64,000 bases of DNA from positions 186,001 through 250,000 of the forward strand of contig NZ_MSSV01000002.1 of NCBI RefSeq assembly GCF_002150505.1, in the 5' to 3' direction. Below the pieces are notes generated by a model, which ran no database searches, had not been told where the DNA came from, and was given only the letters and a program-made list of their open reading frames with translations. How positions within the stretch are numbered: position 1 is the first letter of the stretch; every line of letters begins with the position of its first letter. The position numbers were made by a program, and so were the translations under genes. The stretch is from Algoriphagus ratkowskyi. Lineage in GTDB: Bacteria; Bacteroidota; Bacteroidia; Cytophagales; Cyclobacteriaceae. Shown in pieces: positions 1 to 64,000 of this stretch.

Positions 1-1424
1 ATATCCTCCTTTTCGAAACCTAGATCTTTGCTTTGCATAAAATCCAGTTGATTCACCACCACTAGCACCGCCACAATCAACACAACTGAAATCGCAAACT
101 GACCGATAACCAATATAGCACGAAAACGCTCGTGGCTCTTACCTGCTTTAAATACTCCTTTGAGAACTTTTCCGGGCTGGAAACCAGAGAGAAACAGAGC
201 CGGGTAGCTTCCAGAAATCAATCCAACTATTATAATCAAACCGAATATCCCCAGTAGAAACTCAGGGTTCTTAATAAAATTAAGACTTAACTGTTTATCC
301 GAAAAATCAGAGAATATAGGGAGAAATAAATAGACTAATAGCAGGGCAATCCCCATAGAGATGGTAGTGAGCATAAAGGACTCCCCCATAAACTGTTTGA
401 TCAAGCTGGTTTTATCAGCTCCCATCACTTTGCGCAAGCCCACCTCCAAGGACCTCAAAGATGACCGAGCTGTAGAGAGATTCATGAAATTAATACAAGC
501 AATCAGGAGGATAAATAATGCAACGGCGAGATATATATACACATAAGCAATGTCACCATTTGCTTCGATCTCGGTATCCAGATTAGAATAAAGATGGATA
601 TCTTTCAGGGGCCAGAGGTACAATTTTGTTCCTTCGGACATTGGAGTTCCAGCTTGGGTTTCTCCCATGTATTTATCAATAAGGTTCGGAAGTTTTCCTT
701 CAAAAGCCAATCGATCAACACCTTCATTTAACCTCAAGTAGGTAGAAAAACTATTACTTCCATAATTGTTCATAAAAGCGTCAGGCCCGCCATAGAACAT
801 CACCACAGGCATCATTGATGCGAAAAAAGTAGGATGAAAATGAGAATTATCAGGAAAATCTTCGAATACCCCACGCACTTGAAAAGTAATTTGCTGACCG
901 CTTAACTCTATCAACAATTCTTCTCCTAGTGGTGAATTTTTTCCGAAATATTTGATCGCAGATGATTTAGAAATCATCAGGCCATCATTTTGACTCAATC
1001 CGTTTTTGACATCCCCCTCCAAAATTTTAATCGAAAAAATGTCAAAAATTTCAGGATCGGCAAATGTAAAGTGATCTTCGATAAATTTGGTATCGCCCTT
1101 AGTCACCAATGGATTTGCTTCCATCATTCTAGCAGAAAAAGCAACTTCATCTGGATACTCAGATTTGATCAGAGGACCAAAAGGTGGTGCCGTATGACCT
1201 AGGTGAAGACTGGTTTCTCCATCGGGGTTGAACCAAGCTCGCGAAACTCGAACAATACGATCGGCATTTTCATGATAGTTATCGTAGCTGAACTCATGCT
1301 GTACAAACAAAAATATCAACATGCTCACAGCCATTCCTACTGCCAACCCAGACACATTAATAAACATGTAGAGCGGGTTTTTCCGAGTATTTCGGATCAG
1401 TATCTTAAAGTAGTTTTTGAGCAT
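1..1424 (-). CDS. FtsX/MacB-type ABC transporter permease (C-terminus cut by window edge)
   Basis: Reading leftwards from the ATG at 1424 there is an open frame of about 474 codons running off the window. It opens with MLKNYFKILIRN, followed by a first membrane segment (about residues 20-42), a periplasmic MacB_PCD-like domain, and three membrane helices beginning near residue 285. The first copy of the family's coupling motif is visible as LEVGLRKVMGAD. A later hydrophobic segment begins the second half. Complete relatives are about 800 residues, so roughly 330 are missing. Such proteins are inner-membrane permeases of ABC efflux or lipoprotein-handling systems. The start matches the openings of the permeases at 45145 and 56948 (MLKNYLKIALRN, MLKNYFKIGWRN). 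No ATPase gene lies beside it in the window. The substrate is unknown. Confidence 0.9.
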   Translation of the reverse strand, partial: MLKNYFKILIRNTRKNPLYMFINVSGLAVGMAVSMLIFLFVQHEFSYDNYHENADRIVRVSRAWFNPDGETSLHLGHTAPPFGPLIKSEYPDEVAFSARMMEANPLVTKGDTKFIEDHFTFADPEIFDIFSIKILEGDVKNGLSQNDGLMISKSSAIKYFGKNSPLGEELLIELSGQQITFQVRGVFEDFPDNSHFHPTFFASMMPVVMFYGGPDAFMNNYGSNSFSTYLRLNEGVDRLAFEGKLPNLIDKYMGETQAGTPMSEGTKLYLWPLKDIHLYSNLDTEIEANGDIAYVYIYLAVALFILLIACINFMNLSTARSSLRSLEVGLRKVMGADKTSLIKQFMGESFMLTTISMGIALLLVYLFLPIFSDFSDKQLSLNFIKNPEFLLGIFGLIIIVGLISGSYPALFLSGFQPGKVLKGVFKAGKSHERFRAILVIGQFAISVVLIVAVLVVVNQLDFMQSKDLGFEKED

Positions 1425-1447
1425 GGTTCCTTGGTTGAAATTACTTG

Positions 1448-1461
1448 TCCGCCCTGGCGGA
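1448..1461. repeat. Palindrome TCCGCCCTGGCGGA upstream of the permease
   Basis: A 14-base palindrome (TCCGCC-CT-GGCGGA) ends 24 bases before the permease ATG. It is followed by word-like repeats of ATTGAAAGATT (about 1461-1496). It could be an operator, but it also resembles the short palindromic elements scattered through intergenic regions of this window, so a repeat is the safer label. Confidence 0.45.
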
Positions 1462-1572
1462 TTGAAAGATTACAAAATTGAAAGATTGAAATTAGTTGGA
1501 TAGAGTTACTAAGTATTAAAAGCTGGAAAATCGAAGAGCAATTCTTCAGTCTCCCGTCCTCTGTCTTCAAAA

Positions 1573-2277
1573 CTATTTCCTCACTACTCTTCCAGACCCT
1601 AAACTCCCTTTATTAATGTCAGTAGGTTCTCCATTGTAATAAACACTTCCTGAGCCCAATGAACCCACGGTAAGTTCGCCCTCTACCCCAATATAAGTAT
1701 CACCCGAACCAGTTTTACCGACTTTCACATCTTTGCCCTTCAATGCTGAGGCTTTAAAATCTCCTGAACCAACTTGTCCAATATTGACATCGGAAGCAGT
1801 ACCGCACGATATCACCACGTTACCTGAGCCAGCCATTCCCACATTCAAATCACCGGTAGTAAGCATATCCAGTGTGATAGTTCCCGAGCCCGCCTGTCCT
1901 ATGCTAAATTCTTTGGAAGAGATATCAGATCTAACAATTATATTTCCCGAACCACTTAAACCCAAACTTTCTAGATTTCTGACTGTGACATAAGCAGTGA
2001 AATTTGCGCGATTATCATCATCGGAATCTTCCAATTCGATTGTTAGACTTCCATCTTCTATTTCGGTGATAACCTCGGCCAGATCAAATCCTTTGGAGAC
2101 CAGTTTGACTTCATCCTTATCTCCAAGAGTGATGATCACATCCCAAGAGCCTTCGGAATTAACCCCTGTGAATTTGCCAGGCTTGCGTATTTCTGTTTGA
2201 GCTTGAACAGTGGTCCCCATCAGAAAAAGTAGCAGGACAAAAGCGGATATTTTAGAGAAGTTCATAGTGAATTGCAT
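1573..2277 (-). CDS. Head-GIN domain (DUF2807) secreted protein
   Basis: A 234-residue protein with an N-terminal signal peptide (hydrophobic stretch ending TTVQAQ). The mature part is a repetitive beta-rich region with recurring Gly-Ser-Gly units (LSGSGNI, QAGSGTI, MAGSGNV, QVGSGDF, KTGSGDT, SLGSGSV), spaced about 19-20 residues apart. This is the right-handed beta-helix pattern of the head-GIN/DUF2807 family, common in Bacteroidota and often annotated as a putative autotransporter adhesin. No biochemical role is established. Translation may start at the first Met or at the Met four codons later (MNFSKIS), which gives a more typical signal peptide. It is read in the same direction as the permease at 1-1424, 150 bases upstream of it. 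Confidence 0.85.
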   Translation of the reverse strand: MQFTMNFSKISAFVLLLFLMGTTVQAQTEIRKPGKFTGVNSEGSWDVIITLGDKDEVKLVSKGFDLAEVITEIEDGSLTIELEDSDDDNRANFTAYVTVRNLESLGLSGSGNIIVRSDISSKEFSIGQAGSGTITLDMLTTGDLNVGMAGSGNVVISCGTASDVNIGQVGSGDFKASALKGKDVKVGKTGSGDTYIGVEGELTVGSLGSGSVYYNGEPTDINKGSLGSGRVVRK

Positions 2278-2714
2278 TTAGTTGTATTCCCCTAGTACTT
2301 TTCAGAGATTGTGCCAATGCCAAAAAACGCCTTTAATCTCGATTTAACAGTATTTCACATACTCAGCCTGTCCGAGCAGGCGCTTTTTTGTGCGTATGCG
2401 AACGATTTGTTGGAACATCAAAAAATTAATAATTAAAAGATTTGAGAATTAGGTAAGTTCATTTTGTAAAACTTTAAATCTAGGATATGTTAGATCTGAC
2501 TCGATAATGTCTGAGATAGCATGACATAGTGAAATTCGGGGCAATTTCTCTACATATCAGTATACTGACTTTCCCCAACTTGTCGCAATTATTTGGTTTA
2601 TACACAACTTTATATTATATAAATGCCTGTTTGTGATCACAAAATAGACCTTCATTAATCATGGCATTCCCATTGTCTGGATATTTTGGTAACAATAAAC
2701 CAAAATAAAAAATC
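2278..2714. other. Intergenic region between divergent genes, with hairpin and palindrome
   Basis: No coding region is seen. It separates the divergent head-GIN and LysM genes, so it must hold both promoters. At 2366-2381 there is a GCCTG/CAGGC hairpin followed on the plus strand by GCTTTTTT, resembling the CCTG..CAGG repeats elsewhere in the window. At 2630-2643 there is a perfect palindrome, listed separately. Confidence 0.6.
2630..2643. promoter_or_regulatory. Perfect palindrome TTTGTGATCACAAA upstream of the LysM gene
   Basis: A 14-base perfect palindrome 72 bases before the LysM start. The half-site TGTGA is reminiscent of CRP/FNR-type operators, but the usual six-base spacer is missing, so the regulator cannot be named. 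Its position fits an operator for the LysM/lipoprotein genes. Confidence 0.4.
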
Positions 2715-2987
2715 ATGGGACTATTTGACTTTTTTCAAAAAGGAAAAGAAGAGAAACTACCAACTGCTACTCCAAAGGCGCCGGATATTGATCTTCATCC
2801 AACCAGCGAATTAACTAAGCATGTGGTAATTGCGGGTGATTCCCTTTCTAAAATTGCTAAAAAATACTACGGCGATTCAATGAAATGGAAGTTAATTCAT
2901 GATGCTAACAAAGAATTAATACCAAAACCTGATCTTATTCATCCAGGCCAAATTTTGGTAATTCCTCAAGACACTCCTTCTAAATAA
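2715..2987 (+). CDS. Small LysM domain protein
   Basis: A 90-residue protein with a charged N-terminal stretch (residues 1-33) and one LysM domain at about 36-85: HVVIAGDSLSKIAKKYYGD, then the Asn/Gly-Gln core and HPGQILVIP. There is no signal peptide or membrane segment, so it may act in the cytoplasm or leave by an unrecognised route. The size and single C-terminal LysM recall E. coli Kbp/YgaU, a potassium-binding stress protein, but the BON domain of Kbp is absent. LysM domains normally bind N-acetylglucosamine polymers. It lies 32 bases upstream of a small lipoprotein gene and may be co-transcribed with it. Confidence 0.85.
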   Translation: MGLFDFFQKGKEEKLPTATPKAPDIDLHPTSELTKHVVIAGDSLSKIAKKYYGDSMKWKLIHDANKELIPKPDLIHPGQILVIPQDTPSK

Positions 2988-3019
2988 AAAATTATCAACT
3001 TCCGCTTAACCTCACAGTT

Positions 3020-3409
3020 ATGAAAATCAATTACGTCTTATTCCTACTCACATTTTTGTTTATAGCAGATTCCTGCACCAACAAGGAACTTACCAATGAG
3101 CAAAAACTCTCGGGAGAATCCAGTAAAACCTGGACAGCCAAAAGGGAATTCAATGCCGAAGGAGATAAAGAAAAATTAACCCGGGAAGAGAAAAAAGAAA
3201 GCATGACTTTCTATTCAAACGGTAAATTTAATATGAAATCTGGTACAGATGCTATGAGTGGTACTTGGACTATCAGCGGCGATAACACCCTGAGCTTGGT
3301 ATTTGAGAACAGTTCAATGTCTGAAAACTTTCAAATCATCAAACTTGACGATGATGACGCAAGACTTAGGGCTGGCGACGGTTCAGAATTGGTTTTGGAT
3401 GCAGATTAA
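3020..3409 (+). CDS. Small lipoprotein, lipocalin-like
   Basis: A 129-residue protein with a hydrophobic N-terminus ending in a lipobox (IADSC), so probably a membrane-anchored lipoprotein. After a lysine- and glutamate-rich region (residues 25-60), the C-terminal half has the pattern SGTWTISGDNTLSLVFENS. This is typical of Bacteroidota lipocalin-like domains, in which a Trp-Thr strand is followed by alternating hydrophobic strands. No function can be assigned. It follows the LysM gene by 32 bases on the same strand. Confidence 0.75.
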   Translation: MKINYVLFLLTFLFIADSCTNKELTNEQKLSGESSKTWTAKREFNAEGDKEKLTREEKKESMTFYSNGKFNMKSGTDAMSGTWTISGDNTLSLVFENSSMSENFQIIKLDDDDARLRAGDGSELVLDAD

Positions 3410-3587
3410 TTGGTATTACTAATAAATTGTACGCTTTAATAAAATCACGGTACTTAGATCATAATCCAGCGTTTTTATTAGTTAACAGTATTTAATGCCA
3501 CGGTAGAAAATAGGTATGTAGTATTGACATAGCGTTAATTATACCTAATAATTTACATTATATCTATCCTAAAACTAACTAATTACT

Positions 3588-4202
3588 ATGAAAATAATTA
3601 TGAGAAGTTTTGCACTAGCGAGTGTGCTACTATTTAATCAGGCCTGCGTAGAAGATGACGACCTTATTAAAGTGCAGAATCATGATGACAACGAAATGAT
3701 GGCCATAATGCATGATATGATGGCAAACATGATGGCAATGGAAATGACTAATGATCCTGACAATAATTTTGCGATGATGATGCGGATACATCATCAGGGA
3801 GCTATTGACATGTCAAAGAAAGTTCTACAAAATGGCGATGATGACCAAATGAAGGAAATGGCTGAGATGATCATTAGCGCGCAATTGGCTGAAATACAGC
3901 AGTTAAGTAATTTTCTAAGTACACATGCTGCTCATGGTGATGTTCCACAATTTAAAATGGAATCTATGGTTGGAATGGAAAGGTCTGCCAAAAATGCGGA
4001 TCTACAGATTATTAACGGAGACAGCGATCATGATTTTGCCATGCTGATGATAGGACATCACCAATCTGCAATTGATAATTCCAGGCTTGAATTGATTTAT
4101 GGACATGAGCCAGCAATGAAAACATTGGCCAAAGAAATCATAGCTGCTCAGGAGAAAGAAATTAAAGAACTTCAGGAATGGCTTCTTTCAGACGGTAAAT
4201 AA
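3588..4202 (+). CDS. DUF305 lipoprotein (four-helix, histidine-rich)
   Basis: A 204-residue protein with a lipobox-like N-terminus (LLFNQAC) and a strongly Met- and His-rich body. Two tandem halves each carry the DUF305 signature: HHQGAIDMS in the first and HHQSAIDNS in the second. Each is followed by a helix ending in an AQ..EI.. pattern. DUF305 proteins are ferritin-like helical bundles, and some (CopM) bind copper in the periplasm. The Met/His content here (for example MMANMMAMEM) fits metal binding, but the metal is inferred. A strong terminator follows immediately. Translation may start at the first Met or at Met5 (MRSFALAS). Confidence 0.85.
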   Translation: MKIIMRSFALASVLLFNQACVEDDDLIKVQNHDDNEMMAIMHDMMANMMAMEMTNDPDNNFAMMMRIHHQGAIDMSKKVLQNGDDDQMKEMAEMIISAQLAEIQQLSNFLSTHAAHGDVPQFKMESMVGMERSAKNADLQIINGDSDHDFAMLMIGHHQSAIDNSRLELIYGHEPAMKTLAKEIIAAQEKEIKELQEWLLSDGK

Positions 4203-4224
4203 TTGATCTTATAAATTTATATAC

Positions 4225-4267
4225 AAAACCATGAATCGAAATTCACCTCGATTCATGGTTTTTTTTT
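4225..4267 (+). terminator. Rho-independent terminator after the DUF305 gene
   Basis: A 14-bp perfect stem (AAAACCATGAATCG pairing with CGATTCATGGTTTT) with a 10-base loop runs into a long T tract. It ends transcription from the DUF305 gene. Confidence 0.9.
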
Positions 4268-4481
4268 GCCACTACCTATTTTTGCCACTTGTTTTGTCTT
4301 CCCAACTAGAGGAGAGTATTGGCTCTTATTTCTTAAATATTACTTAGTCAACTTTTTAAAATTGATCCCCCTATTTAATATCCTTTTTAATAAGTTTTTC
4401 CATTATCATTATTTTAAAAGTTTTTAATTTAAGTAATTGCTGCTTCCTCGAAATTATCAACAAAGACCAACCGGAATTAAA

Positions 4482-5699
4482 TTGAACTGGAAAAATATTA
4501 CCGTCCCCTATCTCCTCTTTCTGATTTTTAATCTGAGTTGTACTGCTCCTGCTAAAAATCAGTCAAAAGAGTCTCTTCAAAGTGAATCCACTTCGGATCC
4601 TGTGATTATGGCTTATTACGTAGCAGAGCGTGATTATCGACCTGAAAATATCCCGGTAGAAATGCTGACTCACATCATCTACTCCTTCACTAATGTGATT
4701 GATGGTGAAATGAAATTCAGAAATGAAGAAGTAGCAGGTCCAAAGATTGAAGCACTGGTAAAACAAAAGGATCGAAATTCTGATCTAAAAGTTATGATCG
4801 CCTGTGGCGGTTGGGGGGCTGACGGATTCTCTGATATGGCTTTGACTGAAGAAAGCCGCGCAAAATTCATCAAAAGTGCGTCTGATTTCATCACAAAATA
4901 TAAGCTTGACGGCATGGATATGGACTGGGAATACCCAGGGATATCAGGTGCAGGGACCATGGCTCGTCCAGAAGACACCAAGAATTTTACAGCTTTGATG
5001 AAAGGTTTACGCGAAATGCTAGACAAATTCGATTCTCCTAAACTTCTGACTTTCGCTTCTGCTGGCTGGAAGCGCTATTATGACTATGTAGAAATGGCAG
5101 AAGTAATGAAATATGCTGATTACACGAATGTGATGACTTATGACCAGGTATCTGGCGTATCCATTTACACTGGACATCATACGCCATTAGGTGATGTGAA
5201 ATCTGAAGATATAGCTGGAACACCTTTTAAATCACATTTGGATAGCTTGTATGCTAGCGGTGACAATTTGGATCCCGATCCACGTTCCTCCCAAAAGATT
5301 GTTGACTTCCTAATTAAGGAGGGTGTAGATCCCAAGCAAATCGTCATCGGTGGAGCCTTCTACGGCAGAGCATGGAAAGGTGTGCCTCCAGTAAATAATG
5401 GATTATACCAACTAAGCAGCGGACTTCATATCGGCTGGATGGCTTATCATCAGATCCGGGACAAATACGAACAAGACAGTCACTTCAAACGCTTTTGGGA
5501 TGAGGTAGCACAAGCACCTTATATGTATAATGCTTCGGACAGCATATTCTTATCCTATGACGATACGGTTTCGGTAGCACTGAAAACCAAATACATCATG
5601 GAAAAAGGTTTGGGTGGTATTATGTTCTGGGAATTAGGCAACGACACTAAAGAAAAAGGAAGTCTGCTTGACGCGATATATAAGGCTGCAAACGAATAA
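4482..5699 (+). CDS. GH18 family glycoside hydrolase (chitinase-like) lipoprotein
   Basis: A glycoside hydrolase family 18 TIM barrel. It shows the SxGG-type strand (ACGGWGADGF), the catalytic DxxDxDxE motif as DGMDMDWE (residues 143-150, Glu150 the acid), the YTNVMTYD strand and the C-terminal FWELGND. GH18 enzymes cleave chitin or related GlcNAc polymers by substrate-assisted catalysis. No ATG precedes the domain. The frame is open from a TTG at 4437, just after a stop, but the TTG at 4482 gives MNWKNITVPYLLFLIFNLSC, a clean lipoprotein signal ending in a lipobox, so that start is chosen (405 residues). It is likely anchored in the cell envelope. Chitinase is the family default; other GH18 activities are possible. 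Confidence 0.88.
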   Translation: MNWKNITVPYLLFLIFNLSCTAPAKNQSKESLQSESTSDPVIMAYYVAERDYRPENIPVEMLTHIIYSFTNVIDGEMKFRNEEVAGPKIEALVKQKDRNSDLKVMIACGGWGADGFSDMALTEESRAKFIKSASDFITKYKLDGMDMDWEYPGISGAGTMARPEDTKNFTALMKGLREMLDKFDSPKLLTFASAGWKRYYDYVEMAEVMKYADYTNVMTYDQVSGVSIYTGHHTPLGDVKSEDIAGTPFKSHLDSLYASGDNLDPDPRSSQKIVDFLIKEGVDPKQIVIGGAFYGRAWKGVPPVNNGLYQLSSGLHIGWMAYHQIRDKYEQDSHFKRFWDEVAQAPYMYNASDSIFLSYDDTVSVALKTKYIMEKGLGGIMFWELGNDTKEKGSLLDAIYKAANE

Positions 5700-5845
5700 G
5701 ATTTTAAATACTTCTTAATTCGAAGTTCATCATTTGGTTATAGAATTGATTTAATTGGAAGAAAAAACAGGTTACAGTTTCAAAGATCTCAGAAATCGCA
5801 TTTCGTAATTCACAATTCTACTACCTCCCTTCCAAGCAATTTTCT

Positions 5846-5853
5846 TACCTTTG
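5846..5853 (+). promoter_or_regulatory. purH: Bacteroidota -7 element TACCTTTG before purH
   Basis: TACCTTTG matches the Bacteroidota -7 consensus TAnnTTTG and lies 36 bases before the purH start. A matching -33 TTTG is not obvious. Confidence 0.5.
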
Positions 5854-5888
5854 CAGCTTCCTAAGTTTTCAAACCAACCCATTGCCAA

Positions 5889-7415
5889 ATGGCTACGAAA
5901 AAAATTCAATCTGCTCTTATCTCAGTCTTTTATAAAGACAATCTAGAACCTATCATCGCCCTATTGAAGAAAAATGGAGTGAAGATTTACTCTACCGGTG
6001 GCACTCAGAAATTCATCGAGGAGCAAGGCGCTGAAGTTATCCCTGTAGAAGAGTTGACAAGCTACCCTTCCATCTTCGGCGGACGTGTAAAAACTCTTCA
6101 TCCAACCGTGTTTGGTGGTATTCTGTACAGAAGAGACAATGACGGCGATGTGGCGCAGGCTGAAGAATATAACATTCCGGCGATTGATTTGGTGATCGTT
6201 GATTTGTATCCATTTGAGGAAACTGTAGCTTCTGGAGCTTCGGAAGCAGATATTATCGAGAAAATCGACATAGGAGGAATTTCTTTGATCCGTGCAGCTG
6301 CAAAGAATTTCAAAGATGTAACCATCATTGCTTCCAAAGATCAATACGCTGAACTTGAGCAACGACTAACTGCCCAGGATGGAGCAACTACCCTAGCTGA
6401 CCGTCGTTATTTCGCGGCTCAGGCTTTCCAGGTTTCTTCGAACTACGACACTCATATATTTAATTACTTCAATGCAGAGGAAAGCATCTCAGCACTTAAA
6501 GTATCAGAAACCAAAGCAAAAGCTCTTCGCTACGGAGAAAACCCTCATCAAAACGCTCACTTCTATGGAGATATGGAGGCACTTTTTGATCAGTTGAATG
6601 GAAAAGAACTTTCCTACAACAACTTGGTCGATGTAGATGCAGCGGTGAATTTGATCGCTGAATTCAAAGGAGAAACAGCCTTCGCTATCTTGAAGCATAC
6701 TAATGCTTGTGGTGTTGCTTTGGCAACAACTGTAAAAGAAGCTTATCAGAAAGCTTTTGCAGCGGACACTACTTCTGCCTTCGGAGGTGTGTTGATTACC
6801 AACCAAACGGTTGACAAAGACGCAGCAGAAGAAATGCATTCCTTATTCTTCGAAGTCTTGATAGCACCAGCTTTCACAGACGAAGCTTTAGAAGTATTGA
6901 AAGGCAAAAAGAACAGAATCTTATTGTTGCAGAAAATGGACCTTCCTGGCACTAAAATGATCAAGACCTTGCTTAACGGGGTGATCGAGCAGGACAAGGA
7001 TTTGGCAACTGAAACAAAGGCTGATTTCACTGTAGCTACCAAAAAAGCTCCAACAGAAGCTGAAAAGGACGCATTGGTATTCGCTGCAAAAATATGTAAG
7101 CATACTAAATCAAACACGATCATCCTCTCTAACGGAGATCAGTTGTTCTCCAGCGGAGTTGGTCAAACTTCCCGTGTAGATGCATTGCTTCAAGCAATCG
7201 ACAAAGCGAAGGCATTTGGCTTTGATTTGAATGGAGCTGTGATGGCATCTGATGCTTTCTTCCCATTCCCGGATTGTGTCGAGATCGCTGGCAAAGCTGG
7301 AATCACTGCGGTAGTTCAGCCAGGCGGATCGATCAAAGATCAGTTGAGCGTAGATTACTGTGACGCAAACGGCATCGCAATGGTGATGACTGGAGTGAGA
7401 CATTTTAAGCATTAG
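5889..7415 (+). CDS. purH: Bifunctional AICAR transformylase / IMP cyclohydrolase
   Basis: A 508-residue protein, normal length for PurH. It catalyses the last two steps of IMP synthesis: formyl transfer from 10-formyl-THF to AICAR, then cyclisation of FAICAR to IMP. The N-terminal MGS-like cyclohydrolase domain (about 1-145) shows YSTGGTQKFIEEQG and the SFPSIFGGRVKTLHP-type motif. The transformylase domain follows, with RYGENPHQNAHFYG and the catalytic KHTNACG near residue 268. It ends normally with GVRHFKH. It is a cytoplasmic purine enzyme that appears to be transcribed alone, with hairpins following its stop. Confidence 0.98.
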   Translation: MATKKIQSALISVFYKDNLEPIIALLKKNGVKIYSTGGTQKFIEEQGAEVIPVEELTSYPSIFGGRVKTLHPTVFGGILYRRDNDGDVAQAEEYNIPAIDLVIVDLYPFEETVASGASEADIIEKIDIGGISLIRAAAKNFKDVTIIASKDQYAELEQRLTAQDGATTLADRRYFAAQAFQVSSNYDTHIFNYFNAEESISALKVSETKAKALRYGENPHQNAHFYGDMEALFDQLNGKELSYNNLVDVDAAVNLIAEFKGETAFAILKHTNACGVALATTVKEAYQKAFAADTTSAFGGVLITNQTVDKDAAEEMHSLFFEVLIAPAFTDEALEVLKGKKNRILLLQKMDLPGTKMIKTLLNGVIEQDKDLATETKADFTVATKKAPTEAEKDALVFAAKICKHTKSNTIILSNGDQLFSSGVGQTSRVDALLQAIDKAKAFGFDLNGAVMASDAFFPFPDCVEIAGKAGITAVVQPGGSIKDQLSVDYCDANGIAMVMTGVRHFKH

Positions 7416-7424
7416 GATTTTACT

Positions 7425-7457
7425 AACCTTTTGGGTCTTTTTTTGACCCCGAAGGTT
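7425..7457 (+). terminator. Hairpin just after purH
   Basis: The arms AACCTTTTGGGTC and GACCCCGAAGGTT pair with two mismatches around a seven-T loop, starting 10 bases after the purH stop. The T run is in the loop rather than after the stem, so it may be a processing or stabilising hairpin rather than a classical terminator. Confidence 0.5.
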
Positions 7458-7519
7458 TCAGTAGATTTCACTATTAATACCTTCGAGGTTGGAAAAATCT
7501 CAAAGGAGACAACATATCG

Positions 7520-7555
7520 AGACCTTCGGAATTCATACTTTCGAAGGTCTTTTTT
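7520..7555 (+). terminator. Rho-independent terminator downstream of purH
   Basis: A perfect 9-bp stem (AGACCTTCG / CGAAGGTCT) followed by TTTTT on the plus strand. The arms echo the AACCTTC/GAAGGTT words of the preceding hairpin. The rest of the 330-base purH-cysS gap holds no convincing gene. Confidence 0.75.
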
Positions 7556-7745
7556 GTGTGTTACCGACGAGGTAAAACCCAACGTTGAGCAAAAAAAGTC
7601 AGTGCCTAGTGTCCGTTAGCCATATGATCATAATAGTTATTTTTATTCCCTTTCTTTTCCCCACTCGAATCCGCTATTTTGCAGCCTGAATCAATTTCGG
7701 GCTTTTTCCGTTCTTGATTTTTGATACTTAGTACAGATTCAACCA

Positions 7746-9236
7746 ATGAAGTCGCATAATCTTAAATTATACAATACTCTTTCCCGCCAGAAAGAGGAGT
7801 TTCAACCCATCAATCCGCCTTTCGTAGGCATGTATGTCTGTGGACCAACAGTCTATGGAGATGCTCACTTAGGTCACGCCCGTCCAGCAATCACGTTTGA
7901 CACGGTCAATCGCTACCTGACTCATATAGGCTTGAGGGTTCGATACGTGCGCAATATCACAGATGTAGGCCATTTACAAGGAGATGCGGATGAAGGCGAA
8001 GACAAAATCGCTAAAAAAGCCAAATTAGAGCAGCTGGAGCCAATGGAAGTTGCTCAACAATATACTGACAGCTACCACAGAGATATGGCTCTTTTGAATA
8101 CTTGGAAACCAAGCATCGAGCCTCGTGCGACTGGACATATCCCAGAGCAAATCGCTTTGGTGGAAGCTATTTTAAAGGAGGGTTTTGGGTATGAAGTAAA
8201 TGGATCTGTGTATTTCGATGTAATGAAATACAATGAAACGAACAACTACGGCAAGCTTTCAGGTCGTGACTTGGAAAACTTGCTGAGTGGAAGCCGCTCG
8301 CTTGACGGACAGGATGAAAAGCGTAATACAGTTGATTTTGCGCTCTGGAAAAATGCTTCTTCTGAACATCTAATGAAGTGGGATTCTCCTTGGGGAGTTG
8401 GTTTTCCGGGTTGGCACCTAGAATGTACAGCCATGAGTTCAAAATACCTCGGCAAGCAGTTTGACATCCATGGTGGTGGAATGGATCTACTTTTTCCACA
8501 TCACGAATGTGAGATCGCACAGGGAAATGCATGCAATCATCAAGATCCTGCCAAGTACTGGATGCACAATAACATGATCACCATCAACGGACAGAAGATG
8601 GGTAAGTCTCTGGGTAATTTTATCAATTTGCAGGAGCTTTTCACTGGAAGCCATAAACTTCTAGAACAAGCTTATAGCCCAATGACGATCCGTTATTTTA
8701 TTCTGACAGCCCACTATCGCTCTACGCTGGACTTCTCCAATGAAGCTCTTCTGGCTGCGCAAAAAGGCTATAAGAAATTGATTAACGGTTTGAGAATCTC
8801 CAAAATGCTAACTTTTGAAGCTAGCGAGATGAAGAAAGATGAGGAGCAGATCCAACAGGTGGAGCAAATTATCACTAATGCTTACCGAGCAATGGATGAC
8901 GATTTTAACACTGCCCAAGCGATAGGACATCTATTTAATTTGCTGAAAAAAATTAACTCAATTTATACAGGACAGTTAAATGCAGAGGTTTTTGGAGAGG
9001 ATGTTTTCAACAAATTGATCAGTTCCTACCAGCTATTTATTTCCGAAATCTTGGGATTGACTGAGGAGAAATGTGACAATCAAAATGAGCTATTGAATTT
9101 ACTTTTGCAATTATATGCAGATGCTAAAACTGCCAGAGATTACGCAAAAGTAGACGAGATCAGAGCTGGACTGAAGGCCTTAGGATTTGTAGTTAAAGAT
9201 ATGAAAGATAAAATTGATTGGGCATATGAAGAATAG
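7746..9236 (+). CDS. cysS: Cysteinyl-tRNA synthetase
   Basis: A 496-residue class I aminoacyl-tRNA synthetase charging tRNA-Cys. The HIGH motif appears as HLGH (41-44) just after the zinc-ligand context VCGPTVYG (Cys32). Other zinc-site segments are [11 protein letters not shown] and [10 protein letters not shown]. The KMSKS loop appears as KMGKS near residue 283. The C-terminal DALR-type anticodon helical domain is present ([12 protein letters not shown]). Length is normal. The next gene starts inside its last 11 bases, so they are translationally coupled. Upstream, TATTTTGC near 7674 could be a slightly short -7 element. Confidence 0.98.
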
Positions 9237-10203
9237 ATTTTGGCTGATTGGCCTCGTAGCACTTGCTTGGTCATGCGGAAGTCCCGAGCAGCAAACTGAA
9301 CTTGCTACTAAAAGTCCAGCAAAGCCCTACCCTACCTTTTCTGCAGATTCTGCTTACGCCTTCGTACAAAAACAGGTTGATTTTGGTCCTAGGGTACCCG
9401 AAACTGAAGCCCATTCTGCCACTAAAAATTGGCTATTGTCAAAGTTTAAAGGATATGGTTTTACTGTTCAAACCCAGGATTTCGAAGCTAAAACTTACGA
9501 TGGTCTCACTTGGGGCTTGAGTAATATCATCGCTTCCTACAATCCTCAGGCGACTAAGAGAATCCTTTTAGCTGCGCATTGGGATACCCGTAGAATTGCC
9601 GACAAAGATACTGAGCGTATCAACGAACCTATTAACGGAGCCAATGATGGTGGAAGTGGTGTGGGTGTCTTGTTGGAAATCGCAAGAGTCATAGGTTCTC
9701 AGGAATTAAAACCCAATGTAGGAATTGATATAATATTATTTGATGGTGAGGATGACGGCGAACCAGAGCATGCTACCACTAGAGATAATAGTCAAATCTG
9801 GTGGTGCTTAGGCTCACAGCATTGGTCCAAAAACAAGCATATTCCAAACTACTCTGCTTATTATGGGATTTTAGTAGATCTAGTTGGTGCCAAAGGAGCA
9901 AGATTTTACAGAGAAGGATATTCCCGTCAGTATGCATCCGGAATAATAAAGAAGGTATGGGATAATGCACACCAAATAGGTCAAGGAGATTTTTTCATCT
10001 ATAAAGACGCAGATTCAATTCTAGATGATCATGTATTTGTGAATGAATTTGCAAAGATCCCGATGATCGACATCATTGAATTTTCTCCGGACTTTGGCTT
10101 CTCTCAATATCATCATAAGCACAGCGACAATATGGACATCATTGATCGAAGAACTTTGAAAGCTGTGGGAGAAACAGTTTTATTTACAATTTACCAAGAG
10201 TAA
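9226..10203 (+). CDS. M28 family zinc peptidase / glutaminyl cyclase-like lipoprotein
   Basis: Starting at the ATG at 9226 gives [17 protein letters not shown], a lipoprotein signal with a lipobox, and 325 residues. A TTG 12 bases upstream extends the frame but spoils the signal. The fold is that of M28 aminopeptidases and bacterial glutaminyl-peptide cyclotransferases. Metal-site segments visible are [15 protein letters not shown] (Asp), [11 protein letters not shown] (Glu) and [11 protein letters not shown] (His); an AAHWDTR segment lies earlier. It probably works in the periplasm or on the envelope, either trimming N-terminal residues or forming pyroglutamate. The start overlaps the end of cysS by 11 bases, a coupling with no obvious functional link. 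Confidence 0.88.
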
Positions 10204-10224
10204 ACCCGTATCTTACCGTCTTAG

Positions 10225-10246
10225 AATCGTTCAATTTTGAATGATT
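10225..10246. promoter_or_regulatory. 22-bp near-perfect palindrome upstream of the LacI-type regulator
   Basis: The arms AATC-G-TTCAA and TTGAA-T-GATT face each other across TT with a single mismatched pair. It ends 29 bases before the regulator's ATG and has no T run. Size, symmetry and position fit an autoregulatory LacI-family operator controlling the regulator-galK pair. A transcription terminator for the upstream peptidase gene is the alternative. Confidence 0.5.
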
Positions 10247-10275
10247 AGAAGTGATAGTTTAATAATATTGTCCAC

Positions 10276-11313
10276 ATGAAGAAAGGTCATCAGGTTACGA
10301 TGAAAGAAATTGCCAAGAAGTTAGGCTTTTCTGTTTCGACTATTTCCAGAGCACTGAAGGACTCTCCTGAGCTACACCCTGACACTAAGAAAAAAATAGT
10401 GGATATGGCAAAGGAGATGAATTATCAGCCTAATCTCCTCGCTCAAAGTCTTAGAATCAGTCGTACAAATACGCTCGGCGTAATCGTCCCAGAAATCACT
10501 TCTCATTTCTTTGCCTCCTGTATTTCTGGAATTCAGGATTACGCTAATAAGCGCGGATACAATGTGATGATTTGTCAATCGAACGAGACGCTCGATCTTG
10601 AGATTGCTAATATCAGAACCTTAGTATCATCTCAAGTGGATGGCTTATTGATCTCCTTAAGTAGAGAGACAAATCAATATGATCACCTATTTGATATTTA
10701 TAATAGAGAAATTCCTTTTTTACTCTTCGATCGAGTTAATGAAGACATTCCTGTATCAAGGGTAACATTTAATGACGAAGGAGGAGCTTATCAAGTGACC
10801 AAATATTTATTAGAAACTGGATGTAAACGTGTCATGTATGTGTCAGGTCCTGAGGATCTGTACATCAGCAAAAAGCGTAAAGAAGGCTATATTCATGCTT
10901 TGAATGAGTTTGGTATTGAGTTAGATTCTGATTTAGTTAAAATTTCTGACCTAACCACCGAGGGCAACATCAACATAGCTAAGGAAATCGCTAATATGAA
11001 AACAAGACCAGATGGTGTCTTTTGTATGATAGATCCAGTCGCGATTGATATTCTGACCTTTTGGAAATCAATAGGCATCAAAGTTCCAGAAGATATGGCA
11101 TTAGCAGGATTTACTAACAACCCAACCTCCGCTGTAGTGGAACCACCATTGACAACTGTGGCTCAGCCTGGCTATGAAATGGGTAAATTAGCGGTGAGCC
11201 ATTTACTTGATCAACTAGAAGGTATCGCTTCTGACGACCCTATATCTATCGTATTAGAAACCACCTTGGTTCCACGCCAATCGACCAAAGCGCTTAGCAA
11301 AAATGAAAAATAA
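10276..11313 (+). CDS. LacI family transcriptional regulator
   Basis: A 345-residue repressor-type protein. An N-terminal LacI helix-turn-helix (about residues 7-28, MKEIAKKLGFSVSTISRALK) is followed by the hinge helix (PNLLAQSLR) and a periplasmic-binding-protein-like sensor domain beginning TNTLGVIVPEI. It overlaps galK by 11 bases on the same strand, so a galactose-related effector and control of galK are plausible; this rests on context only. A palindromic candidate operator lies just upstream. Confidence 0.92.
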   Translation: MKKGHQVTMKEIAKKLGFSVSTISRALKDSPELHPDTKKKIVDMAKEMNYQPNLLAQSLRISRTNTLGVIVPEITSHFFASCISGIQDYANKRGYNVMICQSNETLDLEIANIRTLVSSQVDGLLISLSRETNQYDHLFDIYNREIPFLLFDRVNEDIPVSRVTFNDEGGAYQVTKYLLETGCKRVMYVSGPEDLYISKKRKEGYIHALNEFGIELDSDLVKISDLTTEGNINIAKEIANMKTRPDGVFCMIDPVAIDILTFWKSIGIKVPEDMALAGFTNNPTSAVVEPPLTTVAQPGYEMGKLAVSHLLDQLEGIASDDPISIVLETTLVPRQSTKALSKNEK

Positions 11314-12451
11314 TATTGCCAGATCATTTGAGAAAATCTTTCAAAGTAAGCCTATTTTGGCCTTCGCTCCAGCTAGGATAAACCTAATCGGAGAACATAC
11401 TGATTATCAGGAAGGTTTAGTGTTTCCAGCTGCAATAGAGCAGGGCATCTGGGTAGCGATTCAAGAAAACGACTCCTCTTCATGCCGAATTTATTCTGAG
11501 GATTATAAGGAGGAATTTGTCTTTGACATCCACTCTTTTTCTCCCAAAAAAGGCCATTGGGCAAACTACATCATGGGTGTGGTGTCACAATTTCAGCAAG
11601 CTGGTTATAAAATTGAGGGTTTCGATCTGGTTTTTGGAGGTAATATTCCGGCTTCAGGTCTTTCCTCATCAGCCGCACTATCTGTGGCTATCGGCACAGC
11701 ATTGACAGAATTATTTAAGCTAACCATCACCAAAAAGTCAATTGTTCTCTATGCTCAGAAGGCGGAGCATTTATTCGCTGGCGTAAAATGCGGCATTATG
11801 GATCCTTATGCTTCAGCTTTTGGAGTAAAAAATCGTGCATTATTGCTGGATTGCCGAACAAATACACATTTTGAAGTAGAAGTAGATTTGGGCAAACATT
11901 CGCTCCTACTTGTCAATTCCAAAGTAAAGCATAGCCTCGCTGATTCTGCTTATAATAAGCGTAGAGAAGCGTGCGAAGAAAGTGTTCAAATCCTAAAGGC
12001 AACTTATCCAGAAGCGACTACACTACGAGATATTCCAATAAATGACCTTGAGAAAGTCAAGGCACTTTTACCCGAAACACTTTTCCCAAAAGCCAAACAC
12101 GTCATCACAGAAATCGAGCGTGTGAACTTAGCGTCAAATGCACTTCATGCGAGTGATTTAAATGCTTTCGGAAACTTGTTAAAAGAATCCCACAGAAGCT
12201 TAAGTGAAGACTTTGAAGTGAGCTGCGAAGAACTAGATTTTCTCGCTGAACAATCTTGGGAATTACCTGGCGTACTTGGATCTAGAATGATGGGCGGCGG
12301 CTTTGGAGGCTGCACTATAAATTTGATTTCAAATGCACACATAAATGATTTTCAATCAGCCCTTAAAGCTGCCTATCGTGCAAAATTTAACATTGAAGCT
12401 GAATTTATCCAAATAACACTTTCCGAAGGTGCCAGAATTATAGAACAATAA
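11303..12451 (+). CDS. galK: Galactokinase
   Basis: A 382-residue GHMP kinase that phosphorylates galactose at C1 (Leloir pathway). The galactokinase signature PARINLIGEHTDY is at 24-35, the ATP-binding loop GGNIPASGLSSSAAL near 110, and the C-terminal GSRMMGGGFGGCTI motif near 330. Length is typical. No galT or galE lies nearby. Its start is inside the end of the LacI-type gene, which suggests coupled translation and local control. Confidence 0.96.
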   Translation: MKNNIARSFEKIFQSKPILAFAPARINLIGEHTDYQEGLVFPAAIEQGIWVAIQENDSSSCRIYSEDYKEEFVFDIHSFSPKKGHWANYIMGVVSQFQQAGYKIEGFDLVFGGNIPASGLSSSAALSVAIGTALTELFKLTITKKSIVLYAQKAEHLFAGVKCGIMDPYASAFGVKNRALLLDCRTNTHFEVEVDLGKHSLLLVNSKVKHSLADSAYNKRREACEESVQILKATYPEATTLRDIPINDLEKVKALLPETLFPKAKHVITEIERVNLASNALHASDLNAFGNLLKESHRSLSEDFEVSCEELDFLAEQSWELPGVLGSRMMGGGFGGCTINLISNAHINDFQSALKAAYRAKFNIEAEFIQITLSEGARIIEQ

Positions 12452-12577
12452 TCTTTTTGCTAAACCTATTGTTTCAAATAGACATTATGTGCAATAGCTA
12501 ACAAAAAAATCACCAATTTGTAAGCCCAACTCTCAACCGAGTTTTAATAACCTATTTACCCAAAAATTATATTACCT

Positions 12578-15500
12578 ATGAATTTCCCAAAAAACCTAAG
12601 AAGCCTAGTGCTGCTAGGACTGATTGTGAGTATAGGATTCTGGAGCTGTAACTCCCGCTCTGGAAAGCCTAAAGTACTTGTATTCAGCAAAACTGCTGGA
12701 TTCCACCATGAGTCCATCCCTCAAGGAATAGAAGCAATTGTAAAACTTGGAATAGATAATGACTTTGAGGTGGACACCACTACACAAGCAGAGATGTTCT
12801 TTGAGGAGAATTTGTCACAATATGCTGCAGTAATATTCTTAAGTACTACAGGTGATGTGCTAAATACCTACCAAGAGGCAGATTTCGAAAGATATGTTCA
12901 ATCTGGCGGTGGCTTTGTCGGTATTCACGCAGCCGCAGACACGGAATATGACTGGAATTGGTATGGGAAATTAGTAGGAGGTTATTTCGTAGATCACCCA
13001 GGGATCAACGATCCACATCCAAATGTTCAGGCTGGAAAAATAACTGTGGTAGATGCAAGCAATGCCTCAACTTCATTCCTCCCTTCCCCTTGGGAAAGAA
13101 CTGATGAGTGGTACTCCTATCAGAAAATGAATACTGAAGTCAATGTACTTTTAACCTTGGATGAAAATTCATATCAAGGTGGACTTGATATGGGAGAACA
13201 TCCAATCGCTTGGTATCATGACTTCGACGGAGGGCGTGCCTTTTATACTGGCGGTGGTCATACCAATGAGTCTTTCAAAGAAGAACAGTATTTAAAACAT
13301 GTATTAGCTGGAATTGAATATGCTATTGGAGACAATAAGGAATTAGATTTTACTAAAGCAAAAAGCAAGAGAGTACCAGAGGAAAATAGGTTCACCAAAA
13401 CTACTTATGCGTACGGTGCTTTTACTGAGCCAACTGAAATGACTATTCTTCCAAACTTGGATATCCTTGTGGCACAAAGAAGAGGTGAAATTTTGATGTT
13501 CGACGCTGAGACTGAAGAAATAAAAGAAGTAGGCAAACTTGACGTTTACTGGAAAACGGAGGTCAAAGGAGTCAATGCGGAAGAAGGCTTAATGGGGATT
13601 CAAAAGGATCCAAATTTTGCGGAAAACGGTTATGTTTTTGTTTACTATGCACCTACAGGGACAGAAGAAATCAATAGACTTTCCAGATTTACTTTTAAAA
13701 ACGACACGTGGGATATGGCTTCTGAAGTTGTCATTTTAGATGTTCATTCTGATCGAAATATTTGCTGCCATACTGGTGGATCAATCGCCTTCGACAAGGA
13801 TGGTAATTTGTTTCTTTCCTTGGGTGACAACTCTACTCCTTTTAACCAAGCAGACTCTAAATTCATAAATAATGGTTATGCTCCACTGGATCAAAGACCT
13901 GGAAATAAGCAATTCGATGCACGAAGATCTTCAGGAAATGCAAATGATTTGAGAGGCAAAATACTTAGAATCAAAGTAAAAGAAGATGGTTCTTATGATA
14001 TCCCTGAGGGCAATCTTTACCCGGTAGGAACAGAAGGAACTAGACCGGAAATCTATGTGCAGGGAAATAGAAATCCTTACAGAATATCTATAGATCAGAA
14101 AAACGGCTTCTTATATTGGGGTGAAGTAGGGCCGGATGCCCGTGCTGATAGTATGGACACTAGAGGTCCTAGAGGATATGACGAGTTAAACCAAGCTAGA
14201 AAAGCGGGTAATTTCGGCTGGCCATATTTTGTGGGAAACAACTATGCCTACCATGAATTTGATTATGTAACTGGTGTATCGGGAGCTGCTTTCGATCCAA
14301 GCGGTCCAAAAAACAATTCAGTAAATAATACGGGTAGAACTGATCTTCCAGCATTAGCACCAGCGTTCATCTGGTATCCTTACGGGGAGTCCGAAGAATT
14401 CCCACAAGTTGGTTCTGGCGGAAGAAATGCAATGGCAGGTCCTATTTATTATTCTGACATGTACACTTCAGATACCAAATTCCCTGATTATTATGATGGT
14501 AAGATTTTCATATATGATTGGATCAGAGGTTGGATTAAGGCTGTAACGATCAAGGAAAATGGTGATTTTGACAAAATGGAAGCATTTATGCCAAACACCA
14601 AATTCAATGCATTGATAGATATGGAAATGGGCCCTGATGGTAAAATCTATATCTTGGAATACGGGAATGGTTGGTTCTCTAAAAATCCTGATTCAGGACT
14701 TTCGAGGATAGATTTTAATGGTGGTAACAGAGCACCTACAGTAAGTAAAATTTCCGCGGATAAAACTTCAGGGTCAAATCCGTTGACAGTTACATTTAAC
14801 GCAACGGCTTCAGATCCTGAAAAAGATGCAATGACCTATGTATGGGATCTGGGAAATGGAGAGACTAAGACAACAGAGGTTCCTACCTTGACGCATACCT
14901 TTAACGCGATAGGTGAGTACGATGTGAAAGTTACTGCCAAAGATTCCCAAGGATTAGAAGGAACAAGCACAGCTGCAAGTGTGTATTCTGGAAACATTGC
15001 TCCGGAAGTTTCTATTAAAATCAACGGCAACCAGTCCTTTTACTTCCCTGGAAAGAAAGTCGAATACAGCGTATCGGTAGCGGATGCTGATAATCCTGAA
15101 GCAGCTTCGGACTTGAGTACCCTATATATCTCTGCTGACTATATCGAAGGCTTAGACAAGGCCGAATCTGACATGGGTCACAAGGTCATGTCTGAAGCGA
15201 TGATGGGCAAATCGCTCTTCACAACATTAACTTGTAAAACCTGTCACAAAGAAGCTGAAGTTTCTATAGGTCCAGCTAACTTGGATGTGGCTAAAAAATA
15301 CAACCAAAGTGACGCTGACTACTTAAAGAACAAGATCAAAAATGGTGGCGGAGGCGTATGGGGAGAAGTTGCTATGCCTGCGAATCCAGAAATGAAAGAT
15401 TCTGATTTGAATGCTTTAGTTGCGTATATTCTGTCGCTAGATCAAGTGACTACACCATCTCTTCCTGTATCAGGATCTGTGGATGCTACTGCTGGTAAAA

Positions 15501-16021
15501 AACCAACTACTACGGGTGTGTTGATGCTCAACGCTTCCTACACAGACCAAGGAGGCCAAAACATCAAACCGCTCAGTGGTTCTAAAACTGTACTCTTAAA
15601 GAGCAACACGATAGACATGGGTAATACTACTGACTATATTGGTGGCTACAGCAGCATGAACTATGATGGCAATAATCTAGTGATGGTGCCTAAGGATGAA
15701 GCTTCGTTTGCGATCAAAGCAATAGACCTTACTAACATCTCTTCAATTACTGCGACTACAGTCACCATAGGAGAACTTGGGGATGAATATGTATTTGAAC
15801 TAAGGCTAAATAGCCCTACAGGCGAATTGGTAGGAACAGGTTCGTTTGTTCAAAAGAATAAAACTGGATCTACGGATGCTCCTAATTACGAGCAATTAAC
15901 AATACCTGTAACTGGATCAGCCGACGGAAAACTCCATTCCTTATTTGTGGTTTCAAAACCTAAAAACGAAGGCGGAACTGGACCTTTTATAATAGCTGCA
16001 ATGACATTCAATGCGAAGTAA
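12578..16021 (+). CDS. ThuA / PQQ-type sugar dehydrogenase / PKD / cytochrome c fusion lipoprotein
   Basis: A 1147-residue multidomain envelope protein. The N-terminus is a lipoprotein signal ending GFWSC. Domains in order: a ThuA-like class I amidotransferase fold (about 30-250, VLVFSKTAGFHHESIP to YTGGGHTNESF); a GSDH-type beta-propeller (about 275-710, including EEGLMGIQKDPNF and NIYCCHTGGS-like segments); a PKD domain (about 718-805, WDLGNGE); a cytochrome c domain with CKTCH near residue 885 and a distal AMPANPEM Met; and a C-terminal carbohydrate-binding-like domain (about 985-1147). Such fusions are frequent in Bacteroidota and are thought to oxidise sugars and pass electrons to the haem. 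The substrate is unknown. It is transcribed alone, with a terminator after it. Confidence 0.9.
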   Translation: MNFPKNLRSLVLLGLIVSIGFWSCNSRSGKPKVLVFSKTAGFHHESIPQGIEAIVKLGIDNDFEVDTTTQAEMFFEENLSQYAAVIFLSTTGDVLNTYQEADFERYVQSGGGFVGIHAAADTEYDWNWYGKLVGGYFVDHPGINDPHPNVQAGKITVVDASNASTSFLPSPWERTDEWYSYQKMNTEVNVLLTLDENSYQGGLDMGEHPIAWYHDFDGGRAFYTGGGHTNESFKEEQYLKHVLAGIEYAIGDNKELDFTKAKSKRVPEENRFTKTTYAYGAFTEPTEMTILPNLDILVAQRRGEILMFDAETEEIKEVGKLDVYWKTEVKGVNAEEGLMGIQKDPNFAENGYVFVYYAPTGTEEINRLSRFTFKNDTWDMASEVVILDVHSDRNICCHTGGSIAFDKDGNLFLSLGDNSTPFNQADSKFINNGYAPLDQRPGNKQFDARRSSGNANDLRGKILRIKVKEDGSYDIPEGNLYPVGTEGTRPEIYVQGNRNPYRISIDQKNGFLYWGEVGPDARADSMDTRGPRGYDELNQARKAGNFGWPYFVGNNYAYHEFDYVTGVSGAAFDPSGPKNNSVNNTGRTDLPALAPAFIWYPYGESEEFPQVGSGGRNAMAGPIYYSDMYTSDTKFPDYYDGKIFIYDWIRGWIKAVTIKENGDFDKMEAFMPNTKFNALIDMEMGPDGKIYILEYGNGWFSKNPDSGLSRIDFNGGNRAPTVSKISADKTSGSNPLTVTFNATASDPEKDAMTYVWDLGNGETKTTEVPTLTHTFNAIGEYDVKVTAKDSQGLEGTSTAASVYSGNIAPEVSIKINGNQSFYFPGKKVEYSVSVADADNPEAASDLSTLYISADYIEGLDKAESDMGHKVMSEAMMGKSLFTTLTCKTCHKEAEVSIGPANLDVAKKYNQSDADYLKNKIKNGGGGVWGEVAMPANPEMKDSDLNALVAYILSLDQVTTPSLPVSGSVDATAGKKPTTTGVLMLNASYTDQGGQNIKPLSGSKTVLLKSNTIDMGNTTDYIGGYSSMNYDGNNLVMVPKDEASFAIKAIDLTNISSITATTVTIGELGDEYVFELRLNSPTGELVGTGSFVQKNKTGSTDAPNYEQLTIPVTGSADGKLHSLFVVSKPKNEGGTGPFIIAAMTFNAK

Positions 16022-16043
16022 TAGCTAAGTCTTTAAATCATCA

Positions 16044-16078
16044 AATCCAACCTCGGAATCGGGGTTGGATTTTTTTTC
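16044..16078 (+). terminator. Rho-independent terminator after the ThuA fusion gene
   Basis: The perfect 9-bp stem AATCCAACC / GGTTGGATT lies 22 bases after the stop and is followed by a run of T. Confidence 0.88.
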
Positions 16079-16181
16079 TTCTCAAAATTATTTGGTATAA
16101 TAAGCTCCTGTAAAGCAGAATATCTTTTAGCGTAAATACTAAGGTTCTCGTATAGACTTTAAATCCTAATCATATCAAGCC

Positions 16182-16679
16182 ATGAGAAACTTCACAAGTA
16201 TACTTTTACTTAGCATATTTGGAGCCTTTTTATTTAGCTCCTGCCAAGAAGATGAAAAGCCCATAGACAATTCAACTCTGGTCCTTGGATATTGGCAAAC
16301 CAGTATAGCATCTGATGAAAACATGCTTTTTGTCTCATACTATACATTTTTAGAAAATGGAATATTCCACTCAGCTTCTGTTTATTTAGACGCCGACAGC
16401 AAGGATCTTGCGGGCTACTCTTCTAGATCGAGCGGTGAATATACGCTGCTCGATGACCAGCTAACAACTCACACCACCATTGTTTATGGTGTTCCAGAAT
16501 CTTCTGATGCGCCATATGTACAAAATACTGAACTTGTACAAAAGACAGATAGTTATTCGTTTGAAAGAAAAGTAAAATTCACTGAAGATAAGATGATATG
16601 GATTTCTCCTGGCTGTGGGCCACTTGAGAATTGTATTGGAGATCAGGTGTTTGAGAGATATATATCTTTGGATTTCTGA
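16182..16679 (+). CDS. Hypothetical lipoprotein
   Basis: A 165-residue protein with a lipoprotein signal peptide ending LFSSC. The mature part has no family I recognise. It contains alternating beta-type segments (LVLGYWQTSIASDENMLFVSYYTF, then a GEYTLLDDQLTTHTT segment) reminiscent of the lipocalin-like domains of Bacteroidota lipoproteins, and two Cys near the C-terminus in the context PGCGPLENC. It is flanked by a terminator on each side, so it is probably monocistronic. Function unknown. Confidence 0.7.
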   Translation: MRNFTSILLLSIFGAFLFSSCQEDEKPIDNSTLVLGYWQTSIASDENMLFVSYYTFLENGIFHSASVYLDADSKDLAGYSSRSSGEYTLLDDQLTTHTTIVYGVPESSDAPYVQNTELVQKTDSYSFERKVKFTEDKMIWISPGCGPLENCIGDQVFERYISLDF

Positions 16680-16733
16680 AAGTAACCCAATCAAAAATAT
16701 AGGCTAAATCATCATTACCCAATACCAAATAGT

Positions 16734-16781
16734 AAACCCCATTTGTTTAGCCTCAATAGCTTTAGCAAATGGGGTTTTTAT
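16734..16781. terminator. Long-stem terminator between convergent genes
   Basis: The 12-bp perfect stem AAACCCCATTTG / CAAATGGGGTTT, with a 20-base loop, is followed by T-rich sequence. It sits between the plus-strand lipoprotein gene and the minus-strand NIPSNAP gene and could serve the former; the minus-strand side is less T-rich. Confidence 0.75.
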
Positions 16782-16825
16782 TTCCAAACAAAGATCTCTC
16801 AAGGCCAAAGATGGATTTACTCCTT

Positions 16826-17575
16826 TTACTTCAAGGTAGAAAAAGGCAAAGTCTTCAAGAATACTGCATCAACTTTTTCTACAATCTTCCCATCAGCTTC
16901 AGATGCATCTCGCGCTTTCACCCAAGCTGAATCTTTGATGAAATTCTGGAAGTCCATTTCAAACGATGCCTGATCCTTGTCGGCCAGAAGATAAACTAGC
17001 TTTGGCTGACTTCCATCCTTCTCTACTGTCACCCAATATGGGTAATTTCTCAATCCCTGCTTTTCAAATAAATCCTGCGTGTGATCCTTAAAGCGTCTAA
17101 GCAGATTATCTAAGCGGCCATCTAAAGATGTATAAGTTCTAAGCTGAAAAATTCCACTTTCCTGAGGAGTTGGTGTATCATTTAGGCCTTTGGCCAGTTT
17201 CATAAAGGTCTGATCCACACTTTTCACCAGTCCCCCATTCACCTCAGAAGCTGCTTTTGCTTTCTTCCATTCAGGATCATTTGCAAATTTCTCCCACATA
17301 CGATCCCGTGATTTTTCATCAGGGTACCCTAAAATATAAGTCATGGAATTATCCGTATTATCTACTGGGAGAAAATAGGCAATGTTTTCCATTCCGCTTT
17401 TCTCAAAAAGTTCCATCGTATGATCTTGGAATCGCTTGATCAGATCTGGTAATTTGCCTTCGTTGGCGTAGTACTTTCGTATTTCAAAATAAGTAGAGCT
17501 ACTGCCACTCAATTGCTGCGCAAAAGCACCAAATGTAAAAAATATGGAAAGTAAACTAAGGATTGATATTTTCAT
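16826..17575 (-). CDS. NIPSNAP family secreted protein (two domains)
   Basis: A 249-residue protein with a signal peptide (ending GAFAQQ). It has two tandem NIPSNAP ferredoxin-like domains, about 27-125 and 140-245. Both carry the same pattern: FEIRKYYANEGKLPDLIKRF then a DHTMELFEKSGM segment, and later FQLRTYTSLDGRLDNLL then DHTQDLFEKQGL. NIPSNAP proteins are dimeric alpha-beta-barrel proteins of unclear function. In Bacteroidota, secreted two-domain forms are common. No catalytic residues can be named. Confidence 0.88.
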   Translation of the reverse strand: MKISILSLLSIFFTFGAFAQQLSGSSSTYFEIRKYYANEGKLPDLIKRFQDHTMELFEKSGMENIAYFLPVDNTDNSMTYILGYPDEKSRDRMWEKFANDPEWKKAKAASEVNGGLVKSVDQTFMKLAKGLNDTPTPQESGIFQLRTYTSLDGRLDNLLRRFKDHTQDLFEKQGLRNYPYWVTVEKDGSQPKLVYLLADKDQASFEMDFQNFIKDSAWVKARDASEADGKIVEKVDAVFLKTLPFSTLK

Positions 17576-17773
17576 GGTTTATTGAATTTGAAAGGATTTT
17601 TTTTGGATAATATATGTATCCGCTTCTGCACCAATAAAAGAGTCAAAGCGAATTATTTAAAGTAAAGACTAGCATTTAGAGTCTGCAGCCCCGGTCTTCG
17701 GTCTTCTCGCCAGTAAAGCTATGAAGATAAGGTTACTAGCAAGATACCGGCCATTCATATAGGCCGCTCGACT

Positions 17774-18139
17774 TCAATTCCTTTTCCAAGCTTTCCAAAG
17801 TGCTGGACTAAGTACCAACGCTACAATCAAAAGTCCAAAGGTTTCTCTAGCTTCCTCCATTTGCGGAGTTTTCATGCTCAGATCATGTTGTTCTACCTCT
17901 TGAGAAATCCAATCTCCTATGCCTCCGGGGTAAAAATAAATAGCCCCAGCCACACAAGCTAAGACCACCACTGCCAAGGGGAATTTAGGGAAAATGCCCC
18001 TGGTACCCATCATACAAAAGATAATTGCAACTCCATAAATGCTTACCCAAACTTCAGGATCTGGATCATTGAATTGCCAATAAGCAAACAGAGCAAAGAT
18101 GAGAATCCACAGCCCAAAGTAGATTTTATTAAACTTCAT
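17774..18139 (-). CDS. TMEM220-like membrane protein
   Basis: A 121-residue protein with four predicted membrane helices: IYFGLWILIFALFAYWQF, a VSIYGVAIIFCMMGT segment, FPLAVVVLACVAGAIYF and TFGLLIVALVLSPALWKAW. The QFNDPDPEVW segment after helix 1 is characteristic of the transmembrane 220 family found in Bacteroidota and animals. Function is not known. The region 17576-17773 between it and the NIPSNAP gene holds only low-complexity sequence, including CGGTCTTCGGTCTTC-type words near 17693. Confidence 0.85.
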   Translation of the reverse strand: MKFNKIYFGLWILIFALFAYWQFNDPDPEVWVSIYGVAIIFCMMGTRGIFPKFPLAVVVLACVAGAIYFYPGGIGDWISQEVEQHDLSMKTPQMEEARETFGLLIVALVLSPALWKAWKRN

Positions 18140-18158
18140 GATATTTTAGGGTTTACCT

Positions 18159-18166
18159 CAAAACTA
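18159..18166 (-). promoter_or_regulatory. -7 element TAGTTTTG before the TMEM220-like gene
   Basis: On the minus strand TAGTTTTG matches TAnnTTTG and lies 19 bases before the start codon at 18139. Confidence 0.4.
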
Positions 18167-18258
18167 CTGAAAACAATGAAAATTACCTGTCTTATAAGCA
18201 TTCGAATCTAACAGAATATACTGCGGATTTTTATCATACAGATAAACAAAGGGCAAAT

Positions 18259-18535
18259 ATGAGTGATACAATCCGGCAACTCAAAAAATAGGCTACAAGT
18301 ATACTCCTAATCGCCTTTTGCGTTTTCATATTTCGAGCTCATCTTTTTGCACAGCAAACAGATTCACTCGCTGTAGTTCCATAACAATCTCAAGATCAGA
18401 AATTTCCCTATGAGTTCTCTATACACACCATAATCGACATCAGTAAAAAAGTAGGTGCTTTGTGTGCTGAAGAGAGAACAAATAATTAAAGTAAAAGACT
18501 TGAACTACTATTATAAAATTAGACGCTGGACATAG
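18259..18535 (+). pseudogene. Decayed small secreted-protein gene
   Basis: One frame from the ATG at 18259 reads a short leader, a TAG (18289-18291), then a hydrophobic signal-peptide-like stretch ending HLFAQQ. A TAA follows (18382-18384), then a protein-like segment (QDQKFPYEFSIHTIIDISKK). The frame stops at 18487, but the +1 frame continues through the same point (IIKVKDLNYYYKIRRWT) to a TAG at 18533-18535. The hydrophobic leader with AQQ boundary and the smooth restart in one shifted frame argue for a once-functional gene with two nonsense changes and one frameshift. The family is not recognised, and it may be a remnant of a longer gene. Confidence 0.5.
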
Positions 18536-18612
18536 CTTTTTTTAAAACTTATGCAGATGTTCTCGAAGTCGAAATCTTGTATTATAGGCAGGAAACACTA
18601 CAAAAAACAAAA

Positions 18613-18640
18613 AGGGAAACCCTCTTGCGAATGTTTCCCT
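18613..18640 (-). terminator. Minus-strand terminator in the 18-19 kb gap
   Basis: The 8-bp stem AGGGAAAC / GTTTCCCT reads out on the minus strand into TTTTTGTTTTTTG. It would end a minus-strand transcript, either the small frame at 18687-18830 or a long 3' tail from the SMP-30 gene. Confidence 0.65.
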
Positions 18641-18686
18641 CTCTCTTATTGATAACCCTAGTCATCGAAAAGAGCCAAGCTACTGT

Positions 18687-18830
18687 TTAAAGACTTTTCA
18701 TCCAGTTGCCCGGATTCCTAATACTGACTTTCAAACTCCTCCCTCGCCACCTTGCGGCTTTGAAGATATCAATCAACACTTCTGTGGTAATCCATTTCAG
18801 ACAAATACCCTGAGGTCTTTGACCATTCAT
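18687..18830 (-). CDS. Possible small protein of 47 residues
   Basis: An ATG-initiated frame, MNGQRPQGICLKWITTEVL onward, ends TAA 47 bases before the minus-strand terminator. It is rich in Arg and Trp and has no recognised family. The only support is its position directly ahead of a terminator; it could be chance or a remnant. Confidence 0.2.
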   Translation of the reverse strand: MNGQRPQGICLKWITTEVLIDIFKAARWRGRSLKVSIRNPGNWMKSL

Positions 18831-19072
18831 GTTTTAATTACGAGCTTTCAATCTGTATCCGAGATCGTATTCTCGGTCTTTGTATCTCTTACTTGGTTTA
18901 ATAAATATCTCCCTAAATTCGTCCAATTGCAAGATTCTTAACCCTTAATTCTCCACCATCTTTCCACCAAATTATATTCTAAAAGAACAGACTTATCCAC
19001 CGCAAATACATGGTTATCAACTTTTTAATCGAATACAAAAAATCATATCCTGAAAATCAAACGAATTGAATC

Positions 19073-20092
19073 CTAGTTCAATTTGATCCGCATCAAGAAT
19101 GCATCTGCGGTCATATATAAATAGCGCTCATCTTCATCAAAAGTACAATTCGAAGTGCCTTGACCAGTTTGAATAGTACCGAGATGTTTTCCCTCTGCAC
19201 TTATCACCCATATCCCCCCAGGGCCTGAAGCAAAAAGAGTCCCCGAACTGTGAACAGTCAAACCATCGGGCAAGCCAGGAAGATTTTTTCCTACACTTGC
19301 CGTGGCATCTAATAAGATCTTCCCAGTTTTTACATCACCATTTTCTTCCAGCTCAAACGCATAATACCTAGCTTTTTGAGCGTCGGATTGTGCCACGTAA
19401 AGTGTTTTCTGATCCGGACTTATGCCTATTCCATTTGGTCGATTCAGGCTATCCAGGAGCAAATGCAAAGTGCCATCTGTATCCAATCGATACACTCCTT
19501 GAAAATCCAATTCCTTAGGATTCCAATCGTCCAACCCGTAAGGCGGATCGGTGAAAAATATTTGCCCAGAGTTATTTAGCACCAAGTCATTTGGGCTATT
19601 AAATTTTTTCCCTTCGTAATCAGAAGCCAAAGCAGTAAAATCAGGCGTTGGCGTGGCAATCGAAGTGTTCATTTTCGCAATGCGCCTTTCTCCATGCTGA
19701 CATAAAATCAAATTTCCCTCTAAATCCAAAGCCAAGCCGTTTGCCCCAGGCTCTTTCTTGTTCTTCTCAGTTCCCAAATACCCTGAGGGCTCCAAAAACA
19801 AAGTCAAACTATCTTCCTCTGTCCACTTCCAGATTTTATTTGTTGGAACATCTGTAAAAATCAGTGCATTTTGAGTTGTAAGCCATAGTGGACCTTCTGA
19901 CCACTCAAACCCAGAAGCTAAAACTTCTATTACAGCTCCTTCAGGAATTAATTTATAGATATCTGAATCGTATCGTTCTACAGAACCGATTGTCTTATAG
20001 TCTGATGTCTCTACTAAAACCTCGGTAGCGACTTGTGGGCTAGCGCAAGAAATCGCTAAAGCAAGGAAGAAAAAGGTATGTAAGGTTCTCAT
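19073..20092 (-). CDS. SMP-30/gluconolactonase/LRE family lipoprotein
   Basis: A six-bladed beta-propeller of the SMP-30/gluconolactonase family. Starting at the ATG at 20092 gives MRTLHTFFFLALAISC, a lipoprotein signal, and 339 residues; the frame is open 49 codons further upstream, but that part looks non-coding. Family motifs visible are SEGPLWLTTQNALIFTDV, GANGLALDLEGNLILCQHG, SPNDLVLNNSGQIFFTDPPYG and RPNGIGISPDQKTLYVAQS, which carry the divalent metal ligands. Members hydrolyse sugar lactones. Here an envelope lactonase acting on an oxidised sugar is plausible, possibly linked to the neighbouring sulfatase-rhamnose genes, but the substrate is unknown. Confidence 0.9.
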   Translation of the reverse strand: MRTLHTFFFLALAISCASPQVATEVLVETSDYKTIGSVERYDSDIYKLIPEGAVIEVLASGFEWSEGPLWLTTQNALIFTDVPTNKIWKWTEEDSLTLFLEPSGYLGTEKNKKEPGANGLALDLEGNLILCQHGERRIAKMNTSIATPTPDFTALASDYEGKKFNSPNDLVLNNSGQIFFTDPPYGLDDWNPKELDFQGVYRLDTDGTLHLLLDSLNRPNGIGISPDQKTLYVAQSDAQKARYYAFELEENGDVKTGKILLDATASVGKNLPGLPDGLTVHSSGTLFASGPGGIWVISAEGKHLGTIQTGQGTSNCTFDEDERYLYMTADAFLMRIKLN

Positions 20093-20433
20093 AGCTAACT
20101 GGTAAATCGGTATCAATGAAATTGAATAAACAAAAGAAAAAAGTAGACTAATACTTAGAAAATAAAAGCCTCCATGAAACTTTCTGTTTCCAGTCTTTAG
20201 ACTCAAGAAAGAAAAGTTTAATGTCAAATTCCAGAGCAAAATGACCAGCTCATTAAGATTCTTTAATGCATAATTTCTGCTTGAGCAAAATATATAATTA
20301 CTATTTAAGCAGGACAGGCAAGGATACTATCTTACTGGTAACTATCTATATTTAATTATTCAAAGGTTTTACAGTACATAGATTGGGTACAAAAAGGCGG
20401 AGATTTTTCTCCGCCTTTTATCATTTTAACCTA
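20093..20433. other. Intergenic region between SMP-30 and sulfatase genes
   Basis: Apart from the terminator at 20393-20418 I see nothing supportable here. An open frame extending the SMP-30 gene upstream crosses part of it but shows no protein-like features. Confidence 0.5.
20393..20418 (-). terminator. Terminator after the sulfatase gene
   Basis: The perfect 10-bp stem AAAGGCGGAG / CTCCGCCTTT has a 6-base loop. On the minus strand it runs into TTTTTG, 16 bases after the sulfatase stop. Confidence 0.88.
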
Positions 20434-21903
20434 TTACTTTTTACGCTCTGAAGGGAGCAATTCGAAAATAGGATTTGGCGTATGCGCAGCATTCATCAAG
20501 CCCTCCAGTTCTTTTACTTTTTCAGGATTTTCTGCCGCGATATCGTTTTCCTCACCTATATCTACACTCAGGTCATAAAGTTCAATCTTCGGGTCATTGG
20601 CACCAAAGACCTGTAGCTTCACAGCTTTCCACTTGCCTTGTCTCACTGCTTGTTTGCCTCCCTGCTCATGAAATTCCCAGTACAAATACTCGTGCTTTTT
20701 CTGGTCTTTTTGCTCAAGCATAGCTGGTAAAAATGAAATCCCATCGATATTAGTTGGCGCTTTCACTCCAGCTACATCCGCAAAAGTGGGCAGCAAATCC
20801 CAGAAGGCAGAAATATGATCACTTTGCGACCCTGCCTTCACTTTTCCTGGCCACCATGCTATCATTGGCGTACGCACTCCACCTTCATACAGGTCCCGCT
20901 TATGCCCTCTATATGGCCCATTACTATCGAAAAAGTCTGGATCAGCACCACCTTCTTGGTGAGCTCCATTATCTGAAGCAAAGATAATCAACGTGTTTTC
21001 AGCTAATCCAAGCTCTTCCAATTTAGCCAACACCTCTCCTACATAGACATCCATTCGCTCTACCATAGCAGCAAAAGCCGCATGAGGTGTAGGGTGAGAT
21101 TGGTAGGCAATGATACTCATATCAGGACCATATTCAGTCCCTTTACCTGCGGGATGCGGCTTCTCATCAGCGAATTTGGCTCTGTACTTTTGAATGATTT
21201 CATCCTCAGGAGCTGCCAATTCAGCATGAGGCATTACTATAGGCATGAATAGAAAGAAGGGATTGTCCTTATTGTTTTCGATAAAAGTGATCGTCTCTTT
21301 TTGGATCACATCTGGAGCATATACTGTTTTTTCTACCCACCCATTTCCTTCTAAAACAATTTTATCACTATTGTGCCATAAATGAGCAGGATAATATCGA
21401 TGTGCATAGCGCTGACAATTGTACCCATAGAATTCTTCAAACCCTTGCTGATTTGGATCCCCGGTAGTTCCAATAAAACCTAAGCCCCACTTCCCAAAAG
21501 CACCAGTTTTATAACCAGCATCTTGTAGAATGGTTGCCACTGAAGGAATAGAATCCGGCATAGGGTACTGACCTTCGGGCTGAACTTCTTTATTACCTCT
21601 AATAGGCGTATGTCCAGTATGCAAACCTGTCAATAAGGAAGATCGTGATGGCGCACACACTGTCGCCCCAGAATAGTGATTGGTAAAAAACATCCCCTCC
21701 TTAGCCAGTCGGTCGATATTTGGCGTTTCTATATACTGTTGGCCTAAGAAAGCTAGATCTCCATATCCGAGGTCATCCGCGAGGATAAAAATTATGTTTG
21801 GCTTTTTTGCTTCCTCTACGAACTCTTCCTCTTTAGTTTGGCAGCTAAAGAGTGTAGTAGCGAGAAGCACTAATGCAAAGGGTATGAAATTATATTTTAA
21901 CAT
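20434..21903 (-). CDS. Sulfatase (type I, formylglycine-dependent) lipoprotein
   Basis: A 489-residue alkaline-phosphatase-superfamily sulfatase that hydrolyses sulfate esters. The lipoprotein signal ends LFSC (Cys21). Metal-site Asp43-Asp44 lie in LADDLGYGD. The maturation motif is CAPSR with Cys83, which would be converted to formylglycine. Further metal residues are in FASDNGAH, and GHKRDLYEGGVRTPMIAWWPG is the typical late motif. No sulfatase-maturing enzyme is in the window. Only 28 bases separate it from the rhamnose isomerase gene upstream, so they are probably co-transcribed. That suggests desulfation of a rhamnose-containing glycan such as ulvan, which is inferred from context. Confidence 0.93.
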   Translation of the reverse strand: MLKYNFIPFALVLLATTLFSCQTKEEEFVEEAKKPNIIFILADDLGYGDLAFLGQQYIETPNIDRLAKEGMFFTNHYSGATVCAPSRSSLLTGLHTGHTPIRGNKEVQPEGQYPMPDSIPSVATILQDAGYKTGAFGKWGLGFIGTTGDPNQQGFEEFYGYNCQRYAHRYYPAHLWHNSDKIVLEGNGWVEKTVYAPDVIQKETITFIENNKDNPFFLFMPIVMPHAELAAPEDEIIQKYRAKFADEKPHPAGKGTEYGPDMSIIAYQSHPTPHAAFAAMVERMDVYVGEVLAKLEELGLAENTLIIFASDNGAHQEGGADPDFFDSNGPYRGHKRDLYEGGVRTPMIAWWPGKVKAGSQSDHISAFWDLLPTFADVAGVKAPTNIDGISFLPAMLEQKDQKKHEYLYWEFHEQGGKQAVRQGKWKAVKLQVFGANDPKIELYDLSVDIGEENDIAAENPEKVKELEGLMNAAHTPNPIFELLPSERKK

Positions 21904-21931
21904 GCCCGAAGATACTAAGATTTATAGTTGA

Positions 21932-23206
21932 CTAAAAAATAGAATTATGCGATTTCCTTCCTCGTTCATGAACCAATTTATTACGAATCATCAATATTCT
22001 ATACGCCTCTAAAGGTTCAGCAGCACCTCCTGCACGCACTCTAGCTTCACATACCAAAGGTCTCACATCAGTCAAATAAGCCATTTGAAGGATCTCCTGA
22101 GCCTGTGAACCTTCTCCGTTTTGCTGAAATTCTTGTAGCTTTTTCCTATCTACTAAAAGTGCTTTGGTATAGGCTATGGAGATAGACTCCAATGCCTGAA
22201 TTAAATCCACCAATGGATCTTGCGTGTTATAACTTGCATCTATCATCCAAGAAATACTATCCCAAGTCTGTGCTCCATCTTCATCTCCACTGATCAATTC
22301 GCAAAAGATCAAAAAAAGTTGATACGGTTTTATGCTACCTGCATTCAATTCATCATCACCATATTTACTGTCATTGAAATGAAACCCAGCCAACAGATTT
22401 TGATACATTAGAGTAGCTACAATCTGCTCAATATTCGTTTTAGGTAAATGATGCCCAAGGTCCACCAGCACTTTTGCTCGCTCGCCGAGCCTCTTAGCAA
22501 GCATAGAGGAAGTCCCCCAATCTGGTACCACGGTGTGATAACAATTGGGTTCATAAGGCTTATATTCTAGCATCAAATCCCAGTCTGATGGCATATACTC
22601 GTAAATCTCACGGAGCGATTCTTCCGTCCATCCAAGTGTACTTCTAAATTTGGACTGCCCAGGATAATTACTGCCATCAGCCATCCAAACCGTCAATCCT
22701 TTGCTACCAAGTTTTTTTCCAATGTTGATCACCTCCTCATTGTGAGCTATTGCCTCATCACGAATCGCTTTTTTTGGATTGCCTAAAGAACCCAATTTGG
22801 CATATTCTTTCTGGTTTTGATCTTGTGAGCTAGTACTGTTCATCGTGTCGAATTCCAGATTAAGTTCATTCGCTAAGTCTTTCACCTGGCCAAAATCCTC
22901 AGGTATATCATATGGAATGTATATAGACACCGAATTAGTCTTGCAAGTCAATTGCTGCAATAAACCTATATCTTCAAGTTTTTCACTTAAATCCCTTGGC
23001 TCTCCTCCAGTTCTGGATTTCTTTTTGCTCGCCCTTCCATTACCTAAAGCTGCACTAGGTATTGCAATCTGAAATTCCTGAATTTTCCGAATCACCTTCT
23101 CAAAATCAATGTGTTGGTTTGAGAATCGCTCGCGTAAAAGTTCAAGTGAACGAAAATGAAAGTTATTGGGAGAAAATGAGGCAAGTTGGTCTTTAGTAAT
23201 TCTCAT
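21932..23206 (-). CDS. rhaI: L-rhamnose isomerase (RhaI-type TIM-barrel)
   Basis: A 424-residue sugar isomerase of the xylose-isomerase-like TIM-barrel group, similar to RhaI-type L-rhamnose isomerases. Likely metal- and substrate-site segments are LTVWMADGSNYPGQ, LMLEYKPYEPNCYHTVVPDWG, KVLVDLGHHLPKTN and LAGFHFNDSKYGDDEL, supplying the conserved Glu, Asp, His and Asp ligands. It should convert L-rhamnose to L-rhamnulose in the cytoplasm. It heads a minus-strand operon with the sulfatase and lies divergent to the aldolase, GntR regulator and kinase genes, which is the basis for the rhamnose assignment. Confidence 0.88.
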   Translation of the reverse strand: MRITKDQLASFSPNNFHFRSLELLRERFSNQHIDFEKVIRKIQEFQIAIPSAALGNGRASKKKSRTGGEPRDLSEKLEDIGLLQQLTCKTNSVSIYIPYDIPEDFGQVKDLANELNLEFDTMNSTSSQDQNQKEYAKLGSLGNPKKAIRDEAIAHNEEVINIGKKLGSKGLTVWMADGSNYPGQSKFRSTLGWTEESLREIYEYMPSDWDLMLEYKPYEPNCYHTVVPDWGTSSMLAKRLGERAKVLVDLGHHLPKTNIEQIVATLMYQNLLAGFHFNDSKYGDDELNAGSIKPYQLFLIFCELISGDEDGAQTWDSISWMIDASYNTQDPLVDLIQALESISIAYTKALLVDRKKLQEFQQNGEGSQAQEILQMAYLTDVRPLVCEARVRAGGAAEPLEAYRILMIRNKLVHERGRKSHNSIF

Positions 23207-23968
23207 ACTAATATATAGCTGTTGCGCTGTTACGCAATATGTTTAGAAAAAGGACAATAAAAGAGGTCAAAATAACTATCTAGGACTAGGATGAGACAGG
23301 CATACTTTTCCTTATACTCATTATTTTAGAGTCAATAACTCTTAATTTATTGAGATAGGCTCCCATCATTTAACCTTGATATTCTAAGTCAAAAAACCAC
23401 TTCTAAGCTTAAAATACATAATAATCTGCCATTTCCAGAATTTCACTTAATGAAAGAAACGGTGATCATCTCCCAATTAATAAACTTAATTGATGGGTGA
23501 TCTATGAATTTGATGCCTTAAGCTCAAGACAACTCAAACAAACTAGTAACCAAAAATTATTTTCAACTCAATGATACTTTAGTCCCTCATACCTTATATA
23601 AAGCATAGGTGAAAGTAGCTCCTCCTAACGAAAAATTTAGCAGCGCTTAATCAATGATCCTCATGATTTGCGAACAATACATTTTAAATTACAATCTTAA
23701 TTGATTTCAAACTCTATCAAAAAAAGATAAAAACTAGTCGTTTAAGGTGTAATCTATTACATGACTAAATTTCTATATGCAACAAAATATAATTCTACAT
23801 AGCCCTACCTATACTACTTAAAAAGGCCATTATACACGAAATTACAAAATTTAATCATAGTTCGTGATCAAATACTTTAATTAAATCCCATTGGCAGTCA
23901 AGACAGCACAGGATACCTGAGGCGATCTTTCCTGCCATATTCACTATCAGAACAATCTGCTAAACGCA
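23207..23968. other. 762-base divergent control region of the rhamnose locus
   Basis: No gene is visible on either strand; the sequence is very A/T-rich. It separates the isomerase-sulfatase operon from the aldolase-regulator-kinase operon and should hold both promoters. Two dyads stand out: TTGCG/CGCAA next to the isomerase start (listed separately), and a broad interrupted dyad at 23464-23502, in which GATCA, CCCA and ATTAA on the left mirror TTAAT, TGGG and TGATC on the right. Confidence 0.6.
23222..23237. promoter_or_regulatory. Inverted repeat TTGCG-N6-CGCAA upstream of rhaI
   Basis: TTGCGCTGTTACGCAA has perfect 5-bp arms and lies 16 bases before the isomerase start. Size and position fit a repressor operator, for example for the GntR-type regulator at 26146. 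A second copy was not found before the aldolase gene. Confidence 0.4.
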
Positions 23969-26089
23969 ATGAGCATAAAAACACAAAACTTTACACATGT
24001 AAGTTACCTCTGGGATGATGCTGTAGCATCTAAACTTGAAGGCAAAGAAGTAGATCTTCTTATTTACCGTTCAAATATACTTGGAGCCGATCTGAGAATC
24101 ACTAATTACGGTGGCGGAAACACAAGCTGCAAAACCTACGAAGCAGACCCTTTGACCAATGAAAAAGTTGAAGTAATGTGGGTAAAGGGCTCAGGTGGAG
24201 ACATCGGAACCTTGACAAAAGCTGGTTTAGCAGGTCTTTATGTGGACAAGCTTCGTGCGTTGAAAGGAATTTACAGAGGTTTGGAATTTGAAGATGAAAT
24301 GGTTGAGCTATTCAATCACTGCATTTATGACCTTAAGTCTAAAGCCCCTTCCATTGACACGCCTTTACACGCATTTTTACCATTCAAGCATATAGACCAT
24401 CTTCACCCAGATGCAGCGATTGCAATTGCAGCGGCAAAGGATGGAGAGCAAATCACAAAAGATCTTTGGGATGGTCAGATCGCATGGGTGCCGTGGCAAA
24501 AGCCAGGTTTTGATCTTGGCTTGCAACTTAAGCAAGCATTAGACGAAAATCCTGGAATCCGTGGAATTATGCTCGGTGGTCATGGACTATTCACTTGGGG
24601 GGATACAGCTTACGAGTGCTATGTCAATAGCTTGGAAGTAATTGAAACTGCTTCAGAATATTTAGCTGAGAACTACGGCAAAAACCGTCCAGTATTTGGA
24701 GGTGAGAAAATTCAATCTCTGGCTCCAGAGCAAAGAAAAAGTCAAGCAGCTATCCTTGCACCTCTATTGAGAGGTCTGGCTTCTTCAGAAAATCTTATGA
24801 TTGGGACATTTACCGATGCTCCAGAAGTTTTACAGTTTATCAATAGTCATGATCTCAGCAAATTAGCTCCAATGGGAACTAGCTGCCCAGATCACTTCTT
24901 GAGAACTAAAATATCTCCGTTGGTTTTGGACCTCGCTTCAGACGCAGATCTTACAGATCTTTCTGCATTGAAAGAACAAATCAATGTAGCTTTCCAAGCT
25001 TACAGAGAGATGTATGGCGATTATTACGAAAAGCATAAGCATACAAATAGCCCAGCTGTTCGAGATTCTAATCCTGTAATTATCATCTGGCCAGGCGTAG
25101 GGATGTTCAGCTACGCAAAAAACAAGCAAACAAGTCGAGTAGCGAGTGAATTCTACATCAACGCTATTAATGTAATGCGTGGTGCTGAGGCCGTATCCGA
25201 ATACGTATCCTTACCACTTCAGGAAGCATTTAATATTGAATATTGGCTACTTGAAGAAGCTAAACTTCAGAGAATGCCAAAAGAGCAACCACTTTCCAGA
25301 AAAGTTGCGCTAGTAACAGGAAGTGCTGGAGGAATTGGTTTGGCTATCGTAGAGAAATTCATTCAAGAAGGGGCATGTGTAGTAGTTACTGACATTGATG
25401 GAGACAGACTACAAACAACTGGCGATGCATTGTTGAAAAAATACGGAAAAGACGCGTACCTAACTGTGAAGCTGGACGTGACCAATGGCGAAAGTCTGGA
25501 AGCGGCGATTGAAGCAACTTGCTTACAATTTGGCGGAGTGGATATCATGGTCAATAATGCGGGTATCTCTATCAGCAAGTCTTTCGAAGATCACACAGAT
25601 CAAGACTGGGACAGGCTGAATGACATCTTGGTGATGGGCCAATATCATATCTCCAAAGCTGGAGTGAAAATCATGAAGCTTCAGGGCCATGGTGGTGATA
25701 TTGTAAACATTGCGAGTAAGAATGGCTTGGTTGCAGGTCCAAAAAATGTAGCATATGGTACTGCCAAAGCCGCTCAACTTCACATGTCAAGACTTATGGC
25801 TGCCGAATTGGCTGAGGATAAGATCAAAGTAAACGTCGTGAATCCTGATGCTGTGATTGAAAACTCAAACATCTGGGAAGGTGGATGGGGCGAAAATCGC
25901 GCTAAAGCTTACGGAATTGAAGTGAAAGACTTGCCACAGTTCTACGCAAATCGTACCTTATTGAAAGAAAGTGTGAAAACTAGCGATATCGCAAATGCAG
26001 CATTCGTCTTTGTAAGTGGTCAGCTTGGCAAAACAACTGGAAATATGCTGAATGTAGATGGCGGACTAGCAGCTGCATTCCCAAGATAA
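23969..26089 (+). CDS. rhaEW: Bifunctional L-rhamnulose-1-phosphate aldolase / lactaldehyde dehydrogenase
   Basis: A 706-residue fusion. The N-terminal class II aldolase/adducin-type domain (about 1-420) shows NYGGGNTSCK, the zinc-site segments HAFLPFKHIDHLHPDA, and GGHGLFTWG. The C-terminal short-chain dehydrogenase domain (about 440-706) has the nucleotide loop VTGSAGGIG (near 448), NNAG, and the catalytic YGTAK (Tyr about 596, Lys about 600). This is the architecture reported for bacterial rhamnose pathways that split rhamnulose-1-phosphate to DHAP and L-lactaldehyde and oxidise the latter to L-lactate. It is followed by its likely regulator and kinase. Cytoplasmic. Confidence 0.92.
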   Translation: MSIKTQNFTHVSYLWDDAVASKLEGKEVDLLIYRSNILGADLRITNYGGGNTSCKTYEADPLTNEKVEVMWVKGSGGDIGTLTKAGLAGLYVDKLRALKGIYRGLEFEDEMVELFNHCIYDLKSKAPSIDTPLHAFLPFKHIDHLHPDAAIAIAAAKDGEQITKDLWDGQIAWVPWQKPGFDLGLQLKQALDENPGIRGIMLGGHGLFTWGDTAYECYVNSLEVIETASEYLAENYGKNRPVFGGEKIQSLAPEQRKSQAAILAPLLRGLASSENLMIGTFTDAPEVLQFINSHDLSKLAPMGTSCPDHFLRTKISPLVLDLASDADLTDLSALKEQINVAFQAYREMYGDYYEKHKHTNSPAVRDSNPVIIIWPGVGMFSYAKNKQTSRVASEFYINAINVMRGAEAVSEYVSLPLQEAFNIEYWLLEEAKLQRMPKEQPLSRKVALVTGSAGGIGLAIVEKFIQEGACVVVTDIDGDRLQTTGDALLKKYGKDAYLTVKLDVTNGESLEAAIEATCLQFGGVDIMVNNAGISISKSFEDHTDQDWDRLNDILVMGQYHISKAGVKIMKLQGHGGDIVNIASKNGLVAGPKNVAYGTAKAAQLHMSRLMAAELAEDKIKVNVVNPDAVIENSNIWEGGWGENRAKAYGIEVKDLPQFYANRTLLKESVKTSDIANAAFVFVSGQLGKTTGNMLNVDGGLAAAFPR

Positions 26090-26145
26090 ATAGTAGATTA
26101 ATTAAGTTCGATTACACTTAGTACCCCCAATAACCCCAAAATACT

Positions 26146-27180
26146 ATGTTGGTTGATAAGTCAGAAAAGATCCACACAGATTCGCGAACTCCTAAGTACA
26201 TGCAAGTGGTCAATCTCATTTTAGAAGATCTAGAAAGAGGTAAGCTAAAGATCGGAGATAGAATACCTTCTATCAATGAGACTAGTTTTGATTTCCTTCT
26301 CTCTCGGGATACGGTAGAAAAAGCCTACAATGAGCTCCGAGATAGAGGTATCATTAGTTCTGTGAGAGGCAAGGGATTCTATGTGAGTTCTACAAATATG
26401 GCTAACAAGCTAAAGGTGTTATTGATTTTCAACAAGTTGAGTTCTTATAAGAAGATCATCTATTATTCCATTATAGAGACATTAGGAGATAATGCGACGG
26501 TGGATTTACAGATCCACCATTACAATCGTACGATTTTCGAAAACTTGTTGGAGCGAAACTTGGGGCACTACAATTACTACGTCTTAGCACCACATTTCTT
26601 TGATGAGAATAATCATCCAGAGACGTGTTATGACCTGATTCAACAAATTCCAAAAGATAAACTCCTGATCATGGATCGTGATGTGAAAGATCATGAAAAT
26701 GAATTTCCAGGAGTTTATCAGGATTTTGCTAGAGATATATTGGAGGCATTGGAGTCTGGCATTACTCACTTGAGAAAATACACTAGATTGATTCTAGTTT
26801 TCCCAAGAGGAGATATGTACCCAGTGGAGATTATTGATGGCTTTAAGCGCTTTTGTTTCTTCCATAATTTCAACAACCTAATTTTAGATGGTATTGATGA
26901 TGAACAATTATATGAAGGCGATTCATTCATAGTTTTGGCTGAAACAGATTTGGCTAACATTGTGAAAAAATCCCGAGAGCAATCTTTTCAATTAGGTAAA
27001 GACATCGGACTCATTTCGTATAATGACACTCCTCTCAAGGAGATTTTAGCGGAAGGAATCACTACTATTTCTACCGATTTCATCAATATGGGTACTGCAA
27101 TAGCGAATCAAATCCTAGGAGTAGAGGACAAAATCCCTCTTAAAAGCCCTTTCAAAATGATCATCCGAAAATCGCTCTGA
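26146..27180 (+). CDS. GntR family regulator with LacI-like sensor domain
   Basis: A 344-residue regulator. The N-terminal GntR winged helix (about 13-85) shows KYMQVVNLILEDLERGKLKIGDRIPSINE and LSRDTVEKAYNELRDRGII. The rest is a periplasmic-binding-protein-like sensor typical of GntR proteins that control sugar use in Bacteroidota, ending in DFINMGTAIANQILG. It lies between the aldolase and kinase genes, so it probably regulates the rhamnose genes in response to rhamnose or an intermediate. It is 56 bases after the aldolase and 10 before the kinase. Confidence 0.9.
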   Translation: MLVDKSEKIHTDSRTPKYMQVVNLILEDLERGKLKIGDRIPSINETSFDFLLSRDTVEKAYNELRDRGIISSVRGKGFYVSSTNMANKLKVLLIFNKLSSYKKIIYYSIIETLGDNATVDLQIHHYNRTIFENLLERNLGHYNYYVLAPHFFDENNHPETCYDLIQQIPKDKLLIMDRDVKDHENEFPGVYQDFARDILEALESGITHLRKYTRLILVFPRGDMYPVEIIDGFKRFCFFHNFNNLILDGIDDEQLYEGDSFIVLAETDLANIVKKSREQSFQLGKDIGLISYNDTPLKEILAEGITTISTDFINMGTAIANQILGVEDKIPLKSPFKMIIRKSL

Positions 27181-27190
27181 TAGCGTGACT

Positions 27191-28510
27191 ATGAGTAAAA
27201 TTCCAGTAACGGCCGTTTTTGACATAGGAAAGACGAATAAAAAGTTTTTTCTTTTTGATGAAAATCTTACCGAGGTACATAGCTCCTACACACGTATAGA
27301 TCCTGTTCCAGACGAAGACGAATTCCCAAGTATGCCGCTGGCTCCACTTGAAGAATGGATGTTAAATACATTTAAGGAAGCGCTTACGTCTCCGGAATAC
27401 CAGATCAAGCGTTTGAATTTCTCTTGCCATGGAGCTTCGTTCGTGCACATTGATGAAAATGGCATACCTGCCACTCCACTTTATGATTACCTGAAGCCTT
27501 TTCCAGAGGATCTTCTGAATAAGTTTTATGAAGAAAATGGTAGAAAAATGACCTTTTGTCGAGCTACCTCATCTCCTCCTTTGGCAATGCTCAACTCAGG
27601 TTTGCAATTATACTTCATCAAGTATACTAAGCCAGATTTCTTTAAAAGAATCGCTCATTCCTTCCACTTCCCTCAGTACTTAAGCTTCCTATTTACCGGA
27701 GAAATGGTCTCTGATTACACCAGCATAGGATGTCATACAGGTCTTTGGGACTACGAAGCTAATGATTATCATGAATGGGTAGATAGAGAAGGAATTCGCA
27801 AACTGCTTCCTCCGATTGTGCCAGGAAACACGCTGTTGAAAACCAAACCGGAACTCGGAAATATACCCTGTGGGATCGGAGTGCATGATTCCTCGGCCGC
27901 ATTACTTCCATACATCAAACAAGAAACAGAACCTTTTGCTCTCCTTTCTACAGGCACTTGGGCGATCTGTATTAATCCGTCGAACAAAACAAAGCTGAAG
28001 AAGAAAGAGCTCAAAAGTGATTGCCTACAATTCCTCAGCATCAAAGGAGATCCCATCAAAATCTCTCGTTTGTTCATAGGAGAAGAGCACAAATACCAAG
28101 TAGAAAAGCTATATGAGCACTTTCAGATGCCTCAGGGGACATACAAGAAATTGAAATTTAACGTGACTCTTTTTGAAAAAGTAAAAGATTACGAAGGCAA
28201 ACGCGTACATTTTCAATACCTCAAACCTGAACATTACGATTTAGAACAAGCCATTGAAAATAATTGGTCGCGCTTTACGGAGTTTAACGAAGCGTATTAC
28301 ACCTTCATTCATGAGCTCACCGATTTGCAAACCGCAGCCATCAAACTTGTTCTAGACAATGCCCCGGTAGGCAGACTCTTCATCGATGGAGGCTTTAATG
28401 CCAACGATATCTTTGTCGAGATGCTTCGCAAAAAGCTTCCGGAATTAACAATCATTCCAAGTGATTTCCCGAATGGCTCTGCATTAGGTGCGGCTATGCT
28501 GGTTAATTAG
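27191..28510 (+). CDS. rhaB: FGGY-family carbohydrate kinase (likely rhamnulokinase)
   Basis: A 439-residue sugar kinase with the FGGY nucleotide loop FDIGKTNKKFFLFDE at the N-terminus and the C-terminal IDGGFNANDIFVEMLRKK and GSALGAAM motifs. The ATG at 27191 is preferred over the GTG six bases earlier. It should phosphorylate L-rhamnulose to rhamnulose-1-phosphate; the specificity comes from the neighbouring isomerase and aldolase rather than from sequence. It is the last gene of the plus-strand rhamnose operon and is followed by a hairpin. No rhamnose transporter is present in the window. Confidence 0.88.
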   Translation: MSKIPVTAVFDIGKTNKKFFLFDENLTEVHSSYTRIDPVPDEDEFPSMPLAPLEEWMLNTFKEALTSPEYQIKRLNFSCHGASFVHIDENGIPATPLYDYLKPFPEDLLNKFYEENGRKMTFCRATSSPPLAMLNSGLQLYFIKYTKPDFFKRIAHSFHFPQYLSFLFTGEMVSDYTSIGCHTGLWDYEANDYHEWVDREGIRKLLPPIVPGNTLLKTKPELGNIPCGIGVHDSSAALLPYIKQETEPFALLSTGTWAICINPSNKTKLKKKELKSDCLQFLSIKGDPIKISRLFIGEEHKYQVEKLYEHFQMPQGTYKKLKFNVTLFEKVKDYEGKRVHFQYLKPEHYDLEQAIENNWSRFTEFNEAYYTFIHELTDLQTAAIKLVLDNAPVGRLFIDGGFNANDIFVEMLRKKLPELTIIPSDFPNGSALGAAMLVN

Positions 28511-28585
28511 AAAAATCACTACTCTAACTTGGTTTTGTATTTGATATCCTTAACAAACTGTAAGAAACTTCAGCTGTAAGAAAGA

Positions 28586-28620
28586 ACCTGACAAGTTTCA
28601 AAAAAACTGTCAGGTCTCTT
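28586..28620. terminator. Hairpin between convergent kinase and propeller genes
   Basis: The arms ACCTGACA and TGTCAGGT pair perfectly, with further A/T pairing inside. It is flanked by T- and A-rich sequence on both sides and lies between two converging genes, so it may terminate both. Confidence 0.7.
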
Positions 28621-28621
28621 A

Positions 28622-28699
28622 TTTTCAAAACTTAGGAATACCAACATAGTACAAATCAAAACCACCTAGTCCACCAGGACGATTGGATGAGAAGATCAT
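28622..28699. repeat. 78-bp direct repeat, copy 1 (3' end of propeller lipoprotein gene)
   Basis: Identical over 78 bases to 29640-29717, an offset of 1018. It covers the last 25 codons (MIFSSNRPGG to the terminal VGIPKF), the stop codon and a few flanking bases. Confidence 0.95.
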
Positions 28700-29623
28700 T
28701 AAGCGATTGGTGAACCCTGGATTTTCTGATACTATAGGTCGATATTCATCCTTGTCAGAATTGATATTTGGCCCGAAATTCACAGGATCAGACCAGTCAG
28801 AATCCGTCTTGAAAGAATAGTATAAATCATACCCTCCAAATCCTCCCGCTCTATCAGAGGCAAACACTAACAAATCCCCATACACAAAAGGCATGTGATC
28901 ATTTGAAGTAGAATTAATCGAAATCTTTGAAAGAGGTTTCGCACTGTTACCAAATAAATAATCCAAAGAAGAAATATCACTGGGCAAGTCCAATTCATAA
29001 ATATCGAAAACTCCATCCCGATCTGATGACATTAGAAATTTTTCAGGCTTTCCCTGACTTGAAATATCTGACCCTTTCAAATAATTCTCACCGTAAAAGC
29101 TTGGATACATTTCGCTGACTGACTCTTCAAAGAGTTGAAAGCTTTGATTCGTTCGGGCATTTGGAGCTACTGAAGGTATTTCTGGCTCAGCATAGATGGA
29201 ATAAATCCCTTGGTCATCATCTCGACTAAATAACATGGTTTTATTATTCTCCATATCTACAAAGCTGTAAGGCCCTTTCTCATTGTATGTTGATTCAGTC
29301 CTTCTGACCCAAGCAAGAAGGCTATTATCGAAAAGTGAGTTCCCCTTACCTACACTTAGAAAACCTTCAGATCTATCCCAGTAAAACACCAAATCGAACC
29401 CGACAAGATTAAAATGATTTGGTTGAGAGCCTATGCGATTGGAAGAAAACACAAGTTTGACCTCATGATTTACAGTCGGCATATCCGAATTGATATCATC
29501 AAATGCCGAATTTATTACGCCCAAATTGGTCGCCGTTTCTGGGAAAACTCCAACGTTATATTTATTTTGATTACAAGATTGAATCAAAACAAGCAGTAGA
29601 ATATAACCTATTAGTTTTATCAT
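28625..29623 (-). CDS. PD40-type beta-propeller lipoprotein, copy 2
   Basis: A 332-residue protein with a lipoprotein signal ending LIQSC. Repeated blades of the WD40-like PD40 type are visible: KLVFSSNRIG, KTMLFSRDDDQGIYSIY, KFLMSSDRDGVFDIYEL, DLLVFASDRAGGFGGYDLYYS and MIFSSNRPGGLGGFDLYYV. Such propellers occur in TolB-like and OmpA-linked envelope proteins and usually bind proteins or glycans. It is a diverged paralogue of the gene at 29643, sharing blade order and the context NEKGPYS. It is the last of three lipoprotein genes in an apparent operon with a C10 protease. Function unknown. Confidence 0.82.
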   Translation of the reverse strand: MIKLIGYILLLVLIQSCNQNKYNVGVFPETATNLGVINSAFDDINSDMPTVNHEVKLVFSSNRIGSQPNHFNLVGFDLVFYWDRSEGFLSVGKGNSLFDNSLLAWVRRTESTYNEKGPYSFVDMENNKTMLFSRDDDQGIYSIYAEPEIPSVAPNARTNQSFQLFEESVSEMYPSFYGENYLKGSDISSQGKPEKFLMSSDRDGVFDIYELDLPSDISSLDYLFGNSAKPLSKISINSTSNDHMPFVYGDLLVFASDRAGGFGGYDLYYSFKTDSDWSDPVNFGPNINSDKDEYRPIVSENPGFTNRLMIFSSNRPGGLGGFDLYYVGIPKF

Positions 29624-29639
29624 CTTAAACTAACTATCG

Positions 29640-29717
29640 TTTTCAAAACTTAGGAATACCAACATAGTACAAATCAAAACCACCTAGTCCACCAGGACGA
29701 TTGGATGAGAAGATCAT
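29640..29717. repeat. 78-bp direct repeat, copy 2
   Basis: The partner of 28622-28699, identical base for base. The flanking coding sequence upstream diverges immediately, in sharp contrast. Confidence 0.95.
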
Positions 29718-30671
29718 CAGACGATTTTCAAACTCAGAATACTCATCCTTTATTGAGATAGGACGAAATTCATCAAATTCTGAGTTGATTCCAGCTCCTA
29801 GATTTACTGGTTCTGTCCATTTTCCACCTACTAATAAGGAATAGTAGAGATCATAACCACCATATCCACCATCTCTATCAGATGCAAATAGCATTAGCTC
29901 ATCACTTATGAAAGGAGAATGATCATTTCCATTTGACACTATTTCCTCTATCATTATTATTTCTTTAGATGAAGAGGAGGTTAGAAAATCAAAGGGATTT
30001 TGGTTGGTTGGAATCCTTAATTGATATAATTTATATAAACCAGATATATCTGAAGAAAACACTAGATACTCTGGCCTAGGTATTTCAGATCCAATTAGTT
30101 CTTTGGAGAAATTATTACCCGAAAAACTAGGGTACATTTCATTTGAAGATTCTTCAAACAATTGAAAAACAGATTCCTCATTCTTTGAGCGACCAGAAAA
30201 ACTTAATTCTGAAAATTCCTTTCCAATAATTTTATATCTCCCACTACAGTCTCTTGAAAAAAGCATATATCTCAACCCAACTTCCCCCCTTTGTTCAAAG
30301 TAAGAATAAGGCCCCTTTTCATTACATTCAGACTGAAGCTCTTGAACTTTATTGTAGAAATCACTATACCCATCGGCATTATTAGTCAATATGCGATGAG
30401 ACAGCGTTCCAAATTCCTTGTCCCATATAAAACTTATAAACTTTGCTTCAAAGTCAAAATCATTGCCCAATTTCTTGGAGTTACTAGAAAATATAAACTG
30501 CGCCTCCTGATTGGAAGTGGACGGTATGTAGTTTGAATTCATTTCGTCAAAGCGAGTATTTAACTCCATCAGATTCACCGGTTGTTCTGGAAAATAAGCT
30601 GTCTCAAAGGGCAGATCTTCGTCACAACTCCAAAATGAAATCAAAACGAAAAGCATTAATAAATTTCTCAT
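29643..30671 (-). CDS. PD40-type beta-propeller lipoprotein, copy 1
   Basis: A 342-residue protein with a lipoprotein-like N-terminus (LISFWSC). Blades seen are QFIFSSNSKKLG, RYMLFSRDCSGRYKIIG, EYLVFSSDISGLYKLYQL, ELMLFASDRDGGYGGYDLYYS and MIFSSNRPGGLGGFDLYYV. Its start overlaps the stop of the C10 protease gene by four bases (ATGA), so the two are translationally coupled. It is a paralogue of the next gene, 19 bases downstream. It could present, anchor or restrain the protease, or bind its target; none of these is shown by the sequence. Confidence 0.82.
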   Translation of the reverse strand: MRNLLMLFVLISFWSCDEDLPFETAYFPEQPVNLMELNTRFDEMNSNYIPSTSNQEAQFIFSSNSKKLGNDFDFEAKFISFIWDKEFGTLSHRILTNNADGYSDFYNKVQELQSECNEKGPYSYFEQRGEVGLRYMLFSRDCSGRYKIIGKEFSELSFSGRSKNEESVFQLFEESSNEMYPSFSGNNFSKELIGSEIPRPEYLVFSSDISGLYKLYQLRIPTNQNPFDFLTSSSSKEIIMIEEIVSNGNDHSPFISDELMLFASDRDGGYGGYDLYYSLLVGGKWTEPVNLGAGINSEFDEFRPISIKDEYSEFENRLMIFSSNRPGGLGGFDLYYVGIPKF

Positions 30672-31996
30672 CTTATACCAGTTATCATTTTTAAACTATT
30701 ATTGTAGTTGCTAGAAGAGCCATAGGGAGTAAAAACACCACTACTATAAAAACCATTAGATGTTTGAGTACTGCCGTTTAACTTGGCATTATTCCAACCC
30801 CAATTCATGAAATACCAAGTATATGACCATTCCATACAGCCATCCAAATCACAATCGTAAGCTTTGTAATTATGCGTTTTATAGCCATCGCTAGTCCAAA
30901 TATGCCATTCCAGCAGTGAATCTCTTCCATAAAATATTGCTGGATACCCTTGTGCTAACTCATTCTTGAGCGTAGATGGATTGAAATTAGATGTATTCCC
31001 ACCATTTTGGAGTCCCATAGATTTAAGGGCTGGGCTTATTCTACCGGGAAGAGTCATCCCATTGCATGTGGTTCCAAAATTGAAATCTGTATTTGCAGCT
31101 AAAGCAGAATTATACATTAATAAGGCTAGGCTAATTTGTCCAGATGTCGTAGGAGCACAAGGTGAATAGGAATACTGAGGCATCAAATTATATGAGTAAG
31201 ACGAGCCAGGTTTGAAATACCACAAGGTTTGAGCGATAGCTACTGCACCACATCCGATTGGGCTTCTATCATTGCAATCACAATCATGAAAAAGGTTTGT
31301 TGGTGCCATGTGATTTGAAATACCTGTCTGTCCCCAAGAAATTTGATTGCTATATAGAGGTTGTCTTTGAGATATTGTCATATATGGATTGCACATGAAT
31401 TGTCCATATTGATACCACTCGTAGCAGTTTGAGTTGGGATTGTAAGCAATAGCATTATCCCAAATTCGTCCTTGAGGATCGTATTCTTCAGTGTACTTTT
31501 TCCATTCGTTATAAACTATTGGATGAACCTCATCAATTTCCTTAAGCTGCTCATCTATCTGTTTCATAGTTTCCTGATACCACACTTTCAATCCATTCAC
31601 TTCTTCTAAGTTTTTTGCTGTCAATTCACCTTCCGAGGAATATGCCAAAATAGGCATAACTCTAGAGTCCCCCGATATCATCACAAATCCTTCTAATTCA
31701 TTGATTACAAATGCTTCAAAATCCAGCGTGTCTGAAAGGGCTACTCTAGCTATATCTCTAATTTTGGGAGAGCTTTTTATTTTCCTCCCAGCAATATAAC
31801 TTGAATCAGTCGCAAAAAACCACAAGGCTATTTCCTTAGCTAAATCTTGCGAAACTTTATAAGAAACTTCGACTTCAGCCAAAATGTCCACTGGCTCATC
31901 AGAAAAATCGGATTCTGTCCGGCAACTAGCTAAGAGTAAAAATAGTACTCCAAGCAATTTTAAGCTTTGTTTGTTTGATTGTTTGATTTTTTTCAT
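30668..31996 (-). CDS. C10 family cysteine peptidase (streptopain-like) lipoprotein
   Basis: A 442-residue protein with a lipoprotein signal (lipobox LLASC, Cys25), a propeptide-like region (about 30-175) and a C10 catalytic domain. The nucleophile is Cys249 in SPIGCGAVAIAQTLWYF; the likely general base is His365 in EWHIWTSDGY, with MNWGWN (397-402) forming the late Trp-Gly motif. C10 peptidases include streptopain and interpain and are made as zymogens. The propeptide here shows the FVINELEGFVMISGDSRVMPILAYS pattern typical of the family's pro-domain. It heads a tightly coupled operon with two propeller lipoproteins. Cys-rich patches (CDCND, CDLDGC) suggest disulfides or metal binding. Confidence 0.92.
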   Translation of the reverse strand: MKKIKQSNKQSLKLLGVLFLLLASCRTESDFSDEPVDILAEVEVSYKVSQDLAKEIALWFFATDSSYIAGRKIKSSPKIRDIARVALSDTLDFEAFVINELEGFVMISGDSRVMPILAYSSEGELTAKNLEEVNGLKVWYQETMKQIDEQLKEIDEVHPIVYNEWKKYTEEYDPQGRIWDNAIAYNPNSNCYEWYQYGQFMCNPYMTISQRQPLYSNQISWGQTGISNHMAPTNLFHDCDCNDRSPIGCGAVAIAQTLWYFKPGSSYSYNLMPQYSYSPCAPTTSGQISLALLMYNSALAANTDFNFGTTCNGMTLPGRISPALKSMGLQNGGNTSNFNPSTLKNELAQGYPAIFYGRDSLLEWHIWTSDGYKTHNYKAYDCDLDGCMEWSYTWYFMNWGWNNAKLNGSTQTSNGFYSSGVFTPYGSSSNYNNSLKMITGIR

Positions 31997-32332
31997 AAAA
32001 AGTTTGTGTAAAAGTGATCAAAATCTAAAAAGTAGTTTTCACTTTCACAAGCGACTTTGAAAAAAACTAAAAAATTAACATTAAAGTAAGTCACTCTTAT
32101 TCAACCCTTAATACCTCCATCTGAAATAGCACTAAAAAATTCTCCTTTTCCATAAAACCTCCTTGAAATTTCAAAGCAATAAGCCATAGTAAAAAGCCCT
32201 ATTTACCTTCTAACATATATCTCAAAATAACCGACAGTAAAGGATAGGAATCAAAATCAAATCAAATAACTTGATATCAGTTTAGCCACCAATGGTTGAC
32301 TTTCAAAAGGACTGCATATTTACTAATCCCCG
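31997..32332. other. Divergent promoter region between C10 protease and lutA
   Basis: A 336-base A/T-rich region separating divergent genes. No coding frame, strong dyad or clear TAnnTTTG element is convincing. Confidence 0.5.
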
Positions 32333-33094
32333 ATGAAAAATAACCCAAGGCCTCATATTGGCCTATTTATCCCTTGCTACATAGATCAGTTTTATCCAAA
32401 TGTAGCTATCGCTACACTTGAACTATTAGAAAAGCTTGGCTGCAAAGTCACCTATCCACTGGGCCAAACCTGTTGTGGACAGCCGATGTCTAACGCTGGG
32501 TTTGAATCAGATAGTGAAGGTACTACCTCCAAGTTCATCAGTGATTTCGCACATTTTGATTACATCGTAGCTCCTTCTGGCAGCTGTGTATTGCACGTCA
32601 AAAAGCACTCACCTAAGGTGGAAAAGCTCAAGAAAAACCAAGAACATGTACAATCAAACATCTACGAACTCAGTGAATTTATCACCGACGTGTTAAAGAT
32701 AGATTCTATCAAAGGAAGCTTTCCTCACAAAATCGGATTCCATGCTTCCTGTCACGGACTTCGCGGACTTAGATTAGCAAGTGATTCCGAGCTGAATGAA
32801 CCCAAATTCAACAAGACCCTACAGCTGATGAAAGATCTGGAAGGAATGGAAATAGTAGAGCTGACAAGAAAAGATGAGTGCTGTGGATTCGGCGGAACTT
32901 TCGCTGTAACCGAAGAAGCTATCTCTGTGCAAATGGGCAAAGACCGAATCGCCGATCACGTCGATAAAGGCGTAGAAATCATTGTTGGCGGAGACATGTC
33001 CTGCATTATGCACATGCAGGGAATTGCCACACGGGACAAAGACAACGTACAACTCATGCACTTCGCAGAAATCCTTAATAGAGTTATATCATGA
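32333..33094 (+). CDS. lutA: LutA-type Fe-S oxidoreductase subunit
   Basis: A 253-residue protein with two CCG domains: GQTCCGQPMSNAGF in the first half and FHASCHGLRGL with RKDECCGFGGTFAV in the second. This is the LutA (YkgE-like) subunit of the iron-sulfur L-lactate oxidation complex that feeds pyruvate metabolism. It overlaps lutB by four bases (ATGA). The cysteine clusters should hold Fe-S centres. Cytoplasmic or membrane-associated. Its place near the rhamnose locus is meaningful because that pathway yields L-lactate. Confidence 0.95.
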   Translation: MKNNPRPHIGLFIPCYIDQFYPNVAIATLELLEKLGCKVTYPLGQTCCGQPMSNAGFESDSEGTTSKFISDFAHFDYIVAPSGSCVLHVKKHSPKVEKLKKNQEHVQSNIYELSEFITDVLKIDSIKGSFPHKIGFHASCHGLRGLRLASDSELNEPKFNKTLQLMKDLEGMEIVELTRKDECCGFGGTFAVTEEAISVQMGKDRIADHVDKGVEIIVGGDMSCIMHMQGIATRDKDNVQLMHFAEILNRVIS

Positions 33095-34455
33095 GCCATC
33101 CGCAAAATGCTACGGTATTTTTAAAAGATAAAGCTAGGGCCAAATGGCATGACGATACACTTTGGATCGTTCGTGAAAAACGGGATGCCACCATTCATCT
33201 AATTCCAGAATGGGAACAACTCCGCGAACTCGCTTCACAAATTAAGGATCACACGCTTTCAAAACTGGACTACTACCTTGAAGAATTAGAGAAAAATGCT
33301 ACTGCAAATGGCATCAAAGTTCATTGGGCCGAAAATGCGGAGGAGCATAATCAGATCATCGGAAAGATCCTGGAAGAGAAGAAGTGCAAAGCCATAGTCA
33401 AGAGTAAATCCATCCTTACGGAAGAGTGTCATTTGAATCCATTCTTGGAAGAAAGAGGCATTGAAGTCGTTGACACAGATTTGGGCGAGCGGATTATTCA
33501 GTTTTTGAAGCAACCTCCTAGTCATATCGTGATGCCGGCTATCCACTTGAAAAAGTCGGATATCTCAGACATTTTCCACGAGAAACTACATACAGAAAAA
33601 GGTAACGTAGACCCAGTTTACCTTACGCACGCAGCTCGACAGCACTTGCGTGAAAAATTCCTGCAAGCCAAAGTAGCTATCACGGGAGTCAATTTTGCTA
33701 TAGCAGAAACTGGGGAATTCGTGGTTTGTACCAATGAAGGGAATGCCGACATGGGCGTTCACTTGGCTGATACGCATATCGCTTGCATGGGAATAGAGAA
33801 ACTCATTCCTAGAAGAAAAGATTTGGGTGTATTCCTTCGACTTTTGGCTAGATCGGCGACAGGACAGTCAATTACCAACTACAACTCACATTTTCGCAGT
33901 CCATCACCGGGTAAAGAGCTTCATTTGATCTTGGTGAACAATGGCAGAACGAAGCAACTTGCCAGAGAGAAATTCAGAAACTCGCTGAAATGCATACGCT
34001 GCGGAGCTTGTATGAATACCTGCCCTATCTATCGTAGAAGTGGTGGATTTAGCTACGGAAGCACGGTTCCTGGCCCGATAGGATCAATCCTTTCACCAGG
34101 AATTGACTTGAAGAAGTACAGCACCTTACCTTTTGCCTCCACACTTTGTGGTAGCTGCACGGACGTATGCCCTGTGAAAATCAATATTCATGAGCAACTC
34201 TACGAATGGAGACAGGAAATCACTAAAGCACAAGGCTCTTCCCTGAAAGGACTTTCTATGAAGTTGGCTAATGGAATTTTCACAAGTCCACTTGCCTATA
34301 AAATTTCCGGCAAGATGATGCGTGCATCCCTGAAAACTTTGCCAAACAGCGTTATTTACAACCCTTTGAATGCTTGGGGAAAAGGAAGAAATCTTCCAGA
34401 ATTACCAACAGAATCATTTAAAGATTGGTACAAAAAGAATAGAAATGAGCAGTAA
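33091..34455 (+). CDS. lutB: LutB-type Fe-S L-lactate oxidation subunit
   Basis: A 454-residue protein. The N-terminal LUD domain (about 60-300) includes AITGVNFAIAETGEFVVCTNEGNADMG-type sequence. Then come two ferredoxin-type clusters, CIRCGACMNTCPIYR and LCGSCTDVCPVKI, and a C-terminal LutB-specific tail. It should relay electrons within the LutABC complex. Start and stop overlap its neighbours by 4 and 11 bases, so lutA, lutB and lutC form a coupled operon. Length is typical. Confidence 0.96.
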   Translation: MSHPQNATVFLKDKARAKWHDDTLWIVREKRDATIHLIPEWEQLRELASQIKDHTLSKLDYYLEELEKNATANGIKVHWAENAEEHNQIIGKILEEKKCKAIVKSKSILTEECHLNPFLEERGIEVVDTDLGERIIQFLKQPPSHIVMPAIHLKKSDISDIFHEKLHTEKGNVDPVYLTHAARQHLREKFLQAKVAITGVNFAIAETGEFVVCTNEGNADMGVHLADTHIACMGIEKLIPRRKDLGVFLRLLARSATGQSITNYNSHFRSPSPGKELHLILVNNGRTKQLAREKFRNSLKCIRCGACMNTCPIYRRSGGFSYGSTVPGPIGSILSPGIDLKKYSTLPFASTLCGSCTDVCPVKINIHEQLYEWRQEITKAQGSSLKGLSMKLANGIFTSPLAYKISGKMMRASLKTLPNSVIYNPLNAWGKGRNLPELPTESFKDWYKKNRNEQ

Positions 34456-35005
34456 AGCCTCCATATTAGCAGCTATTAAAGGATTGAACATGAAAGAGAA
34501 GCCTCTTCCAGAAATCCCAGTTTTCGATGTTGCACCTAACCTAGTAGAAGCTTATACGCTTGCTTTGAATAGCAATAAAGGAACTGTCTTAACTAAGAAA
34601 GAACTGGAAGTTTTGATTACTGAATCATCATTTCAAAAAATCTACAGCTCGTCCCCTACATTCAATCAATTCACCAATTGTGAACTGCCTCAGCATCCTT
34701 CTGATTTTGCAGACCTGGACTTGGCTATTATTGAAGGACAGTTTGCATCTGCTGAAAATGCGGCAATTTGGCTTGATGATAGCAATCTGGATCTAAGAGC
34801 TATTCCGTTTATCACTGCCCATTTAGTGATTGTGATCAAAAAAGAAAATATCGTGGGTAATATGCATGAAGCTTACGAGCGAATCGGATCGACAAATTCG
34901 GGTTTCGGAGTGTTCATCGCTGGCCCATCCAAAACTGCCGATATTGAGCAGTCATTAGTGATCGGAGCACACGGAGCGATGAGCTTAAAAGTGGTGATTC
35001 TCTAG
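34445..35005 (+). CDS. lutC: LutC-type LUD domain protein
   Basis: A 186-residue LUD-domain protein, the third part of the L-lactate oxidation complex. The start at 34445 gives MSSKASILAAIKGL and overlaps lutB by 11 bases; the frame is open further upstream but that part is lutB in another frame. The C-terminal signature is present: STNSGFGVFIAGPSKTADIEQSL, then VIGAHGAMSLKVVIL. Its stop codon overlaps that of the convergent histidine kinase gene. Confidence 0.93.
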   Translation: MSSKASILAAIKGLNMKEKPLPEIPVFDVAPNLVEAYTLALNSNKGTVLTKKELEVLITESSFQKIYSSSPTFNQFTNCELPQHPSDFADLDLAIIEGQFASAENAAIWLDDSNLDLRAIPFITAHLVIVIKKENIVGNMHEAYERIGSTNSGFGVFIAGPSKTADIEQSLVIGAHGAMSLKVVIL

Positions 35006-36309
35006 CTCAAGTGTTTTGACAGCTTAAAGCAATTATGTCCTTCCCCTGAGCTGCTATATTTTAATTCAAACTTAATCTTATCTGCAATTTTTTTACAGAG
35101 CGGTAAGCCTACTCCCGTTCCTTTTTCTTTTTTGGTACCATAAGACGTTCTAGCACGGAATAGAAAGAGCTTTTTTTGATCTACTCCCGAAATTGAAACA
35201 CCCTGATTACAGACCTTCCAGCTCAACCTCTCCTCTTCAATCTCCAAGTTTAAACAAATAGTAGAATTCACCGGAGCAAACTTGATCGCATTATCCAGTA
35301 AATTTTTCAGAATAATCTTAATCTCATTTATCTCTAAGGAAATAGATCTGTCTTCACCAAGTACCGTCAACTGAATAAGTTGATTTTTATCCGTCGCTTG
35401 CATAAGCATCAATTCCTTCATTTCCTGAGTTAGCTTTATTAAACTAATCTGTTGAAGTTGGACAGGAGAATTTTCAAGTTCCGTCATAACCCAACTAAGT
35501 GTATTATTCAACACTTTATTTAAGTGGAAACTTTGACTTTTTAGGTTTGTTAAAATCTGCTCCAATTCTCCTGGCTCAAAGGCATCTTTCTCCACTAACC
35601 CTAGCGTGGTATGTAGCATGCCAATTGGGTTTTTGAGATCATGTGAAAGAATAGCTATCAATTTATTTTTTTGATCATTAAGGATCTTTACTTCTGTCAA
35701 TGATTCCTCTTGTCGCTGTTTTATAGTATGGAGCAAAAGACTTTGATTCTGATAACTTTTAATAAAGAAATGTATCACAGTCACTACAAATAGGCTAATC
35801 CATACAATGGTTATAGTATGATCAATGAACAAGTTCTGACTGGAAGAATAGAAACCTTTAACTTCTAAATACCCATAAGCCTCTCCAAAAAACAATATGA
35901 AAAAAAAGGATAGAGAGACAATAAACCAGGCAATTTTACGCCAACCTCTTATTAGAAGTGAAGAAACTACAAGTATTAAGAAATAAGCATATATAGTAGG
36001 ACCATTACTTCCATCATTATATAAGAAATTGAAACAAATGACTACATGAGCCAAAAACAGCAAAATATTTATTGCTAGTTGTTCTTTTCCGTATTTAGAA
36101 ACTAGAAAGTAAGCCGCCAGAAATGGGAACGAAATTCCAATTTTAACCGCAACTACAATGGATGACATTCCTAAAAGGAAATCAGAAATCCCCAATATTA
36201 TTAATAATACAAAGGCTAAAAAGGAAACTATAATTGCTATTTGTCTCTGAATATATTCCAGATTTGTAACGTTTTCTTCTGAAATTAAAAGCCCTTTGGT
36301 CAGCAACAT
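35002..36309 (-). CDS. Membrane sensor histidine kinase
   Basis: A 435-residue kinase. The N-terminus has about six membrane helices (residues 22-185) with no obvious periplasmic sensor domain. A short coiled region leads to the HisKA domain with the phospho-acceptor His223 in LSHDLKNPIG. The ATPase domain has the N box NLLDNAIKF and the G2 box KGTGVGLPLCKKI. The G1 box reads VCNQGVSISG, lacking the usual DxGxG acidic residue, so ATP binding may be altered. No response regulator is adjacent. It converges on lutC with overlapping stops. The signal is unknown. Confidence 0.88.
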   Translation of the reverse strand: MLLTKGLLISEENVTNLEYIQRQIAIIVSFLAFVLLIILGISDFLLGMSSIVVAVKIGISFPFLAAYFLVSKYGKEQLAINILLFLAHVVICFNFLYNDGSNGPTIYAYFLILVVSSLLIRGWRKIAWFIVSLSFFFILFFGEAYGYLEVKGFYSSSQNLFIDHTITIVWISLFVVTVIHFFIKSYQNQSLLLHTIKQRQEESLTEVKILNDQKNKLIAILSHDLKNPIGMLHTTLGLVEKDAFEPGELEQILTNLKSQSFHLNKVLNNTLSWVMTELENSPVQLQQISLIKLTQEMKELMLMQATDKNQLIQLTVLGEDRSISLEINEIKIILKNLLDNAIKFAPVNSTICLNLEIEEERLSWKVCNQGVSISGVDQKKLFLFRARTSYGTKKEKGTGVGLPLCKKIADKIKFELKYSSSGEGHNCFKLSKHLS

Positions 36310-36398
36310 ATAAAAATTCTAAATTAATTTTAAATTTTAGCAGATCTGCTTAAATCAACATCTTTCTTAACTGCATAGGTCAGCCTAATAAATAACAG

Positions 36399-36779
36399 TT
36401 AACTCATTGAATGTAGAGCGATACGATTACCCTCAGAATCCAAAAAAACTCCCATGTATCCATATTCGGGTGAAATCATCTTTTTTTCAATCTGAATAGT
36501 CCCGCCAGCATCCTCCACTCTTGACAACTCAATAACTACGTCCTCGGAAGAAAAATAAATTAATGCACCTGCATGATTACTTGTCGCATAAAACTCTTTA
36601 TTAAATACCAAACTACCCTCTGCACCTTTGCCTCCGCCTTCTCCAGGAAACATCGCCATTTGAAAGTCTCCCATATCAAGCTTGTGAAGGGTACAGTCAA
36701 ATACCTTTTGGTAAAAATTGATAGCCCTGTCCATGTCAGAAACAGGAATTTCGAACCAACCAACTGTTACTTTTTTCAT
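36399..36779 (-). CDS. VOC family (glyoxalase-fold) protein
   Basis: A 126-residue protein with two beta-alpha-beta-beta-beta modules of the vicinal-oxygen-chelate fold: VGWFEIPVSDMDRAINFYQKVFDC and GALIYFSSEDVVIELSRVEDAG, ending DSEGNRIALHS. Such proteins include glyoxalases, dioxygenases and resistance proteins. Because most metal ligands are not clearly conserved, no reaction can be assigned. It appears to be transcribed on its own. Confidence 0.87.
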   Translation of the reverse strand: MKKVTVGWFEIPVSDMDRAINFYQKVFDCTLHKLDMGDFQMAMFPGEGGGKGAEGSLVFNKEFYATSNHAGALIYFSSEDVVIELSRVEDAGGTIQIEKKMISPEYGYMGVFLDSEGNRIALHSMS

Positions 36780-36824
36780 GATTTATAAAATTTAAAAATT
36801 ACAACATTTATAATGCTGGCTAAA

Positions 36825-37868
36825 TTAAACTCTAGTAAGCTTAATTGGATAAGTTTTCCCAGCATTCCACTGACACACATAAATGTTTTCATCCTGATCA
36901 ATACACACATCATGACAATGCTTGAAGATCGCTTCGGATTGCACCATCAATTGGAGTTCACCATTTCTGTATTCTGGGGCAGTACCTCCTGGATTGGAAA
37001 CCACTAAATTATTTTTATCCAGTATAGTTACAAAACCAGAATCAGGCGTTTGCTCCAAGTATCTTAATCTAGACCAACATACGCCTGCATAAAGATTATC
37101 TCCATGGATCACAGGACGGCACACAAATGCTCCCGGCAAAAATATCGTCTCCATATATTCTCCCTCCATGGTAAAACGCTTGAACGAGTTATGACCTCTA
37201 GAAGTACAAAGCAAGGTTGGCGCCTTGCCTCCACGCTGATCTACTGTAATGCCATGAGCTGTGCTGAACTGCGCATCTCCCGATCCACTTCCTCCAAATT
37301 TGTTAATAAACTTCCCATTTTTATCGTAACGGAGAAAATACTGTGAACCATAGCCATCCGCTACATATAAGTCTCCATTGGGTGCGATTGTAGTTTCTGT
37401 TGGCACATACGACATTTTTTCTGTATAAACACCTTCTGATACCGGTGCAGCTATTTCTGCCACAATCATTCCCTCAAGCGTTGTTTTCACCACTCTACCT
37501 GCATTGTCTGAGATCCATAAATATTCAGCATCTCCTTCATCCACCAATGTCAACCCATGTGCACGGTCCATCCCGAGTGTCCAAGCTTTGAGAAACTTTC
37601 CAGATTGATCGTAGATAATTACATTGTTTTTAGGCTCATCCGTCACCATGATCATTCGACCTTTGCGATCCATCACCATCTCATGACAGTTATTGACTGG
37701 TACTTTGGCAGGATCTAGCAAACCCCACTTCTGGTCAACTTTGTATTGGAAATCTCCATGGCCAATTACCATGTCACGATTATGTGCAAAAGAAAAATTT
37801 GGTGAAATAGACATAGCAATTCCCAACAGGGATGTATTTTGGATAAACTTTCTTCGATCTGAATTCAT
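36825..37868 (-). CDS. Exported NHL-type beta-propeller protein with Tat-like signal
   Basis: A 347-residue protein. The N-terminus MNSDRRKFIQNTSLLGIAMS carries a twin-arginine motif (DRRKFIQ) and a hydrophobic stretch ending SFAHN, so Tat export is likely. The body is a six-bladed propeller with NHL-like repeats (HEMVMDRKGRMIMVTDE, HGLTLVDEGDAEYLWISDN, ITVDQRGGKAPTLLCTS, CHDVCIDQDENIYVCQW). Similar proteins are annotated as 6-bladed beta-propeller or peptidylglycine-lyase-like. The Tat signal hints at a cofactor or folding in the cytoplasm. It is divergent from the exported isomerase-like gene at 37955. Confidence 0.82.
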   Translation of the reverse strand: MNSDRRKFIQNTSLLGIAMSISPNFSFAHNRDMVIGHGDFQYKVDQKWGLLDPAKVPVNNCHEMVMDRKGRMIMVTDEPKNNVIIYDQSGKFLKAWTLGMDRAHGLTLVDEGDAEYLWISDNAGRVVKTTLEGMIVAEIAAPVSEGVYTEKMSYVPTETTIAPNGDLYVADGYGSQYFLRYDKNGKFINKFGGSGSGDAQFSTAHGITVDQRGGKAPTLLCTSRGHNSFKRFTMEGEYMETIFLPGAFVCRPVIHGDNLYAGVCWSRLRYLEQTPDSGFVTILDKNNLVVSNPGGTAPEYRNGELQLMVQSEAIFKHCHDVCIDQDENIYVCQWNAGKTYPIKLTRV

Positions 37869-37954
37869 ATTTTCTGACTAAGCCTGAATTTAACGATAAC
37901 ATTCGAAAACTGGTGAATTATCCATAGTTTAGGTCAACGCTAATTATAAAAACG

Positions 37955-38797
37955 ATGAAAAACACAATTAAAATCGCTTTACTAAGCCTGCTTATACTGT
38001 CACCACTTGTCAAGCTACAGGCTCAGGAAGTGGCACTCCAACTCTATTCCCTACGCAATGAAATGAAGGTAGATCCGGTGAAATATCACCAACTTATTTC
38101 TGAATGGGGAATCTTTGCTTTGGAAGGCGGCGGACAATACGGTCTTCCTGAAGCCGAATACGAGAATCTTCTTCAAGACAATGAGCTTCGTGTGGTCGGA
38201 GTAGGTGCCGATTACAATCAGCTCAATACAGACATTAGACCCATTATAGATCAAGCGAAAAAGTTCGGGGCCAAATATGCGATCTGCTATTGGATTCCTC
38301 ATACAGGTGGGCCGATATCAATCGAAGAAATCAAAATTGCGACTGCACTCTTCAACGCAGTTGGCGCAGAGATGAAAAAGGAAGGGATCACTTTTCTCTA
38401 TCATCCTCATGGCTATGAATTTACAAAGTATGGAAAAAAAGGTGTGGTGATGGATTACATGTTTAAAAACGCTAAAAATTTCGCCTTCAATATGGATGTG
38501 TATTGGGTGAAAATGGGTGGCGGTGATCCGCTGGCTATTATGAAAAAATACCCAGGGAAATTCCCGATGCTTCATCTCAAGGATAGAAAAAAAGGTACTC
38601 TTGGGTCTAAAAATGGGCAAGGAGATGTGGAAACAAATGTAGTATTGGGCACAGGAGATATAGATATTGCTGGATTGATCAAAGAAGCCAAAAAGCAAGG
38701 GACAGAATACCTAACTATTGAAGACGAGAGTTCCCGATCAGTTACTCAGATTCCATTGAGTATAGCGTATATCAAGAAGGAATTGGAAAAGAATTAG
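37955..38797 (+). CDS. Exported sugar phosphate isomerase/epimerase (TIM barrel)
   Basis: A 280-residue protein with a signal peptide (ending LQAQE) and a xylose-isomerase-like TIM barrel: VALQLYSLRNEM at the first strand, YHPHGYEF and FNMDVYWVKMGGGDP in the middle, MLHLKDRKKG and a late TIEDESS. These segments supply the His, Glu and Asp residues that bind a metal in the family. Exported members are common in Bacteroidota and usually lie with sugar-degradation genes. The substrate is not known. The divergent neighbour is an exported beta-propeller protein. Confidence 0.87.
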   Translation: MKNTIKIALLSLLILSPLVKLQAQEVALQLYSLRNEMKVDPVKYHQLISEWGIFALEGGGQYGLPEAEYENLLQDNELRVVGVGADYNQLNTDIRPIIDQAKKFGAKYAICYWIPHTGGPISIEEIKIATALFNAVGAEMKKEGITFLYHPHGYEFTKYGKKGVVMDYMFKNAKNFAFNMDVYWVKMGGGDPLAIMKKYPGKFPMLHLKDRKKGTLGSKNGQGDVETNVVLGTGDIDIAGLIKEAKKQGTEYLTIEDESSRSVTQIPLSIAYIKKELEKN

Positions 38798-39016
38798 TAG
38801 TTGGAAGCTAGGAAAATGAACAAAACAGAAATTGTTAAAAGTATGATAGTGTAAGTGGTAGTATTGTCAGAACTAATAGGTGAATAACCACTTATTAGAA
38901 GGTAGACACAAGAATGGATGATATATCGGACAACTGATAGCTATTCAGCATTTTAGCCAGACAACTAAGGAAAAAGTATCTACTGACATCATTAAGTTTA
39001 ATCAGATATTCTATTT

Positions 39017-40162
39017 ATGAGTCAATACGATGTAGCAATAATAGGTGGTGGCCCTTCAGGAGCACTAGCCGCTTATTATCTAGCAAAGAAAGGAATCGCG
39101 GCGGTTATCATAGAAAAGGAAAATTTACCACGATATAAGACATGTGGTGGTGGATTGGTTTTTAGAGGAAGACGTAAATTGCCATTCGACATTTCATCAG
39201 TAGTCGAGCGAGAGTTTGATCGGATGAACGTATATATGGAAGGTGAGCAAAAAGTACTTACAAGCATACGCGATGTCCCGGTGATCAGTATGGTAATGAG
39301 AGACAAATTCGACAATTTTCTAATTGACAAAGCGATAGAAGCTGGTGCTGAACTTAGACAAGGACATAAACTTACTGCCATTACTTTCGGTGAAATCCTT
39401 ACTCTACACACAAGTCAAGGAGATATTCAAGCGAAATTACTTATTGCCGCCGATGGTGTGCTTAGTCCAACTGCCAAACTAGCTGGTTGGAAAGAAACTC
39501 GACAACTCATCCCTGCTTTAGAGTATGAGGTGGAGGTTAACGCAGCCGATTTCGAAAGGCTATCTAAGGAAGTACGTTTTGATATGGATAGCGCTCCATC
39601 TGGATATGCTTGGAGTTTTCCCAAAAAAACTCATCTCTCCCTCGGTATCGCTGCTACTAAAAGATCGAGAATTAACCTTAAAGCCTACTACAAAAAATAT
39701 CTTGATAAGCTAGGAATCAAAGAAATTCTGAGTGAGAAAGCACATGGTTATCAGATTCCTATTTCTCCGCGAACTGATGGTTTTTATCGAAAAAACATCT
39801 TCCTGATTGGCGATGCGGCAGGCTTAGCAGATCCAGTTACTGCAGAGGGCATTTCCAATTCCTTTTGGAGTGCAGAATTGGTAACTGAAGCGATCTTCGA
39901 AGCCAAGTTGAATGCCGAAAAAGCAGGAGCTCTCTATGAGCAAAAACTAGCCGAAGAATTGCTCCCTGAGCTCAAAACTTCTCAAACGGCTGCTAACTGG
40001 TTTTACGGCTATAGAATCATACGAAATCTGCTCTTAAGAAAATATGGAGATTACGCTATTGACTTTATGACTGATCTCTATATAGGAAATAGAGGCTATC
40101 CTAAGAACTTGATAAAAACCATCAAAAGAAAAATTACTGAAACGAAAGTCACTAAAGCTTAG
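39017..40162 (+). CDS. Geranylgeranyl reductase family FAD-dependent oxidoreductase
   Basis: A 381-residue flavoprotein with the Rossmann motif VAIIGGGPSGALAA at the N-terminus, the family segment LPRYKTCGGGLVFRG, and the second FAD motif FLIGDAAGLADPVTAEGIS. Members reduce isoprenoid double bonds (geranylgeranyl reductases) or related polyene substrates, and also include halogenase-like enzymes. In non-photosynthetic Bacteroidota the substrate is probably a menaquinone or lipid isoprenoid, but that is inference. It has no clear operon partner. Confidence 0.9.
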   Translation: MSQYDVAIIGGGPSGALAAYYLAKKGIAAVIIEKENLPRYKTCGGGLVFRGRRKLPFDISSVVEREFDRMNVYMEGEQKVLTSIRDVPVISMVMRDKFDNFLIDKAIEAGAELRQGHKLTAITFGEILTLHTSQGDIQAKLLIAADGVLSPTAKLAGWKETRQLIPALEYEVEVNAADFERLSKEVRFDMDSAPSGYAWSFPKKTHLSLGIAATKRSRINLKAYYKKYLDKLGIKEILSEKAHGYQIPISPRTDGFYRKNIFLIGDAAGLADPVTAEGISNSFWSAELVTEAIFEAKLNAEKAGALYEQKLAEELLPELKTSQTAANWFYGYRIIRNLLLRKYGDYAIDFMTDLYIGNRGYPKNLIKTIKRKITETKVTKA

Positions 40163-40246
40163 TAGCTTAGCACTGACCATGTCCTAATTTTACCAAATTT
40201 GAATTAAATTACTTCCAAATATAATCGCACATCTATTTACAGACTT

Positions 40247-40852
40247 ATGAAAAACAACAAATTCTTTTTATCAGCATTAACCTTACTTCTCTTTTTCTCA
40301 GTTTCTACCCTTTCTTTTGCGCAGCTTCAGGCACCAGCAGCAAGTCCGGCAGCGCATGTTTCTCAAAATGTCGGCTTCACGAAGATCAGCATAGACTACT
40401 CCTCTCCAGCAGTAAAAGGAAGAAAAGTATTCGGAGAATTAGTGCCTTTTGGCACCTCTTGGAGAGCTGGCGCAAATGGAGCAACAATCATCGAATTCAG
40501 CACTGCAGTAAGTATTGGAGGTAAAAACATAGGCCCAGGCAAGTATTCAGTTTTCATCACCCCACAGGCATCTGGTGAATGGACTGTTCATTTGAATAGC
40601 AAAAGAAATGAAGTCTATGCATACACCAAAGATGGCAAAGTTGATGAAGCGGCTTTAGCAATGGATGACGCGGCATCTATCAAAGTAACACCGGTTGCAG
40701 CTCCTGAGAACTTCGAAAGACTGGCTTACTTTATATCAGCAGAAGACAACAAAGTAGCTACGGTTACTTTCATGTGGTCTGATATGATGCTTTGGTTCGA
40801 AGTAGATACTCAAGTAGCTCAGAAAATGGAGCAATTCAAAGGAGTTTTCTAA
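40247..40852 (+). CDS. DUF2911 domain secreted protein
   Basis: A 201-residue protein with a signal peptide ending LSFAQ. The mature part is the DUF2911 domain, with the characteristic IDYSSPAVKGRKVFGELVPFG start, the WRAGANGATIIEFS strand and GPGKYSVFITP. The family is widespread in Bacteroidota and predicted beta-rich. No function is established. A terminator follows 24 bases after the stop. Confidence 0.92.
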   Translation: MKNNKFFLSALTLLLFFSVSTLSFAQLQAPAASPAAHVSQNVGFTKISIDYSSPAVKGRKVFGELVPFGTSWRAGANGATIIEFSTAVSIGGKNIGPGKYSVFITPQASGEWTVHLNSKRNEVYAYTKDGKVDEAALAMDDAASIKVTPVAAPENFERLAYFISAEDNKVATVTFMWSDMMLWFEVDTQVAQKMEQFKGVF

Positions 40853-40876
40853 GTAACAACTCATCAGTTAAGTACT

Positions 40877-40906
40877 AAAGCCTGGAGATGATTCGGGCTT
40901 TTTTTC
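40877..40906 (+). terminator. Rho-independent terminator after the DUF2911 gene
   Basis: An 8-bp stem (AAAGCCTG / CGGGCTTT with one G-U pair) and 9-base loop run into TTTTT. Confidence 0.8.
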
Positions 40907-41049
40907 TTTATGATGGTACAAGCATTTCAGCTAAATCACTCCTATTTACTAAGATGATTTTTTAAAAAATGAAAGAATATTTCTGCTTTTTATTCATGAT
41001 TAAGGTAGGCAGTTCATAGTATTAATCAACTAACTATACCGTAAAATCT

Positions 41050-42264
41050 TTAAGGATAAAGCAAATATCCCAATCGCATTTTCTTGTAAGCAGTCAGTTC
41101 AGCCTCCCAATCTGCTCTGATGGTTTCAATCGGCACATTGTCGATGATTTGCTGTCTGAAATCACCACGTCCTATCTGAATTTCGATGTTGTTCATTTGG
41201 TTGCTCAGCTTAGAGTCAAAAAACTTCTCCTTTTCGGGACTGGCATTATAGAGTTCTTGGATCCATTTAAAATTGATTTGCCCGGATTCTCTTAATTGCT
41301 CAGTGTCATACTCCCGAAGATCTAGCCCATAGCAAACTTGATCCATGAACAATGGCGTTTCAGCCATTCCTTTGATGCCTGTAGGCGTAAAGCTAAATTC
41401 GTAAATCCCTTTGTAAGCAGGGCTTCCCAAAACTGTAAACGGAAAATAGGTACCTCGTCCGAGATTGATATAAGTTCCTTCGAACATACAAAGACTAGGA
41501 TAAAGCAAAACTGACTGTGGTGAATTCAGATTTGGAGATGGAGCAACAGGCAAGTCGTAACGCATCGCATGTTCATAGTTGGCCACTGGAATGACTTGAA
41601 TATCCGCCTTGACTTTGCCTGCCAACCAGCCTTCTCCATTTGCCATTAGCGCAAACTCACCAACTGTAAGTCCGTGCGACATGGGAATTGGAAACATACC
41701 AATTCCCGATTTATAGTTCATATCCAGTACAGGCCCATCGATGAGATAGCCATTTGGGTTAGGTCGATCCAAAATTAATAAGCGCTTATCATTTGCTTCA
41801 CAAGCTTCCATCAAGCGAGCCAAAGCATTGATATTCGTATAAAAGCGAACACCAACATCCTGAAGATCATAAATCAGAATATCTACATCTGCTAAATCTT
41901 CTTTACTTGGTTTATTCTTTTTACCATAAAGCGAGATAATCGGGATACCGGTGCGCTCGTCTATAGCATCAGACACTTTTGCGCCAGCACTCGCATCTCC
42001 ACGAAAGCCATGCTCTGGACCAAAAACCTTCACTATATTGATCCCCAAATTTTGTAAACTATCCACCAAATGAGTTTTCCCAATGATGGAGGTTTGATTG
42101 GCCAGCACCGCAACTCTTTTACCTTTCAAAAGAGGTAGGTAAAGGTCTGTTTGCTCTGCACCTGTTTTAATTTCCTTGGCTGATTTCTCAGTATCATTAG
42201 CCGGTGATTTTGTGGTACAAAAGCAAAGCAAGATGCCGAGTAAATAAAGTAAGATGGATTTCAT
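41050..42264 (-). CDS. DUF1343 / NamZ-like exo-beta-N-acetylmuramidase lipoprotein
   Basis: A 404-residue protein with a lipoprotein-type N-terminus (LLCFC). The conserved motifs of DUF1343 are present: RVAVLANQTS, KVFGPEHGFRGDASAGAKV, ILIYDLQDVGVRFYTNI, LILDRPNPNGY and the late GRGTYFPFTVLGSP. The family founder NamZ is an exo-acting N-acetylmuramidase (GH171) in muropeptide recycling, which suggests this protein releases MurNAc from peptidoglycan fragments in the periplasm. Length is normal. No muropeptide genes are adjacent. Confidence 0.9.
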   Translation of the reverse strand: MKSILLYLLGILLCFCTTKSPANDTEKSAKEIKTGAEQTDLYLPLLKGKRVAVLANQTSIIGKTHLVDSLQNLGINIVKVFGPEHGFRGDASAGAKVSDAIDERTGIPIISLYGKKNKPSKEDLADVDILIYDLQDVGVRFYTNINALARLMEACEANDKRLLILDRPNPNGYLIDGPVLDMNYKSGIGMFPIPMSHGLTVGEFALMANGEGWLAGKVKADIQVIPVANYEHAMRYDLPVAPSPNLNSPQSVLLYPSLCMFEGTYINLGRGTYFPFTVLGSPAYKGIYEFSFTPTGIKGMAETPLFMDQVCYGLDLREYDTEQLRESGQINFKWIQELYNASPEKEKFFDSKLSNQMNNIEIQIGRGDFRQQIIDNVPIETIRADWEAELTAYKKMRLGYLLYP

Positions 42265-42373
42265 ATGTTTGGGAATAGGATATAGTTATTTCAATGACGA
42301 TGGATGGATTCTATTTTAAGAAACGAGATAGACATAAGCTGCAAACTCTGTCATCGACGTGGAAGCAAAAACT

Positions 42374-42694
42374 CTACCTTTTCGAAACCATTGCTAAATC
42401 ATAAATCCGGATACCAACCCGTTCGATATGCTTGTTTAACTCTGGCTCTTTTATTTTTTCAAAGTGAACTAGATCAATAGCCTGCAAGAGCTCAATTTTA
42501 TCTAAAGCAATAGAAATATTAAGGAGTTGCTTGAAATCTAGCTTTTCTCCATAGACGGCTATGTCAATATCGGAACCCTCATAAAAGTTGCCTTTTGCCC
42601 GAGAACCAAAAAGTACAGCCTTTTCGACTTCGGGGAAATTGGAAAAAATTGAAAATATTTCCGATAAGGTGCTATTGCTGATTCCAGTATTCAT
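42374..42694 (-). CDS. MNT-type nucleotidyltransferase domain protein
   Basis: A 106-residue minimal nucleotidyltransferase. The active-site motif GSRAKGNFYEGSDIDIAVYG contains the GSxAxG loop and the DxD metal pair. In MNT-HEPN toxin-antitoxin pairs this enzyme adds AMP to the HEPN RNase and neutralises it. Its start overlaps the stop of the upstream HEPN-type gene (ATGA), the standard arrangement. That partner is broken by two nonsense codons, so this antitoxin appears to have outlived its toxin. It is otherwise intact. Confidence 0.9.
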   Translation of the reverse strand: MNTGISNSTLSEIFSIFSNFPEVEKAVLFGSRAKGNFYEGSDIDIAVYGEKLDFKQLLNISIALDKIELLQAIDLVHFEKIKEPELNKHIERVGIRIYDLAMVSKR

Positions 42695-43128
42695 AATAAG
42701 TCCAATAATCCCTGATCAGCTGATCTTTCAGATTCAAGTTTGATTTGAAGATCCCTAAAAAGCTTGAAAAATAAATCCAAAATCAACTTCTTAATTTCTT
42801 CAGCAGTTTCAGGATCATAGGTATGGGAAGTTTTCTCTCGACTTTTTTTCAATTGACTTCAACCATTGGAGTCAGTAATCAACTTCATTTTAAGCGCTTC
42901 CTGTAAAACTTTAGACGGGCCATTAATATCTAAAATACCAATATCCTTTATGTAGTCCTGAAGCGTTTTCCACGCAAGTTCATAGGTGTAGTCAAAACGC
43001 TAAATTAACCCTTCCGTCTCCAGTTCTGACAATTTTCCCTCCTTAGCCTGTGCTACTGCTTGAGTCAATTTTGCAAACGCCTTTTTAAAATTTGAAAAAC
43101 GCTGCTGCCATCTAATATCTTGTTCCAT
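42691..43128 (-). pseudogene. Nonsense-inactivated HEPN (nucleotidyltransferase substrate-binding) gene
   Basis: From the ATG at 43128 one frame of 146 codons runs to a TGA overlapping the MNT start. It is interrupted by TAG at 43000-43002 (codon 43) and TGA at 42859-42861 (codon 90), with no frameshift. The sequence is otherwise a normal HI0074/HEPN-type substrate-binding protein: DIRWQQRFSNFKKAF, then FDYTYELAWKTLQDYI and a late segment SREKTSHTYD holding the RxxxxH RNase motif. The two stops replace what are usually Gln and Trp codons, each by one transition (CAG to TAG, TGG to TGA). A full-length protein would need double readthrough. Confidence 0.88.
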
Positions 43129-43428
43129 GTCAAGACACGATATGATTTTCTAAAATTCATTACCCAGAATTGGACAAATTTTCTCATTCAACAAGGCTTG
43201 TCGCCTCCTCTCCGCCGTGATTTATCCCTTCATTGTGATGGGAAACTTGAGATCAATCACAACATTAATCGTTACGCTATTAATCTATCTGATAATGTTT
43301 CTAAAAACAGATTGCTTTGTCTCGTTCCTCTTCTCGCATCCCATAGCTATATGATGACTATACAAAACCTATTTCTAAAAATCTAACTCGAATTTTTTAA
43401 CTTTAAAAACCACCTAAATTTTTGACGT
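43129..43428. other. Intergenic region with repeat copy
   Basis: No supported gene; an 88-codon plus-strand frame starting inside the HEPN remnant has no protein-like features. Bases 43303-43355 (AACAGATTGCTT.., then a late TAGCTATATGATGA) resemble 44849-44897 and belong to the repeat family listed there. Confidence 0.5.
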
Positions 43429-44601
43429 ATGAACTTGTTGATCCTACCCCTTATTTCACTTTTATTTTCTGAGCTTGAAAACCCAAAATTTGAAGCCCAA
43501 ACTATCGATTCAAATGTCTCCATAGGCTATGGCGTAGTCGTAGGTGATGTGGATGGAGACGGTAAGCCTGATCTGATTTTGGCGGACAAAAAACAATTCG
43601 TCTGGTACCGAAATGGAGATTGGAAACGATTTGTACTAGCAGAAAATCTAACTGACCGGGATAATGTCTGCATTGCGGCTAGAGATATCGATGGAGATGG
43701 CAAAGTGGAAATCGCTGTTGGTGGACAGTGGAATCCAGGAGAAACCAACGATGAAGCCCAATCTGGCTCGGTGCATTACCTAATCCGACCAAGCGATCCC
43801 ACGCAACTCTGGACAGCAGTTCAACTTCCTCATGAGCCTACGGTTCATCGCATGTATTGGGTGAAAACTGGTTCTTCTAACCATCAACTCGTCGTCCTCC
43901 CTCTCCATGGCCGAGGCAATAAAGGCGGAGAAGGTGCTGGGGTCAAAGTCATCGCCTATGAAAAACCAGCTGACCCAAAGAAACCTTGGAAGACAAAGCT
44001 TATCGATTATTCCATGCATTTGACTCATAATATGATTTCCAAAGAATTGGGAGTTGGTGAGGGAGAAACGATTTTCATAGGAGGTAAGGAAGGAGTAAAA
44101 AGCTTTTCCTATCAGGATGGAGAATGGTTCTCTGGACCAACAGAAGCGTCAGCGCTTGAAGATCATTCTTTCGGGGAATTGAGTTTAGCCGTTATTCCAA
44201 CAAATGGAATGCTGCTAGCTGGAGTGGAACCCATGCATGGTAATCAAGTGACCCTTTATCTGGGGACTTCGGGAAAAGAGGAATCATCCCAACCTCGACG
44301 AATTGTACTAGACGAAACCCTCAAAGAAGCCCATGGTATCGTCACAGGAGATTTTCTGGGAAATGGAAGAATTCAAGTTGTCGCTGGATGGAGAGTACCA
44401 AATGAAGCTGGAGAAATGGGCATCAAACTCTATGAACCAGTGGACGAATCCTACAGCCAATTTAAAACCCATTGGATCGATCAAGGTGGCATGGCCACTG
44501 AAAGTCTTACTGCCGCTGATCTCGATGGCGATGGTAAATTGGATATAATCGCTGCGGGCAGATCCACCAATAATTTGAAGATTTACTGGAATCGGAGGTA
44601 G
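43429..44601 (+). CDS. FG-GAP/VCBS repeat protein
   Basis: A 390-residue protein with a short hydrophobic N-terminus (MNLLILPLISLLF) that may act as a signal peptide. Calcium-binding FG-GAP loops are visible as VVGDVDGDGKPDLILAD, ARDIDGDGKVEIAVGG and AADLDGDGKLDIIAAG, at both ends of a beta-propeller. The middle blades are less regular (MISKELGVGEGETIFIGG, VTGDFLGNGRIQVVAGW). Such propellers are usually extracellular and bind proteins or glycans. No catalytic motif is seen. Confidence 0.87.
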   Translation: MNLLILPLISLLFSELENPKFEAQTIDSNVSIGYGVVVGDVDGDGKPDLILADKKQFVWYRNGDWKRFVLAENLTDRDNVCIAARDIDGDGKVEIAVGGQWNPGETNDEAQSGSVHYLIRPSDPTQLWTAVQLPHEPTVHRMYWVKTGSSNHQLVVLPLHGRGNKGGEGAGVKVIAYEKPADPKKPWKTKLIDYSMHLTHNMISKELGVGEGETIFIGGKEGVKSFSYQDGEWFSGPTEASALEDHSFGELSLAVIPTNGMLLAGVEPMHGNQVTLYLGTSGKEESSQPRRIVLDETLKEAHGIVTGDFLGNGRIQVVAGWRVPNEAGEMGIKLYEPVDESYSQFKTHWIDQGGMATESLTAADLDGDGKLDIIAAGRSTNNLKIYWNRR

Positions 44602-44644
44602 GGAGGTACTTGCGAAATAAGGACAATCATTTTTGCCACTATGA

Positions 44645-44728
44645 TCTGTGGCTCACAGACCACTTTATCTGCTAAAAACAGCTTGAAACAATATATCACT
44701 GGAATATTTCAGTCTGTGAGCCACAGAC
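44645..44728. repeat. Pair of inverted palindromic repeats (TCTGTGGCTCACAGAC)
   Basis: 44645-44660 reads TCTGTGGCTCACAGAC and 44712-44727 is its exact reverse complement, 51 bases away. Each copy is itself a small hairpin (TCTGTG/CACAGA with a 3-base loop). A truncated relative, GGTCTGTCTCTC, occurs near 47830. Confidence 0.85.
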
Positions 44729-45020
44729 CGTGGTAACACCATTCATTAAAACTCAACCTCCGCATAACCAAGACATCGATAATTGTAAAAATTGTTTAGG
44801 GTGATGGGTTCTAAAGGTCATTCTACTCACCCTTCAATTCAAAACAAACAGATTGCTTCGCTCCTCTGTCGCTCACATCCAAAAGCTATCGGATGATGAA
44901 ATCGCCACCTTGGCCTGTGCCTGCCTTGTCGGTAGGCAAATCATCCAGACCATTCACTTGATCGTGAATTTAGGTTTGTGAAGACAAAAACACAGAAATA
45001 TTACGCAAAATCCACCTTAT

Positions 45021-45072
45021 ACTTTTCACCTATCACTTCTCACCACTTACAACCTTTACCAATCACTTCTTC
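45021..45072. repeat. Word-like repeat (TTTTCACCTATCACTTCTC family), copy 1
   Basis: A run of short near-identical words (CACCTATCACTTCTCACCACTTAC, broken here by its variants) matching the two copies at 47776 and 47857. It lies 73 bases beyond the permease stop. Confidence 0.7.
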
Positions 45073-45144
45073 AGTTTTGGCTCTAGCTACTTGATATTCA
45101 TTTGAAATTATGGCACTTCGTACTTTATCTTGAAAAGACGATAC

Positions 45145-47571
45145 TCATTCACTTTTCAAACTTTTAACCGGATTCACAATTGCAGCAGAAATCGCTTGGT
45201 AGCTTACCGTGCCCAAAGCGATAAATAATGTTAGTAATCCTGCTATTGCAAAAACCCATATATCAAGATCAATCTTGAATGCAAAGGAATCCAGCCAAGT
45301 TGACATTGCATACCAGGATATTGGAACAGCAATTAAAAATGCCAATCCTACTAACCTGGCAAAGTTGATGGAAAGTAATACTACGATACTTCCAACGGAA
45401 GCACCCAAGACCTTGCGAACGCCAATCTCTTTCGTTCGGAGAAATGCCGTATATGTAGCCAAACCAAATAAACCTATGCAGGCAATTATAATTGCCAAGA
45501 TTGAAAATACACCTAAAATCTGACTGCTAATTTTTTCACTTCGATAAAGCTGGTCTAAATCATCGTCAAGAAAGAAATATGCGAGTGGACTGCCATCAGA
45601 GTGCTGACTCCACTTGGATTCCAACCCTTGTACCACTTCAGCTTGTTGGCCGGAAGTGAATCTTACGGACAGAAAATTTTCTCTACCTCGGGAATTATTC
45701 ACATGGACCATCGCAAGGGGAGTTACTTGAGTATGAAGAGATTCAAAATTGAAATCCTCCACCACTCCTATGACTACTAGCTCTACATCTCGAGATTCAC
45801 CATTAATATTTGTGCTGGTTTTTAATTTTTGTCCCAAGGGATCCTGAGCTCCGAAAAAAACTTTTACCGCTTCTTCGTTAAGGATTAGAGATAATGAATC
45901 GTTGAAAGCTTCATTAAAAACTCTCCCTAACAAAGGCTTAATCCCCATGGTTTGAAAAAAATAATCATCTCCAGCAAAACTTTTTCCAGTTAATACATCT
46001 CCCCCTCCTGGTTTGGTGAATTGAATCCCAATTGCACCTTTTCCAGGTAAACTACTGGACACACCTACAGAAACCACTCCAGGCAGTTTTTCTAACTCAT
46101 CTCTAAGGACTCCTCGTGATTTCTGATCGCCAAATCGCTCCAAGATCAATACGTTTTCTTTTTGAAAACCCAAACTGGTAGATTGGATGAAGTTAATCTG
46201 CCGATTTATTATGAGGGTTCCCGTAATCAGAATTATTGCAATCCCAAACTGGAAAACGACTAATCCGTTTCTAAGCCAATTGTTTCCTCCTGTAACCATC
46301 AAATCCCCTTTAAGGATACGGATCGTGTTTATTTTGGAGATATGAAATGCAGGATAATAACCTGTCAACAGTCCTACTAAAGCTCCAAAAACTAGCAGAG
46401 TTGGGAGCGCTAATACAACAGAATCTGTATCAATCTTAATAGATTTTTCTGCCAAATTATTAAAGAAAGGTAGAGCCAAATTGACAAGCAAAACACCCAA
46501 AGCCAGGGAAATAAATGTCAGAAAAAGCGACTCAAGCAAGAACTGCTTGATTATCTGACTGCGATCAGAACCCATTGCTTTCCTCACTCCTATCTCACGC
46601 GCACGATCGGCAGAACGAGCCGTGGCCAAGTTGATAAAGTTGATACAAGCCATAGCAAGAATAAAAAGTGCTATGGCAATAAAAATGAAGACATAAAGAT
46701 AGTTGCCATTCACTCTCATTTCTGACTGGAGATTAGAATGCAAATGGATGGAAGTAAGGGGTTGAAGAAAATACCGATACCCATTTCCCGCGGCAGTGTA
46801 TTCTGCGAAAGAAACTCCCAATTCTCGTTCTATTTGACCTGCCGCAAACTTGGATACTAAGTTAGGAATTTGACTTTCAACCAAAGATGGATCGACTTTC
46901 GGGTTAATTTTCAGATAAGTATAGGCAGAAAACCCAGTGAAGTTTTCTTGTTCCAGATCAGGAAATGAAACTGAAGAGAAAAGGAAATCTAATTCAAAAT
47001 GGGAAGTTTCATGCAGGTCAGCCATCACTGCCGAGACTTCAAAATCCAAATCAAACATGCTGATCGTTTTACCTATCGGACTTTCTGATTTAAAAAGTCT
47101 CTCCGCAGCTGTTTGAGTTAAAACCACTGTATTTGGCTTAGCTAATGCTTCATATTGCACTGCTCCTTGTAGAATTTCTAAATCAAAAACATTGAAAAAA
47201 TTCGAATCTGCCGCGGCGCCGTATCGCTCCTCAAACTTTAGATTTCCTACATCAATTACAACTTCCCCTCCCAATGTAAACAAGCGAGTAGATTCCTCCA
47301 CTCCATTGTTTTCTTCCGCGAAAACTTCTGAATAGCTGTCCGGAATAATCGCATAAAAACTCCTGTGATCGGGATAAATCCGCTCCAAAGCCACACGATA
47401 TATATTTTCATGATTAGGGATAAACTTATCATAAGAAAGCTCATCCTTGACGTAAAGCATCATGAGAATACAACAGACGAACCCAAGTGTCAATCCAAAA
47501 ATAGTGATCCCAGAATAAACCTTGTTCTTCAAAAGATTTCTCAGCGCAATTTTCAGATAATTTTTGAGCAT
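45145..47571 (-). CDS. FtsX/MacB-type ABC transporter permease
   Basis: Starting at the ATG at 47571 gives MLKNYLKIALRNLLKNKVYS, the usual opening of the family, and 808 residues; the frame is open 61 codons further upstream, but that stretch is repeat DNA. Layout: first membrane helix about 20-42, a MacB_PCD-type periplasmic domain to about 275, three helices, a second periplasmic domain, and three more helices. The coupling motif occurs twice (REIGVRKAMGSD and KEIGVRKVLGAS). It is a permease of an ABC export system, probably acting with the ATPase at 50458 and adaptor at 51881. It ends the minus-strand cluster. Substrate unknown. Confidence 0.93.
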   Translation of the reverse strand: MLKNYLKIALRNLLKNKVYSGITIFGLTLGFVCCILMMLYVKDELSYDKFIPNHENIYRVALERIYPDHRSFYAIIPDSYSEVFAEENNGVEESTRLFTLGGEVVIDVGNLKFEERYGAAADSNFFNVFDLEILQGAVQYEALAKPNTVVLTQTAAERLFKSESPIGKTISMFDLDFEVSAVMADLHETSHFELDFLFSSVSFPDLEQENFTGFSAYTYLKINPKVDPSLVESQIPNLVSKFAAGQIERELGVSFAEYTAAGNGYRYFLQPLTSIHLHSNLQSEMRVNGNYLYVFIFIAIALFILAMACINFINLATARSADRAREIGVRKAMGSDRSQIIKQFLLESLFLTFISLALGVLLVNLALPFFNNLAEKSIKIDTDSVVLALPTLLVFGALVGLLTGYYPAFHISKINTIRILKGDLMVTGGNNWLRNGLVVFQFGIAIILITGTLIINRQINFIQSTSLGFQKENVLILERFGDQKSRGVLRDELEKLPGVVSVGVSSSLPGKGAIGIQFTKPGGGDVLTGKSFAGDDYFFQTMGIKPLLGRVFNEAFNDSLSLILNEEAVKVFFGAQDPLGQKLKTSTNINGESRDVELVVIGVVEDFNFESLHTQVTPLAMVHVNNSRGRENFLSVRFTSGQQAEVVQGLESKWSQHSDGSPLAYFFLDDDLDQLYRSEKISSQILGVFSILAIIIACIGLFGLATYTAFLRTKEIGVRKVLGASVGSIVVLLSINFARLVGLAFLIAVPISWYAMSTWLDSFAFKIDLDIWVFAIAGLLTLFIALGTVSYQAISAAIVNPVKSLKSE

Positions 47572-47936
47572 ATTTTTTATTTGAAAAATTGAAAGATTCA
47601 CATTATGTGTCATCTCGAGGGAGGAACCAACTAAGTAACCTCCATCGAACGTACGACCAAGTTGATTCACACCTTCATCATTGCGAGTTACAGCAAGCCA
47701 CAGAGCATTCAGTCGATCGTGAATTAGGCTTAGTGCAGTCATAAACTGAGGCACATTAAACTAAGCCTACATAAAACTTTTCACCTATGACTTCTCACCA
47801 CTTACTAATTTTACCACTCACCACCACCGTGGTCTGTCTCTCTAAGGCTACATACTACTTTTCACCTTTCACTTTCCACCACTTACTAATTTTACCACTC
47901 ACTTCTCCCATCTTGATACATACGCTTTGATAGTTC
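47572..47936. other. Repeat-filled spacer between the two permease genes
   Basis: No gene is supported, although the frame of the downstream permease stays open across part of it. It contains ATTGAAAGATT words (about 47584), degenerate GTCATCTCGAGGGAGGAACC and CATCATTGCGAG pieces of the interspersed repeat, an ATTCAG..GTGAATT hairpin (about 47707-47725), and two word-like direct repeats. Confidence 0.6.
47776..47903. repeat. Two 47-bp word-like direct repeats
   Basis: 47776-47822 and 47857-47903 are near-identical and 81 bases apart. Both begin ACTTTTCACCT and end TACTAATTTTACCACTCAC. A third, more diverged copy is at 45021. A truncated GGTCTGT palindrome lies between them. Confidence 0.85.
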
Positions 47937-50297
47937 TTATTCGCTTTTCAGCGAATTCACGGGATTGTCAGAAGCCGCTTTAAAAGCTTGAAATCCAACA
48001 GTCAACACCGCAATCATCATCAAAATCAATCCCGATCCTGCAAAAATCCACCAACTCAGGCTCGTCTGATAAGCATAGGTTTGCAACCAGTTGTTTGCGA
48101 AATACCAAGCCAATGGCACTGCTATAATGATCGATACTAGGATGAGCTGCACGAAGTCCTTTGATACCAATGTCAAAATGCTAAACGTGGTAGCTCCCAT
48201 AACTTTGCGAACTCCTATCTCCTTTTTTCTTTTTTCGGCAGTAAAGGCCGCCAATCCAAATAGTCCAAGGCAGGACAAGAAAATAGCCATCAAACCAAAG
48301 TATTTTGCCAGTTTGGAAACTCGCTGCTCGGAGGCATACAGCGTCTGATAATCGGCGTCCATGAAAGAATAATCCATCGCTTGAGCAGTTTGCTTGATAA
48401 AAAGAGCATCAATTGAAGCCAAGGTTTCTTGTTGATTTTGAGCACCAATTCTTACCATAATCTTTTGGGCGAAGCCCGGGTCATATTTTAAGAAAGCTGG
48501 CTTTACAGTTTCCTTAAGAGATTCGAAATTAAAATCCTTAACTACCGCGATCACCTCTTTGTCATCTCCCCAGAGGTTGACGATTTTACCTACCGGATCA
48601 TCAAAACCAATCGCACGAACTGCAGCTTCGTTCAGAATTATCTTAGATTCTTCATCTCCAAAGTCAGCAGAAAAAGCTCGGCCATCCGCCACTTCAAACC
48701 CCATAGTTTCTATCAATCCAATGTTGACCGATACATTTTCAAACTTCACCTGCTCATCAGGGTTTTTGCCTTCCCAGGTCAGTCCTATAGTAGAGCTATT
48801 CAAGCCCACCAAAGGATGACTCAGACTGGAGGCATTCTCTACGCCGGGAGACTTTCTAAGTTCTGCCAAAAAAGAATCCAACTGATTAGGATTCACTCCA
48901 GAAGCATTGATCTGAAGGAGTTGACTTTGATTGTAGCCTAGGTTTTGGTTTTGGATAAAAGACATCTGCTTGCCGATCACTGAGATTCCTATGATCAGCA
49001 AAAGGGATATTGCAAACTGAAAAACCACTAAGCCTTTTCGCGCCAGCAGTTCCCCAAAACTCCCCTTGATATTTGATTTCATCACCTGTACAGGCTTGAA
49101 CTTAGAGAGGTAAACGGCTGGGTAAATTCCAGCCAAAAAGCTTGTAAGCAGCCAAATCCCCAATAAAATCAGGATCAACTCTGGCTGAAATGACATGCTC
49201 AGCGTTTTGGATGTGACTTGATTGAAAAATGGTTGTAATATAAATGTGGCTATGATCGCAAGAACTAAAGCAAAGAATGTCAGCAACAGTGATTCGACCA
49301 TGAATTGTCCAAATAAACCTCCTCTGCTGGCTCCCATGGATTTTTTCACCCCAATCTCCTTCAATCGACTCATGGATCTAGCCGTGGTCAGATTCATAAA
49401 ATTGATGCAGGCGATGATTAAAATAAAAATTGCGATGGCTGAAAACAGCTTCACATAACTAATCCTTCCACCGATCACTTTGCCATCTTCGTAGGTACCA
49501 TATAGATAGGTATCGCCGAAGGGCTGAACAAATGCCGACACATTACTTCCCTCATCCTTGTTTTTGATAAAATCAGCGATTTGTATATTAAAAGAAGGTA
49601 TATCCGTCTCAGGACGAAGCAATAAATAGGTTGAAGCATTGAAGTTTCCCCAGTGGACACCTTCCCCAAGCATCTGCTTGAAGTAAGAAAACGATAAAAA
49701 ATAGTCAGCTTGATCCACCTCCATTGCTCCAAAATCTCGATAAACACCCGTAACCTCCACCTCATTCGCGAAGTCAAATGCCTGCCATTTTAGGGATTTC
49801 CCTAGAGCGGCAGCTGGTGAACCAAACAATTTTGTAGCCATGGTTTCAGACAAAGCCACACTATTGATTCCTGTCATTATCTGAGCTTTATTTCCTTCGA
49901 TAAAATCCACATCGAAAATATTGAAGTAGTCCTGATCTACAAATAGCCCATCCCCTGTCAGCTTTGTATCCAAATTCTCAAAATTTACTCCCTCAATAAA
50001 TGGAGAAGTCCCGGCAGATAATTCTACCTGTGGAAGCTCAACCTTCATCGCTTCCGCCATTTCACCCGGTGTAATTCCAATCGTCACTATCCCTCCGCTA
50101 TTATCGTGATTGGTCATCACTGCATATATGCGATCAATCTTTTCATGATTGCGGCTAATATTCAGCTCATCCTTCACCCACATCATGACGAGAATCACCG
50201 TGGTCAGCCCTATCGCCAAACCAAACAAGTTGATTGCGAAGATCTTTTTGAACTTCATGAAGCTGCGGAAAGCGAGGGTAAGTTGGTGGCGGAGCAT
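47937..50297 (-). CDS. FtsX/MacB-type ABC transporter permease
   Basis: The start at 50297 gives MLRHQLTLAFRSFMKFKKIFAIN and 786 residues. A Met 12 codons upstream is in frame, but those codons (KKPTTNNQQLK) are low-complexity repeat, so the inner start is preferred. The order is first helix, MacB_PCD-type domain, three helices, second periplasmic domain, three helices, with coupling motifs KEIGVKKSMGAS and KEIGVRKVMGAT. It lies 160 bases downstream of the ATPase gene on the same strand and is probably its main partner. Exported substrate unknown. Confidence 0.93.
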   Translation of the reverse strand: MLRHQLTLAFRSFMKFKKIFAINLFGLAIGLTTVILVMMWVKDELNISRNHEKIDRIYAVMTNHDNSGGIVTIGITPGEMAEAMKVELPQVELSAGTSPFIEGVNFENLDTKLTGDGLFVDQDYFNIFDVDFIEGNKAQIMTGINSVALSETMATKLFGSPAAALGKSLKWQAFDFANEVEVTGVYRDFGAMEVDQADYFLSFSYFKQMLGEGVHWGNFNASTYLLLRPETDIPSFNIQIADFIKNKDEGSNVSAFVQPFGDTYLYGTYEDGKVIGGRISYVKLFSAIAIFILIIACINFMNLTTARSMSRLKEIGVKKSMGASRGGLFGQFMVESLLLTFFALVLAIIATFILQPFFNQVTSKTLSMSFQPELILILLGIWLLTSFLAGIYPAVYLSKFKPVQVMKSNIKGSFGELLARKGLVVFQFAISLLLIIGISVIGKQMSFIQNQNLGYNQSQLLQINASGVNPNQLDSFLAELRKSPGVENASSLSHPLVGLNSSTIGLTWEGKNPDEQVKFENVSVNIGLIETMGFEVADGRAFSADFGDEESKIILNEAAVRAIGFDDPVGKIVNLWGDDKEVIAVVKDFNFESLKETVKPAFLKYDPGFAQKIMVRIGAQNQQETLASIDALFIKQTAQAMDYSFMDADYQTLYASEQRVSKLAKYFGLMAIFLSCLGLFGLAAFTAEKRKKEIGVRKVMGATTFSILTLVSKDFVQLILVSIIIAVPLAWYFANNWLQTYAYQTSLSWWIFAGSGLILMMIAVLTVGFQAFKAASDNPVNSLKSE

Positions 50298-50343
50298 TTT
50301 TAGTTGTTGGTTATTGGTTGTTGGTTTCTTCATCCGATGCTTA

Positions 50344-50425
50344 TCATTACGAGGAACGAAGCAATCTCTTTAGCATTCTGCTTCTTGTCTCGCAGTGAAG
50401 CCTATTTTCGCAGTGACGTATCTTA
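50344..50425. repeat. Interspersed repeat of the CATTGCGAGG..GAAGCAATCT family
   Basis: ATTACGAGGAACGAAGCAAT followed by CTCTT, then two partial copies (CTCGCAGTGAAGC and TTCGCAGTGACGTA). This word family recurs at about 43303, 44849, 47609 and 47677 in the window. Confidence 0.7.
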
Positions 50426-50457
50426 CTTCCGTCTTTTGTCTTCCGTCTCCGGTCTTT

Positions 50458-51153
50458 TTACACATGAAACTGCTCTCTGATATTCTCGGTCACGACTTTA
50501 CCATCGAATAAATTGATGATTCTGTGTGCATAGTTTGCATCATGAGGAGAGTGCGTTACCATCACGATGGTGGTTCCTTCGTTATTGAGTTCTTCCAAAA
50601 GACGCATTACTTCTTCGCCATTTGTAGAATCCAAGTTACCCGTAGGTTCATCGGCAAGGATCACAGAAGGCTTGGCGACGATTGCTCTAGCGATAGCGAC
50701 ACGCTGCTGCTGTCCACCAGAAAGCTGCTGCGGAAAGTGGTTTCTTCTGTGCATAATGTTCATACGTGTAAGCACTTCTTCCACTTTTTGCTTTCGTTCT
50801 TCTGTAGGAACTTTCAGGTATAGAAGTGGTAGCTCCACATTTTCAAATACAGTCAGTTCGTCGATCAGGTTAAAGCTCTGAAATACGAAGCCTATATTTC
50901 CCTTTCTAAGCGAGGAGCGCTGTCTTTCAGAGAATTTGGCAACCTCATGATCCAGGAAGTGGTATTCTCCATCATCAGGATTATCCAATAAACCGAGGAT
51001 GTTTAGCAGTGTTGATTTACCACAGCCAGATGGGCCCATGATGGCTACAAATTCACCTTTTTTGATTTCGATCTGTATGCTATCCAAAGCTGTTGTTTCT
51101 ACCTCCTCGGTAGCATACATTTTTCTGAGATTGACTGTTTTTATTACGTTCAT
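50458..51153 (-). CDS. ABC transporter ATP-binding protein (LolD/MacB type)
   Basis: A 231-residue ATPase of the MacB/LolD class. Walker A GPSGCGKS is at 40-47, then the Q loop, signature [14 protein letters not shown], Walker [10 protein letters not shown] and the H loop MVTHSPHDA. It should power the FtsX-type permeases downstream (50297 and 47571). It is the only ATPase gene of this type in the window, although four such permeases are present. Its start codon lies three bases from one arm of the inverted repeat flanking the four-helix gene. Confidence 0.96.
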
Positions 51154-51155
51154 TT

Positions 51156-51192
51156 TTTTGTGTTGGATGTCGGGTGTCGGGTGACCGATGTT
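51156..51192. repeat. 37-nt inverted repeat arm (left)
   Basis: Pairs without gaps with 51814-51850. Blocks TTTTGTGT, GATGTC and CGGGTGACCGATGTT are identical to the reverse complement of the other arm; 32 of 37 positions match. The arm starts three bases before the ATPase start codon. Confidence 0.85.
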
Positions 51193-51362
51193 GTGGGAGC
51201 CTCTGCCGCTGGTTAACTTTAATTTTTTATTGTCGGTTGACCGATGCCCGATGATATGGGAACCTCCGTCTTAGACTATATTAATTTGTTTGATGCTGGA
51301 TTTATTGCCGATTACTATCATAAGAATGATTTCAGATTAGATATTATACTCAAAATTTCCAC

Positions 51363-51731
51363 TTATATAATTTTGGATTTAAATGCTTGCATCATGTTCA
51401 TTAAATGAAATGCTTCGGCATACAGTTTATTAAATTGTTCTTGCTCAATGTATTTTCGTCTTAGCGCTTTATGAAGACAAGTGACTACTTCTGCCAGTGA
51501 CCGAATTGAATAACCCAAAAATTTCTTGTATTCTGGATTGCTTTGGGAGATAGATCCTTCAGCAATATTTAGAGCAATTGAGTCCGCAGCGCGTCTTGCC
51601 TGTGAAATCATGTTGAATAATTCATCTTTTGGAAAAGCTTTAGAGACACTAAATATATCCTCTCCAAAATCCATGGCCTTTTGCCAAATTTGAAGCTTTT
51701 CGAATTTAAAGTGCGGCGCATATTCTTCCAT
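51363..51731 (-). CDS. Four-helix bundle protein (23S rRNA intervening-sequence protein family)
   Basis: A 122-residue all-helical protein. Family motifs are FKFEKLQIWQKAMDFGEDIF at the start, FPKDELFNMISQARRAADSIALNIAEGS in the middle and KFLGYSIRSLAEVVTCLHKA. These identify the S23/IVP family of four-helix bundles, found within intervening sequences of 23S rRNA genes, as free genes, and (as bAvd) in diversity-generating retroelements. They bind nucleic acid by a basic surface. Here it sits between the adaptor and ATPase genes of an efflux operon, flanked by a 37-nt inverted repeat and a (CAA)n tract. No rRNA or reverse transcriptase gene is in the window. Confidence 0.92.
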   Translation of the reverse strand: MEEYAPHFKFEKLQIWQKAMDFGEDIFSVSKAFPKDELFNMISQARRAADSIALNIAEGSISQSNPEYKKFLGYSIRSLAEVVTCLHKALRRKYIEQEQFNKLYAEAFHLMNMMQAFKSKII

Positions 51732-51780
51732 ATTTTTTAAGTTTAAAATCAGAAATCTGAAAACATCAATCTTTAAAAAT

Positions 51781-51802
51781 CAACAACAACAACAACAACA
51801 AC
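51781..51802. repeat. (CAA)n microsatellite
   Basis: About seven consecutive CAA units lie between the four-helix gene and the right inverted-repeat arm. It is not in a coding frame and could vary in length between strains. Confidence 0.9.
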
Positions 51803-51813
51803 ATCCATCACCA

Positions 51814-51850
51814 AACATCGGTCACCCGTCATCTGACATCTGACACAAAA
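51814..51850. repeat. 37-nt inverted repeat arm (right)
   Basis: The reverse-complement partner of 51156-51192. It lies between the adaptor gene stop (51881) and the four-helix gene. In the minus-strand transcript it would be made first and could pair with the other arm, looping out about 620 bases. Confidence 0.85.
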
Positions 51851-51880
51851 CATCGGCCATCCAACATCTGTCACCCAACA

Positions 51881-53128
51881 TCATTTAAGATCCAAAATCT
51901 CATTCTTCCCGAAATTCTCATAGCCAGAGATGATCACTTTTTCACCTTCTACAAGCCCTTCCAGTACTTCGTAGAACTCAGGGTTTTTATTACCAAGTCG
52001 GATGTTTCTCTTTTCAGCATTTCCTGAAGAATTAATTACAAAAACCCAATTCCCGCCTGTGTCCTTAAAGAATCCACCTGTAGGCAAAAGCAAACTTTGC
52101 TCGCTATCACTCAACTGCAATCTAATTCTCACGCTTTGACCTCTTCTGATTCCCTGTGGACTTTCACCGGTAAAAACCATATCCACTTCAAATCTTCCGC
52201 TGGTAATCGTAGGGTAGATTTTTGAAATCTCAAGCTCATGATCGACGCCGCTTAAAGTGAACTTTCCTCGTAAACCTCTTCCAATTCTCGGTAAATACAA
52301 CTCATCGATCGGAACACGAACTTTGAATTCATCCTGCACATCGATCTGACCATATCGGGCGCCTGAATTCATGGATTGACCCACTTCTATCTGTTCCATT
52401 GCCAACTGACCTGCGATCGGTGCTTTGATCACCAGGTTATTCAGGATCTGCCCAACACCTGTTAAAGAGGCATTCATTCTGCCCTCGGACTGGCGGAGTT
52501 GGGTAAGCTGATAAGATCTCGCCATAGAATCACTCTTATAAGACTTGTAAGTCAACTCCTTCCTTTTCAAGTTGTATTCATATTGCTCTTTCACTTCTTC
52601 GAATTCACGATCAGAAACCAGCTTTTTCGTATGAAGCTCCTTAAATCTTCTGTACTGCGGCTCCAGTAAACTGATCTGATAATCTATCTCCGCCAACTGT
52701 CCCAATTGAACCAAATCATTTTGATCCAAGAAAAGACGTGTTTGACGCAGGTTATTGATCTGCTCGTAAAGCATGGTTTCGCGTTGCATTACGTCCAACT
52801 GCAAATTGGAATTGGCCATGATCAAAATCGTATCACCCACTTCTACCACTGCACCTGACTCTCGAACGATCTGAGCGACCATTCCACCTTCCACAGCATC
52901 GAGGAAAAAAGTCTGTGCTGGTTCGATCTGTCCTGACACCAATATATAATCAGTGAACTCACCTTTCGAAACAGTTGCGATACTTAAGCGATCCTTCTCT
53001 ACATTCATGGTAGATCTGTGATCTGCAAATCCTATTTGGTAAATAATTGCTGCCACAATAATGACTCCGCCAAGTATCAAAGCGATTCTTTTAGGTGTCC
53101 AGGTTTTCTTAGCTATTTTTCTATCCAT
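51881..53128 (-). CDS. Periplasmic adaptor (HlyD/MacA-type membrane fusion protein)
   Basis: A 415-residue adaptor. One N-terminal membrane helix (about 14-32, RIALILGGVIIVAAIIYQIG) is followed by a split lipoyl domain (EGGMVAQIVRESGAVVEVGD and VIKAPIAGQLAMEQIEVGQ) around a long helical hairpin, then beta-barrel and membrane-proximal domains. It would bridge an inner-membrane ABC permease to an outer-membrane channel. It is the first gene of the minus-strand efflux cluster and is divergent from the sigma-54 activator gene. No TolC-like gene is in the window. Confidence 0.93.
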   Translation of the reverse strand: MDRKIAKKTWTPKRIALILGGVIIVAAIIYQIGFADHRSTMNVEKDRLSIATVSKGEFTDYILVSGQIEPAQTFFLDAVEGGMVAQIVRESGAVVEVGDTILIMANSNLQLDVMQRETMLYEQINNLRQTRLFLDQNDLVQLGQLAEIDYQISLLEPQYRRFKELHTKKLVSDREFEEVKEQYEYNLKRKELTYKSYKSDSMARSYQLTQLRQSEGRMNASLTGVGQILNNLVIKAPIAGQLAMEQIEVGQSMNSGARYGQIDVQDEFKVRVPIDELYLPRIGRGLRGKFTLSGVDHELEISKIYPTITSGRFEVDMVFTGESPQGIRRGQSVRIRLQLSDSEQSLLLPTGGFFKDTGGNWVFVINSSGNAEKRNIRLGNKNPEFYEVLEGLVEGEKVIISGYENFGKNEILDLK

Positions 53129-53163
53129 TGTATGTAAATGCCATTTTCGGGCTATACCAATAT

Positions 53164-53179
53164 GCCAAATGGTATGCCA
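53164..53179 (-). promoter_or_regulatory. Possible sigma-54 promoter for the efflux operon
   Basis: On the minus strand TGGCATACCATTTGGC resembles the -24/-12 consensus TGGCACG-N4-TTGCW with the right overall spacing, but the -12 dinucleotide is GG rather than GC. It ends 36 bases before the adaptor start codon. The divergent gene encodes a sigma-54 activator, which raises its likelihood. Confidence 0.3.
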
Positions 53180-53231
53180 TGCAAAAAATCGCCCCTACAG
53201 CCTTGCTACCTTGTTTTAAGAAAAAACAGAA

Positions 53232-53266
53232 GCGAGACTCGCGAACATTTTCGTCCGCAAGCGAAC
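53232..53266. promoter_or_regulatory. Two GC-rich dyads, possible activator-binding sites
   Basis: GCGAGACTCGC (53232-53242) is a perfect palindrome, and GTCCGCAAGCGAAC (53253-53266) is a 14-base dyad with one mismatch. They lie about 53-102 bases upstream of the possible sigma-54 promoter, a usual distance for enhancer sites. Confidence 0.4.
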
Positions 53267-53456
53267 AAAATAATTCAAAGTCGCCTATTTTTTCCTTACC
53301 TTATAAACTCTCCTTCTTCTTCAAAAACATGCTCCTATTGTCCGAAATCAAACGTTTTGAAGCAAATCCATACTTCCTAGTTTTTCGGTATGCTTTTGGA
53401 ACAAGAGCCTACAGCAAGCAAGGTATGTTTCCAAGCTTTTTTAATTCCTTTTTATT

Positions 53457-54845
53457 ATGAGCGAGCAACGATCAGGCAAAATTCTCATTATTGATGACAA
53501 CGAAGACCTTTTAAAGGCCGCAAAAATTTTCCTGAAAAGGCATTTTTCTCAAGTGGATACGGAGACCAATCCCGACCTGCTTCCCATCCTCACGCATAAT
53601 GAGTCCTATGATGTAATCCTGCTGGATATGAATTTCACCAAGGATGTAAGCTCTGGGCAGGAAGGTTTCTATTGGCTTGATCGGATATTGGAGCTTGATC
53701 CATCTGCGGTCGTTGTCCTGATCACAGCTTATGGCGATGTGAATCTTGCAGTAAGAGCGATCAAAGAAGGCGCGACTGATTTCGTACTGAAACCTTGGGA
53801 AAATGAACGACTACTCGCTACGCTAAATTCTGCCCTGCAGCTTCGCAAAAAGAAGATGGAAGTGAACCTGCTGAAAGATCAAAAGCAGACCATGCATCAG
53901 GACATTGACAATAAATTTAAAGACATTATCGGTCAAAGTGAATCCATGCAGAAGGTCTTCGAAACCATCGAGCGTGTCGCTGTCACAGATGCCAATGTTT
54001 TGATTTTAGGAGAAAATGGCACTGGTAAAGAATTAATTGCTCGTGCACTACATAGACATTCCCGTAGAAATCGAGAAGCTTTTGTCGGAGTAGATTTGGG
54101 ATCTATAACCCAAACACTTTTTGAATCAGAACTTTTTGGGCATAAAAAAGGCTCATTTACCGATGCCAAAGAAGATCGTGCAGGTAGATTTGAGCAGGCT
54201 CACAAAGGCACTCTTTTTCTGGATGAAATCGGGAATCTCCCCATGCCACTTCAATCTAAGCTTTTGGCGGTACTTCAAAATCGTCAAGTGACACGCGTTG
54301 GCGCAAACCGTCCAGTCGACGTGAACATCCGCTTGATCTCTGCGACCAATATGCCGATTCATGCAATGATCTATGAAAACGGGTTCCGTCAGGATTTACT
54401 CTATCGGATCAACACCATAGAAATTCAACTTCCACCACTACGGGAGCGCATTGAGGACTTCCCTTTGTTAGCGAATCACTTTATTGCTTTTTACTCAAAA
54501 AAATATAATAAAGACATCCGAAAAGCCTCTGAACCGCTCGTTAAGCGCATGACTAAGTATCACTGGCCTGGCAATATCCGTGAACTTCAGCATAGCATAG
54601 AGCGTGCAGTCATCATGTCCAATCACAATGTGCTTCAACCTGAAGATCTCTTTCTACAAAAAATGACTCAACCTGAGCGTCAGGATGAATCGGTGAGTTT
54701 GGAGCATTTGAATATCGAAGATGTGGAGCGAATCTTAATTCGAAAGGCGCTGCAAAAGCATAATGGCCATATCACCCGGGCTGCTGAAGAACTTGGCTTG
54801 ACACGATCTTCTCTTTACCGAAGACTGGAGAAATATGGTTTATAA
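53457..54845 (+). CDS. Sigma-54-dependent response regulator (NtrC type)
   Basis: A 462-residue activator. The receiver domain has the phospho-acceptor Asp57 in VILLDMNF. The AAA+ domain has Walker A GENGTGKE (185-192), the sigma-54 contact loop as GSFTDA (232-237, a variant of GAFTGA that keeps the Phe-Thr) and FLDEIGNLP as Walker B. The C-terminal Fis-type helix-turn-helix is GHITRAAEELGLTRSSLYRR. It should activate sigma-54 promoters when phosphorylated by the kinase encoded next, whose start overlaps its end by 11 bases. The divergent efflux operon is the obvious target. Confidence 0.96.
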   Translation: MSEQRSGKILIIDDNEDLLKAAKIFLKRHFSQVDTETNPDLLPILTHNESYDVILLDMNFTKDVSSGQEGFYWLDRILELDPSAVVVLITAYGDVNLAVRAIKEGATDFVLKPWENERLLATLNSALQLRKKKMEVNLLKDQKQTMHQDIDNKFKDIIGQSESMQKVFETIERVAVTDANVLILGENGTGKELIARALHRHSRRNREAFVGVDLGSITQTLFESELFGHKKGSFTDAKEDRAGRFEQAHKGTLFLDEIGNLPMPLQSKLLAVLQNRQVTRVGANRPVDVNIRLISATNMPIHAMIYENGFRQDLLYRINTIEIQLPPLRERIEDFPLLANHFIAFYSKKYNKDIRKASEPLVKRMTKYHWPGNIRELQHSIERAVIMSNHNVLQPEDLFLQKMTQPERQDESVSLEHLNIEDVERILIRKALQKHNGHITRAAEELGLTRSSLYRRLEKYGL

Positions 54846-56187
54846 GCGGTTTTCAGTAGGTGTTGGACTAAGGATTTTCGGGATTATCGCGAGCCTTTAT
54901 CTCGGACTTTGGCTTTATTACAGTCAGGATCTTTGGTTGGCACCCACGATTTTGGGGGTAATCGCACTTATACAAATCGGAGAAATGATTTTTTATGTCA
55001 ACTCGATCAACCACAAACTTGCCCGATTTCTAGATTCCATTCGATACGCTGATTTCTCAAGTTCCTTCACTTCTGACAGCAAAATGGGAAACTCCTTTCG
55101 TGAGGTAAACACCTCTTTCAACGAAGTGATGGAGGTATTTAAGCAAACCCGAGCCGAAAAGGAGGAACAAATGCTTTTCCTTCAGGTAATCATTCAGCAT
55201 ATCAATACTGGAATTATTTCCTTTAATGATGCTGGAAAAATAGGCTTAGTAAATAATGCCGCAAAGCACTTGCTGCAGATTCCACAGTTTCGGGATATCA
55301 CAGATCTGGGAAGGTTGTCTCCCAAACTCCTCGCCGATGTGATGGACATGAAGCCGGGACAACGGATTTCGAAAAAGGTCAATGCTTCTCTCCATCTGAT
55401 TATCCAATCAACTTCGCTGAAAATGGGAGGTCAAAGTTGGACCTTGCTTTCGCTACAAAATATTAACGCAGAGCTTCAGTCGAACGAACTCGAAGCTTGG
55501 CAAAACTTGACTAAAGTACTCAGGCATGAAATCATGAATTCTATCACGCCTATTTCCAGTTTGGTAGAATCACTTCGAACAATTTTGGATGAGGATAGCT
55601 ACGTGCAGCAGGAAGGTTTTTTGATCAAAAGAGATGGCTTTATGGATATGCAGGAAGGATTGGATACCATTGCAAATCGAAGCAAAGGCTTAGTGAATTT
55701 TGTAAACGCCTATCGTGACTATACCAATATTCCCTCTCCAAAAAAGGTAACGATGCCAGTCACTCAGCTCTTCGAAAATGTGCTAAATCTGATGAAGGAA
55801 GATTTGAAAACTGCCGAGGTAAAAATAGACACTAAGATTCATCCTGTCGATTTGGAAATCCATTGCGACCCTGATCAGATCACCATGATTTTGATTAATC
55901 TGGTGAAAAATGCCTCTGAGTCACTTCAAACGCAAGCAGATCGAACGATTTGGCTTTCTTCGATTGGGCAAGGAGATTTGGGCTTGATGATCCAGGTAGA
56001 AGATTGTGGTCCAGGAATTATTCCTGAGGCAATGGAAAGGATTTTCGTTCCTTTTTATTCTACCAAAAAGACCGGAAGCGGAATTGGACTTGCGATCTCC
56101 AGACAGATTATGAATCTCCACCAAGGCAGTCTACAGGTAACTTCTATCCCAAATGAACGGACGGTTTTTACGATGAATTTCAGGTAG
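54835..56187 (+). CDS. Sensor histidine kinase partner of the sigma-54 activator
   Basis: A 450-residue kinase with two membrane helices (about 10-28 and 35-55) and almost no periplasmic loop, so it probably senses within the membrane or cytoplasm. A PAS-like domain (about 115-215, VIIQHINTGIISFNDAGKIGLVN) precedes the phospho-acceptor His231 (RHEIMNSITPIS). N box NLVKNASESL, G1 DCGPGI and G2 GSGIGLAIS are all intact. It is translationally coupled to the regulator gene and forms a two-component pair with it. Confidence 0.95.
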   Translation: MVYKRFSVGVGLRIFGIIASLYLGLWLYYSQDLWLAPTILGVIALIQIGEMIFYVNSINHKLARFLDSIRYADFSSSFTSDSKMGNSFREVNTSFNEVMEVFKQTRAEKEEQMLFLQVIIQHINTGIISFNDAGKIGLVNNAAKHLLQIPQFRDITDLGRLSPKLLADVMDMKPGQRISKKVNASLHLIIQSTSLKMGGQSWTLLSLQNINAELQSNELEAWQNLTKVLRHEIMNSITPISSLVESLRTILDEDSYVQQEGFLIKRDGFMDMQEGLDTIANRSKGLVNFVNAYRDYTNIPSPKKVTMPVTQLFENVLNLMKEDLKTAEVKIDTKIHPVDLEIHCDPDQITMILINLVKNASESLQTQADRTIWLSSIGQGDLGLMIQVEDCGPGIIPEAMERIFVPFYSTKKTGSGIGLAISRQIMNLHQGSLQVTSIPNERTVFTMNFR

Positions 56188-56294
56188 AAAGTGGTTTTTA
56201 ACCGCAAAGCACACGGAGGGTTACGCAGAGGCCACAATTCGTTAATCCCATTACAAGTGTGAGTGCCTTCATTACTATTGCTTCTAGAAGCTCC

Positions 56295-56394
56295 TAGTTG
56301 TCCTGCCTGTCCAGAAGCAGGATGAAGTCGAATTACTTTTCGAGCTATTTTCCAGTTGTCCTGCTTCTCCAGAAGCTAGACTAGATTGAATTAC
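56295..56394. repeat. Two-copy tandem repeat, 58-bp period, with internal palindromes
   Basis: 56295-56336 and 56353-56394 share AGTTGTCCTGC, CCAGAAGC and GAATTAC in register at a 58-base offset. Copy 1 contains TCCTGC..GCAGGA and copy 2 the palindrome GCTTCTCCAGAAGC. It lies between convergent genes and runs into the end of the STAS/SEC14-type gene. Confidence 0.8.
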
Positions 56395-56750
56395 AATTCC
56401 AGCCATTTTACTGCTAGTTCATGATCACTTAGGCAAAATGCTTTCAGCTCACTTTTTAGCACCAAATAATTTAGCAACGAAACCACAGTTCTCAACCAAT
56501 AACTATCCGTAACTATCGCATACTTGGTAAGATTGGGCAGCATCCTATAATCTCCCAGCAGCGCCTTTTTCATCGCTTCGAAACTGCTATAACCTTTGAA
56601 AGAAGTCACTATAGCCAATATTTTCAGAGATGAATTTGAGGAAAGTCGATCTTTTGCTTCCTGCAAAAGTCGCATGTCTTCACTTGTGATTTTACCTTCA
56701 ATCACATAAGTTATTAGACTTTTATCTATTGAATAGCTTAGCTCCACCAC
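56391..56750 (-). CDS. STAS/SEC14-like (SpoIIAA-like) small protein
   Basis: A 119-residue cytoplasmic protein with the alternating strand-helix pattern of the SpoIIAA-like/DUF3478 group: SLITYVIEGKITSEDMRLLQEA, LKILAIVTSFKGYSSFEAMKKALL, YAIVTDSYWLRTVVSLLNYL and a terminal KAFCLSDHELAVKWLE. The function of free-standing members is unknown. The phosphorylatable Ser/Thr of anti-anti-sigma factors is not evident. It appears monocistronic. Confidence 0.75.
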   Translation of the reverse strand: MVELSYSIDKSLITYVIEGKITSEDMRLLQEAKDRLSSNSSLKILAIVTSFKGYSSFEAMKKALLGDYRMLPNLTKYAIVTDSYWLRTVVSLLNYLVLKSELKAFCLSDHELAVKWLEL

Positions 56751-56910
56751 TTACTAACTAAAATTAATACTAAGAGTTTTTCAGCTTGAAATAATATAAC
56801 CCAGAATTGCCCTACCACGAAAGTAAGTATCTCGTCTGAATGTAACAAGGGCTTCTTTACCCATAGACAATGTGAGTGTCTCCAGTCACATTTCATACAA
56901 ATATGCTATT

Positions 56911-56933
56911 GCCGTTTGTGTAGTACAAACGGC
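56911..56933. repeat. Perfect hairpin GCCGTTTGT / ACAAACGGC
   Basis: A 9-bp perfect stem with a 5-base loop, 15 bases beyond the permease stop (minus strand). No T run follows on either strand, so it is not a classical terminator. A second dyad, AATGTGA / TCACATT, lies at 56869-56892. Confidence 0.7.
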
Positions 56934-56947
56934 GGCTGGTAAGCAAC

Positions 56948-59554
56948 CTACTCCGCTTTCAAAATAGTAGCAGGATTCGCCTTCATGATTTTCCAAATCT
57001 GAGAACCGACCGTCACCGCGATTACTAAAAGTAGGATCAACAACCCTATACTTATTTGAAATGCACCAACGCCAGAATGGAAGGCAAAGAAGCTGTCGAG
57101 AAAACTAGAAATAATCAACAGAGAAAATGCTCCTCCCAATACCGATGCAATTCCCCAAATAATGAAGTATCGCTTGCCCATTTTCTTGGACAGATCACCC
57201 AAATTGGCTCCAAAAACCTTTCTGACACAATAGTCCTTAATATCTGAAGTCATATTCAGCGAAACCAAGCCAAACAATCCCAAAGATGCCAACACCACAG
57301 CAAGGATAGCAGCGAAGAGGATAATATTCTGAACTCCGCGGACATCGCTAAACTCACGTTCAAACACTTCAGTTTGTAATTTCCCCTCAAACAAGCCTCT
57401 AGGAATGGTTTCATGCCAAATTTCCTTGACTGCTTCCATCGATGACTCAGCCGACCCCGTGGTCATCTTCAAGGTGAGGTAGCTGAAGGTAGTATCCGGA
57501 GAAGCTCGGATCACTATGGGTGCAATGGGACTTTGAAAGAAAATTGTATGGAAATCCTCCACCACACCTACCACATTAAAACTCGCGCTATCGAAAGTTA
57601 TTTTCTCAGAAACGGGAAAAGTCAAACCAAGCTCATCTAAGAAAGTCTGATTAACCACAATAGACTCCTCCATATCGGAGATCAATTCAGGATTGAACAA
57701 CCGTCCTTGCTTCAGCTTCAAATCCAATACCTCTGGATAGTTTGCTTCCGCATTAAGCAAGCTGATTTCAAACTTTTCATCTTGAAATATTAACTCCCCT
57801 TCACGAATCCAATTCCCTACATAATCTTGACTTCCGCTGACTTCGTTGACAGAAGCAAGAGCTAAAAGCTTGTTTTTGAGCGGCAGGTAATCCTCAGAAC
57901 TAGGCACATTTACAATGATCTTATCTGCACTATCGTAGCCCCAATCTCGATTTTCATTGAGGTAATTCGTCTGAACAAAAGCTACACCAGCCACGATGCT
58001 GATGAACGCAAGCATAAACTGAAAAGTCAATAATACACTGGTAAAGACACTTTTGCTCCCGATTTTCTGATTGCCTTTGAGAATATTGATATGCTTAAAA
58101 GAAGATACATAAAGCGCTGGATACAAGCCGGAAACGAGCGTGATAAACAAGAGCATACCTCCCAAAAACATCCAAACATTGCTATCTCTGAACAGCTCAA
58201 TTTTCAGGTTTTTTGAGGCGATTTCATTGAAACCCGGGAGGAAAATAAATCCTGCCAAAAGACAGCCCAAGAAAATAGCAATAAAACAAACCATCAGATT
58301 TTCACTAAGAAACTGAAATACAAGCTGACTTCTTCGGCTTCCGATTACTTTACGAACACCTATTTCTTTCAGTCTTCGCGACGCCATCAACACAGATATA
58401 TTTATATAGTTGAAAACCGCTAAAATCAAGATAAAAAGTCCGATGGCTCCCAACAAAATCTGTGGTCCCAAACCTAGAAAGTCCCGCACACCATTTTTAA
58501 TTTCATCTACTCTGTAAACCAAATCCGTGAAGGCGACTGTCTCTAACTTCAGGTAAGGTTTTTCAGGGTTAATTTTATTTTGTGTACTAGTTATTTCAGC
58601 CAGTCCTGTATTTAAATTTGCTATATCAGCGCCTTCCTCCACTTGCACAAAAGTCCAGACTTCTGAATTCCATGCATCTTTCAGAGGCAGATTCTCTATA
58701 GCATTAGGATGTGTATCTATATTCACCAACAAGTCAAAAGTGAACATATCCATGTCATGAAGATCAGCCAAAACACCTCCGACGGTATAGAGTTTTTCTT
58801 CTCCATTGACCACCAATGAAAGCTCCTGCCCTATCGGATGGGTATTTCCATAAAGTTTTTCTGAAAGCTCATGAGTCAAAATTACCTGATCAGGTTCCAA
58901 CAAAGCACCTGGATAGCCGTAGTCCATGCGGTAAATAAACATTTCCATAAATGCTGGATCTACGAACAAGGTGCGCTGATTATAGCTCTCATTTTTACTG
59001 ATCAAAATCGAGAAATCTCTAGAAACTCGCGTGTGATTGACAAGCTGATTAAATGTCTCTGGAATCAGCTCTGAAATAGGCGCAGCTACCGCTCCATACG
59101 TCACCATGCCTTTTTCCTCCTCAACAGTATATGTCAGCTGATAGATCTCGTCTTTGTTAGGCTGATGCATTCCCTTAAACCAGATATTGGCAATGAACAG
59201 GTAGGCCACCATACAACAACCCACTGCACATGCTAAGCCAAAGACAGAAATAAATGTGGTTCCTTTCTGCTTGACGAGGTTCCTCCAGCCAATTTTAAAA
59301 TAGTTCTTAAGCATAGCTCCTTGGGAAAAAGTGTGATAAGTTGATTTTGAACGCTTGATATTACTCCATCTAAAAAAGCTGAGTACATGGATGAGAAATC
59401 TAAATCTGGCGAAAGCCAACCCTTTCTCTTCGAGATTAATGTAGAATAGCTCATAGGCATCTCCCTGTATCTGTTCTAACCGGTTAGGGTTGCAGTAGAA
59501 CTCCAAAAATCGATCTGGCCATTTAGGTGGAAAATACTTGAGTTTAGAGTCCAT
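56948..59554 (-). CDS. FtsX-type ABC permease with N-terminal permease-prefix domain
   Basis: An 868-residue protein. Residues 1-75 are a permease-prefix region (LKYFPPKWPDRFLEFYCNPN, then QGDAYELF) ahead of the standard opening MLKNYFKIGWRN at residue 81. The rest is a two-half FtsX/MacB permease with coupling motifs KEIGVRKVIGSRR and CVRKVFGANLGD. Prefix-domain permeases typically follow PadR-family regulator genes, and here the start overlaps the PadR stop by 11 bases. This suggests that the regulator controls it. Its ATPase is not encoded nearby. Substrate unknown. Confidence 0.92.
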   Translation of the reverse strand: MDSKLKYFPPKWPDRFLEFYCNPNRLEQIQGDAYELFYINLEEKGLAFARFRFLIHVLSFFRWSNIKRSKSTYHTFSQGAMLKNYFKIGWRNLVKQKGTTFISVFGLACAVGCCMVAYLFIANIWFKGMHQPNKDEIYQLTYTVEEEKGMVTYGAVAAPISELIPETFNQLVNHTRVSRDFSILISKNESYNQRTLFVDPAFMEMFIYRMDYGYPGALLEPDQVILTHELSEKLYGNTHPIGQELSLVVNGEEKLYTVGGVLADLHDMDMFTFDLLVNIDTHPNAIENLPLKDAWNSEVWTFVQVEEGADIANLNTGLAEITSTQNKINPEKPYLKLETVAFTDLVYRVDEIKNGVRDFLGLGPQILLGAIGLFILILAVFNYINISVLMASRRLKEIGVRKVIGSRRSQLVFQFLSENLMVCFIAIFLGCLLAGFIFLPGFNEIASKNLKIELFRDSNVWMFLGGMLLFITLVSGLYPALYVSSFKHINILKGNQKIGSKSVFTSVLLTFQFMLAFISIVAGVAFVQTNYLNENRDWGYDSADKIIVNVPSSEDYLPLKNKLLALASVNEVSGSQDYVGNWIREGELIFQDEKFEISLLNAEANYPEVLDLKLKQGRLFNPELISDMEESIVVNQTFLDELGLTFPVSEKITFDSASFNVVGVVEDFHTIFFQSPIAPIVIRASPDTTFSYLTLKMTTGSAESSMEAVKEIWHETIPRGLFEGKLQTEVFEREFSDVRGVQNIILFAAILAVVLASLGLFGLVSLNMTSDIKDYCVRKVFGANLGDLSKKMGKRYFIIWGIASVLGGAFSLLIISSFLDSFFAFHSGVGAFQISIGLLILLLVIAVTVGSQIWKIMKANPATILKAE

Positions 59555-59885
59555 GCGAAAAGTCTAAAGCCAAAGGAGGAAGTTGATTATATAGTTTATT
59601 TCTGAGGGTTTTCACCTCTTCAATAGCGGCTCGACCTGTAGCAGAAAGTGTAAATAGACGCTTTCTTCGCCCTCCTCTTTCTTCAGTAGCACCGCCCATC
59701 TGGGATTTGAGAAAGCCTTTATCCTCCAGCCTAGTCAACACCGTGTGTATCGCAGAGATATTAACTTTTCTACCAGTTTGCTTTTTGATTTCCTCCAAAA
59801 CACCTACTCCGTAAGCCTCTTGATCCAAAATCCCCACAGTCAAAAGAATCAATTCTTCCAACTCACCTAAATGATACCCTTTCAT
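59544..59885 (-). CDS. PadR family transcriptional regulator
   Basis: A 113-residue winged-helix repressor. The PadR pattern is clear: LGELEELILLTVGILDQEAYGVGVLEEI, then ISAIHTVLTRLEDKGFL with the wing GGRRKRLFTLSATGRAAI. It overlaps the permease gene it precedes and probably represses that operon in response to a small molecule. A dyad in its own promoter fits a PadR operator, suggesting autoregulation. Confidence 0.95.
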   Translation of the reverse strand: MKGYHLGELEELILLTVGILDQEAYGVGVLEEIKKQTGRKVNISAIHTVLTRLEDKGFLKSQMGGATEERGGRRKRLFTLSATGRAAIEEVKTLRNKLYNQLPPLALDFSHGL

Positions 59886-59902
59886 ACAGCTTATTATATT
59901 TA

Positions 59903-59927
59903 CAAAAGTAAATGTAATCGATTACTT
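59903..59927 (-). promoter_or_regulatory. padR promoter with overlapping PadR-type operator
   Basis: On the minus strand TACTTTTG (59903-59910) matches TAnnTTTG and lies 18 bases before the PadR start. Just upstream, at 59912-59927, ATGTAATCGATTACTT differs by one base from the PadR consensus ATGT-N8-ACAT and contains the perfect palindrome GTAATCGATTAC. A repressor bound there would block the promoter. Confidence 0.55.
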
Positions 59928-60044
59928 TCATATTTGTAGAATATCTTAAAAATTAAAATTGCTAAATTTTCAAACGCAATTACAAAGGATATTTACTACT
60001 GATTCAACATAAATAATTGAGTGATTTAAAATCAAAAAACAAAA

Positions 60045-60070
60045 AAACCACTCCTGATCAGAAGTGGTTT
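60045..60070 (-). terminator. Minus-strand terminator beyond fumarylacetoacetase
   Basis: A 26-base near-perfect dyad (AAACCACT..AGTGGTTT with CTGATCAG at its centre) reads out on the minus strand into TTTTTTTGTTTTTTG. It lies about 250 bases after the fahA stop, which implies a long 3' tail or the end of a lost gene. Confidence 0.75.
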
Positions 60071-60321
60071 TAGATTATAGTTAATGAATTTTTCTGATTA
60101 TCCGCAATCTTGGCAGTACCCAAAATTCCTTTGCTCACTCGTTTAGAAGACCGAAGACGGGTGACCGAAGTGGCCTAAATTCTTAAGTTAACCAAATCCT
60201 ATTATGCTTGGTTTCTTAACTAGTAACAAAGCGGATATACATATTAATTTTTATCAGGGTAGCAGTGTTCAATTACTAGGAGTACGGTTGTGACCTATCC
60301 TGAATAACCATTGATTGCAGA

Positions 60322-61587
60322 TTACTTCGCTGAAAGTACTGTAGTTTTTACTTCACCAAAGCCAACTCTTATACCATTTTTCTCGGCAAATCCTTTCATT
60401 ATCACAGTATCTCCATCTTCTATAAATCTACGCTCAGTTCCAGATTCCAGCTTAACTGCATTTTCCCCATTCCAGGAAAGCTCCAACATTGATCCAAAAG
60501 AATCTGGCTCTTGACCAGAGATCGTTCCTGAAGCCATCATGTCACCTACATTAATATTACAGCCATTTACCGTATGGTGTGCCAGTTGCTGAGCTACATT
60601 CCAATACATATTCTTAAAATTGGAGGTGCAGACTTTGCTACTCTTCTCATTTTCAGGCTGAATATGAGCTTCCAAATTAATGTCGAAACTGTGAGATTTC
60701 TCACATTTTAAGTAATCCAAAACTTCAGGTTCTTGCACTGGGCTTTCCACTTTGAATCGCTCCAAAGCTTCCAAAGTCACCACCCAAGGTGAGATTGAAG
60801 AACCAAAACTTTTTCCTAGAAATGGGCCTAAAGGCACATATTCCCAAGCCTGTATATCTCGAGCGGACCAATCATTGAATAACACAAAACCAAAAATATA
60901 ATCTTCAGCATCAGCTGTAGAAACAGAATCCCCGAGCTTTGTGGATTTGCCAGTGATAAATGCCAGTTCTAATTCAAAATCAAGCTTTTTACTTGGACCA
61001 AAAACCGGAGCACCATCTGGGTCTTTTGTCTGACCTTTAGGTCGAGTAATCGGCACTCCAGAAGGAATGATCGAAGATGCTCTTCCATGATAACCTACAG
61101 GAAGATGCTTCCAGTTTGGTAGAAGGGCATTTTCAGGATCACGAAACATTTTACCCACGTTTGTAGCATGTTCCTTGCTGCTATAGAAATCCGTGTAATC
61201 ACCGATTTTCACAGGCATCAGCATCGTGGCTTCCTTACGGTGTAGCATCACTTTTCCCCTTGCCGAATGGTCTCTCAACTTTTCATTATCCACCAAAAGC
61301 AAATCCTGAACTCGTTCTCTGATTTTCTTAGTTATTACTTTACCTAGTCCTATCATATCATTCAGCGATCCACTTAGAAACACACCTCCGGGCAAAAACA
61401 TATCCGCAAAGAAACCTTCCTGATCCAGAATACTTAAATCTACAATCTTATCGCCGATAGCAATCCCTATACGTGGACTGAGTTTTTTATTCTGAAATAT
61501 GCCGAAAGGCAGATTATGTATTGTGAAATCGGAATTTTTGGTTACTTCCACCCAGGAACTTAGGGTGTTGGTTGGGCTGTCGCTCAT
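60322..61587 (-). CDS. fahA: Fumarylacetoacetase
   Basis: A 421-residue enzyme hydrolysing 4-fumarylacetoacetate to fumarate and acetoacetate, the last step of tyrosine and homogentisate breakdown. Family motifs are GYHGRASSIIPSGVPI, LDFELELAFITG (acidic metal ligands), FVLFNDWSARDIQAWEY and GPFLGKSFGSSISPWVV. Length matches bacterial and eukaryotic FAH. It has no adjacent tyrosine-pathway genes. A -7 promoter element lies just upstream. Cytoplasmic. Confidence 0.96.
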   Translation of the reverse strand: MSDSPTNTLSSWVEVTKNSDFTIHNLPFGIFQNKKLSPRIGIAIGDKIVDLSILDQEGFFADMFLPGGVFLSGSLNDMIGLGKVITKKIRERVQDLLLVDNEKLRDHSARGKVMLHRKEATMLMPVKIGDYTDFYSSKEHATNVGKMFRDPENALLPNWKHLPVGYHGRASSIIPSGVPITRPKGQTKDPDGAPVFGPSKKLDFELELAFITGKSTKLGDSVSTADAEDYIFGFVLFNDWSARDIQAWEYVPLGPFLGKSFGSSISPWVVTLEALERFKVESPVQEPEVLDYLKCEKSHSFDINLEAHIQPENEKSSKVCTSNFKNMYWNVAQQLAHHTVNGCNINVGDMMASGTISGQEPDSFGSMLELSWNGENAVKLESGTERRFIEDGDTVIMKGFAEKNGIRVGFGEVKTTVLSAK

Positions 61588-61933
61588 GGGTAAAAATCAA
61601 TGTGACCGCAAATTTAGCTTTTATGTACGAAATGAAAAGTGTAAAAAGCGAAGGATTGAAATATCAATCTTTCCCTAGGCATATAAGTCTTTGGTTACTT
61701 GCGCTTTGAGCTAAACCATCTAAATTTCAATTTTTATGATTCTAATTTAACTTCAATAAAATATAAATTTAAGCTACGTTTTGATCATTTCTACTGTTAA
61801 GGGCTCTTCACTAACAGCATTTGACATTAATTTCAAATACCCTGTTTTATCCACAAAATCAACCAATCATCATTTTTCAAAGCTCTCAACAAATCTCTTT
61901 ATTAACTTAGACACAAATCGAAACCCCATTTAA
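61588..61933. other. Divergent promoter region between fahA and the CocE/NonD gene
   Basis: Apart from the fahA promoter element nothing is supportable. The part next to the hydrolase gene is A/T-rich and non-coding. Confidence 0.5.
61609..61616 (-). promoter_or_regulatory. -7 element TAAATTTG before fahA
   Basis: On the minus strand TAAATTTG matches TAnnTTTG and lies 21 bases before the fahA start codon. Confidence 0.5.
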
Positions 61934-63820
61934 ATGAAAAATCTTTACAATTTCTTCCTGACTCTGCTACTGGTCATGGTCGTTTCTGTTTCTTTTTCTC
62001 AGGAAAAGAACATCATCGATCAGTTGGATGAAGTCGCCATTGTGGATCAAAAAGTCATGATGCCAATGCGCGATGGCGTACGACTGGCCACGGATATCTA
62101 CCGCCCAAAGGGTGATGGCAAATATCCAATAGTATTTTCCAGAACTCCCTATAATTTCAATACCTGGGGAAACGGTGAAATGAATACGCGCACCATGGAG
62201 ACTGCCCTATCCTGGGTGGAAAAAGGCTATGCTTATGTCGTTCAAAATGAACGAGGCCGTTATTTTTCTGAGGGAGATTGGGATATTCTCGGTGTACCAT
62301 TAACCGATGGATATGATGCGTTTGATTGGATGGCCAAGCAAGCATGGAGTAATGGAAAAATTGGCACCCTAGGCTGCTCCTCTACTGCTGAGTGGCAAAT
62401 GGCAGTTGCCTCCATGGATCACCCAGCATTGGGCGCTTTGGTTCCGCAAGGATATGGTGCAGGTGTTGGTAAAATTGGTGATTTCTGGGAGCAAGGAAAC
62501 TGGTACAGAGGTGGTGCAGGTCAGATGCTTTTCACGAATTGGCTCTATGGCGTGCAACACGACCCTATGGCACCTAAATTCCCATCGGATATTAGCCAAA
62601 AGGATCTACTAAGGCTACAGCGTTTTTATGACATGTCTCCTGAATATCCAAAAATTGATTCGAAGGAGGCTTTAAAACATCTACCTGTTCAGGATATCAT
62701 TAAAAATCAAAATGGTCCTGTGGGCATTTACGAGGAAATGATCACTCGTAAGCCAAATGACCCAAAGTGGTTTTCTGGAGGTTTGTATCATGACAAACAA
62801 CCTTTTGACAAACCTAGTTTTTGGTTTGTGTCGTGGTTTGACGTATCTGCAGGACCAAACATAGCTCTATTTAATCATGCTAGACAGAATGCTGTTTCGC
62901 AGCTTGCTAGAGACAATCAGTATCTCGTAATCGCACCAGTGATGCACTGCTCATTCACCAGAGCATCTGAAAACACCATGGTGGGTGATCTAAATGTTGG
63001 TGATGCACGCCTGAACTATGATGAGATCATCACAGCGTGGTTTGACGTATGGCTAAAAGGTGAGAAATCTGAAGTTATGGAAAACATGCCACGAGTGCAG
63101 TACTATACTATGGGTTCAAATAAGTGGCAAACTTCCGACGTATGGCCTCCGGCCGAAGCAGTAATGACAACCATGTACTTGGATTCAGAAGGTAAAGCCA
63201 ATTCTCTTAATGGAAACGGTAAATTGACTACTAAAAAGCCCAGAAAAGACACACCTGATACATTCAAGTACGATCCGATGGACCCTGTAACTTCCTTTGG
63301 AGGAAATGTATGTTGTACAGGAAATGCTATAGACGGTAGCGGTGGATCTAAGGATCAATCTGAGATGGAAAAGCGGGATGACATATTAGTTTATACTACT
63401 GAAGTGCTAGAAGAAGGCGTTGAAGTTTCCGGCTTTATTGAGTCCTTCTTATATCTTTCTTCTGATGCCAAAGACACCGATGTGACGATCAAATTGATAG
63501 ATGTGCATCCTGACGGAAAAGCTTATAATCTGGATGAAACGATTCAGCGGGTACGCTATCGAGAAGGGTATGAAAAAGAAGTTTGGATGGAGGACAGGAA
63601 AGTTTATGAAGTCAAAATGACTCCCATGAGCACCTCAAATTACTTTGATAAAGGTCATCGAATTCGTATTGAAGTCAGTAGCTCGAATTTCCCTCGCTTT
63701 GACAGAAACATGAATACCGGTGGAAACACCTACGATGAAACCGAAGGCATAGTGGCAACCAACTCTATTCACCATGGAGGAAAAAACTTGAGTAGGATCA
63801 TTTTGCCTATTGTGAAATAA
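61934..63820 (+). CDS. CocE/NonD family hydrolase (X-Pro dipeptidyl-peptidase-like)
   Basis: A 628-residue exported protein with a signal peptide ending VSFSQ. The N-terminal alpha/beta-hydrolase domain shows [15 protein letters not shown], the oxyanion segment [18 protein letters not shown] and the nucleophile turn GCSSTAEWQ, where CocE relatives usually have GxSY. The C-terminal jelly-roll domain (about 420-628) ends SRIILPIVK. Family members cleave X-Pro peptides, cocaine esters or beta-lactam side chains; the native substrate here is unknown. It is transcribed alone, with a terminator after it. Confidence 0.92.
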
Positions 63821-63851
63821 TTCTGCATTTTCCCATATTTCGAAGTTATAA

Positions 63852-63881
63852 AAAGGAGAGTCTCTGTACTCTCCTTTTTTT
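63852..63881 (+). terminator. Rho-independent terminator after the CocE/NonD gene
   Basis: The perfect 10-bp stem AAAGGAGAGT / ACTCTCCTTT has a 6-base loop and is followed by a T run, 31 bases after the stop. Beyond it, to the window end, no gene is supported. Confidence 0.88.
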
Positions 63882-64000
63882 ATTTTGATGTAGAATGAAT
63901 TTGATCAGAATAATTCTAATTATACTGTTTTTCATCCTTTCGTATAAAAAGGATAAAGATTTCCTTCGCATTTTTAGAGAGTGAATTTTATTTTTTTGAT

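Follow-up and report, generated by a model that had tools for sequence, protein, structure and literature searches.

The adaptor and ATPase genes of an ABC exporter operon of the MacA/MacB or DarC/DarD type are separated, in Algoriphagus ratkowskyi, by a gene of the 23S rRNA-intervening-sequence protein family, enclosed on both sides by inverted repeats. In 23S rRNA genes, intervening sequences end in a terminal stem that is cut by RNase III. The locus, which lies in a 64,000-nucleotide stretch of the genome (hereafter, the window), hence raises the question of whether an element of the same build resides between two ordinary protein-coding genes, as had been proposed in a sequence-only reading of this DNA, and of how its arms relate to the protein that they enclose.

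Inverted-repeat comparison reproduces the repeat described in that reading: the two arms (Table 1) align without gaps over 37 nt with 32/37 matching positions (86%), contain the 15-nt identical block CGGGTGACCGATGTT and are spaced 621 nt apart. As also described, they enclose a (CAA)n tract and a single gene, the product of which matches PF05635 (2.8e-33; 114.8 bits against a curated cut-off of 33.8) and TIGR02436 (2.3e-30; 105 bits against a cut-off of 24). No Y1/HUH (RAYT) transposase was found between the arms and a search of positions 50200-53200 against Rfam returned no match. Retro-mobility by a linked reverse transcriptase was rejected, since no such gene lies near the locus: the genome has a single one, on contig C9, and the window belongs to contig C12. 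The geometry of the arms required some revision. Two bases, and not three as first stated, separate the 3' arm from the ATPase start codon. The opposite arm does lie past the adaptor stop, but it is embedded in a far longer tract of 12 heptamers running from the stop codon itself, with the first unit beginning inside the TGA (51882). On the coding strand, the units of this tract read GATGTTG, GGTGACA, GATGTTG, GATGGCC, GATGTTT, TGTGTCA, GATGTCA, GATGACG, GGTGACC, GATGTTT, GGTGATG and GATGTTG, and the arm word in the window is a tandem degenerate heptamer, GATGTYG. In the predicted RNA fold the entire junction is closed by the word tracts, at -188.5 kcal/mol against -168.4 +/- 9.1 kcal/mol for shuffled sequences; none of 20 shuffles was as stable, with a moderate z of -2.2.

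Table 1. Positions, within the window, of the exporter genes, the cassette and the neighboring word tracts.
Feature	Position	Strand	Basis or remark
5' word tract, upstream of the four-helix-bundle gene	51799..51882	-	12 consecutive degenerate heptamers; contains arm 51814-51850
Inverted-repeat arm, 5' side of cassette	51814..51850	-	inverted-repeat comparison, 86%
Inverted-repeat arm on the 3' side; a heptamer tract that stops 2 nt short of the ATPase start codon (51151-51153)	51156..51192	-	
Second word tract on the 3' side, inner to the arm; complements the 5' tract and is paired in the predicted fold	51231..51255	-	
Four-helix-bundle gene (23S rRNA-intervening-sequence protein family), 122 aa	51363..51731	-	profile matches
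(CAA)n tract between the 5' word tract and the four-helix-bundle gene	about 51780..51803	.	
Periplasmic adaptor gene (HlyD/MacA-like) of the ABC exporter	51881..53128	-	profile matches
ABC ATPase gene (DarD/LolD/MacB-like)	50458..51153	-	profile matches
MacB/FtsX-type permease gene	47937..50333	-	profile match
Solo GAAGAC-type heptamer tract directly at the ATPase stop codon, without a gene	50425..50459	-	
Solo TTGTTGG/TTATTGG heptamer tract; word resembles the arms of L004, another family gene of the same genome	50296..50330	.	

At the threshold used, 400 kb of random sequence from the genus yields about one heptamer tract per 100 kb, against three in the window. The TTGTTGG/TTATTGG tract (50296-50333) and the 5' end annotated for the permease open reading frame overlap; MKKPTTNNQQLK there reads as translated repeat, and the true permease start may therefore be further downstream. 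A recurrent palindromic element, GTCATTGCGAGGAACGAAGCAATC, is also seen in intergenic DNA of the window (50340-50420), at L272 and elsewhere, and sits in the adaptor-ATPase junction of G062, G021 and G037.

The exporter operon is present in 49 of the 72 genomes of the genus, and its adaptor-ATPase junction was taken from all 49. In 30 of these genomes the four-helix-bundle gene occupies this junction, in each case on the strand of the operon, and it is flanked by inverted word arms in 30/30 cases. Cassette-free junctions, for which a comparison of related genomes had been recommended, do exist: 15 of the 19 gene-less junctions are devoid of word arms by the score used, and the remaining 4 have a hairpin built from a further word, GATTTCG. 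Gene and arms are present or absent together, with 13 gains or losses at this junction on the host tree. The arms are built of GATGTC-like words in 9 genomes, GAAGAC-like words in 20 and intermediate words in 1, and these words vary between genomes while the paired arms of each agree. This rules out a fixed, conserved inverted repeat and corrects the initial description of the arms, which are instead tracts of degenerate heptamers with a word set by protein lineage. The tree of the four-helix-bundle gene requires a single change of word type and the adaptor plus ATPase tree 8 (shuffled-label mean of about 8), indicating that the gene and both arms act as a single exchangeable cassette and that different cassettes occupy the same place in sister species. 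In the sister pair G053/G049, for instance, adaptor and ATPase are 92-100% identical per 60-nt block, with 88% in the last, partial adaptor block, while the whole stop-to-start interval differs and the cassettes are unlike. The unit of exchange is the gene plus its arms, and the exchange could have come about either through recombination with a close relative carrying the other allele or through insertion. Within one word type, left and right arms match slightly better within a locus (19.2) than between loci (18.3), arguing against strong locus-specific selection for pairing, and pair-by-pair coevolution of the arms at individual loci is hence weak at most.

A second paralogue of the family resides at the ATPase-permease junction in many species, in either orientation and with GGAAGT-type words, a third word in this operon, and its two sub-clades differ in period (7 vs. 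8). Two cassettes with different words can thus be found within one operon, as in G025 and G067. Many species carry second-junction copies that are reversed relative to the operon, so that not every copy can depend on transcription from the host operon. Gene-less elements are also seen at this junction: short GATGTC hairpins with a tiny loop right after the ATPase stop in G059, G017, G042, G051, G062, G024, G038 and G033, and a TTGAAAAATTGGAAAATT-type word-like tract, with no family gene identified, in G040, G021, G037, G030, G065, G071, G026 and G066. The permease that follows the ATPase in the 49 operons shows between about 27% and 92% identity between species, against 78-97% for the adaptor and ATPase of the same operons, a disparity in sequence conservation that suggests permease exchange.

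The association of four-helix-bundle genes with inverted arms extends well beyond this operon. In a test comparing the left flank of each gene with its reverse-complemented right flank, in which arms were deemed significant when they beat all 100 block shuffles, significant arms were detected for 70 of 95 family genes in the genus and for 76 of 113 in other genera and phyla. This latter set spans Flavobacterium, Pedobacter, Acidobacteria, Chloroflexi, Nitrospirota, Desulfobacteraceae, Omnitrophota, Rhodanobacter and others, and includes a handful of recurring Algoriphagus loci; its distant loci were picked by similarity to this branch of the family and by a short conserved motif, so that the family as a whole is sampled unevenly. 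Only 3 of 166 ordinary short genes in 20 random 20-kb stretches show arms, none of them built of words (Fisher test against family genes, 5e-38 for the genus set and 8e-36 for other genera and phyla). Overall, 146 of 208 family members bear inverted arms of 7- or 8-nt words and 62 have no significant arms by the block-shuffle test; the arms sought around other four-helix-bundle genes, as had been suggested, are hence common, but their words differ by lineage. Among 292 arms selected on complementarity only, the best self-match lag is 7 in 240 and 8 in 45, whereas the lags of controls scatter, and the median arm length is 30 nt (10-90%: 21-42 nt). The family genes mostly sit within operons, and their orientation is strongly biased at the 72 distant loci with both neighbors readable, 63 genes being co-directional with both neighbors and 2 opposite to both. 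Cassette homes are furthermore conserved across genera. By the gene names read from translated neighbors, odhB/sucB and lpd flank the AAGTACN lineage in Algoriphagus, Indibacter and Fulvivirga, pdxJ adjoins the GTCNACA lineage and pccB the ATAGWCC lineage. The junction in the window is therefore one among many conserved intercistronic homes, and not the site of a one-off insertion, as had been envisaged. In G058 and G016, two family genes (L149 and L150) with AAGTATC-like words lie in tandem about 1.6 kb apart.

The words of the arms, and even their period, follow the lineage of the enclosed protein. Period 7 or 8 changes 6 times on the protein tree, against 19 with shuffled labels, and proteins with a similarity of at least 0.6 residing at different homes share arm words (7.37 against a permuted maximum of 6.70; 0/2000), in a comparison where kinship is not fully controlled. 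A protein of Carboxylicivirga (L160), with 65% identity to the window protein, has GAAGAC-like words at an apparent cobT-cobS junction, with a borderline arm score. The association is also seen in trans, in the density of dispersed tracts in genomes with and without the corresponding lineage: 8.3 against 0 per Mb for GAAGAC, 5.9 against 0 for GATGTC, 10.6 against 0.9 for AAGTACN, 4.5 against 0.4 for ATAGWCC and 10.9 against 2.6 for GTCNACA, many of the gene-less genomes in this census being small, incomplete MAGs. When only genomes above 3.4 Mb are considered, the differences persist for AAGTACN, GAAGAC and GATGTC (p 6e-6 to 3e-5). Holders of GAAGAC and of GATGTC are separated in trans only marginally (p 0.028). 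The informative phylogenetically independent pairs are few and nearly all agree in direction (4-6 vs. 0 at most thresholds, p 0.03-0.2), and the trans association after correction for kinship is weak.

The family genes are under purifying selection, with dN/dS values of about 0.05 among operon copies (9 pairs) and 0.15 in the AAGTACN lineage (68 pairs), and in-frame stops are seen in scattered copies. To our knowledge, the PF05635 family, which is very widespread and has solved structures, has no known function. The predicted structure of the window protein (pLDDT 95.8) aligns with 2gsc at a TM of 0.92 and also matches 2rld, each of which comprises five chains in the crystal, and the Xanthomonas protein has been described as a toroidal homopentamer (PMC4990558). 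The predicted structure also aligns with Avd of diversity-generating retroelements, at a TM of 0.77 with a weak E-value and about 7% identity. Avd has the same pentameric four-helix-bundle fold and is part of an RNA-protein complex, but the locus differs from a diversity-generating retroelement in having no reverse transcriptase. TRAP-like toroidal RNA-binding proteins are rings that bind tandem short repeats, and a similar ring-on-repeats mechanism might, by analogy, be proposed for the cassette protein, although the TRAP fold is unrelated. The cassette protein is not strongly basic (charge of +1.3, against a family median of -0.4), a point against the reading favored below.

Several known systems resemble parts of this arrangement. 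The 23S rRNA intervening sequences with an S23/IVP open reading frame of Coxiella and Leptospira feature the same protein family and have inverted repeats at their ends that close a stem around the reading frame, and that of Coxiella has a 28-bp stem with tandem GACAGAT heptamers before the reading frame (PMC4990558). The window cassette departs from them in lying in a protein-coding operon, between adaptor and ATPase genes, in the long, degenerate and lineage-specific word tracts of its arms, and in the strong conservation of its protein, whereas the Coxiella reading frame has been reported to be in decay and unlikely to be expressed. Due to its location outside 23S rRNA, the cassette is not classed as an rRNA intervening sequence, though it is built like one, and the proposed intervening-sequence-like architecture between two co-directional genes is in this sense supported. 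The cassettes are also reminiscent of REP/RAYT systems, in which dispersed short repeats are tied to one resident protein gene, a likeness with weak support once kinship is controlled; they differ from them in lacking an HUH/Y1 transposase and in consisting of tandem 7/8-mers, REPs being palindromes. The excess of heptamer repeats in bacteria has been discussed mainly in terms of slippage or quadruplex sequence. Heptamer repeats have been described as over-represented in bacteria with no known cause (PMC4692102; PMC4679880), examples being the heptameric GGGNATC simple sequence repeats of Xanthomonas and Nostoc (PMC4692102) and TAACTGA repeats (PMC4679880), and 70 inverted pairs of GGGAATC heptamers are reported for X. 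campestris. These repeats share with the cassette arms their unit length and an intergenic, dispersed distribution. The four-helix-bundle family is named in none of the passages searched in those papers; here, the repeats are the arms of four-helix-bundle genes. Two Xanthomonadales genes (L216 and L222) match X. campestris XCC0516/2gsc at 4e-38 and 1e-48 and have GGGATTC/GGGAATC arms. Among open-licence papers, which provide weak evidence on this point, none linking the PF05635 family to heptamer arms was found beyond the Coxiella remark.

Taken together, these observations make it probable that the locus is an intervening-sequence-like intercistronic cassette, in which a PF05635 gene sits between inverted, lineage-specific word tracts and the protein recognizes its own repeat. 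In the polycistronic mRNA, the arms would pair into a long stem looping out the middle cistron, which may be cut by RNase III or undergo other processing, as with 23S rRNA intervening sequences. The protein, which homology suggests to be a toroidal pentamer, would bind tandem copies of its own word and thereby stabilize, process or spread the word tracts. Binding of one unit per subunit, with a five-subunit ring meeting arms of 30 nt in median length, is an attractive conjecture. Cassette exchange would proceed by homologous recombination, within either the flanking genes or the arms, and we infer a possible effect on the balance of adaptor and ATPase. The main difficulty for a role confined to the transcript is posed by the reverse-oriented second copies, and these, together with the gene-less hairpins of the same words at the ATPase-permease junction and elsewhere, the correlation of tract abundance with gene presence and the repeated gains and losses at the adaptor-ATPase site, are the observations that favor a selfish system operating at the DNA level, akin to REP/RAYT. 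In such a system, the protein and host or other enzymes would mobilize or maintain word hairpins and the gene-less hairpins would be non-autonomous derivatives. The protein, however, has no catalytic domain, the genome's one reverse transcriptase is located on a different contig, many of the solo tracts occur singly and not as hairpins, and both the conservation of gene homes across genera and the 63:2 co-directional bias run counter to this explanation, which we consider rather unlikely.

Another proposal holds that the arms are linked passengers, that is, slippage-prone heptamer tracts inherited with the gene and subject to plain allelic recombination between species, with no functional tie between protein and word. 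Linkage alone would yield both exchange at a fixed site and the cis correlation of word and lineage, and the conservation of homes across genera and the barely locus-specific matching of arms within a word type are as expected from it. Linkage leaves unexplained, however, why inverted arms of 7/8-nt words recur at unrelated sites in unrelated lineages of many phyla, why words are shared at different homes, including that of the Carboxylicivirga protein, and why dispersed tracts are associated with the gene in trans, and it is accordingly an improbable account of the whole. That the arms are merely two of the many word tracts dispersed in the genome, flanking the gene by accident, was a concern raised together with the initial proposal, and it can be given virtually no credence: arms accompany 30/30 orthologous copies and 3/166 ordinary genes, none with words, and the density of such tracts is about one per 100 kb.

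The cassette with a protein that probably recognizes its own repeat extends the architecture of rRNA intervening sequences to ordinary operons, and it joins two loose ends, a widespread protein family with no known function and the excess of tandem heptamers across bacterial genomes, for which it provides a candidate explanation. More tentatively, and with somewhat less than even confidence, PF05635 proteins may constitute a large, unrecognized set of protein-repeat pairs, each lineage reading its own 7- or 8-nt word in arms and dispersed tracts. Such a reading predicts a readable protein-to-word code, and it would account for a large part of the heptamer repeats in bacteria and give the family a function.
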